From positions 62,001-126,000 of the forward strand of contig NZ_LVYD01000041.1 of NCBI RefSeq assembly GCF_002077945.1: a stretch of DNA of 64,000 bases, in the 5' to 3' direction. The DNA is from Niastella vici (lineage in GTDB: Bacteria; Bacteroidota; Bacteroidia; Chitinophagales; Chitinophagaceae). Numbering within the stretch: the stretch's first letter is position 1; every line of letters begins with the position of its first letter. The position numbers were made by a program, and so were the translations under genes. Below are positions 1 to 64,000 of this stretch, piece after piece. The notes beneath the pieces are model-generated. The model was not told the DNA's origin, made no database searches, and saw nothing but the letters and a program-made list of their open reading frames with translations.

Positions 1-202
1 TCGTAGCACGCTCTTCACCTGTATCGATTCTTCGTTTATTGTATGACGGTAATTGTAATGGTAGCTATTAAACGGGAGAAATTTCATTTTAGTTTATGAG
101 TCATTTATTTTTTTGAATTCAATAAGTAGATCTGCTGTATGAAAATTTTTATACCAGGTGAAACAATAAACGCTCAGTCCTTTTATATGAATTGTTCACA
201 AT
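1..202. other. Left-edge stretch without a supported gene
   Basis: No convincing coding region is visible here. Two short open frames enter from the left edge on the plus strand and stop near positions 46 and 71, so the tail of an upstream gene is possible but cannot be tested. The rest is AT-rich and looks non-coding. Confidence 0.4.
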
Positions 203-240
203 AAAAAAAGAAGTGCCGCCCCTATAACGGCGCGGCACTT
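203..240 (-). terminator. Intrinsic terminator of the symporter gene
   Basis: AAGTGCCGC (211-219) and GCGGCACTT (232-240) form a perfect 9-bp stem. Read on the minus strand the stem is followed by a T-rich run (the plus-strand a-run at 204-210). It lies just beyond the stop codon of the minus-strand symporter gene. Confidence 0.8.
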
Positions 241-267
241 TTAAAATATGATGCAGATCAGTTTTTG

Positions 268-1806
268 TTATTGTGCAACGGCTGCCTTTTTTGAAATGCT
301 CAGCAAACCAAAATAGGTCAGCAATCCATTTATAATAAGCAGCTCAATTCCGATCTGGTAGCCGTTGAACCATTGCGCAGCGTTCTGGCTCAAAAAATAA
401 CAGATCACCGGTGCAGCCAGGCAGATGACAGTAATAAGTATGGTTGATGGTAAGGTTCTTTTGCTCAGGATGCCAAACGCGAAAAGCCCCAGCAACGGAC
501 CGTAAGTATACCCGGCCAGCGTAAGTATTTTATCAATGATACTACGATCGCCGATCTGGTAAAATATCATAATACAAATAAGGAAGATGAAGGTAAACGA
601 CAGGTGAACCGTTAACCTGATCTTTTTCTGTTGCTTTTCGGTAAGGTCATCTCGCCTTTTCAACCCCAGGATATCGATACAGAATGACGAGGTCAATGCG
701 GTGAGGGCGCCATCGGCACTGGGGAACAGGGCACTGATCAATGCAATGATGAATATAATGGAGATAACCTGTGGCATGTGGTGGAGCGCCATCGTGGGGA
801 AAAGCTCGTCGCCCATAATATCTTTACCATTCGACAGCAATTGCATTTTTGTAGCGCCGGCAGCATTGGTAGCCTGCGCATACTCAGCCCCATGATTCAA
901 CGCATACAGGTACAACAAACCGCCCAGCAACAGGAACAAAAAGTTTACCCCCGCGCTCACCAGGTTAAAGGTGATCATGTTCTTTTGGGAATCTTTCAGC
1001 GTTTTTACACTGATGTTCTTTTGCATCATTTCCTGATCGAGCCCGAACATGGAGATGGTGATAAACATACCGCCGATGATCTGTTTCAGGAAGAACCCGC
1101 CGCTTTTGGGATCAGTATTAAAAATGGTGGTATAGCCTTTGCCGCTTAGCGTGTGCATGGCTTCGCCAACCGAGATATGCATGTTGTTCAAAATGTATAC
1201 GACTGTAACCACTAAACCAGCCAGCATAAGGGTGGTTTGCAGCGTATCGGTATACACGATCGTTTTTACACCGCCCTCGAACGTATACAACAGGATCATC
1301 AATAAAATAATAAGTGCAGTGACCACGAAAGGAACACCAAAACTTTCCAGGATGAAATGCTGCAATACAAAGATCACGAGGAACAACCGGGCGGTGGCGC
1401 CAACAGTACGGGAAATTATAAAGAACAGGGCGCCCGTTTTATAGGCAATGGTGCCAAACCGCTTCTGCAGGTAATTATAAATGGAAGTAAGGTTCATGCG
1501 GTAATACAGCGGCAGCAATACAAATGCCACCACCAGGTAACCCAGAATATAACCGATCACCACCTGGAAATAAGCAAATCCTTTATATGCATTACCCGCA
1601 AATGCACCTACTGTACCCGGTACCGAAACAAAGGTAACCCCGCTCAGCGAGGTGCCCACCATTCCAAAAGCAACAAGCATCCAGTTCGAATTACGATTGC
1701 CGATAAAAAAAGAATCATTGTTCGAATTCCGGGAAGTAACCCACGCAACAACCAGCAACAACACAAAATAACCGATCACAAAAGAGAACAACAGGGGTGC
1801 AGACAT
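268..1806 (-). CDS. Sodium:solute symporter (SSS family)
   Basis: A 512-residue inner-membrane protein with about 13 hydrophobic segments, the usual length for the solute:sodium symporter family, which drives uptake of sugars, amino acids or similar solutes with the sodium gradient. The N-terminal half has family-like features: a first helix followed by FFIGNRNSNW, then GTSLSGVTFVSVPG in the second helix region and TFEGGVKTIVYTDTLQ near residues 175-190, which matches the GG-x-x-x-V-x-x-TD signature. The substrate cannot be read from the sequence. The gene is transcribed alone, with its own terminator. The ATG start is directly upstream of the first helix, as expected. Confidence 0.9.
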   Translation of the reverse strand: MSAPLLFSFVIGYFVLLLVVAWVTSRNSNNDSFFIGNRNSNWMLVAFGMVGTSLSGVTFVSVPGTVGAFAGNAYKGFAYFQVVIGYILGYLVVAFVLLPLYYRMNLTSIYNYLQKRFGTIAYKTGALFFIISRTVGATARLFLVIFVLQHFILESFGVPFVVTALIILLMILLYTFEGGVKTIVYTDTLQTTLMLAGLVVTVVYILNNMHISVGEAMHTLSGKGYTTIFNTDPKSGGFFLKQIIGGMFITISMFGLDQEMMQKNISVKTLKDSQKNMITFNLVSAGVNFLFLLLGGLLYLYALNHGAEYAQATNAAGATKMQLLSNGKDIMGDELFPTMALHHMPQVISIIFIIALISALFPSADGALTALTSSFCIDILGLKRRDDLTEKQQKKIRLTVHLSFTFIFLICIMIFYQIGDRSIIDKILTLAGYTYGPLLGLFAFGILSKRTLPSTILITVICLAAPVICYFLSQNAAQWFNGYQIGIELLIINGLLTYFGLLSISKKAAVAQ

Positions 1807-2045
1807 AAATAACGATGATTAAACGGTTCAAAAAAAGTCGGCCAGGGTAGGTAGCCTAAAAGCCTGAATAGAAGAAGGTTTACAACGCATTTGCCTTTTC
1901 ATCTGCTTTTTTTAACAGGCATATTGTCTTATACATCAAAGCGCTCCCCTATTCAACCTTTAGGTTTGAAGGTAATAAAAATGTGTTTTACTATTGCTGA
2001 TAATCCATTTATCTTAGCCGTTCACAGGCTTTTTTTTAACATTAT

Positions 2046-2609
2046 ATGTCGGTACTAAAAACAGCGAGCATGAAGATTGAATCGGTAGTAGTTTTTTGCG
2101 GATCAAAGACCGGCAGGAGCCCTTTGTATATGAAACATGCGGCAGAACTCGGCAAGCTGATAGCTGTGCTGAACCTGCGCATGGTGTATGGCGGCGGCAA
2201 TAAAGGCCTGATGGGCGCTATCGCCGATGCCGTACTGGCCAACGGTGGCAAGGTAATGGGTGTTATTCCCAAGATCCTTACCGAATGGGAGCATCAGCAC
2301 GAAGGGCTCACTGAATTGTTTGTTGTGCCTGACATGCATACCCGAAAAAAGATGATGTATGAGATGTGCGATGCCGCCATTGTTATGCCCGGCGGTTTTG
2401 GCACCCTCGATGAATTGTTTGAAATGCTTACCTGGAATCAATTAAAGATCCACGACAAAAAAATATACGTGTTGAACACCGAAGGGTTTTACAATCACCT
2501 GCGGCTGCATTTACAACACCTGAAAAAAGAAGATTTCCTGTACGAGTCGCTCGAAGAGCGCATCGTATTCTGCGAAACGCCTATAGAAATATTTAATAAG
2601 ATCGGATAA
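2046..2609 (+). CDS. LOG-family protein (cytokinin riboside 5'-monophosphate phosphoribohydrolase-like)
   Basis: A 187-residue Rossmann-fold protein of the LOG/TIGR00730 family. Diagnostic motifs are VVFCGS near the N-terminus, GGGNKGLMG around residue 49 and PGGFGTLDE around residue 119; the last holds the catalytic glutamate. Family members cleave the N-glycosidic bond of nucleoside 5'-monophosphates; the physiological substrate in Bacteroidota is unclear. The first ATG is used here, but an in-frame ATG at 2070 (MKIESVVVFCGS) fits the usual family N-terminus better and may be the true start. The gene converges on the next one with a gap of only 8 bp. Confidence 0.9.
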   Translation: MSVLKTASMKIESVVVFCGSKTGRSPLYMKHAAELGKLIAVLNLRMVYGGGNKGLMGAIADAVLANGGKVMGVIPKILTEWEHQHEGLTELFVVPDMHTRKKMMYEMCDAAIVMPGGFGTLDELFEMLTWNQLKIHDKKIYVLNTEGFYNHLRLHLQHLKKEDFLYESLEERIVFCETPIEIFNKIG

Positions 2610-2617
2610 TTGTACTC

Positions 2618-3187
2618 CTAAAACCCGAAGTTATAACCGAAGTTAAAAAAGGCGCGGCTGCCGTAAGGGCTGCGCGTATTTTGCAACAGGTCGTAATTGG
2701 CGCTTATCAAAAAATACCCCCTGCCACCCGTGGGAATAGCAGCGCCAACGCCACCTAATAAGGAAGGCACTATCTTGCTATCGAGCTTGATCTCTGAATC
2801 TGAACTTAAAGATTTCTGTTTACCCCAGGTATAATTCGCCTCCGGCTGTAATTGTAAAAAGATATATTCAATGGGATATACCCGGCCGAAAATATTCAGG
2901 CCAGCTACCCCATATTGTTCTTTATAATCAAGCCATTCATACTTGTAACTGGAATAAATAAAGTTAATACCGGCGCCGGCGGCCAGGTATTTATTAAAAC
3001 GGTAACCAATTTGCGGTGATACATTTACGAGGGTCGATACATTTCCAAAGCCCAAACCAAAATTACCGCCGAAGAACAGTTTGCTTTTATCGAAACCCTT
3101 CTCTTTGGGCTCCTCCGGTTCATCCTGGGCTACAGCCACAGCACTGAACATAGTAAACAAACAGGCGGCCAGTATAATTTTCTTCAT
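2618..3187 (-). CDS. Outer-membrane beta-barrel protein, porin-like
   Basis: 189 residues with a clear signal peptide (MKKIILAACLFTMFSAVAVAQ, cleavage after AQ) and a short acidic/proline linker. The remainder alternates hydrophobic and polar residues with many Gly, Tyr and Asn, ending in an aromatic residue (FNFGYNFGF), typical of small 8-stranded outer-membrane barrels of the OMP_b-brl type. No enzymatic motif is visible. Its role (pore, adhesion or structural) is not known. It is monocistronic and convergent with the LOG gene. Confidence 0.75.
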   Translation of the reverse strand: MKKIILAACLFTMFSAVAVAQDEPEEPKEKGFDKSKLFFGGNFGLGFGNVSTLVNVSPQIGYRFNKYLAAGAGINFIYSSYKYEWLDYKEQYGVAGLNIFGRVYPIEYIFLQLQPEANYTWGKQKSLSSDSEIKLDSKIVPSLLGGVGAAIPTGGRGYFLISANYDLLQNTRSPYGSRAFFNFGYNFGF

Positions 3188-3740
3188 AGCGATTTAATTA
3201 TTGTGCAAGTTAACCGATGTGGTTCGCAAAATACACTACGTGAACTTCAAAAGGTGTTAAGATGTTACTAATAAGGTACCGGTTATGTAACTATTAATCA
3301 GTAAGATACGATTAATGGTACAACAGCAGTTTTGTGGATAAATAGTGCTAATAATCAATCACATACATAATCAGCACGCTGCGAACGCCTTATAACTAAG
3401 CATTTATATATATCCCGGCCCTACGTGTTGGTGGGTATTTGATTTACCAGGTTTTGTTACTACTTTTATTGTGCCTATCCGTTGAAAGCCGTAAGGATTA
3501 CCTGTTTGTAGCTTATCACAACACCACAAATCCTTAGAAATTCCCCTCAAACTGGTTAACACTATTTTGAAAAAGTTAATCTAACAAATCCTGTAAAGCC
3601 GTTTTGTACCAATTGTAATGCGATTCCAGACAGCCATATGCATGTCCCTGGGATAAGTATTCCAATGCCTGTGCGAACCGAATGTATCCGTATGCCTTAT
3701 TGAAAACTATAATCCGTTTTCAGCATTTTAACGTACGAGA
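3188..3740. other. Gene-free 553-bp stretch between divergent genes
   Basis: No open frame, tRNA-like structure or strong hairpin is seen. It must hold the promoters of the minus-strand barrel gene and the plus-strand response regulator, but no clean TAnnTTTG box could be assigned to either. Confidence 0.5.
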
Positions 3741-4136
3741 ATGAGAAGATGTATATTGGCTATTGACGACAGCAAAGCGATCAGGTTTTTGTTACATACG
3801 GTACTGGGAAAAGATCACCAGGTAGTTACCGCCCCCGATGCCTGTTCGGCCATGTTCTGGCTGGCAAAAAAGAATTTGCCCGACCTGATCATCGTTGACC
3901 CACAACTGCCCGATGTGCAGAACTGGGAACTGATCGCAGAATTTTCATCGAGCGCCATTTACCGGGATATTCCCCTGATTGTATTATCATCATTAGATAA
4001 GGATACCACGGCCGCCAAATGCCTGCAATATGGGATTGCAGAATATTTCACGAAGCCATTTAATCCGCTTGAACTGAATGAAACGGTAAAGAAAGTTATG
4101 AGCAGGGTTGCACCGGTTTCGACCGTGAACGAGTGA
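3741..4136 (+). CDS. Single-domain response regulator (CheY-like receiver)
   Basis: 131 residues that consist only of a receiver domain. The acidic pocket is D9-D10, the phosphoacceptor is D53 in LIIVDPQLPD, the Ser switch is in VLSS around residue 83 and the conserved lysine is K105 in YFTKPFNP. There is no output domain, so it should act by protein-protein contact. It lies 44 bp upstream of, and in the same direction as, a sugar transferase that has its own receiver-like N-terminus, which suggests the two work together in exopolysaccharide control. No histidine kinase is adjacent. Confidence 0.9.
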   Translation: MRRCILAIDDSKAIRFLLHTVLGKDHQVVTAPDACSAMFWLAKKNLPDLIIVDPQLPDVQNWELIAEFSSSAIYRDIPLIVLSSLDKDTTAAKCLQYGIAEYFTKPFNPLELNETVKKVMSRVAPVSTVNE

Positions 4137-4180
4137 AAGCCGGTTAATAGCCGGGAATTGATCAATTAAATTGGACTTCT

Positions 4181-5254
4181 ATGGAACTAACAATTCTACC
4201 CACTAAGAAAATTATCGATACATACAAACGCTACAGTTTGCCTGGCGAAAAGGAACCAACTGATATTACCAAGTTGCAGTTCTTCTATATCGGCACCCAA
4301 ACCCGTAACATTGAAAAGCTCAAAGGATCTTTCGAGTTTGGCTACACCAGCGTTTCGGCCGAAAATGCCATTTTCACCCTGAAACGGCTGTTGAATAAAG
4401 CCGATGACGTTACCATCCCAGGCATGATCATTGCCGAGGGCACGCTGGGAACCGAACACCTGGTTGAGCTGCATAAATTCATCTACAGCCATAAGATAAT
4501 GGCAAGTGTTCCTTTCATTGTTGAAGCAACCGGGTTAACGAAGTCAGCATTGGCCAGCTTCAAACGTTATGCATTTATTGACGACCTGCTGTTCCTGAAT
4601 GAATTTACAGGCCCTGTGCTGCAGCGTAAGATGAGCTTTCTGCAGCATATGAAACAGAGAAGGTTGCAACAACCCGAGGTTTGCAAGGTAGAAACATCGT
4701 TCCCGGCTTACCCCAATGCCCGCACGGTATTGAAAAGAGGGTTAGACCTGATAATATCTTCAACGCTGCTGGCGGTGCTGAGCCCCGTTATGTTGTTGAT
4801 TGCACTGGCGGTGAAAGTAGATACCGGCGGACCTGTTCTGTTTGGAACCATTCGCACAGGCCGGGGCTTCCGCCTCTTTAATTTGTATAAGTTCAATACG
4901 ATCATTCAGGATGCAGCCAAAAGGAAGAACGGCGCCGAAATCAGCCGCATAGGCATGTTCCTGCGCAAGACAAACCTCGATGAACTGCCCCTGTTGCTGA
5001 ACGTTTGGCTGGGTCATTTATCATTGACAGGACAACGGGCGCTGCCATTGTACGAAGCATCGAGACTGACCACCAATACCTGCGCCAATCATTTTCTTTC
5101 TGCGGCCGGACTTACCGGTTGGCAGATCCAGAAAACCAGCCAGGATGCCATCCCTGTTGATGCGTCGCTGGTAGCTGATGGCGACAAGAGTGACCTGTTG
5201 TACGACATCTGGTTGATGGCCAACAAGCCATCGGCTATTAAAACGAACGCCTGA
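4181..5254 (+). CDS. Sugar transferase with receiver-like N-terminal domain
   Basis: 357 residues in two parts. Residues 180-357 match the bacterial sugar transferase family (PglC/WcaJ type), which puts the first sugar phosphate on undecaprenyl phosphate at the inner membrane. The Lys-Arg-x-x-Asp start (KRGLDL, 185-190), one hydrophobic re-entrant segment (188-212), GGPVLF and the catalytic Asp-Glu dyad (D267-E268 in LDELP) are present. Other signature positions are altered: KFNT where KFR is usual, and GQRA where GPRP is usual. Residues 31-160 resemble a degenerate receiver domain, with E86 (GMIIAEGTL) where the phosphoacceptor Asp would sit. The receiver reading is inference by eye. The gene follows a CheY-like protein. 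Confidence 0.75.
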   Translation: MELTILPTKKIIDTYKRYSLPGEKEPTDITKLQFFYIGTQTRNIEKLKGSFEFGYTSVSAENAIFTLKRLLNKADDVTIPGMIIAEGTLGTEHLVELHKFIYSHKIMASVPFIVEATGLTKSALASFKRYAFIDDLLFLNEFTGPVLQRKMSFLQHMKQRRLQQPEVCKVETSFPAYPNARTVLKRGLDLIISSTLLAVLSPVMLLIALAVKVDTGGPVLFGTIRTGRGFRLFNLYKFNTIIQDAAKRKNGAEISRIGMFLRKTNLDELPLLLNVWLGHLSLTGQRALPLYEASRLTTNTCANHFLSAAGLTGWQIQKTSQDAIPVDASLVADGDKSDLLYDIWLMANKPSAIKTNA

Positions 5255-5278
5255 TTTACATTTATATTCTACAGTAGA

Positions 5279-5311
5279 TTTCCCCCGCTCAGCCCGGGGG
5301 ATTTTTTTTGT
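5279..5311 (+). terminator. Intrinsic terminator after the sugar transferase
   Basis: TCCCCC and GGGGGA arms (5281-5301) are followed by a run of eight T. It lies about 25 bp after the stop codon of the sugar transferase. Confidence 0.8.
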
Positions 5312-5349
5312 TCCCGTCATAACAGTAGCTCCGGTTTTCGGTTCTACCC

Positions 5350-5383
5350 AAAAAAAATCTCCCCCGATAAAATCGGGGGAGAA
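5350..5383 (-). terminator. Intrinsic terminator of atpDC
   Basis: A perfect 11-bp stem (TCTCCCCCGAT with its complement, 3-nt loop) is followed on the minus strand by eight T. It lies 35 bp past the atpC stop. Confidence 0.85.
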
Positions 5384-5417
5384 ATATAGTTGAATCTGGC
5401 TGAAAGTATCTTCCAGG

Positions 5418-5675
5418 TTAGCCTACTGTAGTAGCGCCTTCTACCAGCACGGTAGTTTTATTACCCAGCACTTCTACAAAACCACTCTGGATCTCGTAAT
5501 AAGCCAGGTGATTGCTTTTATCTTTTAACACTTTTACCCGGCCGCTTTTCAGCGCACTTACCAGCGGAGCGTGTTTATCAAGCACTTCAAACAAACCGGT
5601 TATACCTGGCAGTTGAACGCCATACACTTCACCACTGAACAGCTTTTTTTCCGGAGTTAATATTTCGAGATTCAT
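5418..5675 (-). CDS. atpC: F1F0 ATP synthase epsilon subunit (short form)
   Basis: 85 residues that cover only the N-terminal beta-sandwich of the F1 epsilon subunit (NLEILTPEKKLFSGEVYGVQLPGITGLFEVLDKHAPLV begins the fold, quoted here in part: TPEKKLFSGEV and GLFEVLDKHAPLV). The helical hairpin that inhibits the enzyme in E. coli is absent; proteins of about this length are usual in Bacteroidota. It forms part of the central stalk of the membrane ATP synthase. It is 32 bp downstream of atpD and is followed by a terminator, so the pair is a two-gene operon away from the main atp cluster. Confidence 0.92.
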   Translation of the reverse strand: MNLEILTPEKKLFSGEVYGVQLPGITGLFEVLDKHAPLVSALKSGRVKVLKDKSNHLAYYEIQSGFVEVLGNKTTVLVEGATTVG

Positions 5676-5707
5676 TTTAATAATGTGCTAATTTGATAAT
5701 AGGATTC

Positions 5708-7234
<1,527 letters not shown>

Positions 7235-7300
7235 TTAGTTATCTGCCTTGATTTTCAGCTAGTTATTAGCCTTTCAAGGCAACATTTTTAATTTCGGCTG

Positions 7301-7332
7301 CAAAGGTAAGTGAACGACAGATAATTTGGCAA
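7301..7332 (-). promoter_or_regulatory. Bacteroidota-type promoter of atpDC
   Basis: On the minus strand, TACCTTTG (7308 down to 7301) matches the -7 consensus TAnnTTTG, and TTG (7332 down to 7330) lies 21 bp upstream as a -33 element. The predicted transcript would start near 7295 and have a leader of roughly 90 nt. Confidence 0.55.
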
Positions 7333-7459
7333 TTTAATAGAGAATTTTTACCCGCAGTTCGCTTTATCTGCGAACCGGCAATTGGTGGCCAATTTCTTAC
7401 GCTTTTTCGTTTTATTTGTACTTTGTAATGTGCACCAGCGAGATATCCTTTTACCGATC

Positions 7460-8623
7460 ATGCAATTAACTGAAGTTTCCACTACCGGCTCAGCCAGCGA
7501 TTTCATCAGGGTTAATGTTGAACTAAACCAGTCCAACCCAAACTATATCCGCCCGCTCGATAAGGATATAGAAGAAGTTTTCAATCCCGAAAAGAATAAA
7601 ACCTTCCGCTTTGGCGAATGTACCCGCTGGGTGCTGTACAGCGCCGACGGCAAATGTTTAGGCCGCATCGCCGCTTTTACTAATAAGAAATACAGGAACA
7701 AGGGCGATGAATTCGCCGTGGGCGGCATAGGCTTTTTCGATTGCATCAACGACCAGTCGGCCGCCGATATGCTTTTTGACGTTGCCAAACACTGGCTCAT
7801 CCAACGCGGGGTGGAAGCCATGGATGGCCCTATTAATTTTGGGGAGCGCGACCGCTGGTGGGGGCTGGTTACCGAAGGTTTTCAGGAACCCCTGTATTGC
7901 ATGAACTATAATCCGCCGTTCTATCGCGAACTGTTCGAAAATTATGGGTTCCGCCCTTTCTTTAACCAGATCTGCTTTGGACTGAACCCAAAGAAAAAGC
8001 TCAGCGAAAAACTGCACGAACGGCACGCCAATTACGCCAATCCCGATTACAGGTGCATTCCCATCGATAAAAAACAGTTCGGGAAATTCGCAGCCGACTT
8101 TACTTATATATATAATAAAGCCTGGGCCGGCCACGGCGGTTTAAAGGAGTTGAAGAAAGACCAGGTACTGCTGATGTTCAAAAAAATGAAACCGGTGATG
8201 GATGAACGCATCATCTGGTTCACGTATCATAAAGAGGAGCCTGTAGCCATGTTCATCAACCTGCCCGACCTGAACCAGTGGTTCAAGTACCTCAATGGTA
8301 AATTCAGCCTGTATCACAAGCTGAAATTCCTCTGGATCAAAAAGACAAAGCCCTGTAAAAAATGTACGGGCCTGGTGTTTGGCATTGTTCCGGAATACCA
8401 GGGCAAAGGTATCGATGCTTATATGATCGTTGAAAGCGGCAAGGTCATTCAATGGCAAACGCCTTATACCGAATACGAAATGCAATGGATTGGCGACTTT
8501 AATCCCAAAATGCTGAATGTAGCAGCCAGCCTGGGCGATACGTTCCGCAGCCGGGTGCTCACCACCTACCGGTACCTGTTCGATCGAACGCGGGAATTTA
8601 AACGGCACCCGATGGTGAGTTAA
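7460..8623 (+). CDS. GNAT-like N-acetyltransferase family protein, function unknown
   Basis: 387 residues from the ATG at 7460 (MQLTEVS); the open frame extends upstream to 7382 but that extension is hydrophobic junk over the likely promoter. The N-terminal half has the layout of a GNAT fold with GRIAAFTNKKY and a central GPINFGERDRWWGL, and the C-terminal half has VFGIVPEYQGKGIDAYM, which resembles the acetyl-CoA binding motif (V-x-P-x-x-Q-G-K-G). This looks like the conserved large GNAT-related proteins of Bacteroidota annotated without function. No substrate can be named. It faces away from atpD and is followed by a GC-rich hairpin. Confidence 0.7.
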   Translation: MQLTEVSTTGSASDFIRVNVELNQSNPNYIRPLDKDIEEVFNPEKNKTFRFGECTRWVLYSADGKCLGRIAAFTNKKYRNKGDEFAVGGIGFFDCINDQSAADMLFDVAKHWLIQRGVEAMDGPINFGERDRWWGLVTEGFQEPLYCMNYNPPFYRELFENYGFRPFFNQICFGLNPKKKLSEKLHERHANYANPDYRCIPIDKKQFGKFAADFTYIYNKAWAGHGGLKELKKDQVLLMFKKMKPVMDERIIWFTYHKEEPVAMFINLPDLNQWFKYLNGKFSLYHKLKFLWIKKTKPCKKCTGLVFGIVPEYQGKGIDAYMIVESGKVIQWQTPYTEYEMQWIGDFNPKMLNVAASLGDTFRSRVLTTYRYLFDRTREFKRHPMVS

Positions 8624-8629
8624 AAGGGC

Positions 8630-8666
8630 GGGGCGCCGGAAACAATTTAACTGGTTCCGGCGCCCC
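8630..8666. terminator. GC-rich hairpin between convergent genes
   Basis: GGGGCGCCGGAA (8630-8641) and its exact complement (8655-8666) form a perfect 12-bp stem with a 13-nt loop. There is no T-run on either side, so it is not a classic intrinsic terminator, but its place between two converging genes suggests a transcription barrier or transcript-end stabiliser. Confidence 0.5.
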
Positions 8667-8684
8667 GGCAATTCTTCCTGAAGC

Positions 8685-9629
8685 TTACTTCTTACTTCCT
8701 TCGCCCAGCGCCCATTGTACGGTTTCCTTTATTCCCTCCGCATACGAAGTAGGCGTAAACTCAAAGGTTTTATTGAATTTGTCGGAACCGAACAGGTAGG
8801 GATATTCGTTCTGGTAATTCATTTCTTTCAATTCTTTCATGGGCCGGTTGAACAAGCCCGCTAATGACAGCATCCAGTTTGGTATTGTTGAAACGCCATC
8901 CGGTTTTTGCATGGCAGCTGCAGCCTGTTTTACAAACTGCCGCCCGGTTATTAATTCAGGGGCGGTAGGCAAATGCCAGGTTTGGCCAAACGCATCGGGC
9001 CGGTTAGCCAGCAGGTACAGGGCTTTTGCCGCATCTGGCACGTAGGTAATGGAGTGCGGCTGATCGGCATTGGCCAGCCATTGTGCTTTCTTTCCTTTTA
9101 ACAGGTTTTGTATCACCAGCAGGTTGGGAACACTGGTCTTAAAACCAATGGGGCCGTAAAAATCGGCACAGCGGGCAATCAGGGCCTGCAGGTTGCCGGC
9201 TTTTGTTTCCTGTAACAACTGCTTGGCAATTGCAGCTCTTACTGCGCCTTTTTTGCTGCAGGGATTGAATGGGGTTTCTTCTGTCATCCAGCCATCCACT
9301 TTCCCATACATATACACGTTATCGAAAAAAATAAGCTTTGCACCGGTTTCTTTACAGGCATTGATCACATTGGTCATGATCACCGGCCATTGCACCCGCC
9401 AAATGCGAATGTCATATGGCAAACCGATGAGTAAATAAACAATGGAGGAACCTTTTATTGCCTGTAAGGTTTGTTCGTAATTTGTTGCATCGGCGGCAAC
9501 AGCTTCAACACCGGCAATGGATTTGGCAGTTCTTGAAACCACCCGAACCTTTTCATTGTTCTTTAATAATATCGGTAATAACTGGTCGGCCACTGCGCCT
9601 CCGGCGCCAAAGATGGTATGAATGTTCAT
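8685..9629 (-). CDS. NAD(P)-dependent epimerase/dehydratase (atypical SDR)
   Basis: 314 residues with a Rossmann fold. The nucleotide-binding glycines are at FGAGGAVADQLLP (residues 7-19), with ADATNYE and VYLLIGLPYDI marking later strands. The usual YxxxK catalytic pair is not evident (NVYMYGKVDGW is followed by SKKGAVRAAIAKQL), so it belongs to the extended or atypical SDRs. The substrate is unknown. It starts 40 bp after the RND pump gene in the same direction and may be the last gene of that operon. Confidence 0.75.
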   Translation of the reverse strand: MNIHTIFGAGGAVADQLLPILLKNNEKVRVVSRTAKSIAGVEAVAADATNYEQTLQAIKGSSIVYLLIGLPYDIRIWRVQWPVIMTNVINACKETGAKLIFFDNVYMYGKVDGWMTEETPFNPCSKKGAVRAAIAKQLLQETKAGNLQALIARCADFYGPIGFKTSVPNLLVIQNLLKGKKAQWLANADQPHSITYVPDAAKALYLLANRPDAFGQTWHLPTAPELITGRQFVKQAAAAMQKPDGVSTIPNWMLSLAGLFNRPMKELKEMNYQNEYPYLFGSDKFNKTFEFTPTSYAEGIKETVQWALGEGSKK

Positions 9630-9669
9630 AGTATAACGATTCTATATTTTTAAGAATGCTTTTAATATA

Positions 9670-12600
9670 TTACTGTGCGCTCAGTTTTGGCGCCAGCAAT
9701 TTATACAATACCGGTGTTACAATTCTGGTTAACAAAGTTGAGCTTATTAAGCCGCCAATGATCACCAATGCCAGCGGTGAATACAGGGGGTTGTTTTCCA
9801 TTACCAGCGGTAATAAGCCGCCAATAGCAGTTAATGTTGTTAGAATAATAGGTACAAATCTCGTTTCGCCGGCTTCCTGTATGGCTTTATCAAGACTCAT
9901 CCCCTGTTTGCGCAGTTGATCGGTATAATCAACCAGCAAAATAGAGTTTTTTACTTCAATTCCAATCAATGCTATCAAACCAATTACGGCCACAAAGGAG
10001 AAAGTATTGCCGGTAGCCAGTAACATTAACACCGCGCCAATAATACCCAGCGGGATCACTGAAAGTACAATAAGCGTTCCGCGGAATGTTTTGAACTCGA
10101 GTATCAGCACACCCAGTATACCGAATACGGTTATCAGCACAATGGTGCCTAAGCCACCAAAGCTTTCCTTGCTGGCTTCCACTTCCCCCGCCGCTACATA
10201 ATGCGAATTGGGCGGAAAATGCATGGCATCGAGTTGTTTCACTAGGCCCTCGGTAAGCTTACCGGTATTATACCCGCTTTGAACAAAGGCAGTGGTTACT
10301 GTATACCGGTCTTTATCGTAGTGTTTGATGGTCACAGGCGAGGTTTCAAAGCGAATATCGGCCAGCTGGTTCAGCGGAATAGAAGCGCCGGTTACACTGG
10401 TTACATATATTTTACTGAACGCCTCATAGGTTTGCCGTTCTGTACGCGGCAGGGTAACCGTAATATTATATTCATCGCCATTTTCTTTTCTGAAAGTGCC
10501 AATGTTCAACCCTGCCACCGACATGCGGATGGTTCGGTCAATTTCATGCACCGGCACACCCAGTAAACCGGCCTTTTCTTTATTTACTTTTACGCGCAGA
10601 TCGGTTTTTAGCGTAGTGAGCTCATTGTTCACATAAATAGTGCCGGGTGTTTTTTTCAGCAGGGCTTCTACCCTGAAGGCCAGGCTACGTAAAGTATCCA
10701 GGTCTTCGCTGAACAGGCGGATAGCAATAGGCGCCTCCACCGGTGGGCCCTGCTCAAAATCCTTTACTTCAATTTTCGCATTGGGATAATTTTTAAATTT
10801 CGTGCGCAGCTGATCGATCAGCTTTCTTTTTTCAGCCGGCGGCGTTTCTTTCAATTGCACAAACAATTGCGCATAATTGCTTACCTCGTTCTGCGGCACT
10901 ACGTTGTAATATATGCGTGGGTTACCCCGGCCTACATTGGTAGCATAATTTTTTAGCTCGGGTATATTGTTGATCTCCTTTTCAACATAACGCGATACCT
11001 GGTCGGTTGCCTGCAAACTGGTACCCAACGGCGTTTCAATATTGATCAGGAACATCGGTTTTTCTGAAGCAGGAAAAACGCTGAACCCAACAACCGGCAC
11101 CAATGCCAGCGCTCCCACAAAGATGGCCAGGGCTACCAGCAGGGTGGTTACCGGCCGTTTAATAGCGCTGTTCAGCAACCGGCGATACGAACCGCCAATG
11201 AACTTTTTCAATCCGCGTAAGAACAGGTTGCCTTCGGGGTTTTCATGATTGCTCAAAATACGGCTCGAGAGGAATGGTACTATCGTCAGCGAAACAAACA
11301 ACGAAGCCAGTACCGTGGTAACTACCGCAGCCGGCAAGCTGCGGATAAAATCACCTGCCCCTTCAGGTAAGAACATCAACGGCAGAAAGGCAAATATCAG
11401 GGTAATGGTACAGCCTATTACCGCCAGCCCAATTTGTTTGGTGGCCGCCATGGCTGCTTCGCGTTTGCTGTAGCCGAGGCGCAAATACCGTTCAATATTT
11501 TCTACTACAACAATACTGTCATCTACCAGCAAACCCAATGCAACCACCATACCTACAATGCTCAGCTGGTTAATGGTAATGCCAAACAGATCGAGTAAGA
11601 AAAGCCCGATGGCCAGCGACAGGGGTATAGAGATCATCACTACAATGGAAGCCCGCACACCCAATGGCAACAAGGTCAACAGTACCAGGAAGATGGCAAT
11701 GGCAAAGTCGCGGGTAAAACCACCCAGCCGGGTACGAACGCTATGGGCATTATCAAAACTTTGTTCATAAGCAATGCTTTTGGGAAGGTCTTTCTGGAAT
11801 TGCGCCAGTATTGGTTTTATTTCCTTTTCAACAGCAAATATGTTGGTGCCCATTTTACGGCTGGCCGTTACAAATACGCCGCGTTTCCCATTCAACCTGC
11901 CTATATAGGTTTGTTCTTCATAATTGAAACTCACGTCGGCTACATCTTTTACATACACCAGTTTTCCACTCGCATTGCTGGCAATGGTGTTTTTTATTTC
12001 CTCAATGTTTTTATAATCCCCACTGGTCTTTATGTTGAACTTCTTCTCCCCTATTTCAATACTGCCACCGGGAATGTTTACATTTTCGCTTTGAACAGCG
12101 CCCAGTACTTTATTGAGCGGAATGTTGTATTGCGCCAGTTTTTCCAGTTGCAATGAAATGCGTACCTGCTGTTGCGGAAAAGCCCAGTTGTCGACATTCT
12201 TTAATGATTTAACTTTCTCGAGCCGCTCTTTCAGGGTCTTACTCCATTCTTCGAGGTCTTTATAGGGCGTTGTTTCGCTCAACAGGGCTATCTGCAGAAT
12301 GTTTACATCACTGGGACTGAATTTCAGGATATTAATGTCGGTAATATCCTGGGGCAGCTCCGTCTTCAGCGCATCTACCTCCCGAACTATATCCTGGTAT
12401 TTTTTATCGGCGTCGGTTTCATATTTGAATTCAACCTGTATCACCGCCAAACCATCATCGATGCGGCTTACGATGCGTTTGATATCATCGAGCTCGTTCA
12501 TTTTTTTCTCAACCGGATCAACCACCAGTTCTTCCATATCTTTCGGACTGGTACCGGGATAAACCATTACAATGCTGAAGGTTGGCGCCTGAAAGTCGGG

Positions 12601-12711
12601 GTCTTCGCCCCTTGGCATATTCAGCAGCGAGTTAACGCCTATTGCGATCAGTGCCACAAACACGATGAGTGTGAACTGATAATTTTTTACTGAGAAGTCA
12701 GTTATTTTCAT
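9670..12711 (-). CDS. RND efflux transporter permease (AcrB/HAE1-like)
   Basis: 1013 residues, the normal size for an inner-membrane RND pump. It shows a first helix at residues 14-32, the porter-domain start (MVYPGTSPKDMEELVVDPVEKKM), and the transmembrane proton relay Asp-Asp in VVALGLLVDDSIVVVENIERY around residue 405. The second half repeats the layout, with GIEVKNSILLVDYTDQLR. It exports drugs, detergents or metabolites with proton exchange, together with the adaptor and TolC-like genes upstream. The gene order tetR, tolC, adaptor, pump on the minus strand makes a complete tripartite system. The substrate is not readable. Confidence 0.95.
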   Translation of the reverse strand: MKITDFSVKNYQFTLIVFVALIAIGVNSLLNMPRGEDPDFQAPTFSIVMVYPGTSPKDMEELVVDPVEKKMNELDDIKRIVSRIDDGLAVIQVEFKYETDADKKYQDIVREVDALKTELPQDITDINILKFSPSDVNILQIALLSETTPYKDLEEWSKTLKERLEKVKSLKNVDNWAFPQQQVRISLQLEKLAQYNIPLNKVLGAVQSENVNIPGGSIEIGEKKFNIKTSGDYKNIEEIKNTIASNASGKLVYVKDVADVSFNYEEQTYIGRLNGKRGVFVTASRKMGTNIFAVEKEIKPILAQFQKDLPKSIAYEQSFDNAHSVRTRLGGFTRDFAIAIFLVLLTLLPLGVRASIVVMISIPLSLAIGLFLLDLFGITINQLSIVGMVVALGLLVDDSIVVVENIERYLRLGYSKREAAMAATKQIGLAVIGCTITLIFAFLPLMFLPEGAGDFIRSLPAAVVTTVLASLFVSLTIVPFLSSRILSNHENPEGNLFLRGLKKFIGGSYRRLLNSAIKRPVTTLLVALAIFVGALALVPVVGFSVFPASEKPMFLINIETPLGTSLQATDQVSRYVEKEINNIPELKNYATNVGRGNPRIYYNVVPQNEVSNYAQLFVQLKETPPAEKRKLIDQLRTKFKNYPNAKIEVKDFEQGPPVEAPIAIRLFSEDLDTLRSLAFRVEALLKKTPGTIYVNNELTTLKTDLRVKVNKEKAGLLGVPVHEIDRTIRMSVAGLNIGTFRKENGDEYNITVTLPRTERQTYEAFSKIYVTSVTGASIPLNQLADIRFETSPVTIKHYDKDRYTVTTAFVQSGYNTGKLTEGLVKQLDAMHFPPNSHYVAAGEVEASKESFGGLGTIVLITVFGILGVLILEFKTFRGTLIVLSVIPLGIIGAVLMLLATGNTFSFVAVIGLIALIGIEVKNSILLVDYTDQLRKQGMSLDKAIQEAGETRFVPIILTTLTAIGGLLPLVMENNPLYSPLALVIIGGLISSTLLTRIVTPVLYKLLAPKLSAQ

Positions 12712-12852
12712 AACAGCCTGATTTGAATTTGTAACTTTTTAATACACGAATGAAGGAAACAGGAGTTGGTATTTTGTAACAGCCTGGTTGTACCATTGCG
12801 ACAACACGGCCAGCAATTCATCACTTATTGAAGTATGTTCTTTCATAAACTA

Positions 12853-13908
12853 TTATTTTATCACTTTCACTAATGATTTATCTGTCAGGTATCCCACGCC
12901 TTCGGTTATAACTTCCCGAACACCATCGAGCCCGCTTACAATAGCCGCTTTGTTGTTTTCCAGAAAAGCAATGGTGACCTTGTTTTTGACAACTGTTTTT
13001 CCATCGGGGTTTACAGTGTATACAAAACCGGTTTTATCATTTGCTTCGGTAAGCGCTTCAACCGGCACCAGGGTAACGGTTTGTTCACCTACGGGCTGTA
13101 ACCGGATGGTTGAAAACAAACCGGCGGCAAAACGGGCCCCGCCTGGCAATACTTTTACTTCAATTTCATAGGTGCCACTGGCGGCATCGGCGCCCTGGGC
13201 TATTTCGGTAATGATACCTGAAAAGGTTTTATTGGGGTAGGCATCTATGTCAACTGACGCCTTATCGCCTTTCTTCAGCACGGCCCAATCTTTATCTGAT
13301 ACTCCAAAGCGCACCACCCAATCGCTGCCGGCTGTGCCATTGAAAACAAATACGGTAGCCCCTGCACCAGCCAGTTCGCCTTCATTCATTAGTTTTTTAA
13401 GTATGGTGCCGCTTTCGGTGGCGCGAATTTGTGCGTACTGTTGGTTAAAGCGGGCAATGCGCAGGCTCTCTTCTGCCGTCTGCAGCTGGGTAGTGGCGTT
13501 CTGTACCTGCTCAAGCGTTGCCACGGTATCGTTATACAGGTTTTTTACCCGATTCACATCGCGTTGTACTTTTTCAACAACTTGCGATGCCTGCTGAACC
13601 TGTGCATTGATCTCGGTAAGATCGAGCGTTGCCAGCAGTTGGCCCTTCACAACATGATCGCCTTCTTTAACATAGACCTTTGAAATAATTCCATTTATCT
13701 TGAACGATAGCCGGGCTTCGGCGGTAGAGGCCATAGCGCCTGAATATTTTAGAACCGGCGCGTATTGCGCAGTGGTGACCGGCTGCACCTTTACAGCAAT
13801 TTCATCTTCGGTTACAGGGGCTGCCTGTGAATGGCCATTGCAGCCAGTAAATACAACAGCAGTAGCTGCGATCAATAAAAAGGTAAGGGGGAAGAATATG
13901 CGTTTCAT
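12853..13908 (-). CDS. RND efflux periplasmic adaptor (membrane fusion protein), lipoprotein
   Basis: 351 residues. The signal peptide ends in a lipobox (VVFTGC, Cys22), so it is anchored in a membrane by lipid. A barrel-sandwich half motif VYVKEGDHVVKGQLLATLD around residue 77 precedes a coiled-coil hairpin (about 95-155) and the return half ATESGTILKKLMNEGELAGAG. The C-terminal part is the beta-barrel and membrane-proximal domains. It links the inner-membrane pump to the TolC-like channel. About 140 bp separate it from the pump gene and 144 bp from the tolC-like gene; the latter spacer is A-rich with short imperfect repeats. Confidence 0.93.
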   Translation of the reverse strand: MKRIFFPLTFLLIAATAVVFTGCNGHSQAAPVTEDEIAVKVQPVTTAQYAPVLKYSGAMASTAEARLSFKINGIISKVYVKEGDHVVKGQLLATLDLTEINAQVQQASQVVEKVQRDVNRVKNLYNDTVATLEQVQNATTQLQTAEESLRIARFNQQYAQIRATESGTILKKLMNEGELAGAGATVFVFNGTAGSDWVVRFGVSDKDWAVLKKGDKASVDIDAYPNKTFSGIITEIAQGADAASGTYEIEVKVLPGGARFAAGLFSTIRLQPVGEQTVTLVPVEALTEANDKTGFVYTVNPDGKTVVKNKVTIAFLENNKAAIVSGLDGVREVITEGVGYLTDKSLVKVIK

Positions 13909-14052
13909 CTTAAAAGATATTAATGTTGATGAACAAAGATTTTTATAAAGTGTGGGGATCTGCTCCTTAGAAAGGATTTAGGGATTTGGCGATTTTTCGC
14001 AAGGTTCAAATCAAAAGAAATCTCAAAATCCAAAAATCTAAAAATCAGAAAT

Positions 14053-15411
14053 CTAAAAGTTATAGGTGGCAGTGACCCGTTCCAGTTCGGCAGCGCAGGT
14101 TAGCACTGCCAGTTGGGCAAGCGAATGATTTAACCGCGCATTGGTTAACTGGGTGCGTGCATCTATCAATTCTATCTGCAGGGCCTGCCCTTCCCGAAAC
14201 CGCCTTTCAGCAAAGCGATAGGTTTCCTGCGTGCTTTCCACTTCATCGGCCCGCGCCTGCATGGTTTGTATAGCCGACCGGTAATTGTTTGCGGCCGTGC
14301 GCACCTGAAGGGTCAATTGCTGTTCCACATCCTTGTATTGGGTGTGGAGTGCATCCAGATCAAGCTCCGACTGGCGGATCCTGTATTTATTATCATTTGC
14401 TTTGAACAGGTCCCATTTGAATTGCAACCCGCCTAACTGGTAAAATTGATCGCTGTTGAATTTAAAACCATAACCCTGATAACCGATATTATAAAATGCA
14501 TTGAGTTTGGGTATCAGGTACGAACGGTTCATTTTAATGCTGGTACCCACTACCTTTTGTGCGCTTTGCAATTTGGCAAGCTCTTCGCGGCGTGCCGGTA
14601 CATCTACCCCCGTTGTAAGGTTGGTATTCACCTGTTCAAACAGCGTGCTATCGGTGCTTACCGGTGCATCGAGCGACAGGTTCAACAGGCAATTGAAATA
14701 CGCAGCTGCATTTAATTGCTGATTGGTGGCGGTGATCAGTGAAGCCTTTACCTGGCTTACCTGTGCTTTTGCCCGCATCACCGTTTCTTTGGTGGCCATG
14801 GCATTCTGCATCAGCTTTTCGCTTACCCGCAGGTTTTCACTGGCAAGCGCCAGCGCATTATCATAGATGGCTACTGCTTTACCGGCCTGCAGGTACTGGT
14901 AGTAGGCTTCCTTTATATTTTTTACCAGTTCGCGTTTGTAAATATCAACGTCGGCCCGTTGCGTTTCAATCAATTCCTTTTTAATGGCTTTATTATAATG
15001 AATATCGGCGTTCACCAGTGGCAGTGATACCTCCAGCCGGGTGTCGTGAAAGTCGTTTGGCAAAAAGGCGATCTTTTGATTTTCAACCTGCGGAAATTTG
15101 CTTGCGCCGGTTATTTGATTAAGCGTTGAATAAACATTGTTCAGCAGGTCGCCAATGGGAATATCCTGCGTGCGGCCACCGCTGGCCAGGGTATATTGCG
15201 AATTCAGGCTGGCTTGCGGATAGAACAATGTTTTGGCCCGTTTAAGATCGAGCTCTGCCTTTTGCAGGTCGAATGATTTCTGGTGCAGGGCCAGGTTACC
15301 TTCCAACCCCGCTTTTACATAATTATCCAGGGTTGTTTGCGCAGCCGCCGGATAGGCAAAAAAGCTCCCTGCAACCCCGATAAGCATCGGAATTGATAGA
15401 CTTCTTTTCAT
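14053..15411 (-). CDS. TolC-family outer-membrane efflux channel
   Basis: 452 residues with a signal peptide (ending AYPAAAQ). Two internally similar halves are rich in long amphipathic helices (LDLKRAKTLFYPQASLNSQY; the second half SELDLDALHTQYKDVEQQL), as in the alpha-helical periplasmic barrel of TolC. The ending ALQIELIDARTQLTNARLN is typical of outer-membrane efflux proteins. It forms the exit duct for the RND pump downstream. A TetR-type operator lies directly upstream. Confidence 0.93.
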   Translation of the reverse strand: MKRSLSIPMLIGVAGSFFAYPAAAQTTLDNYVKAGLEGNLALHQKSFDLQKAELDLKRAKTLFYPQASLNSQYTLASGGRTQDIPIGDLLNNVYSTLNQITGASKFPQVENQKIAFLPNDFHDTRLEVSLPLVNADIHYNKAIKKELIETQRADVDIYKRELVKNIKEAYYQYLQAGKAVAIYDNALALASENLRVSEKLMQNAMATKETVMRAKAQVSQVKASLITATNQQLNAAAYFNCLLNLSLDAPVSTDSTLFEQVNTNLTTGVDVPARREELAKLQSAQKVVGTSIKMNRSYLIPKLNAFYNIGYQGYGFKFNSDQFYQLGGLQFKWDLFKANDNKYRIRQSELDLDALHTQYKDVEQQLTLQVRTAANNYRSAIQTMQARADEVESTQETYRFAERRFREGQALQIELIDARTQLTNARLNHSLAQLAVLTCAAELERVTATYNF

Positions 15412-15440
15412 AAGTCAATGGTTTTAAATTATATTGTAAA

Positions 15441-15464
15441 TATTATTAACAGCGTTAAGTAATA
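15441..15464. promoter_or_regulatory. Putative TetR-family operator in front of the tolC-like gene
   Basis: TATTA-T-TTAAC-AGC-GTTAA-G-TAATA is a near-perfect inverted repeat (one mismatch per arm) with a 3-nt centre. Its core matches the palindrome upstream of the adjacent tetR gene. It lies in the 70-bp gap between tetR and the tolC-like gene. Confidence 0.65.
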
Positions 15465-15481
15465 ATGTAAAAAAAAACCGC

Positions 15482-16117
15482 TTAGGTTTTATTGCCCGAC
15501 GCATCGAGCACGTTCAGTAACCAGGTCAATCCTTTGTTCATCATAGGCACCATTTGATCGCGGGGTACCAGTTTATCGAACCGGTCGCGAATGGCCAGCG
15601 AAACCATACCATGCACCATACTCCAGATAGCCAGGGAAATAGCATTTACATCACCCTTTTCGATCAGGTTTTTATCCATACACTCCTGAATAGTGTCTTT
15701 AAGCCTGCCCAACGTTTGGTCGCCGCTTCTCCATTCACACTTCTCATTAAGACCTTCCAGGGCTTCCATAGGGGCTTTCAGAATAAACATCAATTCATAG
15801 AATGCCGGATTTTCAAGACCGAACTGCAGGTAGTACTCGCCCATTTTGGCCAGACGAACGAGCGGATTTTTTATTGTCCACAGATCGGTAGTATATTCTG
15901 CCATTTTTTGAAATCCCATTTCGTGCAGGTTGAACAGGATCTCATTCTTATCTTTAAAATAGAGATAAACCGTAGTTGGGCTGTATTCTATAAGGTCGGC
16001 GATCTTGCGCATGGACACATTTTCGAATCCCTGTTCCATAAACAGTTTCATGGAAGCATCCAGTATTGCCCTCCTGATCTCCTGCTTTTGCTTTTCTTTC
16101 CTTTCCGATATGCCCAT
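15482..16117 (-). CDS. TetR/AcrR-family repressor of the efflux operon
   Basis: 211 residues. The N-terminal helix-turn-helix is classic: RAILDASMKLFMEQGFENVSM followed by RKIADLIEYSPTTVYLYFKDKNEILFNL (residues 15-65, quoted as key segments). The C-terminal ligand-binding part ends in GMVSLAIRDRFDKLVPRDQ. It very likely represses its own gene and the efflux genes behind it, since a matching palindrome lies in front of both tetR and the tolC-like gene. The inducer is unknown. Confidence 0.93.
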   Translation of the reverse strand: MGISERKEKQKQEIRRAILDASMKLFMEQGFENVSMRKIADLIEYSPTTVYLYFKDKNEILFNLHEMGFQKMAEYTTDLWTIKNPLVRLAKMGEYYLQFGLENPAFYELMFILKAPMEALEGLNEKCEWRSGDQTLGRLKDTIQECMDKNLIEKGDVNAISLAIWSMVHGMVSLAIRDRFDKLVPRDQMVPMMNKGLTWLLNVLDASGNKT

Positions 16118-16143
16118 AATAACTTTATTAACGACACAAATAT

Positions 16144-16160
16144 ACTTAACACCGTTAAGT
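16144..16160. promoter_or_regulatory. Putative TetR-family operator in front of tetR
   Basis: ACTTAAC-ACC-GTTAAGT is a perfect 7-bp inverted repeat with a 3-nt centre, 27 bp upstream of the tetR start codon. The same core recurs at 15445-15460. Confidence 0.7.
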
Positions 16161-16309
16161 TTCCAAACAACGAAGCCACTATTTTCAAATATTCTTTTCC
16201 ATCATTTATTTTCCGGCTCCCGGGACACCTTATAACTAACTGATCTGCTATACCTTAACAGATTAAACACATTAGTGAGTTGCCCTATTAGTAAATCACT
16301 ACATTGACT

Positions 16310-16317
16310 TACATTTG
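16310..16317 (+). promoter_or_regulatory. Possible -7 box of dnaX
   Basis: TACATTTG matches the Bacteroidota -7 consensus and lies 9 bp before the dnaX ATG, which would give a leader of only a few nucleotides. A -33 TTG at normal spacing is not seen, so confidence is limited. Confidence 0.4.
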
Positions 16318-16326
16318 CGACATATC

Positions 16327-18243
16327 ATGGATAAATTCATTGTTTCAGCCCGGAAATATCGTCCGCAAACCTTTGATACGGTTGTAGGACAAGCCCATAT
16401 TACCACCACCCTGCAAAATGCGATCAAGAACCACCACCTGGCGCATGCCTTTTTGTTTTGCGGTCCGCGTGGGGTGGGTAAAACAACCTGTGCCCGTATT
16501 CTGGCTAAAACCATCAATTGCGACAAGCCCAGTGCAGAGGGGGAAGCTTGCAATGAATGTCCATCGTGTGTGGCCTTTAATGAAGGCACTTCGCTGAATG
16601 TTTTTGAACTGGATGCTGCCAGTAACAACTCGGTGGAAGACATTCGGTCCCTTGTAGAAAAAGTAAGATTTGCCCCCGAACCCGGTAAACATAAAGTATA
16701 CGTGATTGACGAGGTGCACATGCTTAGCTCCTCGGCCTTTAACGCCTTTTTGAAAACGCTGGAAGAACCACCTTCCTACGCCATTTTTATTTTGGCAACC
16801 ACCGAAAAGCATAAAATTCTACCCACCATCCTCAGCCGATGCCAGATCTTCGATTTCAAACGCATCACCAACAACGATACGGTAGAACACCTGGAGAGCA
16901 TTTGTAAAAAAGAAGAGATCGATGCCGAGAAGCCAGCCTTACAGATCATTGCCCGCAAAAGCGAAGGCTGTATGCGTGATGCACTCAGTATTCTCGATAA
17001 AATTGTAAGCTTTACCAGCGGTACTGTTACTTATCAAAATACCCTGGAGCACCTGAACATTTTGGATGCAGACTACTATTTTAAATTAATAGACTGTATG
17101 CAGAACCAGGACCTGGCCGGCGCTATGTTATTATATGATGATATTGACCGCAAGGGTTTTGAAGGCGATATGGTACTGAACGGGTTCTCTGAATTCATTC
17201 GCAACCTGCTGGTATGTAAAGATGAAAAAGTAGCCGGTCTGCTGCAGGTTGTAGAAAGCTTTAAAGATAAATATATAGCCACCGGACATAAAACACCGGC
17301 AGCCTACCTCATCAGCGCCCTGAATATTTTAAACGAGGCCGAGATCAATTTCAAAGGCGCCCGCAACAAACGGCTGCATACCGAACTGGCCATTATAAAA
17401 TTAACCTACCTGCAACAGGCACTTGAACTGGCTGCCACCGGCGACGGGGTTGGTAAAAAAAAACTAGTTGAAGGAGCCCAGTCGGTAGCTTTCCGTAAGC
17501 TGGGCATGGTAGAAGATAAAAGTAAGAAGGCAGAAGCAGTAAGTACAAAGCCGGAAACAGGTAATTTGCAGCAGGCGCAGCAGAAACCGGAAGCCGCCAA
17601 TACGCCACAGGTACAACCCAAACAGGTAACTGAATATAAAACTCAACATACAGAAGCCAGGCTTATCATAGAAGACCCCGCAACTGATTATATCAGTCCC
17701 GAAGAAGAAGAGCAGAATTATATAAATGCCATGCAGGGGAATTCAACGCCGGTTCAACCCCAGTCAGCCAACACACAGCAAGGCGGGGCCGGTAAATCTA
17801 AATTAGGTACACTGGAATCGATCAGGCAAAAATATGCCAATAAACAGGCCGGCAACGCCAACCCCATCATTCCGCTCACCGATGAAAAGCTGCAGGAACA
17901 CTGGGCCAACTTCACTCAAAAATTAAAAGATAATAAAAACCCGGCCTCGCAATCGTTCGTTATGGCCCGGTTAATTATTCACAGTGAAAACATGTTCGAG
18001 ATCTTGACCAATAACAATCTTGAACAAAAATTCATTGAAGGGGAAAGGCGCGAACTTTCTGATTACATGCAAACCATGTTCAATAACCGCACTGTATTAT
18101 TCACCATAACCGTTACCGATAATCCGGTAACGATGGAGCCTACCGAGCGGCCCCTTTCTACAAAAGAACAATACGTGAAAATAATTGAACAATACCCGTT
18201 AGTGAATGAGTTGAGAAGTAAACTGAAACTCGGGTTCGATTAA
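16327..18243 (+). CDS. dnaX: DNA polymerase III subunits gamma/tau
   Basis: 638 residues from the ATG at 16327 (MDKFIVSARKYRPQTFDTVVGQ begins the family N-terminus); the open frame reaches a TTG at 16315, but that lies inside the likely -7 box. It is the clamp-loader ATPase of the replisome. Motifs are GPRGVGKTTCARILAK (Walker A), a zinc site with cysteines in NCDKPSAEGEACNECPSC, DEVHML (Walker B), and SRCQIFDFKRI (sensor 1 and arginine finger). A low-complexity Gln/Ala/Pro linker (about 390-510) precedes the tau-type C-terminus. No programmed frameshift site was identified. Confidence 0.96.
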   Translation: MDKFIVSARKYRPQTFDTVVGQAHITTTLQNAIKNHHLAHAFLFCGPRGVGKTTCARILAKTINCDKPSAEGEACNECPSCVAFNEGTSLNVFELDAASNNSVEDIRSLVEKVRFAPEPGKHKVYVIDEVHMLSSSAFNAFLKTLEEPPSYAIFILATTEKHKILPTILSRCQIFDFKRITNNDTVEHLESICKKEEIDAEKPALQIIARKSEGCMRDALSILDKIVSFTSGTVTYQNTLEHLNILDADYYFKLIDCMQNQDLAGAMLLYDDIDRKGFEGDMVLNGFSEFIRNLLVCKDEKVAGLLQVVESFKDKYIATGHKTPAAYLISALNILNEAEINFKGARNKRLHTELAIIKLTYLQQALELAATGDGVGKKKLVEGAQSVAFRKLGMVEDKSKKAEAVSTKPETGNLQQAQQKPEAANTPQVQPKQVTEYKTQHTEARLIIEDPATDYISPEEEEQNYINAMQGNSTPVQPQSANTQQGGAGKSKLGTLESIRQKYANKQAGNANPIIPLTDEKLQEHWANFTQKLKDNKNPASQSFVMARLIIHSENMFEILTNNNLEQKFIEGERRELSDYMQTMFNNRTVLFTITVTDNPVTMEPTERPLSTKEQYVKIIEQYPLVNELRSKLKLGFD

Positions 18244-18254
18244 CGGGTTCCGGC

Positions 18255-19162
18255 CTAATTCAAATACGGCAGCTGCGCCTGCAACAGCCCTTTGAATTTC
18301 CTGAAATTGAATTTATTGATGGCCGACCAGCTTTCATTAATGATGCGGTGCAGTTCGTTTAGTTCATCGTTCAAAAACTCTTTACCGGTAAAATAAGCAT
18401 AGTCCTTATGCTGGAATTGCTGTATTTGTTCTTTCAATACGGGTGAATTATCAAATGCCCCGGCTGTCATCCATTTGCCCAGCAATACTTTCAGGGTTGC
18501 TTCCTGTGTTTTCAATTGCCGGATGATCTCCCCCACCTGTTCAAGCGAAACACCCGAATGATCGTAAACCGGTTCTAACCCCTGCACCATCGCCTGGGCA
18601 TGTTTTAAATAATAGTCGGCATCTTCCTGCTGGTTAAAATATTCAAGATACCCGTTCTTCAGTTCCTGGGCTTTGGCAGCATCCTGGGCAGGAACATGCT
18701 AAAAAAGCTGGAGTCATAAAACACGCAGGCATTTACTTCTGGCGACAGGTAAATACGTTTGGGGAAATGGGTTTGCGTATCGCGGGTAAGCTGTTTAATA
18801 AAGGCAAATAACCGGGGATGGTCGGCCTCTTTGATCTCAACAATGCCCGAGCGGTCGTACCGCGACACCGAAAAAATGAATTTCACCAGGAAAATCAACA
18901 CCATTACACCCAGGCCAATGAGACCAATGCCCAACATCAGCGTTATAAACCGGGGCAGGGCAATAATGAGGGCAATGCCGCCATACACACAGGCAATGGT
19001 CAACAACACCGACAATAATATTAGTAAAATATATACTATAAAGAACAGCACCACAGAACCCATTACGGTGGATACCTCCTTTTTAAAACTGCGGGAAGGA
19101 TCTGTAATTGTCAATGGTACATTTTCAGGCGTTTCGGGATAAACTAAAACAGGGGTTGGCAT
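18255..19162 (-). pseudogene. M48-family membrane metallopeptidase, internally deleted
   Basis: The 5' part (19162-18659) encodes an N-terminus with two or three long hydrophobic segments and then KRIYLSPEVNACVFYDSSFFSMFLP, the part that in Bacteroidota M48 peptidases comes just before the HExxH zinc helix. After FLP the frame shifts, and the minus strand continues in another frame with QDAAKAQELKNGYLEYFNQQ and on through the 111-residue C-terminal part down to 18255. The zinc-binding helix and several hundred residues between are missing. The family assignment rests on recalled similarity of the N-terminus. The join lies near 18690-18705, where short CTGCC repeats could have mediated a deletion. 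Confidence 0.7.
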
Positions 19163-19418
19163 ATGAATGTTGATATAATAAGGTTCTTAAAAAAACGAAT
19201 ATTTTTGATTATTTCAAATGAGCGGGAGTTATATTATTAAAAATGAAAAGAAATGATTATCAGCCCACCAGGCAGGTAATTGGGCCTTTTTCCCCTTCCT
19301 CCGGGGCCGGAACCCTTATCTGACAAAAGGCACAGGGTTAAATTTTCCAATTGCTCATTTTGCTGTAATTTCGACCACTCAAATCGAAAAAATCAGAAAT
19401 ATCAAATAAGAAATATTT

Positions 19419-21062
19419 ATGGCTGAAGTGATCTTAATGCCCCGCCTGAGCGATACCATGACAGAAGGCGTGATAGCGGCCTGGCATAAAAAGGTAGGCG
19501 ACAAAGTAAAGAAAGGCGACTTACTGGCAGAGGTGGAAACCGATAAGGCAACCATGGAACTGGAAAGTTATAAAGATGGCACCCTGCTTCATATCGGCAC
19601 ACAAAAAGGGGGAAAATTACAGGTTAATGATCTGTTAGCCATTATTGGTAACCCCGGTGAAGATATCAGCTCCCTGATTGGTGGTGGTGGCCAGAAAGCC
19701 GCTGCAGCCGCTGCGCCTGCCAAAACAGAAGCCCCTGCCCCAGCCAAAGCCGAGGCACCAGCCGCAAAACCCGCTGGCGAATCACTCGACCTGGCCAATA
19801 TGCAGGAAGTGATCCTGATGCCGCGCCTCAGCGATACCATGACGGAAGGTGTAATTGCCGCCTGGCATAAAAAAGTGGGCGACACTGTGAAAAAAGGCGA
19901 TCTGCTGGCCGATGTGGAAACCGATAAGGCTACCATGGAGCTGGAAAGCTATAAAGAAGGTAAATTATTATATATCGGTGCACAAAAAGGTGATAAGGTT
20001 CCCGTAAACGCCCTGTTGTGCATCATTGGTGATGAAAAGAAAGTAGATGTTGAAAAGATCGTAGCTGCCGCCAAAGGTGGTGTTAGCACCGGTGCTGCCA
20101 AAAGCCAGCCCGAAGCTGTTGCACAAACTACACAAGCTGCCAGCGCACAAACTGAAACCGCTGCCCCTGCTCATGGTACAGGCAATGGCCGCGTGATCGC
20201 TTCTCCCCTCGCCAAAAAATTAGCTTCTGAAAAAGGTATTGATATTAACAAAGTTGCCGGTTCGGGTGATGGCGGACGTATCATTAAAAGAGATATCGAC
20301 AATTACACGCCTGCTGCCGGTGGCCAGGCCCCTGCAACAGCTGCCCAAACTGGTAAAGCAGCCCCTGCAGTTGCCGGTCAGGTAAGCTTTGAAGATGTAC
20401 CTGTATCGCAAATGCGCAAGGTAATTGCCAAACGCCTGTCTGAAAGCAAGTTCACTGCTCCTGAGTTCTACCTCACCATGGAAATAAACATGGATAAAGC
20501 GGTAGAAAGCAGAGCCAAGCTCAATGATATTTCACCGGTTAAGATCTCCTTTAACGACATGGTGTTAAAAGCCTGCGCAATTGCACTGAAACAACACCCC
20601 AAAGTGAACAGCAGCTGGCAGGGCGATACCATTCGCGTTAACCATCACGTGAATGTTGGTGTGGCAGTGGCAGTTGAAGAAGGATTGCTGGTACCTGTTG
20701 TACGTTTTGCCGATCTGAAATCATTATCACAGATCGCCACTGAAGTAAAAGATTTCGCGAAGAGAGCAAAAGATAAAAAATTACAACCCAGCGATTGGGA
20801 AGGAAGCACCTTCACGATCTCAAACCTGGGTATGTTTGGAATAGAAGAGTTCACCGCCATCATCAATCCACCCGATTCATGTATCCTGGCTGTGGGCGCT
20901 ATTAACCAGGTTCCCATCGTAAAAGACGGACAGATCAAGGTTGGTAACATCATGAAAGTTACCTTAACCTGCGACCACCGCGTAGTTGACGGCGCTACCG
21001 GAGCTGCCTTCCTGCAAACCCTGCAGGGCTTACTGGAAGAACCGCTGCGCATGCTGGTGTAA
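19419..21062 (+). CDS. pdhC: Pyruvate dehydrogenase E2, dihydrolipoamide acetyltransferase
   Basis: 547 residues. Two lipoyl domains (about 1-78 and 128-205) are almost identical, each with the lipoylated lysine in VETDKATMELESY. Ala/Pro-rich swinging linkers separate them from a peripheral subunit-binding domain (ASPLAKKLASEKGIDINKVAG) and the catalytic core, which ends with the active-site motif DHRVVDGATGA. It transfers the acetyl group from lipoyl to CoA in the pyruvate dehydrogenase complex. E1 and E3 genes are not adjacent. A weak promoter-like pair TTG-N22-TAATTTCG sits at 19351-19383. Confidence 0.95.
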   Translation: MAEVILMPRLSDTMTEGVIAAWHKKVGDKVKKGDLLAEVETDKATMELESYKDGTLLHIGTQKGGKLQVNDLLAIIGNPGEDISSLIGGGGQKAAAAAAPAKTEAPAPAKAEAPAAKPAGESLDLANMQEVILMPRLSDTMTEGVIAAWHKKVGDTVKKGDLLADVETDKATMELESYKEGKLLYIGAQKGDKVPVNALLCIIGDEKKVDVEKIVAAAKGGVSTGAAKSQPEAVAQTTQAASAQTETAAPAHGTGNGRVIASPLAKKLASEKGIDINKVAGSGDGGRIIKRDIDNYTPAAGGQAPATAAQTGKAAPAVAGQVSFEDVPVSQMRKVIAKRLSESKFTAPEFYLTMEINMDKAVESRAKLNDISPVKISFNDMVLKACAIALKQHPKVNSSWQGDTIRVNHHVNVGVAVAVEEGLLVPVVRFADLKSLSQIATEVKDFAKRAKDKKLQPSDWEGSTFTISNLGMFGIEEFTAIINPPDSCILAVGAINQVPIVKDGQIKVGNIMKVTLTCDHRVVDGATGAAFLQTLQGLLEEPLRMLV

Positions 21063-21087
21063 GTTCAACAATTGTAACCTTATATAG

Positions 21088-21122
21088 AAAAGGTCCCATG
21101 TTAAGTGTGGGACCTTTTTTTA
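21088..21122 (+). terminator. Intrinsic terminator of the E2 gene
   Basis: AAAGGTCCCA (21089-21098) pairs with TGGGACCTTT (21108-21117) and is followed by a T-run. Confidence 0.85.
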
Positions 21123-21257
21123 TTTTGGGCTGAAGTAAGAAGTAGGAAGTATGAAATTCGCAAACCTCATACTTCCTGCCTCTCTTTGCTATCTCCACTC
21201 ACCATTGCCCATTCATTTCTTTTTTTATACTTTTATCGCCAACACAATACCTGACCC

Positions 21258-22088
21258 ATGAGGCCTGTTTACTTTCTCCTTTTTATTGCAGTATATCTTA
21301 CATCCTGCGGCTCTGATAGTGGTTTGCCTATTACCAAAGACGAGTTGAAAGGCAACTGGATCGTTGTTCGCACTACCACCAATAACAAGGAACTATATGA
21401 ATCTATAACCCATTCGGAACTCAGTAAACTAAAGCATAAAACAGAACTCACGATGTTCAGTTTTCAACCCAACGGCGAAGTTATTGTCGATGACGGCACC
21501 ATTGAAAAAAGAACGTCAAGCTGGAACTTCACAAATGATCAGCAACTGATCATCCAGGTTAAAAACAGGAAAGAGCGTAACGAGGACAATTCCCCCATAT
21601 TTACTGCCAGCCGCTACCGGCACGACACATTGGTGCTTGAAAATATCTTAAGGGAAGATGTGCACATAAAGCACACCTTTATACGATTAAAAACCAATGA
21701 CACGGTACCCAACCTGTTTCAACCCGCATTGAATAAATGGCGCGAGCAACCGCTACAGGCTGAAGATGATGAAGCCATTAAAACGCGGCTTAAACAGGTA
21801 TTATATTATTACTCAGCCTATTTCGCCTCCTTTTCCTACAACAAAGTACCTTACTTTAACCTTGAAAAGATCTATTGCCCCATCCTGTTTTACAACGGAG
21901 GCGTGGGTTTAAAGAAACTTAAGGAAAACGATGAGTGGATCAAGGTCTTCCACGACTATTCCGATGCAGAAAAGGCACATGCCATGTTGAGCAAAGCCTT
22001 TTCACGAATGTCAAACTTTCCGAGCAGAGGCAACGATTACGTAGCGGAATATGTTATTGTATTGAAGATGTTAGCCGATAAATTATAA
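21258..22088 (+). CDS. Lipoprotein of unknown function
   Basis: 276 residues. The signal peptide ends with the lipobox LTSC (Cys17), so the mature protein is lipid-anchored. The first part (KGNWIVVRTTTNNKELYE to KHTFIRLK, about 30-150) has the look of a lipocalin-like strand-rich domain: an opening GNW followed by regular beta stretches. The second part is helical. No catalytic motif is recognised and no function is proposed. The gene ends 9 bp from the end of the convergent phosphoesterase gene. Confidence 0.7.
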   Translation: MRPVYFLLFIAVYLTSCGSDSGLPITKDELKGNWIVVRTTTNNKELYESITHSELSKLKHKTELTMFSFQPNGEVIVDDGTIEKRTSSWNFTNDQQLIIQVKNRKERNEDNSPIFTASRYRHDTLVLENILREDVHIKHTFIRLKTNDTVPNLFQPALNKWREQPLQAEDDEAIKTRLKQVLYYYSAYFASFSYNKVPYFNLEKIYCPILFYNGGVGLKKLKENDEWIKVFHDYSDAEKAHAMLSKAFSRMSNFPSRGNDYVAEYVIVLKMLADKL

Positions 22089-22097
22089 CACGCTAAA

Positions 22098-23948
22098 TCA
22101 CTTCACACGCAGCAACACCACCTTTCCATCCATAGTAGAGGCAACAAGGTGCTGCTTATCCAATACGCGCACTGTATTCACCATGGAGTTATCAATTTTA
22201 TAAGCCCATGAAACTTTTTGCGTAGCCACATCAACCGCATAAACAACCCCATTACGCGTACCAAAAAATAGTTGTCCGTCTTTTTCGATCAGCATCGATG
22301 GCACATGCTCATAGCCAAAACCCGCATTCATTACCCAGGCGGGCCGTTGTGCCGTATGACTTGTAGCATAGGCAACTACTGTATCCTGCATCGTTTTACC
22401 GTATACGTACTTTCCATCTGCCGACATACCGATCGACTCGCGAACGCGGGTCTCACTGTTCTGCCATAAAGTAGCGCCTGTTACCGCATCAATGGCATAC
22501 AGGGTGCGGTTGGGGCAAACCACATACACCACACTGTCATGCGCTACCGGAATACAGGCCGCAGGTGAAAAATTGATCACCGAAAAACCGGGGTCCCATT
22601 GCCAGGCCAGTTGCCCATTGTTTTTGTTCACCGCATACAGGTGTTTATCCCAGGCGCCAAAGATCACCATATTGCCATAGATCAACGGGGTGCTTACCAC
22701 CGGCCCCTGTAAACCGTTAAACTTCCAGAAAGCCTTTCCGTTTGCCAGGTTCAATGCCATAAAGTTGTGATCACTCCCCCCAATAAAAACGGTATCGCCA
22801 ACAATTACCGGCGAACCTAAAACCGATGCGTCTGTTTTTACTTTCCAAATTAGCTTCCCTGTTAATGCATTTAAACAATATACATCTCCATCCCCTGAAC
22901 CCAACACCACTTTACCTGCGCGTACAGCGGGAGAAGAAAAGATGGCGCCCTGTGTTTTATACATCCACTTCTTTTTTCCATCGGGTTGGTTTAAAGCCGT
23001 AATAACGCCATTCTGGTTACCGAAAATAACCAGGTTGTTTGCAACCGCCGGTGTTGAGATCACATTGGCATCGGACGAATACGCCCATATTGGTTTTACC
23101 TGGGCGTACTGTGCATTAATAGCATAGGACGGCCGTTCAAAATGGCCAATGGTATCAACCCGGGGATGCCGTAATGTTAGCCAGGAAGGCAGCGGTGCTC
23201 CGCCCGGTCTGCGTTCGGTATATACAATTGTAGAATCGGTCACATCAACAAGGTTATAGCCACCAAGAGGCGCTTTTGCCCGCAGGTTCGAACGGCCCAT
23301 TACACCAGGAATGTTTTCGAAACTAAGGGCATGATTATTATGCCCATGCCCGCAAATGATCATCAATGTATTGTAATTATTTAACCGGTCGGTGATCTCG
23401 TACCAGTTATCGAGGCTGTTATCGATGGGATAATGATTGCAAAAAATGATGGGTTGATCTTTCGGTGTTTTTGCCAGCAAACTGTCTAACCAAACAATGG
23501 CATTGCGGGGAACATGGCCATCGCTCATTCGCACATACGGCCCCGACGCGCAGCCAATAAATCGAATACCGTTGTAGTCGAATTGAAACTTATCGTACCC
23601 GAAGGTGGTGGCAAAATGCACACCGCCGCTTTCACTCCAGCCTGCATCGTGATTACCCGGAATGATGTAATATTTTACCTGCAGGCTGTCGAGTATTTGT
23701 TTGGCCAGCACCAGTTGCGCATCGGTGCCCAGTTCAGTAATGTCGCCGGTAATGATCACAAACGCCACATTGTGCTGCCCGTTTATATCCCGTACTGTGC
23801 GGCGCAGGTCTTCCTCGGCCGAACCATTGGGTGAACCAATATGCGTATCACTGATATGTATAAATCGAAAAGGTTTAATTTGAGCGTGCCCTGCAATAAC
23901 TGCCAGCAGGAACATTGAAATAGTCAGCATTTTTTTCATAGCCGCCAA
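22098..23948 (-). CDS. Secreted metallophosphoesterase with PQQ-type beta-propeller
   Basis: 616 residues with a signal peptide (cleaved after GHAQ; Met4 is an alternative start). Residues 25-250 form a calcineurin-like phosphoesterase with all metal motifs: HISDTHIG, ITGDITELG, PGNHDAGW, CNHYPID and CGHGHNNH. Residues 285-616 carry repeats of the quinoprotein/PQQ-like beta-propeller, for example GVITALNQPDGKKKWMYKTQ, GDVYCLNALTGKLIWKVKT and GVVYAVDVATQKVSWAYK. It is likely periplasmic or surface-exposed. The combination suggests a phosphatase with a propeller for binding partners or substrate; the target is not known. Confidence 0.88.
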   Translation of the reverse strand: MAAMKKMLTISMFLLAVIAGHAQIKPFRFIHISDTHIGSPNGSAEEDLRRTVRDINGQHNVAFVIITGDITELGTDAQLVLAKQILDSLQVKYYIIPGNHDAGWSESGGVHFATTFGYDKFQFDYNGIRFIGCASGPYVRMSDGHVPRNAIVWLDSLLAKTPKDQPIIFCNHYPIDNSLDNWYEITDRLNNYNTLMIICGHGHNNHALSFENIPGVMGRSNLRAKAPLGGYNLVDVTDSTIVYTERRPGGAPLPSWLTLRHPRVDTIGHFERPSYAINAQYAQVKPIWAYSSDANVISTPAVANNLVIFGNQNGVITALNQPDGKKKWMYKTQGAIFSSPAVRAGKVVLGSGDGDVYCLNALTGKLIWKVKTDASVLGSPVIVGDTVFIGGSDHNFMALNLANGKAFWKFNGLQGPVVSTPLIYGNMVIFGAWDKHLYAVNKNNGQLAWQWDPGFSVINFSPAACIPVAHDSVVYVVCPNRTLYAIDAVTGATLWQNSETRVRESIGMSADGKYVYGKTMQDTVVAYATSHTAQRPAWVMNAGFGYEHVPSMLIEKDGQLFFGTRNGVVYAVDVATQKVSWAYKIDNSMVNTVRVLDKQHLVASTMDGKVVLLRVK

Positions 23949-24247
23949 ATTAATATATAATCAAAACGGAAATACCAGCACAAAACAGCAAGTACATTAA
24001 ATTAAAGTGTATTAATTAAATCTTAATGGCGTAAATGGCGGCGGCATCGGCCTCCGCTTTCCCGGCCTGTCTGTTAAGTTAAAGTAAACACGATAAAAAT
24101 TTGCATCTGGTCTGTAATGTTTACCTGACGTCACCTACCAATTATGTATAACAGAAAACACAAAAAATAACCGGACCACCGGTATTACTATACACTGGAA
24201 GCTGAGCCCTCAATTGTATTATTATCAACTAAAAACCCTGAACCCAT
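23949..24247. other. Divergent intergenic region, about 300 bp
   Basis: Promoter-bearing space between the phosphoesterase gene and the NfeD-like gene. It is AT-rich at its left side. No consensus promoter at correct spacing, no hairpin with T-run and no small gene was identified. Confidence 0.4.
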
Positions 24248-24835
24248 ATGCTGCTAAGCATAAGCACCTGGTGGCAAACCCTTGCCCCTTTTGAAAAAAT
24301 ATTCTGGGGAATTGCTGTTGTGTTTTCTGCCCTTTACCTGATGCAAAGTATATTATCCCTTTCAGGGGGCGATGCAGATCACGCAGCGAGCCACGCAGAT
24401 ACCGCTATTGACCATGATGGGGGTATGGCTCATCAATTCATTACCATCAAAAACATGATCGCCTTTTTCACAATGTTCGGCTGGGCCGGACTGGCCTCGC
24501 ATTACGGCGGCATGAGCAAAACGGCCACTATATTGCTTGCCCTTGCCGGCGGAACGATCGTGGTATTGCTTATGGCCATCATTCTAAAAAATATGAGCCG
24601 CCTTCGTTACAACGGTGCGTTGAAACTAGAGAACGCCATCAATAAAACAGGCAGCACCTATCTTTTTATACCGCCCAATCGCAGTGGTATGGGAAAAGTG
24701 CATATAAAAGTACAGGGTACTTTACACGAACTGCCAGCCATGACAGATGATGATGAAGAAATTGCTACCGGTAAACTCATCAGGGTAAGAAATATCATCA
24801 ATGACCGGATATTACTGGTAACCCTGGCCGGATAA
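24248..24835 (+). CDS. NfeD-like/OB-fold membrane protein, flotillin partner
   Basis: 195 residues: a hydrophobic segment at about 18-40, a His/Asp/Ala-rich loop (GGDADHAASHADTAIDHDGG), two further helices (about 68-112), and a soluble C-terminal beta-rich domain (GMGKVHIKVQGTLHELPAM) that resembles the OB-fold of NfeD/YqiJ-type proteins. Such proteins pair with flotillins, and here the flotillin gene follows after 49 bp, which supports the call. The histidine-rich loop could bind metal, but this is only a guess. Confidence 0.7.
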   Translation: MLLSISTWWQTLAPFEKIFWGIAVVFSALYLMQSILSLSGGDADHAASHADTAIDHDGGMAHQFITIKNMIAFFTMFGWAGLASHYGGMSKTATILLALAGGTIVVLLMAIILKNMSRLRYNGALKLENAINKTGSTYLFIPPNRSGMGKVHIKVQGTLHELPAMTDDDEEIATGKLIRVRNIINDRILLVTLAG

Positions 24836-24884
24836 CAATTCTCATAATATATATTCCAATTTCAAACCCTAAATTAATGACGTT

Positions 24885-26459
24885 ATGGATTACATTTTAA
24901 TTGTGGTCGCGGGAGCGGTATTGTTCCTTTTCATTCTCATTCTCTCCATGTTCAGGCGGTACAAACGATGCCCCAGCGACCGCGTGCTGGTGGTATATGG
25001 TAAAGTAGGCCGAAGCACCGATGGTACAGAAGGCAACCTGAGCGCCAAATGTATACACGGTGGCGCCGCATTCATTTGGCCCGTTATTCAGGATTATTCC
25101 TTCCTTGATCTTACCCCTATTTCCATTGAGGTCAATCTTACCAATGCACTCAGTAAACAAAACATCCGGGTCGATGTGCCTTCGCGCTTTACCGTTGGTA
25201 TTTCAACCGAACAGGGCGTAATGCAAAATGCGGCAGAACGCCTGCTGGGTTTACAACAGGCACAAATACACGACCTGGCCAAGGACATCATATTGGGACA
25301 AATGCGCCTGGTGGTTGCCATGATGGATATTGAAGAGATCAACAGCAACCGCGATAAATTCCTTGCCAACATTGCATCTAACGTAGAAGCCGAGCTGAAC
25401 AAGATCGGTTTAAAAATGATCAACGTAAACGTAACCGATATCAAGGATGAAAGCGGTTACCTTGAAGCGCTGGGTAAAGAAGCATCGGCCAAGGCACTCA
25501 ACGAAGCAAAGAAAAGTGTGGCCGAGCAGGATAGAATGGGTGAAATTGGTAAAGCCATCGCCGAAAGAGAACGCGATGTAAGCATGAAGCAAACCCAGAA
25601 AGAACGGGACGTGCAGATGGCCGAAACGCAACGCGACCGCGACTCCAGCATCGCTGTGGCCGAAAAAGATAAAGAGGTACTCATTGCCGCCGCCAGAAGA
25701 GATGAACAGATCGGTAAAGTGGAAGCCGAAAGGGATACCCGTATTAAATCGGCTGAAGCGAACTCCATTGCGGTTCAGGGTGAAAACCTTGCAAAGATCC
25801 AGATCGCCGATTCTGAAGCCTCCAGAAGAGAAAGAGAAGCGGAAGCCCTGAAGCGGGCCATTGCTGCCGAAAAAGTGCAGGCCGCCAAAGCGTTGGAAGA
25901 AGCCTATCTCGCCGAACAAAAAGCAGAAGCTGCCAGGGCCGACAGGGAACGGGCTTCTCAGAATGCCAACATCGTAGTAACAGCCGAAATACAAAAACAA
26001 AAAGCCATCATTGAAGCACAGGCTGAAGCCGAAAAGATCCGCGAAAAAGCAAAAGGTGAGGCCGATGCCATTTATGCCAAACTGGAAGCAGAAGCAAGAG
26101 GTATGTATGAAATACTGACCAAACAGGCCGAAGGTTTGGATAAGATCGTGAAAGCAGCCGGTAACAATCCGAAAGATGCCGTACTGTTGCTTATCTCAGA
26201 TAAACTGCCCGAACTGGTAAAAATGCAAACAGATGCGATCAGGAATATCAAGATCGACAAAATAACGGTTTGGGAAAACGGGCAGAACGGTTCCGGCAAA
26301 AATTCAACCGCCAACTTTATTTCGGGCATGTACAAGGCAGTGCCTCCGTTAAAAGATATTTTTGATATGGCAGGTATGAACCTTCCCTCCTATCTCGGCA
26401 ATACTAAAAAGGAGGAAGCTACCCCCACTGATGCCATTGTGGTGAAAGACGAAAAATAA
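24885..26459 (+). CDS. Flotillin-family (SPFH domain) protein, YqiK/FloT-like
   Basis: 524 residues. An N-terminal membrane segment (3-22, YILIVVAGAVLFLFILILSM), an SPFH/band-7 domain (about 30-200, with VLVVYGKVGR and VNVTDIKDESGYLEALG), then a long, highly charged coiled coil (about 200-400) made of repeated KERDVQMAETQRDRD-like units, and a C-terminal region with KAAGNNPKDAVLLLISDKLPELV. Flotillins organise membrane microdomains as large cages or rings. It forms an operon with the NfeD-like gene and ends at a strong hairpin. Confidence 0.93.
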   Translation: MDYILIVVAGAVLFLFILILSMFRRYKRCPSDRVLVVYGKVGRSTDGTEGNLSAKCIHGGAAFIWPVIQDYSFLDLTPISIEVNLTNALSKQNIRVDVPSRFTVGISTEQGVMQNAAERLLGLQQAQIHDLAKDIILGQMRLVVAMMDIEEINSNRDKFLANIASNVEAELNKIGLKMINVNVTDIKDESGYLEALGKEASAKALNEAKKSVAEQDRMGEIGKAIAERERDVSMKQTQKERDVQMAETQRDRDSSIAVAEKDKEVLIAAARRDEQIGKVEAERDTRIKSAEANSIAVQGENLAKIQIADSEASRREREAEALKRAIAAEKVQAAKALEEAYLAEQKAEAARADRERASQNANIVVTAEIQKQKAIIEAQAEAEKIREKAKGEADAIYAKLEAEARGMYEILTKQAEGLDKIVKAAGNNPKDAVLLLISDKLPELVKMQTDAIRNIKIDKITVWENGQNGSGKNSTANFISGMYKAVPPLKDIFDMAGMNLPSYLGNTKKEEATPTDAIVVKDEK

Positions 26460-26496
26460 TAAGCGGGGTACAGTTCAATTAAAATACTATATCTTT

Positions 26497-26527
26497 AAAG
26501 AGTCCCGGCAGCTGCCGGGACTCTTTT
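26497..26527 (+). terminator. Perfect 30-bp inverted repeat at the flotillin/UbiA junction
   Basis: AAAGAGTCCCGGCAG (26497-26511) is followed at once by its exact reverse complement (26512-26526). A short T-run follows and runs into the ATG of the prenyltransferase at 26528. It should terminate flotillin transcription and may at the same time act on the start of the next operon. A weak -7-like TATCTTTA lies at 26490-26497. Confidence 0.75.
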
Positions 26528-27391
26528 ATGCTTGCACCATCTACCATACAACTACTCCGGTTCCATTTTTCTTTCTTTCTGTTACCGGTATACCTATTCG
26601 CTTTAAGCCAGGTGCCAACTATCAATACGGCCCATGCCCTGGTGATCTTTTTCATCCTGCATGTTCTGGTGTATCCTTCCAGCAACGGGTACAACTCGTA
26701 TATGGACCGCGATGAAACGCCCATTGGCGGCATTAAAGCACCGCTGCCACCAACCCGCCAGTTATTTTATACCAGCGTAATTATGGATGTAGTGGCCGTT
26801 TTGCTGAGCCTGTTTATAAGTTACTGGTTTGCTATTTGCATAATAGCCTATATAGCCGCGTCAAGAGCTTACAGTTACCGGGGCATCCGGTTAAAAAAAT
26901 ATCCTGTTGCCGGTTATCTTACTGTTATCTTATTTCAGGGAGCCGTAACGTATTTTATGGTATATCACGGAAGCAGCCTTAACAAAACATTACTGGTTCC
27001 ACCGGCCCATATGGTGGCAGCCAGTTTGCTGATTGGCGGTTTTTATCCGCTCACGCAGGTTTACCAGCACGAAGCCGATAAAAAAGACGGGGTAGTTACT
27101 ATTAGCGCCTTGCTGGGCTACAGAGGCACCTTCATTTTTACAGCTATAATATATTCACTGGCCATGGGTGTGCTGGCCTGGTCGTTCTTCAGCAGGGGCG
27201 AACAAAAAAAATTCCTGGCACTAGCAACTATGATGCTGCCAGTTCTCGTATATTTTTTCAGTTGGGCGGGTTTGGTGTGGAAAGATGTTCGCAATGCCAG
27301 TTTTGCCAATACGATGCGTATGAACATAGTGGCATCCATTTGTACCAACCTGGCTTTCCTTACCTTATTAATCTGGAGGGGATTTGAGTAA
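26528..27391 (+). CDS. UbiA-family prenyltransferase, first gene of a type III PKS cluster
   Basis: 287 residues, polytopic membrane protein with about eight hydrophobic helices. The two Asp-rich motifs of the UbiA superfamily are recognisable in modified form: NSYMDRDETPIGG (residues 56-68) for NDxxDxxxD, and YQHEADKKDGV around residue 180. These bind the Mg-diphosphate of an isoprenoid donor. Members attach prenyl chains to aromatic rings or make related lipids. It overlaps the next gene by 8 bp, which ties it to the polyketide synthase. Its acceptor would plausibly be the product of that synthase, which is inference. Confidence 0.85.
   Translation: MLAPSTIQLLRFHFSFFLLPVYLFALSQVPTINTAHALVIFFILHVLVYPSSNGYNSYMDRDETPIGGIKAPLPPTRQLFYTSVIMDVVAVLLSLFISYWFAICIIAYIAASRAYSYRGIRLKKYPVAGYLTVILFQGAVTYFMVYHGSSLNKTLLVPPAHMVAASLLIGGFYPLTQVYQHEADKKDGVVTISALLGYRGTFIFTAIIYSLAMGVLAWSFFSRGEQKKFLALATMMLPVLVYFFSWAGLVWKDVRNASFANTMRMNIVASICTNLAFLTLLIWRGFE
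27375..27386 (+). promoter_or_regulatory. Shine-Dalgarno and TTG start of the polyketide synthase
   Basis: GGAGGGG (27375-27381) stands just ahead of the TTG at 27384. The next codons read SKIIAIGTA, the typical N-terminus of the family, so TTG is the best start. A strong Shine-Dalgarno is uncommon in this window, so this site helps fix the start and suggests coupled translation with the UbiA gene. Confidence 0.65.
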
Positions 27392-28484
27392 AATTATTGC
27401 CATCGGTACGGCTGTGCCTGCATTCAGGCATAACCAACAGGACATTCTGCAGTTCATGCAGCTGATCTATTCTTATACCGAAGCTGATAAGCGCCGGTTG
27501 CGATTCCTGTACCACCAAAGCCATATTGATACCCGTTATTCGGTGATCCCCGATTACAGCCGTCCTGTTCCGGAATGGAAATTCTACCCGCATACCGAAA
27601 ACCTGGAGCCCTTCCCTTCCCTTGAGCAACGCATGATCTGGTATCACAAATACGCACCGCAATTGTCGGTGAATGCCATTCGTGACTGTCTCGATGGAAA
27701 ATTAACGCAAGCCGAGATCACCCATCTCATTACCGTGAGCTGTACCGGTATGAGCGCACCCGGCCTCGACCTGCAGGTAATGGAATTGCTCGATCTGCCC
27801 CGGCATACGGTTCGTTCTTCCATTAACTTTATGGGATGCTATGCAGGCATTCATGCCCTGAAAATGGCCGACGCTATTTGCAAAACAGAGAAGCAGGCAA
27901 AAGTACTCATAGTTTGCACGGAACTGTGCACGATACATTTTCAACGCGAGCCAACGGTCGACAATATAGCATCGAGCCTGTTATTTGCCGATGGCTGCGC
28001 TGCTGCCCTCATTACAAGCGATGATAACCCGTTAAAGGGGTTGCATATCGATGGGTTTTATTCAGAAGTGATCCCCAAAGGCAAAAAAGATATGGCCTGG
28101 GAAATTTCCTCCACCGGTTTCCTGATGACGTTGAGCAGCTATATTCCCGATCTGCTGGAAGAAGATTTCACCCAGTTTACGAACAGGGCCCTGGCCAATA
28201 CCGGCGTAACCAAAGCAGATATTTCACATTGGTGCATACATCCCGGCGGTAAAAAGATCCTTGAAGCCATTCATAAAACGCTGTCGCTCCAGAATGGTGA
28301 ACTGCAGGCGTCGCATGATGTATTGCAGCAATACGGGAATATGTCGTCCCCAACCATTTTCTTCGTTCTGAAAAAAATAATGCCTGCCCTTTTACACGCC
28401 AACAACCGGAAAGAACACATTTTCGGCGCGGCCTTTGGCCCCGGCCTCACTATGGAAACATTTGTAGCATCAACGAATTCCTAA
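27384..28484 (+). CDS. Type III polyketide synthase (chalcone/stilbene synthase family)
   Basis: 366 residues, thiolase fold. The catalytic triad is visible: Cys152 (INFMGCYAG), His286 (WCIHPGGKK) and Asn319 (GNMSSPTIFF). The GFGPG-type loop near the end is present as FGPGLTMETF. These enzymes extend a starter acyl-CoA with malonyl-CoA and cyclise the chain to resorcinols, phloroglucinols or pyrones. The starter and the ring type cannot be read from the sequence. Context (UbiA, methyltransferase, FAD oxidoreductase, outer-membrane protein) suggests a tailored, membrane-associated phenolic lipid or quinone. Confidence 0.95.
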   Translation: MSKIIAIGTAVPAFRHNQQDILQFMQLIYSYTEADKRRLRFLYHQSHIDTRYSVIPDYSRPVPEWKFYPHTENLEPFPSLEQRMIWYHKYAPQLSVNAIRDCLDGKLTQAEITHLITVSCTGMSAPGLDLQVMELLDLPRHTVRSSINFMGCYAGIHALKMADAICKTEKQAKVLIVCTELCTIHFQREPTVDNIASSLLFADGCAAALITSDDNPLKGLHIDGFYSEVIPKGKKDMAWEISSTGFLMTLSSYIPDLLEEDFTQFTNRALANTGVTKADISHWCIHPGGKKILEAIHKTLSLQNGELQASHDVLQQYGNMSSPTIFFVLKKIMPALLHANNRKEHIFGAAFGPGLTMETFVASTNS

Positions 28485-28495
28485 ACTGGGCAGGC

Positions 28496-29227
28496 ATGTT
28501 TCGCGGGTCAATCAGAAAATCATATATTACAATCGTGAATTTCCGTCACCGATCATACCAGCCCGAATTGCTCGACCGCCCGGATATTCCCTTTGAAGAT
28601 ATTCAAAGGAATATGCAGGAATTAAATTTCATCAACACCTGGCTGGGCGGCCATGCTATTACGGTTACCGGGGTTGAAGCCCTGGTGAATGCGAAAAATC
28701 CGGTCACTATTTGCGAGATCGGGTGTGGCGGTGGCGATAACCTGTTGGCCATTAGGAACTGGTGCAATAAAAGAAATATTCCGGCCGCTTTTATTGGCAT
28801 CGATATCAATCCGCATTGCACCGCGGTAGCTGCCAAACGGTTACTCAGCAATACCCAACTGATCACCTCCGATTATAAAGATGTACAACTGGAAAAGCAA
28901 CCCGATATTATTTTTTCATCCCTGTTCTGCCATCATTTCAGCGACCGGGAAATGGTAAAGCAATTACAATGGATGAAAACGAATGCCCGGCTCGGATTCT
29001 TTATAAACGATCTGCACCGGCACCGGGTAGCATATTATTCCATTAAAGTTTTAACCGCTTTATTCTCGAACAGTTACCTCGTGAAACACGATGCTCCCTT
29101 ATCTGTAGCCCGCGGCTTTACAAGAGATGAATGGTTACAATTTTTCAATATTGCCGGCATCAGTAATTATTCAATTGAATGGAAATGGGCCTTTCGCTGG
29201 CTCATCATCTCCAAAAATGCTGTTTAG
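28496..29227 (+). CDS. SAM-dependent methyltransferase of the PKS cluster
   Basis: 243 residues from the ATG at 28496; a GTG at 28535 (NFRHRSYQPELLD follows) gives a more family-like N-terminus and may be the real start. The class I methyltransferase fold is shown by motif I ICEIGCGGGDNLLAI, an acidic end of strand 2 in FIGIDINPHC, and SSLFCHHF for motif IV. It probably methylates a hydroxyl or ring carbon of the polyketide product. It lies 11 bp after the synthase gene and 10 bp before the oxidoreductase gene. Confidence 0.88.
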   Translation: MFRGSIRKSYITIVNFRHRSYQPELLDRPDIPFEDIQRNMQELNFINTWLGGHAITVTGVEALVNAKNPVTICEIGCGGGDNLLAIRNWCNKRNIPAAFIGIDINPHCTAVAAKRLLSNTQLITSDYKDVQLEKQPDIIFSSLFCHHFSDREMVKQLQWMKTNARLGFFINDLHRHRVAYYSIKVLTALFSNSYLVKHDAPLSVARGFTRDEWLQFFNIAGISNYSIEWKWAFRWLIISKNAV

Positions 29228-29237
29228 AAACTGAATC

Positions 29238-30377
29238 GTGAGCCTTCAACCCAAATATGATATTGCCATCGTAGGTGGCGGACTGGCAGGACTTGCCCTC
29301 GCCATTCTAAGCGCCCGTGCGGGTTATAAAACCGTGTTGTTCGAAAGAGAGAAGTACCCCTTTCACAAAGTGTGTGGTGAATATATCAGCCTCGAAAGCT
29401 GGAACTTTTTGCAGGACCTTGGGCTTCCACTCAGCGATATGCAATTGCCGATCATCAACCGCGTGCTCATTACCACGCCCGATGGCAATTATATTGAATC
29501 GCCGTTACCCTTGGGTGGCTTTGGCATCAGCCGGTATACCATCGATAACCTGCTGGCCAATATTGCCCGCCAGGAAGGCGTAACCCTGCTCGAAGGCAGC
29601 AAAGTGCTCAATGTTGTTTATCGCAACAATACCTTTCTGGTATTTTCAACCAGCGGCGATACCGAAGCAACCGTTGTAGCCGGCGCTTATGGCAAACGGG
29701 GCAACCTCGATATAAAATGGAAACGGCAGTTCACCAAAGTTAAACCCAACAAACTCAATCACTACATCGCCGTAAAATACCACATTCGCACCCATCACCC
29801 CGCCGACCTCATCGCCCTCCACAATTTTGAGCAAGGATATTGTGGAATTTCCCAAATTGAGGAAAACAAATATTGTCTCTGCTATCTCACAACGGCGGCC
29901 AACCTGCGCAAATGCAGGAATGATATTAGCAGTATGGAAAGAGAAATTCTTATGAAAAATCCTTTCCTGGAAAAAATCTTTTCCAATGCTGAAATGTTAT
30001 ACGAAGAGCCGTTAACCATTTCCCGGATCTCGTTCAATAAGAAAACACAGATAGAAAATCATGTTTTGATGATTGGCGATACAGCCGGCCTTATAGCACC
30101 TTTATGTGGCAACGGCATGAGCATGGCCCTGCACAGCAGCAAACTGGCTTTTGAAGAGATCAATTCGTTCCTTCAGGGACGTATCAACCGGTACGAAATG
30201 GAGATCCAGTATACCCAGCAATGGGAAAAATATTTTGGCCGGCGCTTACAGGCGGGGCGTTTATTACAAAGTTTTTTCGGCAACACTTTCCTTTCAAACG
30301 TACTCATAAAAATGGTAAAGCCTTTTCCAAAGTTTGTAGCGTTCCTAATACAACAAACACATGGAAAACCCTTTTAA
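29238..30377 (+). CDS. FAD-dependent oxidoreductase of the PKS cluster (geranylgeranyl reductase/hydroxylase type)
   Basis: 379 residues with a GTG start. The dinucleotide-binding motif VGGGLAGLALAI (residues 12-23) is followed by FEREKYPFHKVCGEYIS, which is typical of the geranylgeranyl reductase-related flavoproteins, and the second FAD motif MIGDTAGLIAPLCGNGM (around 280-296). Members hydroxylate aromatic rings, reduce isoprenoid double bonds or halogenate. Here ring hydroxylation to a quinol, or reduction of the prenyl chain, are both possible. It overlaps the next gene by 17 bp. Confidence 0.88.
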   Translation: MSLQPKYDIAIVGGGLAGLALAILSARAGYKTVLFEREKYPFHKVCGEYISLESWNFLQDLGLPLSDMQLPIINRVLITTPDGNYIESPLPLGGFGISRYTIDNLLANIARQEGVTLLEGSKVLNVVYRNNTFLVFSTSGDTEATVVAGAYGKRGNLDIKWKRQFTKVKPNKLNHYIAVKYHIRTHHPADLIALHNFEQGYCGISQIEENKYCLCYLTTAANLRKCRNDISSMEREILMKNPFLEKIFSNAEMLYEEPLTISRISFNKKTQIENHVLMIGDTAGLIAPLCGNGMSMALHSSKLAFEEINSFLQGRINRYEMEIQYTQQWEKYFGRRLQAGRLLQSFFGNTFLSNVLIKMVKPFPKFVAFLIQQTHGKPF

Positions 30378-31878
30378 ATGGGGGAAATGGTTTTTGCTTG
30401 CATTACTATTACCGCTGTTTCACTTTTATGGAAACGCGCAAAACTATTATGCCATTCAGGGCAGCAACTATGCAGGCAGTCTGGGTATTGGCAATAACCC
30501 CGCCTCTATTGTAAATACACCCTATAAATGGGATATCACGCTTTTTGGAGCACAGGAAAAAAATGCTACCAATGGCATTGTAATACATAAATATTCCCTC
30601 TTCAGCGATCCCAACAAATCGCAATACAACTTCAAAGAAGGCGATTACCGGCGGTATGCCTATGCCGATTACAATGTAAACCTGTTGAACATTCGCTATG
30701 CCATCAACCGCCGGCAGGCCATTGGTTTTGGCATTAACCTGCGGGGCTATGCACAATTAAGCTCAGGTCCGGTAAGGTTTATTGATACGCTTAAAAATGT
30801 AGGCGACTTTTTTGACCTGGGTAATTATAACCGGAAATTGTATGGCGATTTTATTCATGGCAGCTGGATAGAAGTTTTTGCCACCTGGGCGCAAACCATT
30901 TGGGACCGGCCCGATGCGCGGCTGAATGCAGGCATCACCGCGAAGATCTCACGCGGTATTTCAGGTGCTTATCTCAATGTGCTCAACGGAACCGTGGCAC
31001 AAACAATACATGGCAATAATTATGATTACACCATGCAGGATGTTTATGCCGAATATGGCCATTCGGCGAATTATGATCTGTGGCAAAAAGACAAAAGCAC
31101 CAACCAGAACCTGCGTGATTTTTTAACCCATACCCGCGCCGGTTTTTCTTTTGACCTGGGTGTGGAGTATCTTGTCAAAGCGGCACAGGTATCTTCTGTT
31201 TTTGATGAAGACAATTACTACGATTATGACTGGAAGATCGGGTTATCGTTACTGGATATTGGGTTCAACCAATTCAAATATGGTAAAAACAGCCGTATCC
31301 TGAACGGATTCCAGGCCAATATCACTGACACTGTGCTCGATCAGCAATTTGCCAATGTCAAAGACCTCACTGAATTCAATCAACGTGTAGTTGGTATTGC
31401 GGGCACTATACAACAACCAACCGGCATATTCAATATAATAAACCCGGCCCGCCTGGTTTTAAATGTAGACCATTATATCACCGGCGCCTGGTATGTGAAT
31501 GGCAATGCTTCGCTCAATCTTTCTTCACTAAGCGGAAGCCAGTGGCGGCTTACCGAATTGAATATGCTTACCGTTACGCCCCGTTGGGAAACCAGGCGAT
31601 TGGGGTTTTATCTTCCTGTACAGTTCAACATCAAAGAAAATTTATGGGTTGGCGGCGCTGTTAAATTAGGCCCGCTGTTGTTAGGGGTGCATAACTGGGC
31701 CACAGTGTTTGCCAAAAACAAAACGCAAAATGGCGGGGCTTACATTGCCCTTGTCATCAGGCCGGGAAAGAACAATAACTCAGAACAAACTGATAAACGG
31801 CTTGATTGCCCCAGGGGGATAGCACCAAAATTTACCAAAAACCGCCTGGGTCAAAAGTTGAGTTGCCCGCCCCGGTGA
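30361..31878 (+). CDS. Outer-membrane protein (DUF5723-like) coupled to the PKS cluster
   Basis: 505 residues with a signal peptide (cleaved near NAQ, residue 27). The mature N-terminus reads YYAIQGSNYAGSLGIGNNPASIV, characteristic of the large beta-barrel proteins of Bacteroidota related to DUF5723 and PorV/FadL-like barrels. The rest is barrel-like with frequent aromatic and Gly residues. Its start codon lies within the oxidoreductase gene, so it is translated with the cluster. It might carry the product to, or hold it in, the outer membrane; this is inference. The C-terminal 25 residues after the likely last strand are polar. Confidence 0.75.
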   Translation: MENPFKWGKWFLLALLLPLFHFYGNAQNYYAIQGSNYAGSLGIGNNPASIVNTPYKWDITLFGAQEKNATNGIVIHKYSLFSDPNKSQYNFKEGDYRRYAYADYNVNLLNIRYAINRRQAIGFGINLRGYAQLSSGPVRFIDTLKNVGDFFDLGNYNRKLYGDFIHGSWIEVFATWAQTIWDRPDARLNAGITAKISRGISGAYLNVLNGTVAQTIHGNNYDYTMQDVYAEYGHSANYDLWQKDKSTNQNLRDFLTHTRAGFSFDLGVEYLVKAAQVSSVFDEDNYYDYDWKIGLSLLDIGFNQFKYGKNSRILNGFQANITDTVLDQQFANVKDLTEFNQRVVGIAGTIQQPTGIFNIINPARLVLNVDHYITGAWYVNGNASLNLSSLSGSQWRLTELNMLTVTPRWETRRLGFYLPVQFNIKENLWVGGAVKLGPLLLGVHNWATVFAKNKTQNGGAYIALVIRPGKNNNSEQTDKRLDCPRGIAPKFTKNRLGQKLSCPPR

Positions 31879-31935
31879 TCTTATTAACTGCAACGAACAC
31901 AGCATCCGCAACAGCATAAAGAATTTACAGTACCA

Positions 31936-31962
31936 GGCTCTCAGCTCCTGAGCGCCTTTTTT
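31936..31962 (+). terminator. Intrinsic terminator of the PKS cluster
   Basis: GGCTCTCAG and CTGAGCGCC pair with one mismatch over nine positions around a 3-nt loop, followed by TTTTTTAT. It lies about 60 bp after the stop of the outer-membrane protein gene. Confidence 0.75.
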
Positions 31963-32410
31963 ATTTCTGCCTGCTGCAGACACGCTGAGTTGGCATGGGT
32001 TGGAACCGGAGGGTATCGGCTCAATGACGTGTATCGACTGCAAGAATGGGAAGAATGCCGACCTTGCTAAAACGATTAAAAAAATCAGGTTTCATTCAAT
32101 TAATTCTTACCAAAGCATTGGCGAAGAAATTGCTTTTTGCCTGGGTATATATTTCACTTTGCAGGGACCTCACAGGGACCTCACAGGGACATAGCAGGGA
32201 CGTTATGGGGAAAATATCCTTTTAAGGTCCGGGTGAGTTCCCTGTTATATCCTTGTTAGTTTCAGTTGAAACCCAAAAGATTTGCGGTTGCTACCCAGAG
32301 GCTTTCCTTTTAATCATACTTAAGGTTGAGCAAAGCACCCAGGAGGAGGAAACTGCAACCCGTTTGTTGAGCAGACCAATCAGGTTCACCCAGTCTATTT
32401 TTCAATTATT
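31963..32410. other. Gene-free stretch between PKS cluster and GbsR-type regulator
   Basis: No supported gene. A 64-codon open frame (32000-32194) has no family look and ends inside a small tandem repeat, so it is not called. The stretch holds the repeat at 32162-32205 and a short TTTCAGTTGAAA palindrome near 32260. Confidence 0.4.
32162..32205 (+). repeat. Four tandem 11-bp units
   Basis: CAGGGACCTCA occurs twice in direct succession, followed by CAGGGACATAG and CAGGGACGTTA. The first seven bases are constant in all four units. The spacing of 11 bp is close to one helical turn. Confidence 0.8.
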
Positions 32411-32441
32411 TTTGAAACTTCAGAAATAGACCTTAAATTTG
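32411..32441 (+). promoter_or_regulatory. Bacteroidota-type promoter of the GbsR-like gene
   Basis: TTTG at 32411-32414 and TAAATTTG at 32434-32441 are separated by 19 bp, matching the -33/-7 consensus of this phylum. The start codon is 20 bp further on. Confidence 0.65.
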
Positions 32442-32461
32442 AGAAAGCAGACACTAACAAT

Positions 32462-32968
32462 ATGAAACTGGAAGAAGCGCAACAACAATTCATTGCTTCC
32501 TGGGGGGCATTCGGCACCTATTGGGGCATCAACCGCACCATGGCGCAAATACATGCCTTGCTCATGATCAGTGCCGACCCATTAAGCCAGGACGATATGA
32601 TGGAGCGGCTTAGTATCAGTCGCGGTAATGTGAACATGAATATCCGCGACCTTATTGATTGGGGGTTGGTGAACCGTGTGTTGATACCTGGAGAACGAAA
32701 GGAATATTTTTCAGCAGAAAAAGATATTTGGAAAGTGGCCACCCAAATAGTGAAGGAACGCAAAAAAAGAGAGCTGGACCCCATGTTGCGCCTGCTCGAT
32801 CAGCTGGGAGAAATAGAAGGCGATAAAAAAGACAAACACATAAAACAATTCACCGAAACAGTTAGCAGCATCAAACGCTTTGGCTCACAGACCGATAAAA
32901 TGCTCGATGGGCTGGTAAAGGCCGATGAGAACTGGTTCCTCGGCAACCTCATGAAAATGTTCAGGTAA
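32462..32968 (+). CDS. GbsR/MarR-family transcriptional regulator
   Basis: 168 residues. A winged helix-turn-helix lies at about 25-85 (IHALLMISADPLSQDDMMERLSISRGNVNMNIRDLIDWGLV, key segments), followed by a wing (PGERKEYFSAEKDIW) and long C-terminal helices for dimerisation. The layout matches the GbsR group of MarR-like regulators, known from glycine betaine synthesis control but broader in Bacteroidota. The target is unknown; the tandem repeats upstream could be binding sites. Confidence 0.85.
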   Translation: MKLEEAQQQFIASWGAFGTYWGINRTMAQIHALLMISADPLSQDDMMERLSISRGNVNMNIRDLIDWGLVNRVLIPGERKEYFSAEKDIWKVATQIVKERKKRELDPMLRLLDQLGEIEGDKKDKHIKQFTETVSSIKRFGSQTDKMLDGLVKADENWFLGNLMKMFR

Positions 32969-33024
32969 GGAGCCTGCGCCATTTTTTTAACCAACTATTT
33001 AACTACCCTGCTTGTTCTTAGCAT

Positions 33025-33396
33025 ATGGAAACACCTAATAAAAAGACCCTGGTATTGGGCGCTTCGGAAAATCCGGCCCGGTATAGTTTTTTGGCTATAA
33101 ACAGTTTACGCAGGCATCAACATCCCGTAACCGCAATTGGGCGTAAGAATGGCCGGGTGCTCGATGTTGATATTACTACCGAAAAAAAACCATTGGAAAC
33201 AGTTGACACAGTTACGCTGTACCTGAACCCAACCCACCAGAAAGAATACTACGATTATATACTATCGCTGAAACCGAAACGCATTATATTTAATCCTGGT
33301 ACAGAAAATACTGAATTATATAACCTTGCAAAAAAGAACGGTATTCAGCCATTGGAAGCCTGCACATTAGTTATGCTTAGCACGGGACAATACTAA
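33025..33396 (+). CDS. CoA-binding domain protein (YccU-like)
   Basis: 123 residues forming a single Rossmann-like CoA-binding domain: TLVLGASENPARYSFLAIN at the start, then AIGRKNG, VTLYLNPTHQKEYYDYI and IIFNPGTENTEL. It is the size of the stand-alone CoA-binding family. Function is not established; similar proteins are thought to bind CoA or acyl-CoA. It follows the GbsR-like gene by 56 bp and may share its transcript. Confidence 0.8.
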   Translation: METPNKKTLVLGASENPARYSFLAINSLRRHQHPVTAIGRKNGRVLDVDITTEKKPLETVDTVTLYLNPTHQKEYYDYILSLKPKRIIFNPGTENTELYNLAKKNGIQPLEACTLVMLSTGQY

Positions 33397-33582
33397 AGTC
33401 AATAGTAAATACCCTTAGAAAGTCCCATATTTAACACTCATAAACATTGATTATTATCCCCCGGTAAAATAACCGTATATCATTTGCGTTCTAACTTCGT
33501 ATTGTATCAGACGAATAGAAGATTTATACCCTAAGATCCATACCAACGTAATCCAGATCCGAAAAACTAAAACCCGTACATT

Positions 33583-34056
33583 ATGAAAAACCTGAATGCA
33601 GCAGGGCTCTTAGTGGCGTGCATTTTCGCATTCCAGACAATGAATGCCCAGCAACTACCCGCCACCCAAAAGCCAACCCTTAGCAAGGCTTCCACATTGG
33701 CGCAACTTCCCATGAAACTGGAATGTAACGTTCCTGCATTGAAACAACTTTCTTCTTCCCGTATAGCTGAAAAAGTAGCGCTTTCACTCGGCAATTTTGA
33801 ATTCAACGGTGAACTGGTTGATAAAACACAAACATCAGCCGGCGTTACCAGCATGAATATCCGTTCAACCAGCATACCCGGCGCCTTCTGCACCATATCG
33901 ATGATCACCACTGCCAACAACGCACAAAAAATGGTTGGCCGCATCATCAATCCAAAATCAGATGAAGTGCTGGTGCTAACAGAAGAAAACGATCAATATT
34001 ACTGGATAAAAAAGCCAAAGCAATTTTTTATGGTGGAAGAACAAACCGCCAATTAA
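33583..34056 (+). CDS. Small secreted protein of unknown function
   Basis: 157 residues with a signal peptide (cleaved after NAQ, residue 23) and no further membrane segment. The mature protein has a serine/lysine-rich first half and a strand-rich second half. No family is recognised. It lies 57 bp upstream of the secreted protease gene and may be co-expressed with it, perhaps as an inhibitor or chaperone, but nothing in the sequence shows this. Confidence 0.6.
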   Translation: MKNLNAAGLLVACIFAFQTMNAQQLPATQKPTLSKASTLAQLPMKLECNVPALKQLSSSRIAEKVALSLGNFEFNGELVDKTQTSAGVTSMNIRSTSIPGAFCTISMITTANNAQKMVGRIINPKSDEVLVLTEENDQYYWIKKPKQFFMVEEQTAN

Positions 34057-34113
34057 GTCCTGATAACCTTTGAACACTATTTAATCTAACCTCCAAAGCC
34101 TCCATCTGATCCA

Positions 34114-35712
34114 ATGAAAACCATTTACACCGTACTGTTTGCATTAACTGTTGCATCGGGGATAAACGCACAGGTTCCCTTGTTAAACAGTTATGTTGCG
34201 GCCAGGGCCACCATTTACCTGGATTTTGACGGACAATACGTAACCGGCACATCCTGGAACTGGAGCGGCGCCATTGACGCCCAGCCCTCAGGCTTTACAA
34301 CCGATCAAATGATCGAGATCTTTAACCGCGTTTCAGAAGACTACCGCGTTTTTAACATCAACATCACCACCGACTCAACAGTATATAAAGCGGCCCCGGT
34401 TAATCAACGTACCCGGGTCATCATTACTCCTACCTACGAATGGTATGGCAGAGTAGGCGGTATATCTTTCGTTGGCTCCTTTTCCTGGGGCGACAATACA
34501 CCTGCCTGGGTATTCAGCGGCCTGCTGGGTAACAATCCCAAATATGTGGCCGAAGCTGCCTCTCACGAAGCAGGCCATACGCTGGGATTACAACACCAAA
34601 GCGCCTACACCACAAGCTGCTCAAAAACTGAATATAACCCCGGAACGGGAAGCGGTGAAATAAGCTGGGCGCCCATTATGGGTATCGGCTATTACAAAAA
34701 TCTTACTACCTGGCATTTTGGTACCAATACATACGGTTGCAATTATTACCAGGATGATATGGCCATCATTTCCAACGCCACCAATAACTTTGGTTACCGT
34801 ACCGATGATATCGGTAATATGCATACAAATGCCACTACCGTTGGCTTTACGTCAACCGGCTTTACAACAACCGGTCTTATAAACTCCGGCACTGATAAAG
34901 ACGTGTTCAGGTTCACACTTGCGACCCCCACTTATGTTCATATGAACGCTGTTCCCCAAAATGTAGGAGCCCAGGGAACCATAGTGTATTCAGGCGCCAA
35001 CCTCGACATCAGATTGAGCCTGCTCGACGATAAGGGCGATACCCTTTCAGTATACAGCCCCGATAACATGACAAATGCCATGGTCGACAGCAATCTTAAC
35101 GCCGGCACTTATTATGTAGTGATAGAAGGAACAGCAAATGCCAACGTAGTTAAAAGTGAAAGCCTGGGTTACTATTCACTGGCAGCAAGCCCCATCAGTA
35201 TTTTGCCCATACACCGCCTCAGTTTATCGGGCAGGTCAGCAAACGGCATGCATGACCTGAGCTGGACATTTGAAGCAGATGAAACCATTAAACAAATTGA
35301 GATCCAGAACTCAAAAGACGGCGTTCATTTCGATGCGCTGAGCCAGGTAAGCTCAACCACAAGAAACTTCTCCTGGAAGCCTTTAACCGATAATGCGCCT
35401 TATTACCGTATTCGGGTGGTCACTGCAAAAGATGAAAAGTCATACTATTCAAACATTATTACCCTGCGCGATCGCGGCGATGATAAGGCAACCGCAAGAG
35501 TAATGAGCACCATGGTCTCAAACTCCATTATAGTGAATGCCGATAAAGAATGCAAATACCAGGTACTTGATGGAACCGGCCGCCTGTTACAACGCGGACA
35601 ACTGATTGCCGGAACAAATAACATTGATATAACAACTGCACAAAAAGGCCTGATACTGCTTCGCATTCAGGGAGATGTAGAGATTTCAACCTTGAAGTTA
35701 ATAAAACAATAA
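34114..35712 (+). CDS. Secreted metzincin-like zinc protease with T9SS sorting domain
   Basis: 532 residues. After the signal peptide (cut after NAQ, residue 20) the catalytic domain carries the metzincin zinc motif HEAGHTLGLQH (H151, H155, H161; general base E152) and a Met-turn-like PIMGIGYY around residue 187. A pre-peptidase-type beta domain (DKDVFRFTLATPTYV, about 265-350) follows, and the end (CKYQVLDGTGRLLQRGQLIAG to STLKLIKQ) has the form of a type A C-terminal sorting domain. It should be exported through the T9SS to the cell surface or medium. Confidence 0.85.
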   Translation: MKTIYTVLFALTVASGINAQVPLLNSYVAARATIYLDFDGQYVTGTSWNWSGAIDAQPSGFTTDQMIEIFNRVSEDYRVFNINITTDSTVYKAAPVNQRTRVIITPTYEWYGRVGGISFVGSFSWGDNTPAWVFSGLLGNNPKYVAEAASHEAGHTLGLQHQSAYTTSCSKTEYNPGTGSGEISWAPIMGIGYYKNLTTWHFGTNTYGCNYYQDDMAIISNATNNFGYRTDDIGNMHTNATTVGFTSTGFTTTGLINSGTDKDVFRFTLATPTYVHMNAVPQNVGAQGTIVYSGANLDIRLSLLDDKGDTLSVYSPDNMTNAMVDSNLNAGTYYVVIEGTANANVVKSESLGYYSLAASPISILPIHRLSLSGRSANGMHDLSWTFEADETIKQIEIQNSKDGVHFDALSQVSSTTRNFSWKPLTDNAPYYRIRVVTAKDEKSYYSNIITLRDRGDDKATARVMSTMVSNSIIVNADKECKYQVLDGTGRLLQRGQLIAGTNNIDITTAQKGLILLRIQGDVEISTLKLIKQ

Positions 35713-35733
35713 TAATCATAGGATTTGGTGAAC

Positions 35734-35766
35734 AACGGGTTTTTCGGTAAATTCGAAAAACCCGTT
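35734..35766 (+). terminator. Hairpin between the protease gene and ykuK
   Basis: AACGGGTTTTTCG (35734-35746) and its exact complement (35754-35766) form a 13-bp stem with a 7-nt loop. No T-run follows on the plus strand. It ends 5 bp before the next ATG, so it could be the protease terminator or a leader structure of the next gene. Confidence 0.55.
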
Positions 35767-35771
35767 TCACT

Positions 35772-36248
35772 ATGATGTTATGGAGAAAATTTAATGGGGA
35801 CCCGATTGACCTGCCAATTATCGATGCCGTTGAAAATGCTATCAAACGCGAAACTGAAAAGGGGTATCACCTTAAAGTTTGCATCGGCACCGATTCTCAG
35901 GTAAAGGGTGCGGAAACAGAGTTTGCTACGGTCATTGTTTTCCTTCGTGAAGGACATGGTGGATTTATGTTCATTCACAATGAAAAAACCCGGAAACAGT
36001 ACAGTATCAAAGAACGAATGCTGGTAGAAGTAGCTAAAAGCATTGAAATTGCTTACGATCTTTGCCACCTGTTCACATTGTATAATGTTGATATGGAGGT
36101 ACACGCGGACATTAACACCAATCCGCATTTCAAAAGCAATGATGCGCTTAAAGAAGCAATGGGCTACATACTGGGAATGGGGTTTGCCTTTAAGGCCAAA
36201 CCCGAAGCCTTCGCCAGCAGCAGCTGTGCCAACAAAGTAGTAAACTGA
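35772..36248 (+). CDS. ykuK: YkuK-family RNase H-like protein (DUF458)
   Basis: 158 residues. The opening strand-loop KVCIGTDSQVKG and the later VDMEVHADINTNP give an RNase H-like layout with acidic residues at the expected strand ends (Asp in GTDSQ and the His-x-Asp of VHAD). The family is widespread in Firmicutes and Bacteroidota but has no established function. The end FASSSCANKVVN is typical. A terminator follows directly. Confidence 0.8.
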   Translation: MMLWRKFNGDPIDLPIIDAVENAIKRETEKGYHLKVCIGTDSQVKGAETEFATVIVFLREGHGGFMFIHNEKTRKQYSIKERMLVEVAKSIEIAYDLCHLFTLYNVDMEVHADINTNPHFKSNDALKEAMGYILGMGFAFKAKPEAFASSSCANKVVN

Positions 36249-36249
36249 T

Positions 36250-36281
36250 AAACCCTCACGCTGAAAACGGAGGGTTTTTTA
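36250..36281 (+). terminator. Intrinsic terminator of ykuK
   Basis: AAACCCTC (36250-36257) pairs with GAGGGTTT (36270-36277), followed by more T. Confidence 0.8.
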
Positions 36282-36355
36282 ATGTTTAGTTGTGAAATTT
36301 TCACAGCTCAGGGGATTGTCACCATTAAAAACAGCTTCATTACCTTCACACCCGG

Positions 36356-37339
36356 CTAATTCTGAATAATAGACTTTATTTTTTCTACCACTGGTTTGGG
36401 AAACATATGTGCCACACTTGAAAGCATTCTCAATGACTGTTGATGCAGAAACAACTTTGTATGTGGTTTCACATTTTTGCCGAAGTAAGTATTTTTCACC
36501 CTTTCACCTGTAACAATATTGGTAAGGTCTTTAAGGTATAATTTGTTAATAGCTATATCCGATAATAACGGAACATAATATATGCAGTTCTCAAAATAAT
36601 AATGCGTTACCTGCGAATGGCGGCTGGCGCCTTCACGCAATATCTTTTCACCACCATGTAACAGGTTGGCCGACCATATCATCGCCTGTCCCTTTTTGAT
36701 CTTCAGCACCTCCTTCCTTAAGCCAAGCGCATCGATTATTTGCTGAATAAAATTCACATAGTTATGGGCATAGGCCATAATGGATTTTTTCATTTCAGCA
36801 GTTTCGCTGGCATTCAGGCCTATGTCGATCATATCATAAAACGGAAGCTTATGACTGCCGGGGTAATAATGCAGCGGGCCATTGGTTTCGTCAATATCTT
36901 CAAATGGCACCCATACACCGCACATAAAACGATGAGGAATAGAATTGAAATGGATCATATCCGAATGGGTATCCTGCTGGGTGCCTACCGGGAAATTGAG
37001 GGTTTGAAATGGAAATGGTTCGCGCTGGTATAAAAGCCTGAGTTTATTTAATACTATCTCAGATGCAGCTACCTTGCGTACACTTTCATTAAATTTCCAG
37101 GCATCCTGTATGCGAAAATTGTTGTCTGTAATTTTGGCAAACCTTGGCGCCAGTTGTTTAATAATGTCATTTATGGTATTATCATCAATTCCAAGATCGA
37201 AAATCACATAACCATCATCGGCAAACTTTTTTACAAATGCTTTATCGGCTTCGCTAAGAGTTGACTTATCTATTTCAGCTTCAAAAAAAGGAGATTCGGT
37301 CCACGGTAAGTTAGCATGTTGTAGCACCATTCCAGACAT
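36356..37339 (-). CDS. Phytanoyl-CoA dioxygenase (PhyH)-family protein, copy 1
   Basis: 327 residues, double-stranded beta-helix of the Fe(II)/2-oxoglutarate type. The iron ligands are H125 and D127 (THSDMIHF) and H228 (LLHGGEK), with R240 (GASRHSQ) placed to bind 2-oxoglutarate. The motif DETNGPLHYYPGSHKLP is typical of PhyH proteins that hydroxylate small molecules or lipid chains. Substrate unknown. The next gene upstream (copy 2) encodes a close paralogue, about three quarters identical by eye. A perfect palindrome lies between them. Confidence 0.9.
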   Translation of the reverse strand: MSGMVLQHANLPWTESPFFEAEIDKSTLSEADKAFVKKFADDGYVIFDLGIDDNTINDIIKQLAPRFAKITDNNFRIQDAWKFNESVRKVAASEIVLNKLRLLYQREPFPFQTLNFPVGTQQDTHSDMIHFNSIPHRFMCGVWVPFEDIDETNGPLHYYPGSHKLPFYDMIDIGLNASETAEMKKSIMAYAHNYVNFIQQIIDALGLRKEVLKIKKGQAMIWSANLLHGGEKILREGASRHSQVTHYYFENCIYYVPLLSDIAINKLYLKDLTNIVTGERVKNTYFGKNVKPHTKLFLHQQSLRMLSSVAHMFPKPVVEKIKSIIQN

Positions 37340-37364
37340 AGTAATTAAGGTTATGTAAAATATT

Positions 37365-37392
37365 ATTACTATTTATTCAAATAAATAGTAAT
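37365..37392. promoter_or_regulatory. Perfect 28-bp AT-rich palindrome between the two PhyH genes
   Basis: ATTACTATTTATT (37365-37377) and its exact complement (37380-37392) flank a 2-nt centre. It lies 26 bp before the start of copy 1. The lack of GC pairs and of a T-run argues against a terminator; a regulator binding site is more likely. Confidence 0.6.
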
Positions 37393-37426
37393 GCTGCTCA
37401 CTTGGAATAATCATTATTTTCCGCGA

Positions 37427-38401
37427 TCATCTTACTATAATTGATTTTACTTTTTCAACCAGCGGTTTGGGAAACAAGTGGGCTATACCCGAAAGCATCT
37501 TCACCGTTTGCTGCTGCAAATACAATTTTGAATTTACTTTCACTTCTTTACCGAAATAAGTATTGGTCACTTTTTCACCTGTAATAATATTGGTGAGGTC
37601 GTTTAAGTACAGTTTATTAATAGCAATGTCTGACAGGCGGGGAACATAATACATGCAGTCCTTGAAATAATAATGCGTTACCTGCGAATGGCGGCTGGCG
37701 CCTTCACGTAATATCTTTTCGCCACCATGTAACAGGTTGGCCGACCATATCATCGCCTGTCCTTTTTTTATCTTCAGCACTTCTTTTTTCAAACCCAATG
37801 CATCGATCACCTCCTGAATAAACGCAACATAGTTTTCGGCATAAGCCATAAACGCTTTTTTCATTTCAATACTTTCGCTGGCCTTAACGCCCACATCGAT
37901 CATATCGTAGAATGGTAATTTATGACTGCCGGGGTAATAATGCAGGGGACCGTTAGTTTCATCAATATCTTCAAAGGCCATCCATACCCCACACATAAAC
38001 CGTTGTGGAATTGAATTGAAATGGATCATATCCGAATGGGTATCCTGCTGGGTGCCTACCGGAAAATTGAGGGTTTGAAATGGAAATGGTTCCCGTTGAT
38101 ATAACAGCCTGAGTTTACTCAATACAGCTTCGGCCACCGCAACTTTTTTTACCTGTTCATTAAACTTCCAGGCATCCTGTATGCGGTGATCGCCATTGGC
38201 AACTTTTGCAAAGCGGGGGGCCAGCTGTTCAACAATGACATCAATGGTGGCTTCATCTATTTCAGGATCTATGATTACATAGCCATCTTCTGCAAACTTT
38301 CTTACAAATGCTTTATCGGCATCGACATGGGTCGACTTCTTTAATTCAGCTTCAAAAAAAGGAGATTCGGTCCAGGGCAAATTGACGTGTTGTTGCAACA
38401 T
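37427..38401 (-). CDS. Phytanoyl-CoA dioxygenase (PhyH)-family protein, copy 2
   Basis: 324 residues with the same ligand set as its neighbour: THSD for the first His and Asp, LLHGGEK for the distal His, and GASRHSQ for the Arg. The central third is nearly identical to copy 1 while the N-terminal 90 and C-terminal 60 residues differ more, which points to a tandem duplication followed by divergence at the ends, possibly for different substrates. It is transcribed ahead of copy 1 with an 87-bp gap. Confidence 0.9.
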   Translation of the reverse strand: MLQQHVNLPWTESPFFEAELKKSTHVDADKAFVRKFAEDGYVIIDPEIDEATIDVIVEQLAPRFAKVANGDHRIQDAWKFNEQVKKVAVAEAVLSKLRLLYQREPFPFQTLNFPVGTQQDTHSDMIHFNSIPQRFMCGVWMAFEDIDETNGPLHYYPGSHKLPFYDMIDVGVKASESIEMKKAFMAYAENYVAFIQEVIDALGLKKEVLKIKKGQAMIWSANLLHGGEKILREGASRHSQVTHYYFKDCMYYVPRLSDIAINKLYLNDLTNIITGEKVTNTYFGKEVKVNSKLYLQQQTVKMLSGIAHLFPKPLVEKVKSIIVR

Positions 38402-38496
38402 AGCAATAAGCTAAACCTCACGTCGCACTCAAAAGGTTGGAAATTCTAAAAAAATTTCAACAACGCCAGGCCGGCCCTAAAACACCTGATAATATT

Positions 38497-39153
38497 TTAC
38501 CCGTTATTCTTTGCCTGGGCAGCTTCATTATTACAGGCTTCAATAAACTGCAGCATTTTATCACGGCCCATTTTCTTTTCGGCGCTGGTTACAAAATTCC
38601 GGGGCAGGAACTGCCAGGTTTTTCGCATGGCATCGAGGAAGGCCTTTACATTTTTGCTCACCTCTTTTTGTGTTTCTTTATCTGCTTTTGTAAACGCCAG
38701 GCAAAACGGCACTTCCCATTCGCCTAACTGATTTACAAAATCAAGGTCCAGCTTTTGGGGACTGTGCCGGCTATCGATCAGCACAAATACATTGATCAGG
38801 TTTTCGCGGTTGCGCAGATAATTTTCGATCATTTTTTCCCATTGTTTACGCTGCGATTGCGACACTTTGGCAAACCCGTAACCCGGCAGGTCGACCAGGT
38901 ACCAGGCCTCGTTGCGGCTTCCGCTGGGCGATTCGCCATCGGGGAGGCTTTTTATATCAAAATGATTGATCAATTGTGTTTTTCCGGGCGAACCTGAGGT
39001 TTTAGCCAGTTTATGATTGTCGCACAGCATGTTTATCAGCGACGATTTGCCCACGTTACTGCGGCCAATGAAGGCATACTCGGGCCGGTCGGGCTTGGGA
39101 CATTTGGTGTAATCCGGACTGCTGATGAGGTAGGTGGCTGATTGAATGATCAT
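38497..39153 (-). CDS. engB: Ribosome biogenesis GTPase EngB/YsxC
   Basis: 218 residues. GTPase motifs are G1 GRSNVGKSSLIN (29-40), G2/G3 region with TPGKTQ-like GSPGKTQLINHF and DLPGYGFAKVS, and G4 FTKADKE. It is a small essential GTPase that helps assemble the large ribosomal subunit. Length and motifs are normal; the insertion PDGESPSGSRNEAW before G3 is a little longer than in E. coli. Its ATG is 147 bp from the divergent ubiE start. Confidence 0.93.
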   Translation of the reverse strand: MIIQSATYLISSPDYTKCPKPDRPEYAFIGRSNVGKSSLINMLCDNHKLAKTSGSPGKTQLINHFDIKSLPDGESPSGSRNEAWYLVDLPGYGFAKVSQSQRKQWEKMIENYLRNRENLINVFVLIDSRHSPQKLDLDFVNQLGEWEVPFCLAFTKADKETQKEVSKNVKAFLDAMRKTWQFLPRNFVTSAEKKMGRDKMLQFIEACNNEAAQAKNNG

Positions 39154-39286
39154 GCTGCAAGATAGAATAGTTTAGGTTATCAGCTTAATTACTACTATCG
39201 GCTCTGTTGCGTCGCACCCTTCAGGGTCCGGTTCTTCAGGGAGCAGTTCCGCCCAAACAACACCTCATAAACTACAAACAGTTAAT

Positions 39287-39294
39287 TATCTTTG
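39287..39294 (+). promoter_or_regulatory. -7 promoter box of ubiE, nearly leaderless
   Basis: TATCTTTG is an exact TAnnTTTG match and ends 6 bp before the ATG at 39301. Transcription would begin at or within a few bases of the start codon. No clear -33 TTTG is seen. Confidence 0.5.
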
Positions 39295-39300
39295 CCGCCC

Positions 39301-40050
39301 ATGTCAAAATATTCACACGATAAAATAGTGCCGTTCAATGATTCGCAGCAGAGCAAAAAAGAGCAGGTGGCGGCCATGTTCGATCAAATTGCCTTCCGGT
39401 ACGACTTTCTGAACCGCTTTTTATCGGGCGGTATCGATGTATCGTGGCGCAAACGGGCCATTGGTGAGCTGAAAGAAATACAACCCCGCATGGTGCTCGA
39501 TGTGGCTACCGGCACCGCCGATGTAGCCATTATGACATGGAAATACCTGCACCCCGAAAAAATAATTGGCATAGATATTTCGGAAGGTATGCTCAATTTA
39601 GGGCGCCAGAAAATTGATAAATTATTGCTATCTAAGCAAATAGAATTGTTAAAGGGCGATAGCGAAGCAATAAACTTTCCTGATGCCACGTTTGATGCCA
39701 TTACCGTGGCTTTTGGCGTGCGGAATTTCGAAAACCTTGAAAAAGGGCTTGCTGAAATGTACCGCGTATTAAAACCTGGCGGTAAAGTAGTGATCCTTGA
39801 ATTTTCGAAGCCCCGCAAAACGGGCTTTAAAAGTTTATACAATTTGTATATGAACCTCATTGCACCGCGTGCGGGGCAATGGCTTTCAAAAAACAAAGAC
39901 GCGTATCAATATTTAAATCAATCAGTTAAAGCATTTCCCGAAGGCGAAACATTTTTACATATTTTACAACAAGTTGGGTTTATAAATACCTCACTAAAAC
40001 GGCTGAGTTTAGGAATATGTACAATTTATTGCGGCAGAAAAGCCAGTTAA
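39301..40050 (+). CDS. ubiE: Demethylmenaquinone methyltransferase
   Basis: 249 residues from the ATG at 39301 (MSKYSHDKIVPF); an apparent upstream extension to 39292 falls in the -7 box. The family signatures are FDQIAFRYDFLNRFLSGGID, VLDVATGTADVAI (motif I), VAFGVRNFENLEKGL and VLKPGGKVVILEFSKP. It performs the last methylation in menaquinone synthesis. It overlaps the PorT-like gene by 34 bp, the ubiE-porT order seen in other Bacteroidota. Confidence 0.95.
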   Translation: MSKYSHDKIVPFNDSQQSKKEQVAAMFDQIAFRYDFLNRFLSGGIDVSWRKRAIGELKEIQPRMVLDVATGTADVAIMTWKYLHPEKIIGIDISEGMLNLGRQKIDKLLLSKQIELLKGDSEAINFPDATFDAITVAFGVRNFENLEKGLAEMYRVLKPGGKVVILEFSKPRKTGFKSLYNLYMNLIAPRAGQWLSKNKDAYQYLNQSVKAFPEGETFLHILQQVGFINTSLKRLSLGICTIYCGRKAS

Positions 40051-40763
40051 AAGGATGGGCAGCAGGGCTAATGCTTATGATCGCCTCACAACAGGTAAGC
40101 GCTCAATTGCGAGATGACTTAAATCTTCCTGACCACGATACTAAAAAGTATTATCTGGGTATCGGACTTATTTATAATAATTCCCGGTTCCAGGTAAGCC
40201 AGCATCCCTCATTTCTGGCGAGCGACAGCGTAATGGTGGTTGACCCCCTGAGCACCGGCGGGTTTGGTTTGGCCGGTATGCACACCCTGCGCCTTTCGCC
40301 CCGGTTTGAAGTACGCGCCATTTTCCCACAGTTATTATTTGCGTATAAGAATCTCATTTATCATGTAAAATATCCCGACCCCAACAAGAACGAAACGGCC
40401 GTTATGACCAAACGGGTTGAAAGTATTTTGCTTGGTTTGCCCGTGCACCTGAAATTCCGCAGCGACCGCATCGGAAACTTCCGGGTATACATGTTTGGTG
40501 GCGGAAAAATTGAGTATGACCTTGCTTCCAACTCCACTGCCCGTAAAGCGGAAGATCTGATAAAGCTGAAAAAATACGATTTCGGGGTAGAAGCGGGCAT
40601 CGGGTTCAACTTTTATTTCCCGGTATTTATACTTTCGCCCGAAATAAAAGTAAGCAACGGGCTTTCAAACATTCACTCACGGGATCCAAACCTGAAATAT
40701 TCCAGCGCTATTGACAAGCTGAATTCACGCATGATCGTATTCTCGCTTATATTTGAAGGTTAA
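40017..40763 (+). CDS. porT: PorT-family outer-membrane protein (type IX secretion)
   Basis: 248 residues: a signal peptide (cleaved after VSAQ, about residue 29), then LRDDLNLPDHDTKKYYLGIGLIYNNSRF and alternating strands that end in IVFSLIFEG, as in 8-stranded barrels of the PorT family. PorT is needed for assembly of the type IX secretion system in gliding or pathogenic Bacteroidota. The call rests on length, the DxKxYYLGIGL-like start and the position directly after ubiE. T9SS cargo genes at 34114 and 41167 are in the same window. Confidence 0.85.
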   Translation: MYNLLRQKSQLKGWAAGLMLMIASQQVSAQLRDDLNLPDHDTKKYYLGIGLIYNNSRFQVSQHPSFLASDSVMVVDPLSTGGFGLAGMHTLRLSPRFEVRAIFPQLLFAYKNLIYHVKYPDPNKNETAVMTKRVESILLGLPVHLKFRSDRIGNFRVYMFGGGKIEYDLASNSTARKAEDLIKLKKYDFGVEAGIGFNFYFPVFILSPEIKVSNGLSNIHSRDPNLKYSSAIDKLNSRMIVFSLIFEG

Positions 40764-40886
40764 TGTAACAAAGGCCATAGGTAAAAGGGGCAATCAGCCT
40801 GAGGTATACTTTAATTGTATTAATTGTTGTAACAATTTATGCAATTAAACGTCTCAGCTATCTTAACTATCACATAACCTGTTTAT

Positions 40887-41243
40887 ATGAGAAAACCCCT
40901 GCTCATTATTGGCCTGCTGGCGGCCATTGTATACGCCTGTAACCAGGGCAATAAAATAAAAAACCCATTACTGAGCACCAGCAATTTACCGGCACAATTA
41001 TTCAGCATCGATATTACCGAAGACACCACGCTGATTACCCGGCATGGGGCGGTGATACGCATACCCCACGGCGCCTTTACCGCCAATGGGAACACTGTGC
41101 AGCTGGAAATAAAAGAAGCTTACCATTCGATAAGCCTCTTTTTTTATGTAAGATATTTTGCCTCAACTATTTCACCTTCTGTATCCGCTGCGTCCACACC
41201 ACTTCATTACCGGCAATCAGCTGCAGCACATAAATGCCATTAG
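40887..41243 (+). pseudogene. Truncated lipoprotein gene
   Basis: An N-terminal lipoprotein signal (VYAC, Cys18) is followed by a stretch, TRHGAVIRIPHGAFTANGNTVQLEIKEAY, seen at the start of much longer Bacteroidota surface lipoproteins. After residue 80 the frame runs into a hairpin and then into DNA antisense to the 3' end of the neighbouring T9SS protein gene, so the last 38 residues look accidental. The gene has most likely lost its 3' part. A short functional lipoprotein cannot be excluded. A small AATTGTT-GT-AACAATT palindrome lies 50 bp upstream (40822-40837). Confidence 0.55.
41108..41147. terminator. Bidirectional terminator between lipoprotein remnant and T9SS protein gene
   Basis: AAAAGAAGCTTA and TAAGCCTCTTTT pair at 11 of 12 positions around an 8-nt loop and are followed on the plus strand by further T, on the minus strand by CTTCTTTTATTT. 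It lies 20-60 bp past the stop of the minus-strand gene and inside the remnant reading frame. Confidence 0.7.
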
Positions 41244-44200
41244 CCAGTGAAGCAGGCGGGTTCAATGAAATATTATTATTCCCTGTAGAAAGAATGCCAT
41301 TGACCCTATACAACTCCCGGCCTGTAAGATCAAGGATACGCGTGGCGGTGGGCACTACCTTGTCGGAATACACCTGTACGCGAACCGCATTTTCGAACGG
41401 ATTGGGCGTTACCGACAACACACTTATGTGGCTGATGGTATTGGTTAAACGGATGGTATTGCTGTAACGGGCTTTGCCATCAATATCAACGGTGCGTAAA
41501 CGGTACCAGGCATAATTGATAACCGGTTTACTATCTGTGTAGGCATACTTGTTGCGGGCAGTGCTGGTACCGGTGGCTTTCACCGCGCCAATTTCGGCAA
41601 ACACCCTTCCATCGTCGCTGCGTTCAACAGCAAAATGATCAACCTGGTCTTCCATAGATGTTTCCCATTGTAGCTGCGACTGATCATCAACATAACTGCC
41701 GGTGAAATAAGATAAGGTAACCGGTAAAATTATATTCACGGTAATAGTGGCCGGCGAGCTGGTTAAACAACCTGCCCCTGAAAAAGAAACAGCACTAACC
41801 AGTACATTATATGTACCCGCCGAAGTAAAAGCATTGGTAGGTATCGATAAACTGCTGCCGGTTCCCCATTTTGACACTGCATAGTTGGTAGTGCTGCTGG
41901 CTGAACTGGTTACTGCATATAAAAGCCCCGATGCAGAATTGCTTACAGCGTAGGTCACCGATTGACCGGTATAGATGGTAGAAGAGGTAGGTGTTATGGA
42001 TGGTATTGCCGTGGTGGGGCAACCAATTGTAGCGTTTGAGCTGCAATCGGTTTTTTCGGCAGCACCGCTCGCCTGGGAGGTTACAGTTAACACCCCGCCT
42101 GCATATAAAGTATTTAAATAACTGGTGTTTACAGGTATGCTCCATGAGGTAGCACCGCTTACAACGACAGAATCTATTAATACGCCATCGAGATACAGGC
42201 GAACCTTTCCGGTAAATGAACTGGGGAAAGTTCCATTTATAGTGTTATCACTCGCTTTATAGGTTCCTGTTATAGTTGGGCAAACTGTAGTTGTGGCCAA
42301 CGCAGTGGCAGCAGTAGAAGCGCTGCTCATGGCGCAGGTGCCATATTGTTGGGTAGCTGTATAGCTTTTTCCGGATATTAACGTATAAGCCAGGCTCCAA
42401 GTACCATCTGATTGTACGGTAGTAGTGCCTTTGCTTACCCCATTTTCCAGAACGGTTACTACGGTACCGGCATTTTCACCCGATTTTCCGGTAATGGTTG
42501 TGGCTCCTGCAGCCAAATTACCATTGTTATCGGTGGTAATAGATGGCGGCTCAGTATAACAGGTAACGGTTCTCGATGTAGTAGCGCTAACGCAACTGCT
42601 CGAAAGCTGGGCAATCACATACAATGCATCGCCCTGTGCAAACACCAGGTTGCTGAAAGTATAATTACCCGATCCATCGGCAGTGACAGTACTATTCAAT
42701 TTATCATTCAAATACAACCGAACGGTGGCGCCTGCCCCGCTGGCAATAGCACCTGAAATAGTAGTAGTGCTGGTATATACATTGGTTTGGGTAATGGTTG
42801 GTGTGTTGGCAGGAGAAAGGTTTAAACAATCGAAGACCGGTCCTGATTCACATTTTGCAGATTCCTGAGCAGTAATGGCAAAGCTCATATTATTAGGCAT
42901 ATCGTTGGTTGTACTGCTGCAGGGATCGGCGCCGCCGGCACTGGTACCATCGTACCACCAGGTGGTTGAGGTGGGATAAGTTACAGCCGGTGAAGTGGCA
43001 TCAGTTGCCAGTAAGGTAAAGCCGCTCGTGGTAACTGTATAAATGCGCACCGCTGCATTGGCCGGCCTTGTTCCGCTCATGCCCTTTCGGGTTAAACACG
43101 AAAAAGCCAGGCTGCTGGTGCTGGTAGTATTGGTTGGTGAACAGCTAACCGCCTGTACGTTGTTCGATTGAAGACACATTGATTCACCGGTGGCCTGTGC
43201 TTTTGCATACAGTACATCGCCTGCGTTCACTGTAACGCCGGTTACGTTCCAGGTATTTCCCGAAGTAGCCGTTGTAGTACCAGAAGCCACGCCGTTTATA
43301 TACAATGTAATGGTTGCCAAAGCCGGTTTGGTTCCATCAAGTGCCGTCCAGCTGCCTGAAACAGTTATACCACTGCCGGCCTGAATGGGGCTGGTCAATG
43401 TGGGAGCAGCTGTACAACCGGCTCCAACCCCACTACCGCCACTGTTGATGTTCGATAATGTATATGTTGGTGTATTGCTGATAGCAGCTTCCCAGCTTTT
43501 CATATAATCATTATTATACAGGCCATCGTTCACCCCATATATATCTGATTTTGGTCCGCCAATGGCAGGTTTAGGCGCCATTACGGTTGTGGCAACCATG
43601 CGTAGCGGTGTAGAAGCCGTGATACCTAATGAGCTGATGGGTACATAAAAATCATAAAAATAATCAGGTGTGCCCGATACGGTGGAAAGCGCAATGGATA
43701 TTTGTGAATTGGTGTTGATTCCAAAGCTGTCGAGCTTCACCGGGTTACTGGTGCCATCCACATTATAAACAGCCACTCTGAAATTTGTTTCCAGTACTAC
43801 TTCAAGTTCAAATCCCGGATTGCCATTTATGCCCGTAGTGGCAGCCTGGTAGTTAGGATCGGCATAAGCACCGGTGCTGCCGATTTTACCATCGGTATCG
43901 ATCAATATACTATATCCCTTTGAACCGCTGATTATATTTCCCAATCGCAAACGGAACAACAGGTTGGTACCGTCGTTGTAAATATAAAAACCACTTCCGT
44001 CCACCTGGCGCACCAGATCGCTGTATAATTCTGAAGGGCCCCGCATAAGGTCAGAGGTAGGTTCCAGAAAGGAAGGCGGAACAATTTTGTAAGGCACTTC
44101 ACTTTCGGTGATATCGCTGCTTATAAAGCCGCTGGTTGAGGAGGAACTAAATCCATCACCGTTCGGGTTCAATGGCGTACTGCCAATTCCTGCTGCAGGG

Positions 44201-44283
44201 CGTACAATAATTCCTGGTGATTGTGCAAGAGAGATCCCTGTTAATAATAACAGGAACATAGAGAACAGCAACGCGGGTCTCAT
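41167..44283 (-). CDS. Large T9SS-secreted adhesin-like protein
   Basis: 1038 residues. A signal peptide (cut after SLAQ) is followed by a region with a LAGNST-like start (GIIVRPAAGIGSTPLNPNGDGF) common to Chitinophagaceae surface proteins, several Ig/fibronectin-like modules (for example TISGAIASGAGATVRLYLNDK, ITGKSGENAGTVVTVLENG, INGTFPSSFTGKVRLYLDG), and the C-terminal sorting domain (VTPNPFENAVRVQVYSDK to VVWTQRIQKVK). It is Ser/Thr/Gly-rich and has many cysteines. It should be displayed on or released from the cell surface; binding target unknown. Confidence 0.9.
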   Translation of the reverse strand: MRPALLFSMFLLLLTGISLAQSPGIIVRPAAGIGSTPLNPNGDGFSSSSTSGFISSDITESEVPYKIVPPSFLEPTSDLMRGPSELYSDLVRQVDGSGFYIYNDGTNLLFRLRLGNIISGSKGYSILIDTDGKIGSTGAYADPNYQAATTGINGNPGFELEVVLETNFRVAVYNVDGTSNPVKLDSFGINTNSQISIALSTVSGTPDYFYDFYVPISSLGITASTPLRMVATTVMAPKPAIGGPKSDIYGVNDGLYNNDYMKSWEAAISNTPTYTLSNINSGGSGVGAGCTAAPTLTSPIQAGSGITVSGSWTALDGTKPALATITLYINGVASGTTTATSGNTWNVTGVTVNAGDVLYAKAQATGESMCLQSNNVQAVSCSPTNTTSTSSLAFSCLTRKGMSGTRPANAAVRIYTVTTSGFTLLATDATSPAVTYPTSTTWWYDGTSAGGADPCSSTTNDMPNNMSFAITAQESAKCESGPVFDCLNLSPANTPTITQTNVYTSTTTISGAIASGAGATVRLYLNDKLNSTVTADGSGNYTFSNLVFAQGDALYVIAQLSSSCVSATTSRTVTCYTEPPSITTDNNGNLAAGATTITGKSGENAGTVVTVLENGVSKGTTTVQSDGTWSLAYTLISGKSYTATQQYGTCAMSSASTAATALATTTVCPTITGTYKASDNTINGTFPSSFTGKVRLYLDGVLIDSVVVSGATSWSIPVNTSYLNTLYAGGVLTVTSQASGAAEKTDCSSNATIGCPTTAIPSITPTSSTIYTGQSVTYAVSNSASGLLYAVTSSASSTTNYAVSKWGTGSSLSIPTNAFTSAGTYNVLVSAVSFSGAGCLTSSPATITVNIILPVTLSYFTGSYVDDQSQLQWETSMEDQVDHFAVERSDDGRVFAEIGAVKATGTSTARNKYAYTDSKPVINYAWYRLRTVDIDGKARYSNTIRLTNTISHISVLSVTPNPFENAVRVQVYSDKVVPTATRILDLTGRELYRVNGILSTGNNNISLNPPASLANGIYVLQLIAGNEVVWTQRIQKVK

Positions 44284-44531
44284 AGAGCATTGGGTGTTAG
44301 GGGTTAAAAAGGGTCTTTAGATCAATTTTTTAAATCAGGAACAATTATACATATTAATACTTACATATTTAACTTTAGATTAATTTAAATGGATACACTT
44401 AGGCGAATTTGCGACTGTTTAAAACCCTAACTCTTTAAAAATCAAGTGTAAACAACACAATTTATTTTTTAAAAATTCTTAATATGAGTACATATTAAAA
44501 AATAAACAGGCCACCGGCTTTTCTATTAAAT

Positions 44532-46394
44532 TTGCAGCCAAACCCTCTCAACCTGATTTGTATCCGAACATACCTGAAAGTAGTTTGCTTGCTACTGCTT
44601 TGCAGTTTATCAACTGCGCATGCACAGGATCGTCAGCAAAAACAGGATAGCCTCAGAAAGCAACTTCATGCACACGCAGAAGATTCGAACAAGGTGAAAC
44701 TCCTCAATAGCCTTGCGGCATCATTTTACCAAACCAGTGCCGATTCCATTATCTACTACGCTCAACTGGCGATTGACCTGTCGAGGCAACTGTCATTTCG
44801 CTCTGGTGAGGCCGAAGCAGAAGCACATCAGGCAGCCTATTACAGGCTGAAAGGCGAGTACACCAATGCTATAAACAAGCTGCAACACGGAATAAAAGTT
44901 TATGAAGAACTGCATGCCATAGGACCAGCCGCTGGTAATTACCTTGAAATGTCGCAGGTGTATAAAGACATGGGTGGCGATAACAAGACGCTGGAATACA
45001 TCAACAAAGGCATTGGTTTCAGCAAACATGCATACGACCTGTTTAACAGCATTCACGATACAGCGGGCATGGTTGAAAGCCTGAACCAGTGCGGTATACA
45101 ATACCGGGATATTGCCAAAACAAATGGCCGTAAACAATATTATGACACTGCCTTTTCAGTATATATGAAAGCGGTAGATATGGTTGAACGATCGGGAAAA
45201 GGCAAAAAACTGATCAGCAAATTATACAACAACATTAGCCAGGTTTATAACGAATACCTGAAAGATTATAATAAAGCGCTTGACTATTTATTCAAAGCCG
45301 AAGAGCTGAATAAACAAAGCCATAACCTCTCGAGCCTCTCTTATAATTACGGTAACATTTCCCTCGCCTATCAAAAGCTGAATCAACCGGCCCGGGCGCT
45401 TGCCTATTCCCGTAAAATGCTCGAAACCTCCCGCCTGCTCAATCGGCCGGAGAGGCTTCGCAATGCATACAACTCCATGTACAATGCTTTTGCCGCTACC
45501 GGCCGCTTCGATTCGGCCCTGTATTTTTATAAACTGGCCGACCAGCTCGACGACTCCCTGAACAACGTGGCAAAAACGAACGAGGTCATTGACCTGCAAA
45601 CCAAATATGAAACAGGGAAAAAAGAATCGGAAATACGGCGCTTGCATACCGAATCACTGGCAAAGAACAAACAGATCGTATTACTGGTTTCGGCGCTGGT
45701 GGTATTTGCCTTGCTCGCAGCCTGTATGATGTGGTTGTACCATCGTATAAAAAAACAACGGCAGGAAATTGCTGCGCAGTCAAACAAACTGGAAATAATG
45801 ATGAAGGAGCTGCATCACCGGGTTAAGAACAACCTGCAGATCGTAAGCAGCCTGTTAAGCCTGCAAACCTATAAGGTGCAGGATGAAGAAGCCGTGCTGG
45901 TATTAAAAGAAAGCCAGCAACGTGTTCAGGCCATGAGCTTTATTCACCAGCGCCTGTACAAGACCGAATCGCTCACCGCAGTAAATATGAAAGAATACCT
46001 TACCGACCTGGCCGAATCGCTGGTATCGTCGTATGGGTTTAGCCGGGATGATTTTGACCTGCACATTACTGTAGAAAAAGAAATGCTGGATATCGATAAG
46101 GCATTACCGATCGGACTTATCATCAATGAGCTGGTGACCAATGCCCTCAAGTATGCCTATGACGATAGTAAACGCCCCTTCCTCAGCATTATGCTCACAG
46201 AAGAAGAAACAAAAATGGTTTGCGCTATTAAGGACAATGGCATTGGTATTAATGAACAGCAGTGGAAGCAAAAGAAGAATTCTTTTGGCAAGCAATTGAT
46301 AACGGCATTATGCAAGCAGCTGCGGGCGCAGCAGGCCATGGCAATTGATGGCGGAACCCAGTTTTTTATTACCATTCCCAAACAGGCTGCATAA
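44532..46394 (+). CDS. TPR-containing sensor histidine kinase (HisKA_2/HWE-like)
   Basis: Up to 620 residues. A signal-like N-terminus (ending AHAQ) is followed by periplasmic TPR repeats (about 55-350), a transmembrane helix (about 380-402, IVLLVSALVVFALLAACMMW), and a kinase part with the phosphorylated histidine in MKELHHRVKNNLQIVSSL and an ATPase domain with NELVTNALKYAYDD and DNGIGI. No ATG precedes the signal sequence; the open frame begins at a TTG that overlaps a TAAATTTG box (44527-44534), so the true start is probably another non-ATG codon slightly downstream. It forms a pair with the LytTR regulator that follows. Confidence 0.88.
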   Translation: MQPNPLNLICIRTYLKVVCLLLLCSLSTAHAQDRQQKQDSLRKQLHAHAEDSNKVKLLNSLAASFYQTSADSIIYYAQLAIDLSRQLSFRSGEAEAEAHQAAYYRLKGEYTNAINKLQHGIKVYEELHAIGPAAGNYLEMSQVYKDMGGDNKTLEYINKGIGFSKHAYDLFNSIHDTAGMVESLNQCGIQYRDIAKTNGRKQYYDTAFSVYMKAVDMVERSGKGKKLISKLYNNISQVYNEYLKDYNKALDYLFKAEELNKQSHNLSSLSYNYGNISLAYQKLNQPARALAYSRKMLETSRLLNRPERLRNAYNSMYNAFAATGRFDSALYFYKLADQLDDSLNNVAKTNEVIDLQTKYETGKKESEIRRLHTESLAKNKQIVLLVSALVVFALLAACMMWLYHRIKKQRQEIAAQSNKLEIMMKELHHRVKNNLQIVSSLLSLQTYKVQDEEAVLVLKESQQRVQAMSFIHQRLYKTESLTAVNMKEYLTDLAESLVSSYGFSRDDFDLHITVEKEMLDIDKALPIGLIINELVTNALKYAYDDSKRPFLSIMLTEEETKMVCAIKDNGIGINEQQWKQKKNSFGKQLITALCKQLRAQQAMAIDGGTQFFITIPKQAA

Positions 46395-46415
46395 TGCAGT
46401 TTGAATTCAATACTT

Positions 46416-47204
46416 ATGGCTGAAGAAAAAGTAAACGTATTAATAGTAGAAGATGAAAGCATTGTAGCGCTTGACCTGGCCAGCGGCCTTGAGCGGGACG
46501 GGTATCATATAGCCGGTATTGCCGATAATGCCGAAGAGGCACAACAGCTGTTTAATGAAAATGATATAGATATTGTTTTGATGGATGTGAATATCATTGG
46601 CGATAAAGATGGCATTGATACAGCGACGGAAATACTAAAACAAAAAGCAGTTCCCATTATTTATTTAACCGCATTTACCGATTCGGCTACCATTGACCGC
46701 ATAAAACAAACACATCCGGCGGCATTTTTATCAAAGCCTTATAACCTTACCAATGTGCGCATAGCCATTGACCTCGCCGTCAACAATTTTGCCGTTTCGC
46801 GTGAACAGGCCCCCACCGGGAAGATCATTCCGCTTGATAAAGATACCAGCAGGAATACCGCTTCGCCCGAACGGGAAATGATCCTGCGAATGAACGATCA
46901 CATTTTTGTAAAAAGCAATTATGCTTTCGTAAAATTGAAGCTCAATGATCTGTTATATATTGAAACAGATAATAACTACACGTCCATTATTACCACCGAT
47001 AAAAAATTCCTGCTGCGATTATCGTTGAACCAGTTGCTCGAAAAGATCAACTACAGGGCCCTGGTGCGCATACATCGTTCTTATGCAGTGAACATCAACG
47101 CCATTCAATCGTTCAATGAGCAGGAAATAGAGATCAACCAACAGCATTTACCCATTGGCAGGAATTATAAAGAAGAGTTTTTGAAGCATTTTGATTTCAG
47201 CTAG
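46416..47204 (+). CDS. LytTR-family response regulator
   Basis: 262 residues from the ATG at 46416; a TTG five codons upstream is less likely. The receiver domain shows VLIVEDES, the phosphoacceptor Asp in IVLMDVNIIG and the Lys in FLSKPYN. A LytTR DNA-binding domain (about 155-262) follows, with LLYIETDNNYTSIIT and RIHRSYAVNINAI. It is the expected partner of the kinase gene that ends 21 bp upstream. Targets are unknown; LytTR regulators bind direct repeats in promoters. Confidence 0.93.
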   Translation: MAEEKVNVLIVEDESIVALDLASGLERDGYHIAGIADNAEEAQQLFNENDIDIVLMDVNIIGDKDGIDTATEILKQKAVPIIYLTAFTDSATIDRIKQTHPAAFLSKPYNLTNVRIAIDLAVNNFAVSREQAPTGKIIPLDKDTSRNTASPEREMILRMNDHIFVKSNYAFVKLKLNDLLYIETDNNYTSIITTDKKFLLRLSLNQLLEKINYRALVRIHRSYAVNINAIQSFNEQEIEINQQHLPIGRNYKEEFLKHFDFS

Positions 47205-47456
47205 CCATAGCCGGTCCCTCTCCCCCACTTAACCCCGGGTTCACATACAAATTCAGGTCATTTACATACAAACGGCCTTCCCATATCAATTTGAAGGGTA
47301 GCTTAGCACCCTGATCACTATCCGTAAGTCAAAAAAGGAAAAAGCAACATAAACGGGGTTATAATTCTTTTGTACAGGAGTTCTGATATTAAACAGGTGT
47401 TCTAAAAAGGTGGTTCCAATGGTGATACCCTATAACCCGGTCGGTGTATCACCGAT
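47205..47456. other. Space between LytTR gene and convergent Wzi/RemB-like gene
   Basis: No gene is supported. It contains an 8-bp stem GGTGATAC/GTATCACC (47421-47453) with a 17-nt loop and no T-run, of unknown role. Confidence 0.4.
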
Positions 47457-47490
47457 GAAAAAAAGCAGGTGGCAATTATGCCGCCTGCAT
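47457..47490 (-). terminator. Intrinsic terminator of the Wzi/RemB-like gene
   Basis: GCAGGTGGC (47465-47473) pairs with GCCGCCTGC (47480-47488) with one wobble around a 6-nt loop. On the minus strand a run of seven T follows. On the plus strand the T-rich ATTTTCTTTT makes it usable in that direction too. Confidence 0.75.
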
Positions 47491-47525
47491 TTTCTTTTAT
47501 AAGAAATTTCGTTTACTACTCACTT

Positions 47526-49229
47526 TTAATAGTCATATTCCCGCCTGAACATATTCATACGTATACCCGCTGTAAATATGGAAGCGTTCCTGTTTCCGAT
47601 GCTCTCAACGCCGCCCGAATTCAGGTTGCGGATAAGGGCCGAAGCTTCGAGGAACAGGTTTTCCTTAACCTCATACGACACCAGTAATTGCGCATTTACG
47701 CCTGTTGCCCGCGGACCATTAGGCAGCTTATAGCCATAATCGCCCGATGGGCGGTATGAATTAACTATAAAAATATTTGTACCCACATTGGAGTTAGCAG
47801 TATCAGTGCCCTGTTTCCATACAATAAGACGGGCTGTGGTAGTCCATTTAGGATGCGGCTGATAGCGGATGATGCCGATAGCTTCTACAAAATTAGCCCC
47901 CAGAGGGTGCGCCAAAGGCTGGTTATAATGCGTATAATTCGCCACGCTGTCTTCATGCGAATAAGTAAATGGCCGTACCAGGTTTATTTCGCCCTGCAGA
48001 TCGAGATTTTTCACGCTGAAGGCATTGATGTATTTTCCACCAACCTGTATACCGAATTTGTTGGCCCACCAGCCTTTGCCCGACCGAACTTCTTTCAACA
48101 CAAACTCATCGAGCAATACCTGGCTGTAGAATTGGAAACGTTTTGCCACGTTGGCTTTAACATCGATACCAACAAATGCATTATCGGCGCTTCCATTCTG
48201 TTGTTCGGCCAACCGTAAAAAGATCACGGGATTCAAATAGGTAAAGTCAAAATGATTTTTCCGGCCAAATACCACCGCTTCAAAAACACCAACATTCAGC
48301 CATGGGGTAATATCCATGCTTAAATGATGCATGGCTGTATATTTTTTATCGAGTATTTTATTGCCTGCATTGATATCAATAGTTTGCGGCGTCATTTCGG
48401 TGAACAGGTTCATGTAGTTGAACTTCCAGATGCGGGTATTGATCTTCAGGAACAGATAACTATTACTATAATCGCTCAGGAATAAACTACGATAGCCGTT
48501 ACCTATAAAATTTTTATCATATCCAAATTGAAAATCAAGGTATTTGGCGGCAGTAAAGTTGATAGAACCCCGGGCATCAATATAATCGGTAGCTGTTTTT
48601 TTAAACGGCTTGTAAAAGCCATTGCCCGGCACTGCATTGAACTGGTTTATTCTATCCTGCACAAACGACGGCCCCCGTTCCTGGTTATCGGTTATATAAG
48701 CAGAGAATCCGAGCTTTTTTGCAATAAGCCCCCGCAGGGTAACACCTTTTGTATTCACAAATAATCTGTTGCCCGAATAACTGCTTTCGGTAGAAAGCTG
48801 TTGCTGAAATACCGGGTTCACTGCAAAGAAGAAATCCTTTACATTCGCCTCCAGCATATTGGCCTTTGTTTTATAAAAGACGTTAAACAGGCTTTTTTTA
48901 CTATAGAAATCGCTGGTATCTGTACTGGTCACCCATTCTGAATTGTTCATCAGCAAACTGCGCAGATTGTATTCATCAACCCGCGACAGAAAATTACCAC
49001 CGGCTTTTTGCAGGGAATCGGCATATTCCACAGCACGAACGGCAATTTTACGGCTCAGTGGTTTTACAGTAGCAAGGTTAAGATCATCATTTCTTTGCAG
49101 CAGTATTTCGAGACGGTTCAAAAAGGGCTGATGCTTACTGCCCTGTGGTAAATACGTTGACTGTGCTAATAACGCGAACGGAAATAATAAAAACAATAAA
49201 GGGACAATAGTTTTTATAATATATTGCAT
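47526..49229 (-). CDS. Wzi/RemB-like outer-membrane barrel protein
   Basis: 567 residues with a signal peptide (cut after LLAQ). An N-terminal helical part (FLNRLEILLQRNDDLNLATVKPLSRK) is followed by a long run of beta-strands with the segment YLDFQFGYDKNFIGNGYRSLFLSDYS, which is typical of the capsule-assembly Wzi family and of the gliding protein RemB. Such barrels hold surface polysaccharide or work as mobile adhesin partners in gliding cells. The exact role here is not shown. Only 33 bp separate its start from the pyrC start, so both promoters overlap. Confidence 0.75.
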   Translation of the reverse strand: MQYIIKTIVPLLFLLFPFALLAQSTYLPQGSKHQPFLNRLEILLQRNDDLNLATVKPLSRKIAVRAVEYADSLQKAGGNFLSRVDEYNLRSLLMNNSEWVTSTDTSDFYSKKSLFNVFYKTKANMLEANVKDFFFAVNPVFQQQLSTESSYSGNRLFVNTKGVTLRGLIAKKLGFSAYITDNQERGPSFVQDRINQFNAVPGNGFYKPFKKTATDYIDARGSINFTAAKYLDFQFGYDKNFIGNGYRSLFLSDYSNSYLFLKINTRIWKFNYMNLFTEMTPQTIDINAGNKILDKKYTAMHHLSMDITPWLNVGVFEAVVFGRKNHFDFTYLNPVIFLRLAEQQNGSADNAFVGIDVKANVAKRFQFYSQVLLDEFVLKEVRSGKGWWANKFGIQVGGKYINAFSVKNLDLQGEINLVRPFTYSHEDSVANYTHYNQPLAHPLGANFVEAIGIIRYQPHPKWTTTARLIVWKQGTDTANSNVGTNIFIVNSYRPSGDYGYKLPNGPRATGVNAQLLVSYEVKENLFLEASALIRNLNSGGVESIGNRNASIFTAGIRMNMFRREYDY

Positions 49230-49262
49230 GGTCAGTATTTAAAAATATTATTTTTTCAAGAT

Positions 49263-50651
49263 ATGCAAAATTACCTGATAAAAAATATAATGGTCGTTAA
49301 TGAAGGGGTGTCGGCCATACGGGATGTATTAATAAAAAGCGGCCGCATTGAGAAGATCGATCGTAGCATTCAACCAGATATATTAGTTACTGAAATTAAC
49401 GGCGAGGGGTTGCATTTATTACCCGGCGCCATTGACGACCAGGTTCATTTTCGTGAGCCGGGTCTCACCCACAAAGCTACCATTTATACCGAATCGAAAG
49501 CTGCCGTGGCAGGTGGCGTTACTTCGTTTATGGAAATGCCCAATACCATGCCACCGGTATTTACACAGGAACTGCTCGAAGAAAAATATACCATCGCTTC
49601 CAATAGCGCATTGGCTAATTACTCATTCTACATGGGTACCTCCAACGACAATGCTGCAGAAGCCCTGAAAACAAATAGCCGTAAAAAAGATATATGCGGC
49701 ATCAAGATCTTTATGGGCTCCTCTACCGGCGGACTGCTGGTTGATAACTACCTCACGCTCGATAAAATATTCCAGGAAAGCGAGCTATTGATAGCCACCC
49801 ATTGCGAAGATGAAAAGATCATCAAGGCCAATCTTGAAAGGCTGAAAAAAGAAAAAGGCGTGCTGGAACCGGCCGACCATCCATTGATACGCGATGAGCA
49901 TGGTTGTTTTGAAAGCTCGCTTGCAGCCATTCAGTTTGCCCAGAAATACAACACCCGCCTGCATATTCTGCACATCAGTACAGAAAAAGAGCTGGCGCTG
50001 TTCTCGAATATGAAACCCCTGGGGCAAAAGAATATCACGGCCGAGGTTTGTGTGCATCACCTGCATTTTACCAGCAACGATTATGCCCAACTGGGTAACC
50101 TCATTAAATGTAATCCCGCCATCAAAGCGCCCCATAACCGCGAGGCCCTGTGGCAGGCACTGCTTGATGACCGGTTAGATGTGATTGCCACCGATCATGC
50201 ACCGCATACGCTGGAAGAAAAACATGTTAGCAGAAATGCCGCCGGTTTGCTTACCCCCGTACCGGCCGAAGCCGGTTCATACGAAAAATCACATGCCGGA
50301 CTCCCCCTCGTTCAGCACAGCCTGCTGCTGATGTTGCATTACGTAAAGGAAGGACGGATATCGTTGGAAAAAGTAGTTGAAAAAATGAGCCATGCTGTAG
50401 CTACCTGTTACCAGATAGCCGACCGCGGGTACATCAGGGAAGGTTATAAGGCCGACCTGGTTATTGTAAACATGAATACAACTACCACTGCCACAAAAGA
50501 AAATATATTGTATAAATGCGGCTGGAGCCCCCTGGAGCAGTTTAATTTCCCGGCAGCCATTACCCATACTTTTGTAAATGGCAATCTGGTTTATGGAAAC
50601 GGACAGTGGAATGAATCTAATAAGGGAGAACGATTGTTATTTAATCGGTAA
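49263..50651 (+). CDS. pyrC: Dihydroorotase
   Basis: 462 residues from the ATG at 49263 (MQNYLIKNIMVVNEG). Amidohydrolase motifs are AIDDQVHFREPGLTHK, PNTMPP, KIFMGSSTG, ATHCEDE, LHILHIST and VIATDHAPH. It closes carbamoyl aspartate to dihydroorotate in pyrimidine synthesis. The first metal-binding His of the usual D-x-H-x-H motif is Gln here (DDQVH); the same change occurs in other Bacteroidota dihydroorotases, so the enzyme is expected to be active. It begins a run with the MutS-like and M1 peptidase genes. Confidence 0.93.
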   Translation: MQNYLIKNIMVVNEGVSAIRDVLIKSGRIEKIDRSIQPDILVTEINGEGLHLLPGAIDDQVHFREPGLTHKATIYTESKAAVAGGVTSFMEMPNTMPPVFTQELLEEKYTIASNSALANYSFYMGTSNDNAAEALKTNSRKKDICGIKIFMGSSTGGLLVDNYLTLDKIFQESELLIATHCEDEKIIKANLERLKKEKGVLEPADHPLIRDEHGCFESSLAAIQFAQKYNTRLHILHISTEKELALFSNMKPLGQKNITAEVCVHHLHFTSNDYAQLGNLIKCNPAIKAPHNREALWQALLDDRLDVIATDHAPHTLEEKHVSRNAAGLLTPVPAEAGSYEKSHAGLPLVQHSLLLMLHYVKEGRISLEKVVEKMSHAVATCYQIADRGYIREGYKADLVIVNMNTTTTATKENILYKCGWSPLEQFNFPAAITHTFVNGNLVYGNGQWNESNKGERLLFNR

Positions 50652-50677
50652 CTTACGAAAACAAGAGGAGTAGACTC

Positions 50678-51991
50678 ATGGAACTGGACAATACCACCTA
50701 TAACGACCTGTCAGTATTTCAGCATGAGGAAGAATTTTCAATTTTCCACAGGCTTTGCTTTACCCGTACCTCACAGGGCCGCGACTGGCTGTTAAAATAC
50801 TTCAGCAATCCATTCAGTGAACTGCGGCCTATTCTGGATACCCAACAGATACTTAGGTCGATCATCGAAAATATTGACCAGTGGCCCAACGATATCACCA
50901 ATGGCACCCTCATGGTCATTGAAAAGTTCTACGACAGCAATGTAGATGCCATACCCAATGCGAACCTTTTACATGCGTTCACTTACAAATTGTTTAATGG
51001 GCCCGATTTTGCGCTGGTGCGTTATTCCATTTCGCATTTTGCTGATCTTTTAAAAGGGATGACCCGGCTTGTACAGTTACTGGATGATGACAGGGCACCG
51101 CTCATGATACGCTCCTATCTTCGCCGCGCCGCCGACCTCATGAACAAACCGGTGCTAATTGAACTGCGCGAGCGGGAACGCGGTATCCAATTTACCTGGC
51201 GCGAAACCCTGTACTTTGGGGGCTATATCAGGGATGAATTCAGATTATCAGCATTGGAACTTATTAATATATACAGCCGCATTGATGCCTGGTATTCTAT
51301 GGCCGTGGCCATAAAAAATTTGAACTTATGTTTCCCTGAGTTCATTGACCATCCGCAACCCCATATCGATGCCCATAGCCTGTACCACATTCTGTTACAA
51401 GCCCCTACCCCATACGATGTTAAGCTAAGTCCCGATAACAACTTCCTGTTCATGACAGGCGCCAATATGGCCGGCAAAAGCACCTTCATTAAAGCGGTAG
51501 GCAGCACTGTATTCCTCGCCCATCTGGGAATGGGTGTACCGGCCCAGTCTATGCGCCTCACCCTTTTTGATGGGTTGTTAAGTAATATCAATGTGGTTGA
51601 CAATATCATTAAGGGAGAAAGCTATTTCTTCAATGAAGTGCAGCGTATAAAAAATACCATCTCAAAAATTAACGATGGCCGTAAATGGCTGGTGCTTATT
51701 GATGAATTGTTCAAGGGTACCAATGTGCAGGACGCCATGAAATGCTCTTCTGCGGTCATAAAAGGATTGATAAAAATTAAAAGCTCCCTGTTTATATTAT
51801 CTACCCACCTATACGAAATTGGCGATGAACTAAAACAATATCCCAATATTTCTTTCCGCTATTTTGAAACTTCGGTCAAGGACGATCAGCTCGAGTTCAG
51901 CTACCAGTTACGGGAAGGCATCAGCAACGATCGCCTGGGTTATCTGATATTGAAAAGAGAAAAAGTGGTTGATATGTTGGAAAAGTTGTAA
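50678..51991 (+). CDS. MutS-related ATPase
   Basis: 437 residues. The C-terminal half is the MutS ATPase domain: P-loop TGANMAGKSTF (about 262-272), then SYFFNEVQRI, Walker B WLVLIDELFKGTN and LFILSTHLYEI. The N-terminal half has helical core/clamp-like segments but lacks the mismatch-binding domain I, so it is not a canonical mismatch repair MutS. Such short MutS-like proteins are common in Bacteroidota; function unknown. A Shine-Dalgarno-like GAGGAG lies 8 bp ahead of the ATG. It sits 26 bp after pyrC. Confidence 0.88.
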   Translation: MELDNTTYNDLSVFQHEEEFSIFHRLCFTRTSQGRDWLLKYFSNPFSELRPILDTQQILRSIIENIDQWPNDITNGTLMVIEKFYDSNVDAIPNANLLHAFTYKLFNGPDFALVRYSISHFADLLKGMTRLVQLLDDDRAPLMIRSYLRRAADLMNKPVLIELRERERGIQFTWRETLYFGGYIRDEFRLSALELINIYSRIDAWYSMAVAIKNLNLCFPEFIDHPQPHIDAHSLYHILLQAPTPYDVKLSPDNNFLFMTGANMAGKSTFIKAVGSTVFLAHLGMGVPAQSMRLTLFDGLLSNINVVDNIIKGESYFFNEVQRIKNTISKINDGRKWLVLIDELFKGTNVQDAMKCSSAVIKGLIKIKSSLFILSTHLYEIGDELKQYPNISFRYFETSVKDDQLEFSYQLREGISNDRLGYLILKREKVVDMLEKL

Positions 51992-52000
51992 AATGCTGCC

Positions 52001-53593
52001 ATGAAAAAGACACTGCTGGTTTTCATGGCAATCTGTATGGCGGCCATTGCGCCCGCCCAGCAACCCGGCGCTGCAATAGATGTAAAGCACTATGAATTCT
52101 CTATAACGCTTACCGATACAAGCGATCTTATAAAAGGGAATACAGCGGTGGATGTATTGTTCATAAAGGATACAAATGCCATTACCCTCGACCTGATCTC
52201 AAAGAATAACAGCCACAAGGGAATGACAGTACTGCAGGTCACCGACAACGGTTCTCCCCTCACCTATACCCATACCAACAACCAGGTGGCCATTCAATTT
52301 CCGGCAACAGTTAAAAGCGGGGAACAAAAAACCATCCTTATTTCTTACGAAGGCATTCCTGAAGATGGCCTCGTCATTACCAAAAACAAATATGGCCACC
52401 GGGTGATTTTTGCCGATAACTGGCCTAACCGCGCCCGTAACTGGCTGCCTTGCGTTGACCATCCGGCCGATAAAGCAGCAGTAGATTTTATTGTAACCGC
52501 CCCCGCACATTATCAGGTAATCTCAAATGGCATTAAAACAGCCGATACAACTACAGGCAACCAGGAAAAACGCACCCATTACAGGGAAACCATCCCATTG
52601 TCGACCAAGATCATGGTGATAGGGGTAGCCGATTTTGCGGTGCAGCAATCGGGCACCGTGCAAAACATTCCCGTGTCAAGCTGGGTGTATCCCGAAGAAA
52701 AAGACAAAGGATTTTATGATTACGCGCTTGCAGTAGACATTCTTCCCTATTATATTAAGAACGTTGGCCCCTATGCTTTTAAAAAACTGGCCAATGTTGA
52801 ATCCACTACCATTTTCGGTGGTATGGAAAATGCCAGCGCTATTTTTTATTCTGATGATGCTTCCATTACCGGAACCCGTAAAAGCGAATCGCTGCTGGCG
52901 CATGAAATAGCGCACCAGTGGTTTGGCGATATGGCCACCGAAGCCGACTGGAGCCATCTGTGGTTAAGCGAAGGCTTCGCTACCTATATGACCATTTTGT
53001 ACTTCGAACATAAATACGGCATTGATACCGCAAAAAAAATGCTGGCGAAGGACCGGATCAAGGTAATTGAATTTGCCAGAAAGAATTGGCGGCCGGTGGT
53101 TGATTCATCCGTTACCAATTATATGGAGTTGCTGAACGCCAACTCTTATCAGAAAGGCGGCTGGGCCTTACACATGTTGCGCCGTCAATTGGGCGATGCA
53201 GATTTCTGGAAAGGTATTCAACTATATTACACCCGCTTTGCCGGTAAAAATGCGGTAACCGCCGATCTTTGCAAAGCCATGGAAGAAGTATCGGGGAAGA
53301 ACCTGAAACAATTCTTTCATCAATGGTTATTTACAGCCGGCCAGCCAAAACTGCAGATACAATGGAAATACGATGCCGGTAAAAAGGCCGTAGACATCAC
53401 TGTTATACAGCAACAAAATGAGCTCTTCCAGTTCCCGCTCGACCTGTTGATCGGTAACAACTTAACCAAACAGGTATTCATTAAAGACCGGGAAACACAT
53501 TTCAACATCCCCGTATCGGCCAAACCTGCTGCCATTACAGCCGATCCCAACATAAACCTGTTATTTGAAGGCAGCGTAAAAGAAATAAATTAA
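52001..53593 (+). CDS. M1-family aminopeptidase
   Basis: 530 residues with a signal peptide (cut near APAQ). The catalytic part has the exopeptidase motif in the form GGMENAS and the gluzincin zinc motif HEIAHQWFGDMATEADWSH with the third ligand in LSEGFATY. The N-terminal domain is the usual beta-saddle. It removes N-terminal amino acids from peptides in the periplasm or outside. It is shorter than ePepN because it lacks the large C-terminal helical domain. It begins 9 bp after the MutS-like gene, so they are probably cotranscribed. Confidence 0.93.
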   Translation: MKKTLLVFMAICMAAIAPAQQPGAAIDVKHYEFSITLTDTSDLIKGNTAVDVLFIKDTNAITLDLISKNNSHKGMTVLQVTDNGSPLTYTHTNNQVAIQFPATVKSGEQKTILISYEGIPEDGLVITKNKYGHRVIFADNWPNRARNWLPCVDHPADKAAVDFIVTAPAHYQVISNGIKTADTTTGNQEKRTHYRETIPLSTKIMVIGVADFAVQQSGTVQNIPVSSWVYPEEKDKGFYDYALAVDILPYYIKNVGPYAFKKLANVESTTIFGGMENASAIFYSDDASITGTRKSESLLAHEIAHQWFGDMATEADWSHLWLSEGFATYMTILYFEHKYGIDTAKKMLAKDRIKVIEFARKNWRPVVDSSVTNYMELLNANSYQKGGWALHMLRRQLGDADFWKGIQLYYTRFAGKNAVTADLCKAMEEVSGKNLKQFFHQWLFTAGQPKLQIQWKYDAGKKAVDITVIQQQNELFQFPLDLLIGNNLTKQVFIKDRETHFNIPVSAKPAAITADPNINLLFEGSVKEIN

Positions 53594-53687
53594 CCCCTTC
53601 AGGGGCGGGTAGCTGACAGCAAACAAATAATAATTTTTCACTATCTTTCCATACCGCGTATGCGCGGGATAACCATAAACTTTATTC

Positions 53688-54794
53688 ATGCTTGTCAAAA
53701 CGTATGGAAGTGCCGTATATGGTGTGGAAGCCATCACCATTACGGTAGAAGTGAATGTAATGCCGGGCAACACGCATTATTATATTGTTGGCCTGCCCGA
53801 TAATGCAGTAAAGGAAAGCCTGCAACGGGTAGAAAGCGCTATAAAAACTAACGGGTACCAGATGCCCCGCACCAAACTGGTCATTAATCTGGCACCTGCC
53901 GATATAAAGAAAAGTGGTTCTGCATTTGACCTGGCCATTGCCATAGGTATTCTCGCCGCCAACAATCAACTGGCCGATCCCGGTAAACTAAAAGATTATA
54001 TGATCATGGGCGAGCTCAATCTCGATGGCACCATTCATCCCATAAAAGGTGCCCTGCCTATCGCCATTACTGCCCGCAAGGAAGGCTTCAGGGGATTGAT
54101 AGTTCCTAAACAGAATTGCCGCGAAGCCGGTATGGTGAACGCACTGCCCGTGTATGGCATTGGACATTTTACCGAGCTGATCAATTTTTTAAATAACGAG
54201 AACAGTCTGCAACCGGTGGCAATAAACACGCGGGAAGAATTTTTTCAAAGTCAGGAAGATTTTGAGTTTGATTTTAGCGAAGTGAAAGGACAGGAAAATA
54301 TCAAACGGGCATTGGAGATAACGGCCGCCGGCGGTCATAATGCAATATTGATTGGTCCGCCCGGCGCTGGCAAAACCATGCTGGCCAAACGATTGCCAAC
54401 CATTCTTCCGCCCCTTTCATTAAAAGAGGCTTTAGAGACCACCAAGATCTATTCAGTGGCAGGCAAGTTGCCCGCCCATGCCACGTTGATTGCCAAAAGG
54501 CCATTCCGGTCGCCGCACCATACCACCAGTGATGTGGCGTTGGTAGGTGGGGGAGGTATACCCCAGCCCGGTGAAATTTCACTGGCCCATAACGGTGTAT
54601 TATTCCTTGATGAGCTGCCCGAGTTCAAACGCAGTGTACTGGAAGTTATGCGGCAACCAATGGAAGAACGGCGGGTAACCATCAGCCGGGCCAAAGTAGC
54701 CATTGATTTTCCGGCCAGCTTTATGTTGATATCGGCTATGAATCCCTGGGGTTGTGTTGCTTATTTCCACCATTTGAATTTGAAGAAGAATTAG
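53688..54794 (+). pseudogene. yifB: yifB (comM family) AAA ATPase, interrupted by a mobile element
   Basis: The first 350 residues are a normal YifB: the N-terminal S5-like domain ([20 protein letters not shown]), [21 protein letters not shown] (Walker A), [17 protein letters not shown] and [20 protein letters not shown] (Walker B). At residue 353 the conserved MNPCPCG reads MNPWGC, and the frame then runs 15 codons into foreign DNA to a stop. The family is about 510 residues long, so about 150 residues are missing, including the sensor and zinc-like cysteine region. The break coincides with a serine integrase gene pointing at it, so an insertion is the cause. YifB/ComM is a helicase used in natural transformation. 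Confidence 0.9.
54736..54770. other. Left attachment junction (attL) in yifB
   Basis: YifB homology ends in the codon after MNP (54738-54749, ATG AAT CCC TGG where TGT/TGC is expected). Foreign sequence starts at or just before 54749. The integrase stop codon is at 54736-54738, so the last four codons of the integrase are made of yifB-derived DNA. The exact crossover dinucleotide cannot be fixed without the right end or an empty site. Confidence 0.7.
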
Positions 54795-56241
54795 GGTGGT
54801 GGGTGGGTAGTTTGGCTAATGCAATGGTTAATTCGTGTTTATCTATAACTATCTGATCTGTAATCAGTTCTACAATAGTACGCTTCTGTTCAAATGTTAA
54901 TACATTCCACCGAGTAAATAAGTCCTTTGCCTCTTGGATTACAACATCAGCCGACGCCAATTGAACTTTCAGCACGTCGATCTCGCTTTCTAATTCAAGA
55001 AGGGCATCTTTGAGGCTTGCGTAACGGGTTCTAATTGGCTGGTAATGGATGGTAAAATCTTCTGGTGATAATTCTCTATTCGTCCGCATTGAGACCAATT
55101 CATTCATTTGTTCTTCCAACTTTTCTGTTTCTGTTTTTGAAATTTCAAAAAGCGCGATTTTTTCATCAAGAAATATTTGAGCCTCAATTTGATTTTTTGA
55201 AATATCGTCATCAGAAAACAGAAAAATTTTAAGGTGGGCGTGATAAATTTCGTCAAGCTCAGACACGCCAATCCGGTGGTTGCAAGTTCTGCAGGCAAAG
55301 TATGGGGTTCGCGTCTCATGGAAGACATACATCTTTTTACCACAGGTGCATTCGACAAATCCCGTCAATAAATATTCCGTCAACCGCCCAGGCTTGCGCC
55401 GTTTCTTTTGCTGGGCATTCAAAAAATCATTCGCCTCATTCCAAACACCTATTGATACAATTGGGGGACAAGGCACTAGAATCCAATCACTTGTGTCTTT
55501 AAAATCCCAATGCTTCTTTTTACCACGACTTTTGGTGTAGTTCGCCTTTCTCATTCCCTTAGCAGATGAATCGCGTATGAGGCGGTCTACTGTGGTGTCA
55601 GTAAACAATCCGCCGTTTCTAGTTCGGTATCCTAAGTTGTTAAGTTGTGCCGCCGTAGCTTTTTTCCGTTTGCAATTATTAAATATCTCATACATCAATT
55701 TTCGTATCGGTGCCTCTTTTTCATCGAGCACCAGTTTGTTACTCTCCCACCGATAGCCGAATGAGGCAGCACCGCCGGTAGATTTGCCAAGCTTCGCCCT
55801 GATTGGTACACTCGCAGCCACCCTGGAAGCTATTTCCTCTCGCTCCCATTGGCCCACTGCGGCAATTAATGTGTAAAAGAAACGCCCAGCCGGGGTACTG
55901 GTATCAATTGACTCTTCAAGTGAAATGAGGTCGGCATTATGTTGCCGGAAATAATCAGCAAGGTCTAATAACTCCCTGGTGTTCCTTGCAACACGTGCAA
56001 GTTTGGAGAAAATAAGGCCGGTAATGATACCCTTTTTAATGTCGGATAGCATCTGCTTAAATTCGGGAACATCAACAAGCGTTTTACCACTTACGGCTTC
56101 AAGCTGATAGACTTTTTGTATTTCCCAGCCTTCTTTTGCTTGCACATAATACTCGGCCCGTTTTCTATGATGCTCTGGGGAATCACCTTGCATATCGGTA
56201 CTCACCCGTACCCAAATACCGACTGATTTTTTTACGTCCAT
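54736..56241 (-). CDS. Large serine recombinase (integrase)
   Basis: 501 residues. The N-terminal resolvase domain has the nucleophile Ser14 in WVRVSTDMQ, with [13 protein letters not shown] and [12 protein letters not shown] as the other catalytic arginine regions. The recombinase domain ([19 protein letters not shown], then [20 protein letters not shown]) follows, then a zinc ribbon ([11 protein letters not shown] and CRTCNH, about 300-330) and a coiled-coil C-terminal part. It catalyses site-specific integration between attP and an attB in yifB. The stop codon is supplied by yifB DNA, so the C-terminal residues differ in the excised form. The end is Asn/Ser-rich. Confidence 0.95.
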
Positions 56242-56373
56242 GAATGTTGGTTTTAAGCGTAAGACAATGGCAAAGCGGAATATGGCTCTGCATTTTTAAT
56301 GTGCGTTTATATAAAGTATTCCAGGCTTTGGAGGGGAATATAAGACAGGGGATTATGCCTAAAAAGACACATT

Positions 56374-59300
56374 TTAGGTGCCTTTTTTCTTCTTTTTGGG
56401 TGTGCTTGCTAATACACGTTTGATCGCAGTGCTTTTTCCCTTCGCTTCCTCATCTGAAATAGTTCTAAGTTTCACATTTACATGCCAACCTTGCATGGTA
56501 TCTTCTGTTGGTACATCTGCTTGCACCAGGGTATCTAAATATTCAAAGAGAGCATCAGGGTTAAAAACTACTATTTTGGCTCTGTCTGTTTCTGGGAGTG
56601 CGACAATGTGAGTGCGGATATTTTCAAGAGTTCTAGTATTGGGAGAACAGGCAATTACAGTATCGTATCCTTCCGCTAAGCATTTTTTTATGTTATTCAT
56701 TTCCCAAGCAGCTGATGTAGTAACGGAAATCTCGATGGCGATCCTTTTGTTATTCCTTTCCAAACTGACATCGACAAATCCAGTACGGGTATAGGTAGGT
56801 GCTTCTAGGGTAGCTTTGAAACCTCGTTGCTCAGCCATGAGCTTAATTCGGTTCTGAAGGGAAACATGCAGCCGTTCTTCATGCGCTTGTTTGAATTTTT
56901 CTACTTCCGATGTTTGGGTTATTTCTTGTATCTGTGCCGGTATGGGTTGTATAAAGGATTTTGGTAGCGGTTTTTTCTCTTTCTGTTGTACTGACTCAAT
57001 GGGTTCAATGGGTACTGCTGGCTCTGCGGGTTCTGTAGGGTGTGGGGGTAGATCTTCTTCTTTAGTTCTTTTGACTATAGGTGGTTTTGGTGCCGGATCG
57101 GCTGGTTGGTGAGCCGTTTGCATACTTTCGGCCAATGCCTGTTCAACAATATGCTTTGGCGTTCCATATGTTTGCCGAGAGAATGCAATTATCTGATCTT
57201 TTATAAGTTTCGGTACTTCTGAAGCAGGCAATTGGAATGTGGTAAGGGAAAAATCATTCTCTGATTTTTCAATCCTTCCTATTGCTTCACCGATAGATAA
57301 ATTTTGTAAATCTTGGGCATCAAAATATGAGAAGCCATCCGCAAATTTTTTCGCATCGGTTTCACCAAGTCGAAAACAAATACGAGTGCCGGCATTGGCA
57401 ATGATTGAGCTGGCCAGTTCACTATTGGATTCCAACTGACGCATGCCCTGATGTGCTAACGTCAATGACAGACCGTACTTTCTGGTCCCCTCAAGAATGT
57501 GTCCCATAGACGCGGTTGCGTAATTTTGAAATTCGTCAACGTACACGAAAAAAGGAGTTCGGTTCTCTTGTGCCTGAGCCTGTCGTGCCATAGCCGCCTG
57601 GTATATCTTTGAGACAATGAATGTGCCTAACAAGTATGAGTTTTCCGCTCCCATCATTCCATGGGATAGCTTTACCAGGATAATTTTTTTGGTATCCATG
57701 AGATGTTGAAAATCTATACTCTTGCGCTGGGCTACCATGTTGCGAATGAGCTTTGGACGCAAAAAACTATCCAGCCTGGTAAGGATGGACCCTATAGAGC
57801 TACTTTTAAGCAGGGGATATTCTTTCTGCCAGTAATAGACAATGGAGGGATCGGTAACTGTTTTCAGAAACTCATCACGAAATGCTTTTTCCACCAAGAA
57901 TCGGCGCAGCTCGACCAGGGTGCCGCCTTCGTTACTTTCAACAAAGGCTAAAATCGCGTTGGCCAGAACGCTATTCATTTGATCGCCCCAGCTCGTTGAC
58001 TGTCGTTTGAATGCGGCCACCAAATCGGAAGAAAGGATCTCTTTTTCGATATCATTGTGAGCAGACAAAATATTAAATCCAATAGGGAACTCTGAATCGG
58101 CAGGATCAATCAGAAGAACATCATTTACTCTTTGTGCGGGAATGTAGGGCAGTATGTTATCAATGGTATCCCCATGCGGATCGAGTACTAACAGGCCATT
58201 CCCATTAAGGATGTCTTGGACGGCTGAGGTTAGGATAATATTCGACTTCCCAACACCCGTTGCCCCAATTATATGCGTATGCCTTACGCGATGTGCAGTA
58301 CTTAATGTGACTGCCTTTTGTATCCCTTGATGTTGATTGATGCCCAGCACTAATTGATGTCCCAGGGCAATCGCTGGAACCGCTTTTGTTTTCCGTATGT
58401 CACGCTCTAGCTTTGAAGAAGCAACAGCAGCCCCAGGCAAATGTACCAAGGTCAGCAGCTCCTTACTATTGAGCAGCATTCCCAATCGGTGAGATTGCCG
58501 GTTAATAAAGTCATTCGCCCGATCTTCAAATGAGTAGACTTCACTTTGTAAGATGGTAAGGCTGTTATGGTTCGACGCAGTGCTGCTAATTACCGACTGG
58601 GCTACATGATTGGCTATTGCTAGTGCCTGCTCCAGTGTCGTGCTTTGGCCGATAACTCTAATAACAACGCTATATAAAGGACTGGATATTTTCTCTTTTG
58701 CCAGGGCTGGCATTTCAGGAGCGTTAAGAAAGAATGATCCACCTTTTTCATCAGTAACAGAACGTAATATACTTTCTGACCATGGATTAATTGTCTGCGT
58801 AAAAAGTACCTGTATTGTTGCTAGTTCAGTCTCGCCAAGGTGTTCCAATATGCTAAACAAGCCAATAAACGGATCAAGCTCAATACTTTCAGTCATTTTG
58901 AGCGGGCGCGTGAACTCTTCCGAAAGACACAAGTCAGCAATACCGATAAACATTCCTTCGCCATCTTCGCTATCCCAGGCTGAACGTGCCTGTTCATCAA
59001 CTATACAGCCTGGGAAATATGCTTTCAGTTGGCCGGCAACATGCAGCCTATCGGGTTCTCGACACACAAACAGAATATGTATCTTATTCTCCGTTGCCTC
59101 GATTTCAAAACTGATCGGATACCTGCATAAGGAAAGCATCAGAAGCAGTTGTTCAGCTTCTGATGCCCGCACTTTATAGTCTCTCGGCAATGTGACGCCG
59201 ATGGTTCGCAAAGGAATATCACTATACTCAGAAGCATATGCTACCGGAATCATTTCATCTTCAGTCGCTTCAATGGTAGTAATCTCTTTTGAGGTGAACA

Positions 59301-59499
59301 GGTCTAGGACATAGTTTGCAATACGGCTTACTATTGAAACCGGTCTGCCATCGTCGGGTACCGAATGCCTGACAGTGGCATGGAAATAAGGGGCAAAGGG
59401 TGGTTCAAAATCAACTGGCGTATCATACACAAACCACCCCTGGCCCCTCCGTGCCCATTCATAAAAATTCAAGGTTAGTTCCTCTGAAACTTGATTCAT
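56374..59499 (-). CDS. TraD/VirD4-like (type IV coupling type) ATPase with C-terminal nuclease-like domain
   Basis: 1041 residues. Residues 1-400 are an unassigned domain. The ATPase core has Walker A GATGVGKS (412-419), LVLDPHGD, Walker B FFVYVDEFQNY (650-660) and the TraM-recognition part GHILEGTRKYGLSLTLAHQG. A Pro/Glu-rich linker (about 795-850) leads to a C-terminal domain with GFVDVSL (D910) and IAIEIS (E923), which resembles a PD-(D/E)xK nuclease core; the lysine is replaced by Ser or displaced. The ATPase family pumps DNA in conjugation, while HerA-like relatives act in defence. No relaxase is seen in the window. The C-terminal fold is inference. Confidence 0.85.
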   Translation of the reverse strand: MNQVSEELTLNFYEWARRGQGWFVYDTPVDFEPPFAPYFHATVRHSVPDDGRPVSIVSRIANYVLDLFTSKEITTIEATEDEMIPVAYASEYSDIPLRTIGVTLPRDYKVRASEAEQLLLMLSLCRYPISFEIEATENKIHILFVCREPDRLHVAGQLKAYFPGCIVDEQARSAWDSEDGEGMFIGIADLCLSEEFTRPLKMTESIELDPFIGLFSILEHLGETELATIQVLFTQTINPWSESILRSVTDEKGGSFFLNAPEMPALAKEKISSPLYSVVIRVIGQSTTLEQALAIANHVAQSVISSTASNHNSLTILQSEVYSFEDRANDFINRQSHRLGMLLNSKELLTLVHLPGAAVASSKLERDIRKTKAVPAIALGHQLVLGINQHQGIQKAVTLSTAHRVRHTHIIGATGVGKSNIILTSAVQDILNGNGLLVLDPHGDTIDNILPYIPAQRVNDVLLIDPADSEFPIGFNILSAHNDIEKEILSSDLVAAFKRQSTSWGDQMNSVLANAILAFVESNEGGTLVELRRFLVEKAFRDEFLKTVTDPSIVYYWQKEYPLLKSSSIGSILTRLDSFLRPKLIRNMVAQRKSIDFQHLMDTKKIILVKLSHGMMGAENSYLLGTFIVSKIYQAAMARQAQAQENRTPFFVYVDEFQNYATASMGHILEGTRKYGLSLTLAHQGMRQLESNSELASSIIANAGTRICFRLGETDAKKFADGFSYFDAQDLQNLSIGEAIGRIEKSENDFSLTTFQLPASEVPKLIKDQIIAFSRQTYGTPKHIVEQALAESMQTAHQPADPAPKPPIVKRTKEEDLPPHPTEPAEPAVPIEPIESVQQKEKKPLPKSFIQPIPAQIQEITQTSEVEKFKQAHEERLHVSLQNRIKLMAEQRGFKATLEAPTYTRTGFVDVSLERNNKRIAIEISVTTSAAWEMNNIKKCLAEGYDTVIACSPNTRTLENIRTHIVALPETDRAKIVVFNPDALFEYLDTLVQADVPTEDTMQGWHVNVKLRTISDEEAKGKSTAIKRVLASTPKKKKKGT

Positions 59500-59522
59500 A
59501 GCTATTCTTCCATCTTATTGTT

Positions 59523-60119
59523 TCATTGAGATACCAAGTCTCTTTTATCCACTTCAGAGATTGGCCGTATCCCATGGGCTGCTGTTATCGTCTCTATTGC
59601 ACTTTTCAAACAGGAATGTACCCCACCATGGAACATCGCATCTGTATCTGCTTGAAAATAAGTCTTAGAGTAAAACGCTTTTTCCAATCTCTTGCCTATG
59701 CCTGGAAGAGCGACAATTATCCGTCTGAATATATCCAGCGTTTCTCCTTGCCAAGAGGAAACAAAAAATCCATTCCCAAACGGTGCGGCACAGACATCAT
59801 AAATCAAGGGCCCGCGCGAGATCCGCAAATAGATCCGATCACTAGAGAAAATTCCTCCCTCTTTATGCGTAACTCTCGACATGGTAATGGATGGCATTTC
59901 CCGTTGTTTGATTATATTTTCAAGGATGGAATAAAACTCTAGTGAAGAAAATGAAAAATCAAAGCTGTGGCAACCATTGCTATGCGCCTCGGGTACCTCG
60001 TTATTGATTTTTTGAAATATATGCGCAATGAACCAAAAAACTAATACCCAGATAGCGATTGAAGCTAAACTGTCCCAGAGGGCGCCAAAGGAGGTGTTTA
60101 TAAGAAATATGTGACGCAT
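59523..60119 (-). CDS. Membrane-anchored protein, partner of the TraD-like ATPase
   Basis: 198 residues. One transmembrane helix at about 14-35 (WDSLASIAIWVLVFWFIAHI) is followed by a soluble domain with regular strands (GGIFSSDRIYLRISRGPLIYDV, FFVSSWQG). No family is recognised. It is 23 bp upstream of the ATPase gene and should be made with it; a role as membrane anchor or adaptor for the ATPase is plausible from the arrangement only. Confidence 0.65.
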   Translation of the reverse strand: MRHIFLINTSFGALWDSLASIAIWVLVFWFIAHIFQKINNEVPEAHSNGCHSFDFSFSSLEFYSILENIIKQREMPSITMSRVTHKEGGIFSSDRIYLRISRGPLIYDVCAAPFGNGFFVSSWQGETLDIFRRIIVALPGIGKRLEKAFYSKTYFQADTDAMFHGGVHSCLKSAIETITAAHGIRPISEVDKRDLVSQ

Positions 60120-60224
60120 ACTATACGTTTTTTAAGTTATGAAAAAAGAAGGGAACAGATTAAACTATTAAATAGGGAACGTATATAATGAGAAGGGAAA
60201 TTAGCAGGATAATAGAAAACCTAA

Positions 60225-60977
60225 CTAAAAAACGGTATCATATTTAATTTGTAGCCTGCCTTTTGAGTTTTTAATTTTCCGCACTATCACTTCTTTAAGA
60301 AGGTTTATGTTTTTCAGGTGAGTTCCTTTACATGGTCGTCCAAAGACATTATCCAATACTTTTACAACTCTAATACCAATATCACTATTTACATAATCAG
60401 GAAAATATCCGCATTGTTGAATCACAGAATCTCTATCAAAGTAAGTTGCAATATGCACATCACTGCCCTTACTAATATGCTCGCATAGTCTCTCCTGAAG
60501 TTTCTCTTTTAATTTAATTTTCTCTAATTCACTAAGCTCAACATTATACTCTACACTTGCATTATCAGGATAATGTATTGCAGACGAAACATCCCATTGG
60601 TACCCAAGTGTTCGAATTGCACCACAAATCAATTCGCCAGCTGTATGGATCGCGTTATGCTTGTGTCTTATTTCATGATTAACAATTAATTCTACTTCAA
60701 AACCAATTTGTAATGCTGTAACATTTTCATCTTTTAAAACATGATATATTTTTCCATCAGCTTTTGAAATCACTTGTAAAACTTCTAAGGACAAATCATC
60801 TGTTTTAAGCCAACCGATATCGGAGGGTTGGCCACCCCCTTTTACATAAAAGGGGGTGGCTGTAGTTTCAACTTCATATTGCCCATTTTCGTTTACTATA
60901 TCCAAAATATTGGCTTTTAAACTGTATACTTCTGGTTCATTGAGATAGTTCAAGATTGTATTATTTTGTATTTTCAT
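60225..60977 (-). CDS. Alanyl-tRNA editing protein (AlaX-like)
   Basis: 250 residues. The family motifs are GGGQPSDIG (47-55), the zinc site HNAIH (H107, H111, in the place of HxxxH) and CKGTH (C216, H220) near the end, followed by an RNA-binding-like KIKNSKGRLQIKYD. AlaX proteins hydrolyse mischarged Ser- or Gly-tRNA(Ala) in trans. Here the gene is on a mobile element, 20 bp after a putative heme-enzyme gene, so it may act on an unusual aminoacyl-tRNA or an amino-acid derivative made by that enzyme. The sequence is AT-rich compared with the host part. Confidence 0.85.
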   Translation of the reverse strand: MKIQNNTILNYLNEPEVYSLKANILDIVNENGQYEVETTATPFYVKGGGQPSDIGWLKTDDLSLEVLQVISKADGKIYHVLKDENVTALQIGFEVELIVNHEIRHKHNAIHTAGELICGAIRTLGYQWDVSSAIHYPDNASVEYNVELSELEKIKLKEKLQERLCEHISKGSDVHIATYFDRDSVIQQCGYFPDYVNSDIGIRVVKVLDNVFGRPCKGTHLKNINLLKEVIVRKIKNSKGRLQIKYDTVF

Positions 60978-60997
60978 TACGAAAGCTTTAATAAGTC

Positions 60998-62260
60998 TTA
61001 GTAAATAATTGCGTCTAATTTCTTTATCAAAAAATGATTTGCTCTCATATCTCTTATACTTTTTGTTTCCTCATGGCTAGCACCACCGACACCATGCGTA
61101 TATTCAACAGCAGGAGCAGTAAATCCAAGTGGACAAGATTCTACATTGTTTGCTTGTTTTACTAAAAATGTATTTATTAACCCAAAATGCTGTTTCGACC
61201 AACTTGCAACTATTTTTATCAATCTGGTTACGGAAGTATATGCTTGCTTAAAATCAGGTGTAATCAATCCTTTATTAAGTTTAGCTCTTATTTCATCAAT
61301 TGAGAAATACACAAACTCGTAGTAATCAAATCCTAGATATTCGATAAGTAATTGGAGCAGCGAGGGTTCCTTCATAGCAGTTTTTATATACATTATATCT
61401 TCGTGAGCTAATTGAATGAAGCGATTTTCTACTATCGCTTTATATTTTTCATTATAAACGCCTATCTTAAAATCAAGGGCAGGAACCGACGCTACATTTG
61501 TCGCATTGCTGCCTATATATTGTTTATCACCTATTCTATAGGACAAAAAGTAGGTTCGAAAGACATTGGCGAAATAGTCCGTCTCCATGCCTCCTTTTAC
61601 AAAGCCTTGATAAAACGTGAATACTTCATTAACTTTTTCGGTTGCATAGGCAATTGCGTCTAATGCGCTTCCAGAAGTAATTGCCCAATTTTGACAAATA
61701 ATAGTATCGATAGCTTTATTAGCTTCAAGAAAGTTGCTATTGGTAAGCCGAACCGCTTTCCAGAAGAATAACCACCCAGCATTGGTATCAAATCTATATA
61801 CCGGATTGTCGTTAAGGAGCCATGTTGTATATACCGAATCCCGTGGAGGCAAACCTGATACCCTGCCAAGATCAAGCAAAAAATTTTCAATATTGCACTC
61901 AAGAAGATTTGAGAAATGCTCCTGTTTATAATTATATGTAACTAAATGCCTTTGTATTGAGCTAATAACAGGGGCAACACAACGCAATATATCAATCGCT
62001 ACATCCCGTGTAAGGGTCCGAGACTGGTATGTATCTACCAAAGTTCGCAGAGGTTTGTTTACTTGCTGAATGATCTCATAAACACACCCACCTCCAGCGA
62101 CAATTTTATCATTTATTATTGGAAGGTTATTTAATGTAAACTGATGGAGCTGCTGTAGTGCAACTGGAAAGACGTTGATAGAAGAACGCGTAAAAGATTC
62201 CATACGAAAGATAAATTTGAGGTTAAAAAATTTGTTTTTAACACCTGTTTTCGCTTTCAT
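60998..62260 (-). CDS. IDO/PrnB-like (indoleamine dioxygenase superfamily) putative heme protein
   Basis: 420 residues from the first ATG; a second ATG at 62203 (MESFTRSSINVFP) gives a 401-residue form and may be the real start, as the first 19 residues are only basic/hydrophobic. By eye it aligns with the indoleamine 2,3-dioxygenase/monodechloroaminopyrrolnitrin synthase superfamily: FRTYFLSYRIGDKQYIGSNA (R235), ALDFKIGV, LAHEDIMYI, a candidate proximal heme ligand H358 in WSKQHFGLINTFL, and HGVGGASHEE (389-398) for the GTGGxx loop. The reaction cannot be given; relatives act on tryptophan or 7-chlorotryptophan. It is followed by the AlaX gene, an arrangement that suggests one pathway. Confidence 0.65.
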   Translation of the reverse strand: MKAKTGVKNKFFNLKFIFRMESFTRSSINVFPVALQQLHQFTLNNLPIINDKIVAGGGCVYEIIQQVNKPLRTLVDTYQSRTLTRDVAIDILRCVAPVISSIQRHLVTYNYKQEHFSNLLECNIENFLLDLGRVSGLPPRDSVYTTWLLNDNPVYRFDTNAGWLFFWKAVRLTNSNFLEANKAIDTIICQNWAITSGSALDAIAYATEKVNEVFTFYQGFVKGGMETDYFANVFRTYFLSYRIGDKQYIGSNATNVASVPALDFKIGVYNEKYKAIVENRFIQLAHEDIMYIKTAMKEPSLLQLLIEYLGFDYYEFVYFSIDEIRAKLNKGLITPDFKQAYTSVTRLIKIVASWSKQHFGLINTFLVKQANNVESCPLGFTAPAVEYTHGVGGASHEETKSIRDMRANHFLIKKLDAIIY

Positions 62261-62308
62261 ACATTTGTGTTGCGCAGAAACGTACTTGTTGCAAAAACAG
62301 GTATTTTT

Positions 62309-62539
62309 CTAAAAAGGCAGATTGCTTCTTATGAAGTGTCTGCCTTTTTGTACATTAATAAATTCCGACTGTTCCCACGATGTAAAATCCTGGAAATATG
62401 TTTCTGCATCGGGCATTCGTGTACTATTAAGCAGTAATTGTGCTTTTTGCCTGTCGGTCAGGTGTGACCATACTGCTTCTTCAAAGGGAAGTTGAGGTGA
62501 GATATTTTCTGGCTGATGTGATACAGGTGCTTGTTCCAT
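62309..62539 (-). CDS. Small protein of unknown function on the element
   Basis: 76 residues with no signal or membrane segment, acidic and Gln/Pro-rich at the start, then LTDRQKAQLLLNSTRMPDAETYFQDFTSWEQSEF, a helical-looking core. No family recognised. The last 13 codons fold into a strong terminator hairpin, so either a gene end and terminator are overlapped or the frame is accidental. It precedes the IDO-like gene by 48 bp. Confidence 0.45.
   Translation of the reverse strand: MEQAPVSHQPENISPQLPFEEAVWSHLTDRQKAQLLLNSTRMPDAETYFQDFTSWEQSEFINVQKGRHFIRSNLPF
62311..62349. terminator. Bidirectional terminator overlapping the end of the small ORF
   Basis: AAAAAGGCAGA (62311-62321) and TCTGCCTTTTT (62339-62349) form a perfect 11-bp stem; the loop holds a further CTTC/GAAG stem. 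T-runs exist on both strands. It would separate the small ORF from the IDO-like/AlaX genes. Confidence 0.75.
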
Positions 62540-62978
62540 AACGAATGTTTAAATTGTTATTGGAACAGCCTTATGTGAGGGGGTATTTACATTCTTATTG
62601 CATATCTATATAATACCTGTCACGTCACATGTGTGTGGAATACACATTTAACGGACACTCACAGAAGACTGCTATTCTTCTTAACAGTGGGCACCAATTA
62701 AAAACGGTTGGTGCTTTTTTATTGCACCAATTATAACTAGACAGAACTAAGGAGTTACAAGACCACCAGATTAATAATGGCTGGTATGATTTTTTTACGA
62801 ATAATTTGGCTCACTTATTAAGTGGGCTTTCTTATTCCTATGACAGCTATTATATATAAACAACTGGGTGATTAACAATGACTACGGTTTCAATAACATT
62901 CAAAAATGTTTTGAAACTTGATGAAATTTTCATATATTTTTAGAATATAAAAGAAATAACCCCAAACGTATTCGGTCT
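62540..62978 (+). other. Gene-free zone with three hairpins followed by T-runs
   Basis: On the plus strand three terminator-like structures lie in a row: GCACCAA/TTGGTGC followed by TTTTTT (about 62690-62727), ACCAG/CTGGT followed by ATGATTTTTTT (about 62764-62797), and GCTCACTT/AAGTGGGC followed by TTTCTT (about 62809-62837). No coding frame lies upstream on this strand. This suggests one or more small RNAs, or a transcription barrier in front of the next gene. Confidence 0.5.
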
Positions 62979-63788
62979 ATGGATGATGCTGCTTTAAAAA
63001 TAGAGGCAAGCTTTAAACTTCAGAAAGCAATAGAAGTTTTAAAAGAAAAGCTTATAAAAAAGGACGTCTATCAAATGATAGTAGATTACCATCTAGGAAA
63101 TGAAAAATTTAGATTTTCTGAATCTACCTTTAGTAAATGTATTAATGCGTGCGAAAACAGTATTCATATACATACAATAAGTAGAAAACACTTTAGTTAT
63201 ATTTTTGAAGTAATTGACCCGTATATTAAGTCTACATATGAGTTAATATGGAATGATTCAAAGAAAGAATATGTTAAAGAAGAAACCCTTTCATTGAGCG
63301 CTAATGAAACAGTTAATAAGAATGCTCGGCTATTAGAGCTGACAGGAGGATGGATTGGATATTCGTGGAATGAGAATAGAACGAAAGAAAAAAACATCCC
63401 CCATATAAATATCTTTAAACTAAACATTCGTGATATTGATAAAATCACATGTGTTACTGAAAAAGCAGAGTTTAAAGAAGGTAAAATGAATACTGCAAAC
63501 CACGATAGGCTTATAATTGATTTAGTCAACTCACATAGAAAAATAATCTTAATTGGTCACATAGGTCTTGCTGAAGAAGGAAAATTAAAAAAACTTGATA
63601 GAATTCACCTTGCGTATGTTGATACAGGAGATAGGAATGTAAAAACAGGTTTAGCCATTATTGAGAGAACAGATATCGAATTTTCAAATATTGAAACTGA
63701 AAGTAAAGAAATTACATTCTTTGATATCGAAAAAGCAGATTTTTTAATGTTGCATTTACAGAACACACAACTCATTATAAAATCATAG
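62979..63788 (+). CDS. AT-rich hypothetical protein of the element
   Basis: 269 residues, Lys/Ile/Glu-rich. The first 60 residues (AIEVLKEKLIKKDVYQMIVDYHL then FRFSESTFSKCINACE) look like a helix-turn-helix-like helical segment; the rest alternates strands and ends with FLMLHLQNTQLIIKS. No signal peptide or membrane helix. Codon use is far more AT-rich than in the host genes, which points to recent transfer. The only plus-strand gene seen on the element. Function unknown; defence or regulation are possible only by location. Confidence 0.7.
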   Translation: MDDAALKIEASFKLQKAIEVLKEKLIKKDVYQMIVDYHLGNEKFRFSESTFSKCINACENSIHIHTISRKHFSYIFEVIDPYIKSTYELIWNDSKKEYVKEETLSLSANETVNKNARLLELTGGWIGYSWNENRTKEKNIPHINIFKLNIRDIDKITCVTEKAEFKEGKMNTANHDRLIIDLVNSHRKIILIGHIGLAEEGKLKKLDRIHLAYVDTGDRNVKTGLAIIERTDIEFSNIETESKEITFFDIEKADFLMLHLQNTQLIIKS

Positions 63789-63802
63789 ATTAATAGATTT
63801 AA

Positions 63803-64000
63803 TTAATCATCGCCACCGCTATCACAGCAAAACATTGCAACCCTAATATGTCCCTTCGCTGTTTGGTCCCAGGCTGTAGCTAAAGAATTATTACTAACAC
63901 TTCCTATTTTCACCGGCTTTACTTCCATTACTCTACTAATTTTGTCATGAGTTTCATAGAGAATTTCATCTTCTTGTAAGGGAAAGTGCGAGTGAATAAG
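63803..64000 (-). CDS. C-terminal end of an unknown gene cut by the window edge
   Basis: An open frame enters from the right edge and ends at 63803 after 65 codons (residues begin LIHSHFPLQEDE and end with VAMFCCDSGGDD). The stop is followed by an AT-rich spacer against the convergent gene. The Cys-Cys and the Gly-Gly-Asp-Asp end are notable but not diagnostic. No family is recognised from this fragment. Confidence 0.5.
   Translation of the reverse strand, partial: LIHSHFPLQEDEILYETHDKISRVMEVKPVKIGSVSNNSLATAWDQTAKGHIRVAMFCCDSGGDD

Follow-up and report, generated by a model that had tools for sequence, protein, structure and literature searches.

A type III polyketide synthase unit with a dedicated UbiA-superfamily partner in Niastella vici and other Bacteroidota

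The window analysed here, a stretch of 64,000 nucleotides from the soil-type bacterium Niastella vici, carries five compact genes on the forward strand. A sequence-only reading had claimed them as a group of UbiA, type III polyketide synthase, methyltransferase and flavoprotein genes followed by a coupled outer-membrane protein gene. All five open reading frames were found in place, and the four enzyme families claimed were matched (PF01040, Chal_sti_synt, class I methyltransferase and FAD folds):

26528..27391, + strand: UbiA-superfamily membrane protein (PF01040; invariant residues; co-occurrence with the synthase)
27384..28484, + strand: type III polyketide synthase (T3PKS), TTG start (Chal_sti_synt N and C; triad; tree)
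28496..29227, + strand: class I SAM-dependent methyltransferase (MT) (PF13649; NF004851 below cut-off)
29238..30377, + strand: FAD-dependent oxidoreductase (flavoprotein), GTG start, probably a hydroxylase (Pfam and NCBIfam matches, fold)
30361..31878, + strand: predicted outer-membrane barrel protein (OMP), an optional neighbour (AlphaFold strands and signal-like helix)

The UbiA and T3PKS genes overlap by 8 bp, gaps of 11 bp and 10 bp separate T3PKS from MT and MT from flavoprotein, and the flavoprotein and OMP genes overlap by 17 bp. T3PKS, MT and FAD oxidoreductase stand in one operon. The genome has one T3PKS and five PF01040 proteins including the UbiA of the window; the other four include a heme O synthase, one protein like MqnP/UbiA and one like GGGP transferase. 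Promoter-like sites numbered 13 against 11.3 expected and terminator-like sites 11 against 7.1, figures that are uninformative.

The synthase matches both Chal_sti_synt domains (PF00195 and PF02797) at 91.6 and 93.1 bits, against a Pfam cut-off of 27. Its Cys-His-Asn triad, claimed to be intact, is indeed so: Cys152, His286 and Asn319 are invariant in 22 aligned homologues. In a tree of 100 of the 101 loci (L191, shorter than 250 aa, was dropped) the synthase clade of the window, clade I, forms one group with support 95/96. Of its rows, 31 have a UbiA and 5 lack it, a pattern consistent with two losses. The five solved references in the tree are distant and sit on long branches, the deeper supports being 83/44. 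By profile the top solved relatives, all of them distant, are Steely1, Ectocarpus PKS1, 7cb3, benzalacetone synthase and Pks18. Of the Pks18 positions that we take to be T144, C205 and A209, the last presumably a tunnel position, the first two are kept as T121 and C182, and the third is F186. A phenylalanine at the position of Ala209 may shorten the starter.

Among the 80 closest loci fetched, UbiA lies upstream of the synthase in 71/75, MT downstream in 72/75 (it is absent in three) and the flavoprotein downstream in 74/74. The order UbiA-T3PKS-MT-flavoprotein is repeated in most of the 80, which is not expected by chance. Exceptions are the close loci L108, L110, L114 and L115, where UbiA is missing from the 10 kb upstream. 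Around the 16 clade I loci of the phylum survey, some of them on short contigs, MT is near in 14 and the flavoprotein in 12; neither is near in genomes G619 and G412. The earlier claim that five genes are conserved together therefore holds for UbiA, T3PKS, MT and flavoprotein and fails for the OMP, which is found at only 22/69 of the closest loci. More specifically, the OMP occurs in 35 family genomes, 13 of which are without this synthase, and it is adjacent to the synthase in 9 of the other 22. On these locus counts and synthase-free genomes we reject it as a core member: the unit is four genes with a neighbouring OMP. The protein has no Pfam or NCBIfam match at E 0.001, and its AlphaFold model (pLDDT 74.3), which has a signal-like helix and is rich in long strands, predicts an outer-membrane barrel. 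A gene for a CoA-binding-domain protein is a commoner downstream neighbour than the OMP (38/60 loci with room, within 6 kb after the flavoprotein); its distance from the flavoprotein ranges from 48 to 5856 bp, and the association resembles ordinary synteny.

The UbiA protein matches PF01040 at 55.5 bits (Pfam cut-off 34.2). None of the NCBIfam UbiA groups, including MenA, heme O synthase, MqnP and EboC, is matched over its cut-off; the best is PRK12884 with 30.3 bits against 269. Given these scores and the other PF01040 proteins of the genome, a housekeeping role is unsupported. Nor is there an NCBIfam EboC match at E 0.001, and identity with EboC was rejected. Both Asp-rich motifs of ApUbiA (NxxxDxxxD and the four Asp of motif 2) are altered. 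Motif 1 reads N56xxxD60xD62 and lacks the third Asp; motif 2 reads Y173-P174-x-x-Q177-x-Y-Q180-x-x-x-D184, with Tyr173 and Gln180 in place of the first two Asp and invariant in 24 aligned rows. As these three Asp are missing, prenyl transfer is not assured. The UbiA might instead be coupled to the pathway through some other membrane reaction (another transfer or a cyclisation) or through lipid placement, and the weak matches to named prenyltransferase models agree with such a role. We consider it unlikely, although it is the most serious competitor to prenylation. N56, D60, D62 and D184 are invariant in the same 24 rows and the DxxxGxxT ending is mostly retained, and the aligned heme O synthase, a real prenyltransferase, likewise departs from the ApUbiA motifs.

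Co-occurrence of this UbiA with the synthase was followed as raw genome counts, uncorrected for ancestry, at family (98 genomes), phylum (296) and class (396) level. At class level 80 genomes have the synthase and every one of them has the UbiA; conversely, 82 of the 85 genomes with the UbiA also carry a type III synthase. Counting one match per genome (second synthase matches of G628 and G708 and second UbiA matches of G406, G628 and G708 were left out), UbiA is upstream on the same strand in 48, divergent in 20, elsewhere on the same strand within 5 kb in 4, on another contig in 5 and far away in 3. Two of the four same-strand loci within 5 kb were opened and both have the order PKS-MT-FAD-UbiA. 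In the family survey a clade I-type synthase, called by score (47 genomes at 248 bits or more, plus G033 as two fragments), is present in 48 genomes and the UbiA in 46, all inside the 48. It is missing in G062 and G069, and in all seven family genomes whose only T3PKS is of another type. In the phylum survey, with 135 T3PKS genomes of which a part were opened as loci, synthase (390 bits or more) and UbiA (244 bits or more) are found in the same 21 genomes. The wider UbiA subfamily (147 bits or more) occurs in 48 genomes, every one with a T3PKS, and the next match below it reaches no higher than 62 bits. Eight of the 35 f23 genomes with a T3PKS are without such a UbiA, and on plasmids it had no match at E 1e-5. 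The UbiA subfamily thus follows a single type of type III PKS and is its lineage-specific partner. It is the likely tail-adding enzyme, found together with this synthase in many related families of bacteria.

T3PKS-MT-flavoprotein sets without UbiA are present in other Bacteroidota, Proteobacteria and Deinococcus, and UbiA therefore looks like an addition retained by one synthase clade. These UbiA-free sets also allow for a methylated alkylpyrone or alkylresorcinol that carries no prenyl chain, as with srs, bps and hid, the UbiA then serving a parallel lipid under the same regulation. The few clade I members without UbiA agree with this, as do the three genomes (G392, G411, G618) that have UbiA and no T3PKS, with no core gene in the 10-13 kb opened around it. 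We find this quite unlikely, since the full retention of UbiA at class level extends to the eight genomes in which it is unlinked to the synthase, and UbiA without T3PKS is rare (3/85).

A prenylated product is our preferred reading, and the two remaining enzymes would then modify its ring. The MT is of class I (PF13649 in Pfam), its nearest NCBIfam model being PRK06202/NF004851, where it scores 122.9 bits and the cut-off is 243. The flavoprotein matches FAD-binding folds in Pfam, a fold common to geranylgeranyl reductases, monooxygenases and halogenases, and is probably a hydroxylase. Its family is also found beside MT and a distant T3PKS where UbiA is absent, and such copies are sister to those of clade I in a tree of 47 rows (only proteins with at least 300 aa and a score of at least 150 bits, covering 24 of the 31 UbiA-bearing clade I loci). 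Because of these occurrences the polyketide is a likelier substrate of the flavoprotein than a prenyl chain. For the same reason a geranylgeranyl-reductase-type enzyme saturating the chain added by UbiA is very unlikely: TIGR02032 GG-red-SF is the NCBIfam model that scores highest (92.9 bits, below the cut-off of 158.8) and such reductases are among the fold matches, but YxWxFP, the geranylgeranyl reductase motif, is missing in 21/21 rows. A halogenase giving a chlorinated product is scarcely credible, for although halogenases are the top PDB matches by sequence and fold, their marks WxWxIP and GES[LM] are absent from the same 21 rows, and hydroxylases and reductases appear in the fold ranking as well.

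How does the unit compare with known systems? Plant cannabinoid-type pathways likewise join a T3PKS phenol to a membrane UbiA-type prenyltransferase; they use a separate cyclase, and we know of no MT or flavoprotein of the window kind in them. The srs operon of Streptomyces griseus reportedly combines a T3PKS, a methyltransferase and a flavin hydroxylase to make methylated phenolic lipid quinones, SrsB is said to be an isoprenylcysteine-type (ICMT-type) methyltransferase, and UbiA is reportedly lacking. The window differs from srs so described in having a UbiA and in its MT, which in Pfam matches class I models only and not the srs ICMT type. The operon, mentioned in a passage of PMC5916927, had been cited as a known parallel. 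The nearest studied arrangements also include the cyanobacterial hid and the Planctomycetota operons. The latter, as described in passages of PMC10896814, unite the three enzyme classes in an operon of the order MT-oxidoreductase-T3PKS, with no UbiA named in those passages. There the T3PKS made pentadecyl- and heptadecylresorcinols, and one methyl group appeared when the MT/oxidoreductase pair was added. By the description in parts of PMC8086630, hidABC, which makes hierridins, has MT, oxidoreductase and T3PKS in another gene order, and a Raphidiopsis hid-like cluster with a prenyltransferase is a single case, whereas in the synthase clade of the window UbiA is the rule. A neighbourhood of UbiA, MT and T3PKS is already in print for the loseolamycin region of Micromonospora endolithica, where UbiA-family prenyltransferase and MT genes stand three and two genes before an alkylresorcinol-making T3PKS; it differs in having an acyl-CoA dehydrogenase where the window has the flavoprotein, and in the passages concerned only the synthase was activated (PMC7587189). 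EboC/UbiA-297, from Bacteroidota and other phyla, is a UbiA-like prenyltransferase that was assayed as a farnesyltransferase; it belongs to the ebo cluster and prefers quinolines. According to parts of PMC9235831, neither phenols nor catechols yielded a product with it, which we count against the prenylation reading. A term search of PMC9248904 returned no passage on type III PKS.

We propose that a dedicated membrane prenyltransferase extends a pathway of alkylresorcinol type, leading to a prenylated, methylated and probably hydroxylated or quinone lipid. We weigh this proposal about evenly for and against. The T3PKS, of established family and triad, would take an acyl starter, in all likelihood a fatty acyl supplied by primary metabolism, extend it with malonyl-CoA and cyclise it to an alkylresorcinol-type phenol, substrate and ring being presumed. 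The MT, clear as to family, may methylate this ring on carbon or oxygen, as the Planctomycetota and hierridin work suggests. The flavoprotein could, judging from its fold, oxidise the ring to a hydroquinone or quinone. The UbiA, coupled to the synthase genomically, would attach an isoprenyl chain from the cellular prenyl-diphosphate pool in the membrane. These three steps could follow the T3PKS in any order. The four genes include no transporter, and from this we infer that a membrane lipid or redox carrier is a likelier product than a compound for export. The sequence-only reading had pointed to a prenylated or otherwise membrane-localised product; a prenylated phenolic lipid or quinone, made by T3PKS, MT and flavoprotein together with a coupled UbiA, is supported. 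It had matched no described compound, and our searches of open-access papers likewise found no described product for this gene set.

Type III PKS clusters make up 9% of the biosynthetic gene clusters of Flavobacteriaceae, second to terpenes, according to a passage of PMC7440613. Flavobacteriaceae is a family related to, and other than, that of the window. To our knowledge, the products of Bacteroidota type III PKSs are mostly not known. Our results assign a dedicated UbiA to one large synthase group, whose product should therefore be a polyketide-isoprenoid hybrid. This leads to a narrow mass-spectrometric prediction, namely that multiples of C5H8 would be lost in a ubiA mutant. The UbiA subfamily, with its unusual metal-binding motifs, is also material for enzymology. 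A bolder idea, which we hold to be somewhat unlikely, is that some 24 family-level Bacteroidota groups share a widespread, undescribed class of polyketide-headed isoprenoid quinones: the T3PKS ring would replace chorismate, UbiA would supply the tail, and MT and flavoprotein would finish the molecule in a ubiquinone-like manner, yielding an additional redox carrier, or an antioxidant, of the membrane. If this is true, the polyketide-headed quinone would be, by enzyme logic, a bacterial counterpart of cannabigerol-type meroterpenoids. As far as we know, menaquinone is the only quinone with which Bacteroidota are usually credited; should the product prove to be a quinone, a polyketide-derived redox carrier would be added to their repertoire.

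The five open reading frames form a compact block, as had been described from the sequence alone; two adjacent pairs overlap, by 8 bp and by 17 bp, and the other two pairs are separated by 11 bp and 10 bp:

26528-27391, + strand, UbiA protein
27384-28484, + strand, type III polyketide synthase (T3PKS, PKS)
28496-29227, + strand, methyltransferase (MT)
29238-30377, + strand, FAD oxidoreductase (FAD, flavoprotein)
30361-31878, + strand, predicted outer-membrane barrel protein (OMP)

Pfam and NCBIfam assigned four of them, namely a UbiA superfamily protein, a type III PKS, a class I MT and an FAD oxidoreductase of the broad geranylgeranyl reductase (GGR)/monooxygenase kind. The OMP had no match in either at E 0.001; in its AlphaFold model many long strands accompany a signal-like helix. 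The 10.06 Mb genome contains one T3PKS and five PF01040 proteins: the UbiA of the window, heme O synthase, an MqnP/UbiA-like polyprenyltransferase, a GGGP-transferase-like protein and an undefined one.

Gene order was compared in 80 loci, the best-matching of 321 related ones and therefore a set biased towards close relatives; the window's closest named matches by synthase are Niastella (85-89%) and Longitalea (87%). UbiA lies immediately upstream of the synthase in 71 of the 75 loci that extend far enough, an MT follows the synthase in 72 of 75 and the flavoprotein is downstream in 74/74, but the OMP is downstream in only 22 of 69. Thus, of the joint conservation expected for five genes, the part concerning the OMP did not stand. 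Full-length OMP (313 bits or more) was found in 35 of 98 genomes of the family. Thirteen of these lack a synthase of the window's clade (clade I), and in the remaining 22 the OMP adjoins the synthase in only 9, although contig breaks may conceal a few. The OMP is therefore a neighbour of the operon and not, as the sequence-only reading had it, a coupled member. Upstream UbiA is missing from L108, L110, L114 and L115. The three loci lacking MT (L087, L088, L104) are UbiA-PKS-FAD operons; between their synthase and flavoprotein genes, no MT of the window's family turned up.

Other genes flank the operon. Directly upstream (24248-26459) are an SPFH/Band 7 gene and a 195-aa ORF that matches nothing in Pfam. 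Of the 68 loci in the 80-locus set that reach far enough, 7 have the SPFH gene upstream, every one Niastella or Longitalea, and it was also found in the genomes G029 and G071. A CoA-binding-domain gene (33025-33396) lies downstream; in the same set, 38 of 60 loci have it no more than 6 kb beyond the flavoprotein, the distance differing widely between loci.

The predicted Cys-His-Asn triad of the synthase is intact, C152, H286 and N319 being invariant in the aligned homologues. In the alignment to Pks18, of the tunnel residues T144, C205 and A209 the first two are kept (T121, C182) and A209 is replaced by F186; Steely1 likewise has Cys-x-x-His-Phe. UbiA residues N56, S57, D60, D62, Q177, Q180 and D184 are invariant in a 24-row alignment; compared with ApUbiA, the third Asp of motif 1 and the first two of four Asp in motif 2 are missing. 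The AlphaFold model of the flavoprotein (pLDDT 87.7) has halogenases as its closest solved folds, intermixed with monooxygenases and GGR; halogenase and GGR motifs are absent from 21/21 flavoprotein rows.

In a tree of 105 synthases (five of them PDB references) the window's synthase falls in a clade of 36 rows (support 95/96), 31 with UbiA and 5 without. The five exceptions would fit two losses; L108, L110 and L114, those of the four loci without upstream UbiA that are in the tree, cluster together. Synthases of the family-level group f23 lie outside this clade, and deeper branches are weakly supported (83/44).

UbiA is tightly coupled to this synthase. By score, a clade I-type synthase is present in 48 of 98 family genomes: 47 reach at least 248 bits, and G033 has two fragments beside a UbiA. 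UbiA occurs in 46 genomes, all among these 48; G062 and G069 have the synthase without it, and all seven family genomes with only another T3PKS lack UbiA. A T3PKS was found at E 1e-20 in 135 of 296 phylum genomes; 21 have a synthase of at least 390 bits, and the same 21 a UbiA of at least 244 bits. A joint UbiA profile (A6) run on the 296 genomes left a sharp gap, with 48 at 147 bits or more and the others at 62 or less. These 48 are the 21 together with 27 of the 35 f23 T3PKS genomes; all have a T3PKS, and 87 T3PKS genomes lack such a UbiA. In f23, UbiA is on a different contig from the synthase in 25/27 genomes and far apart on one contig in two (G159, G282); the match in G185 is partial with one stop. 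The f23 loci L227-L235 represent a divergent branch of the subfamily (YNSxxDKDEGPIGGLK / YPxSQxxQxxED), away from the T3PKS operon. A frame named by eye as aldehyde-dehydrogenase-like or aminotransferase-like lies within a few kb in L227, L231 and L234.

Among 396 genomes of the class, 80 have the synthase (E 1e-95; assigned by score, not by tree) and 85 have UbiA (E 1e-40), including 80/80 of those with the synthase. The Fisher value of 1.9e-78 ignores ancestry and is not readable as a probability. Two of the five extra UbiA genomes (G551, G676) have a weaker T3PKS beside UbiA; in G392, G411 and G618 no T3PKS was found at E 1e-5, nor any core-family gene within the opened stretch around UbiA (L258, L259, L260). 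The 80 genomes cover 23 family-level groups of the class, f12 of another class being a 24th. UbiA is upstream on the same strand in 48, divergent on the opposite strand within 1 kb in 20, within 5 kb on the same strand in four (the two opened, G449 and G529, are PKS-MT-FAD-UbiA, UbiA last), on another contig in five and far away in three. Such varying arrangement is not easily ascribed to ancestry.

In distant relatives MT and flavoprotein are more loosely tied to the synthase. Of 16 clade I loci of the phylum survey, some on short contigs, 14 have the MT nearby and 12 have the flavoprotein; within the opened stretches neither was found in G619 and G412, and no flavoprotein in G718. Nine loci (L206, L207, L208, L211, L214, L215, L220, L236, L237) have the operon order FAD-MT-PKS without UbiA. 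Their flavoproteins are close to the window's (345-441 bits) and their T3PKS distant. In a quick flavoprotein tree (47 rows, no bootstrap) those of such operons, from same-class genomes of f3, f5 and f10 and own-family G001 and G006, are the sister group of clade I flavoproteins (support 87 and 83), but their synthases are far from clade I in the synthase tree. This is partner exchange between synthases and tailoring enzymes: flavoprotein and MT have been paired with different synthases, and UbiA is not required.

Five annotated plasmid stretches were opened beyond Bacteroidota: T3PKS-MT-FAD in Roseomonas and Deinococcus, T3PKS facing FAD and MT in Psychrobacter, T3PKS-FAD in Novosphingobium, and T3PKS-MT with an NAD-binding protein in Microvirga. 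UbiA is listed in 0/5, the gene table being incomplete, and the window's UbiA had no match to the plasmids at E 1e-5. On a Hymenobacter swuensis plasmid (L250, 4887-6071) a flavoprotein relative (41.7%) has an isonitrile synthase and a TauD/TfdA dioxygenase next to it, with no T3PKS among the listed neighbours.

Planctomycetota operons share the T3PKS, MT and FAD oxidoreductase classes with the window operon and produce C15 and C17 alkylresorcinols, the MT/FAD pair giving a methylated alkylresorcinol, probably methylated on carbon (PMC10896814). Hierridins are the products of cyanobacterial hidABC, and a prenyltransferase occurs in one hid-like cluster (PMC8086630). Of the pathway to a prenylated phenolic lipid proposed earlier, the genes, triad, conserved gene order and UbiA-synthase coupling are directly observed; the coupled OMP drops out of the proposal. 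What we infer for this pathway is the starter unit, the ring, the site of methylation, the hydroxylation, the transfer of a prenyl chain and the function. Given the Planctomycetota and hid precedents and the profile co-occurrence, our conclusion, at about even odds, is a phenolic-lipid pathway in the window with a dedicated prenylation step.
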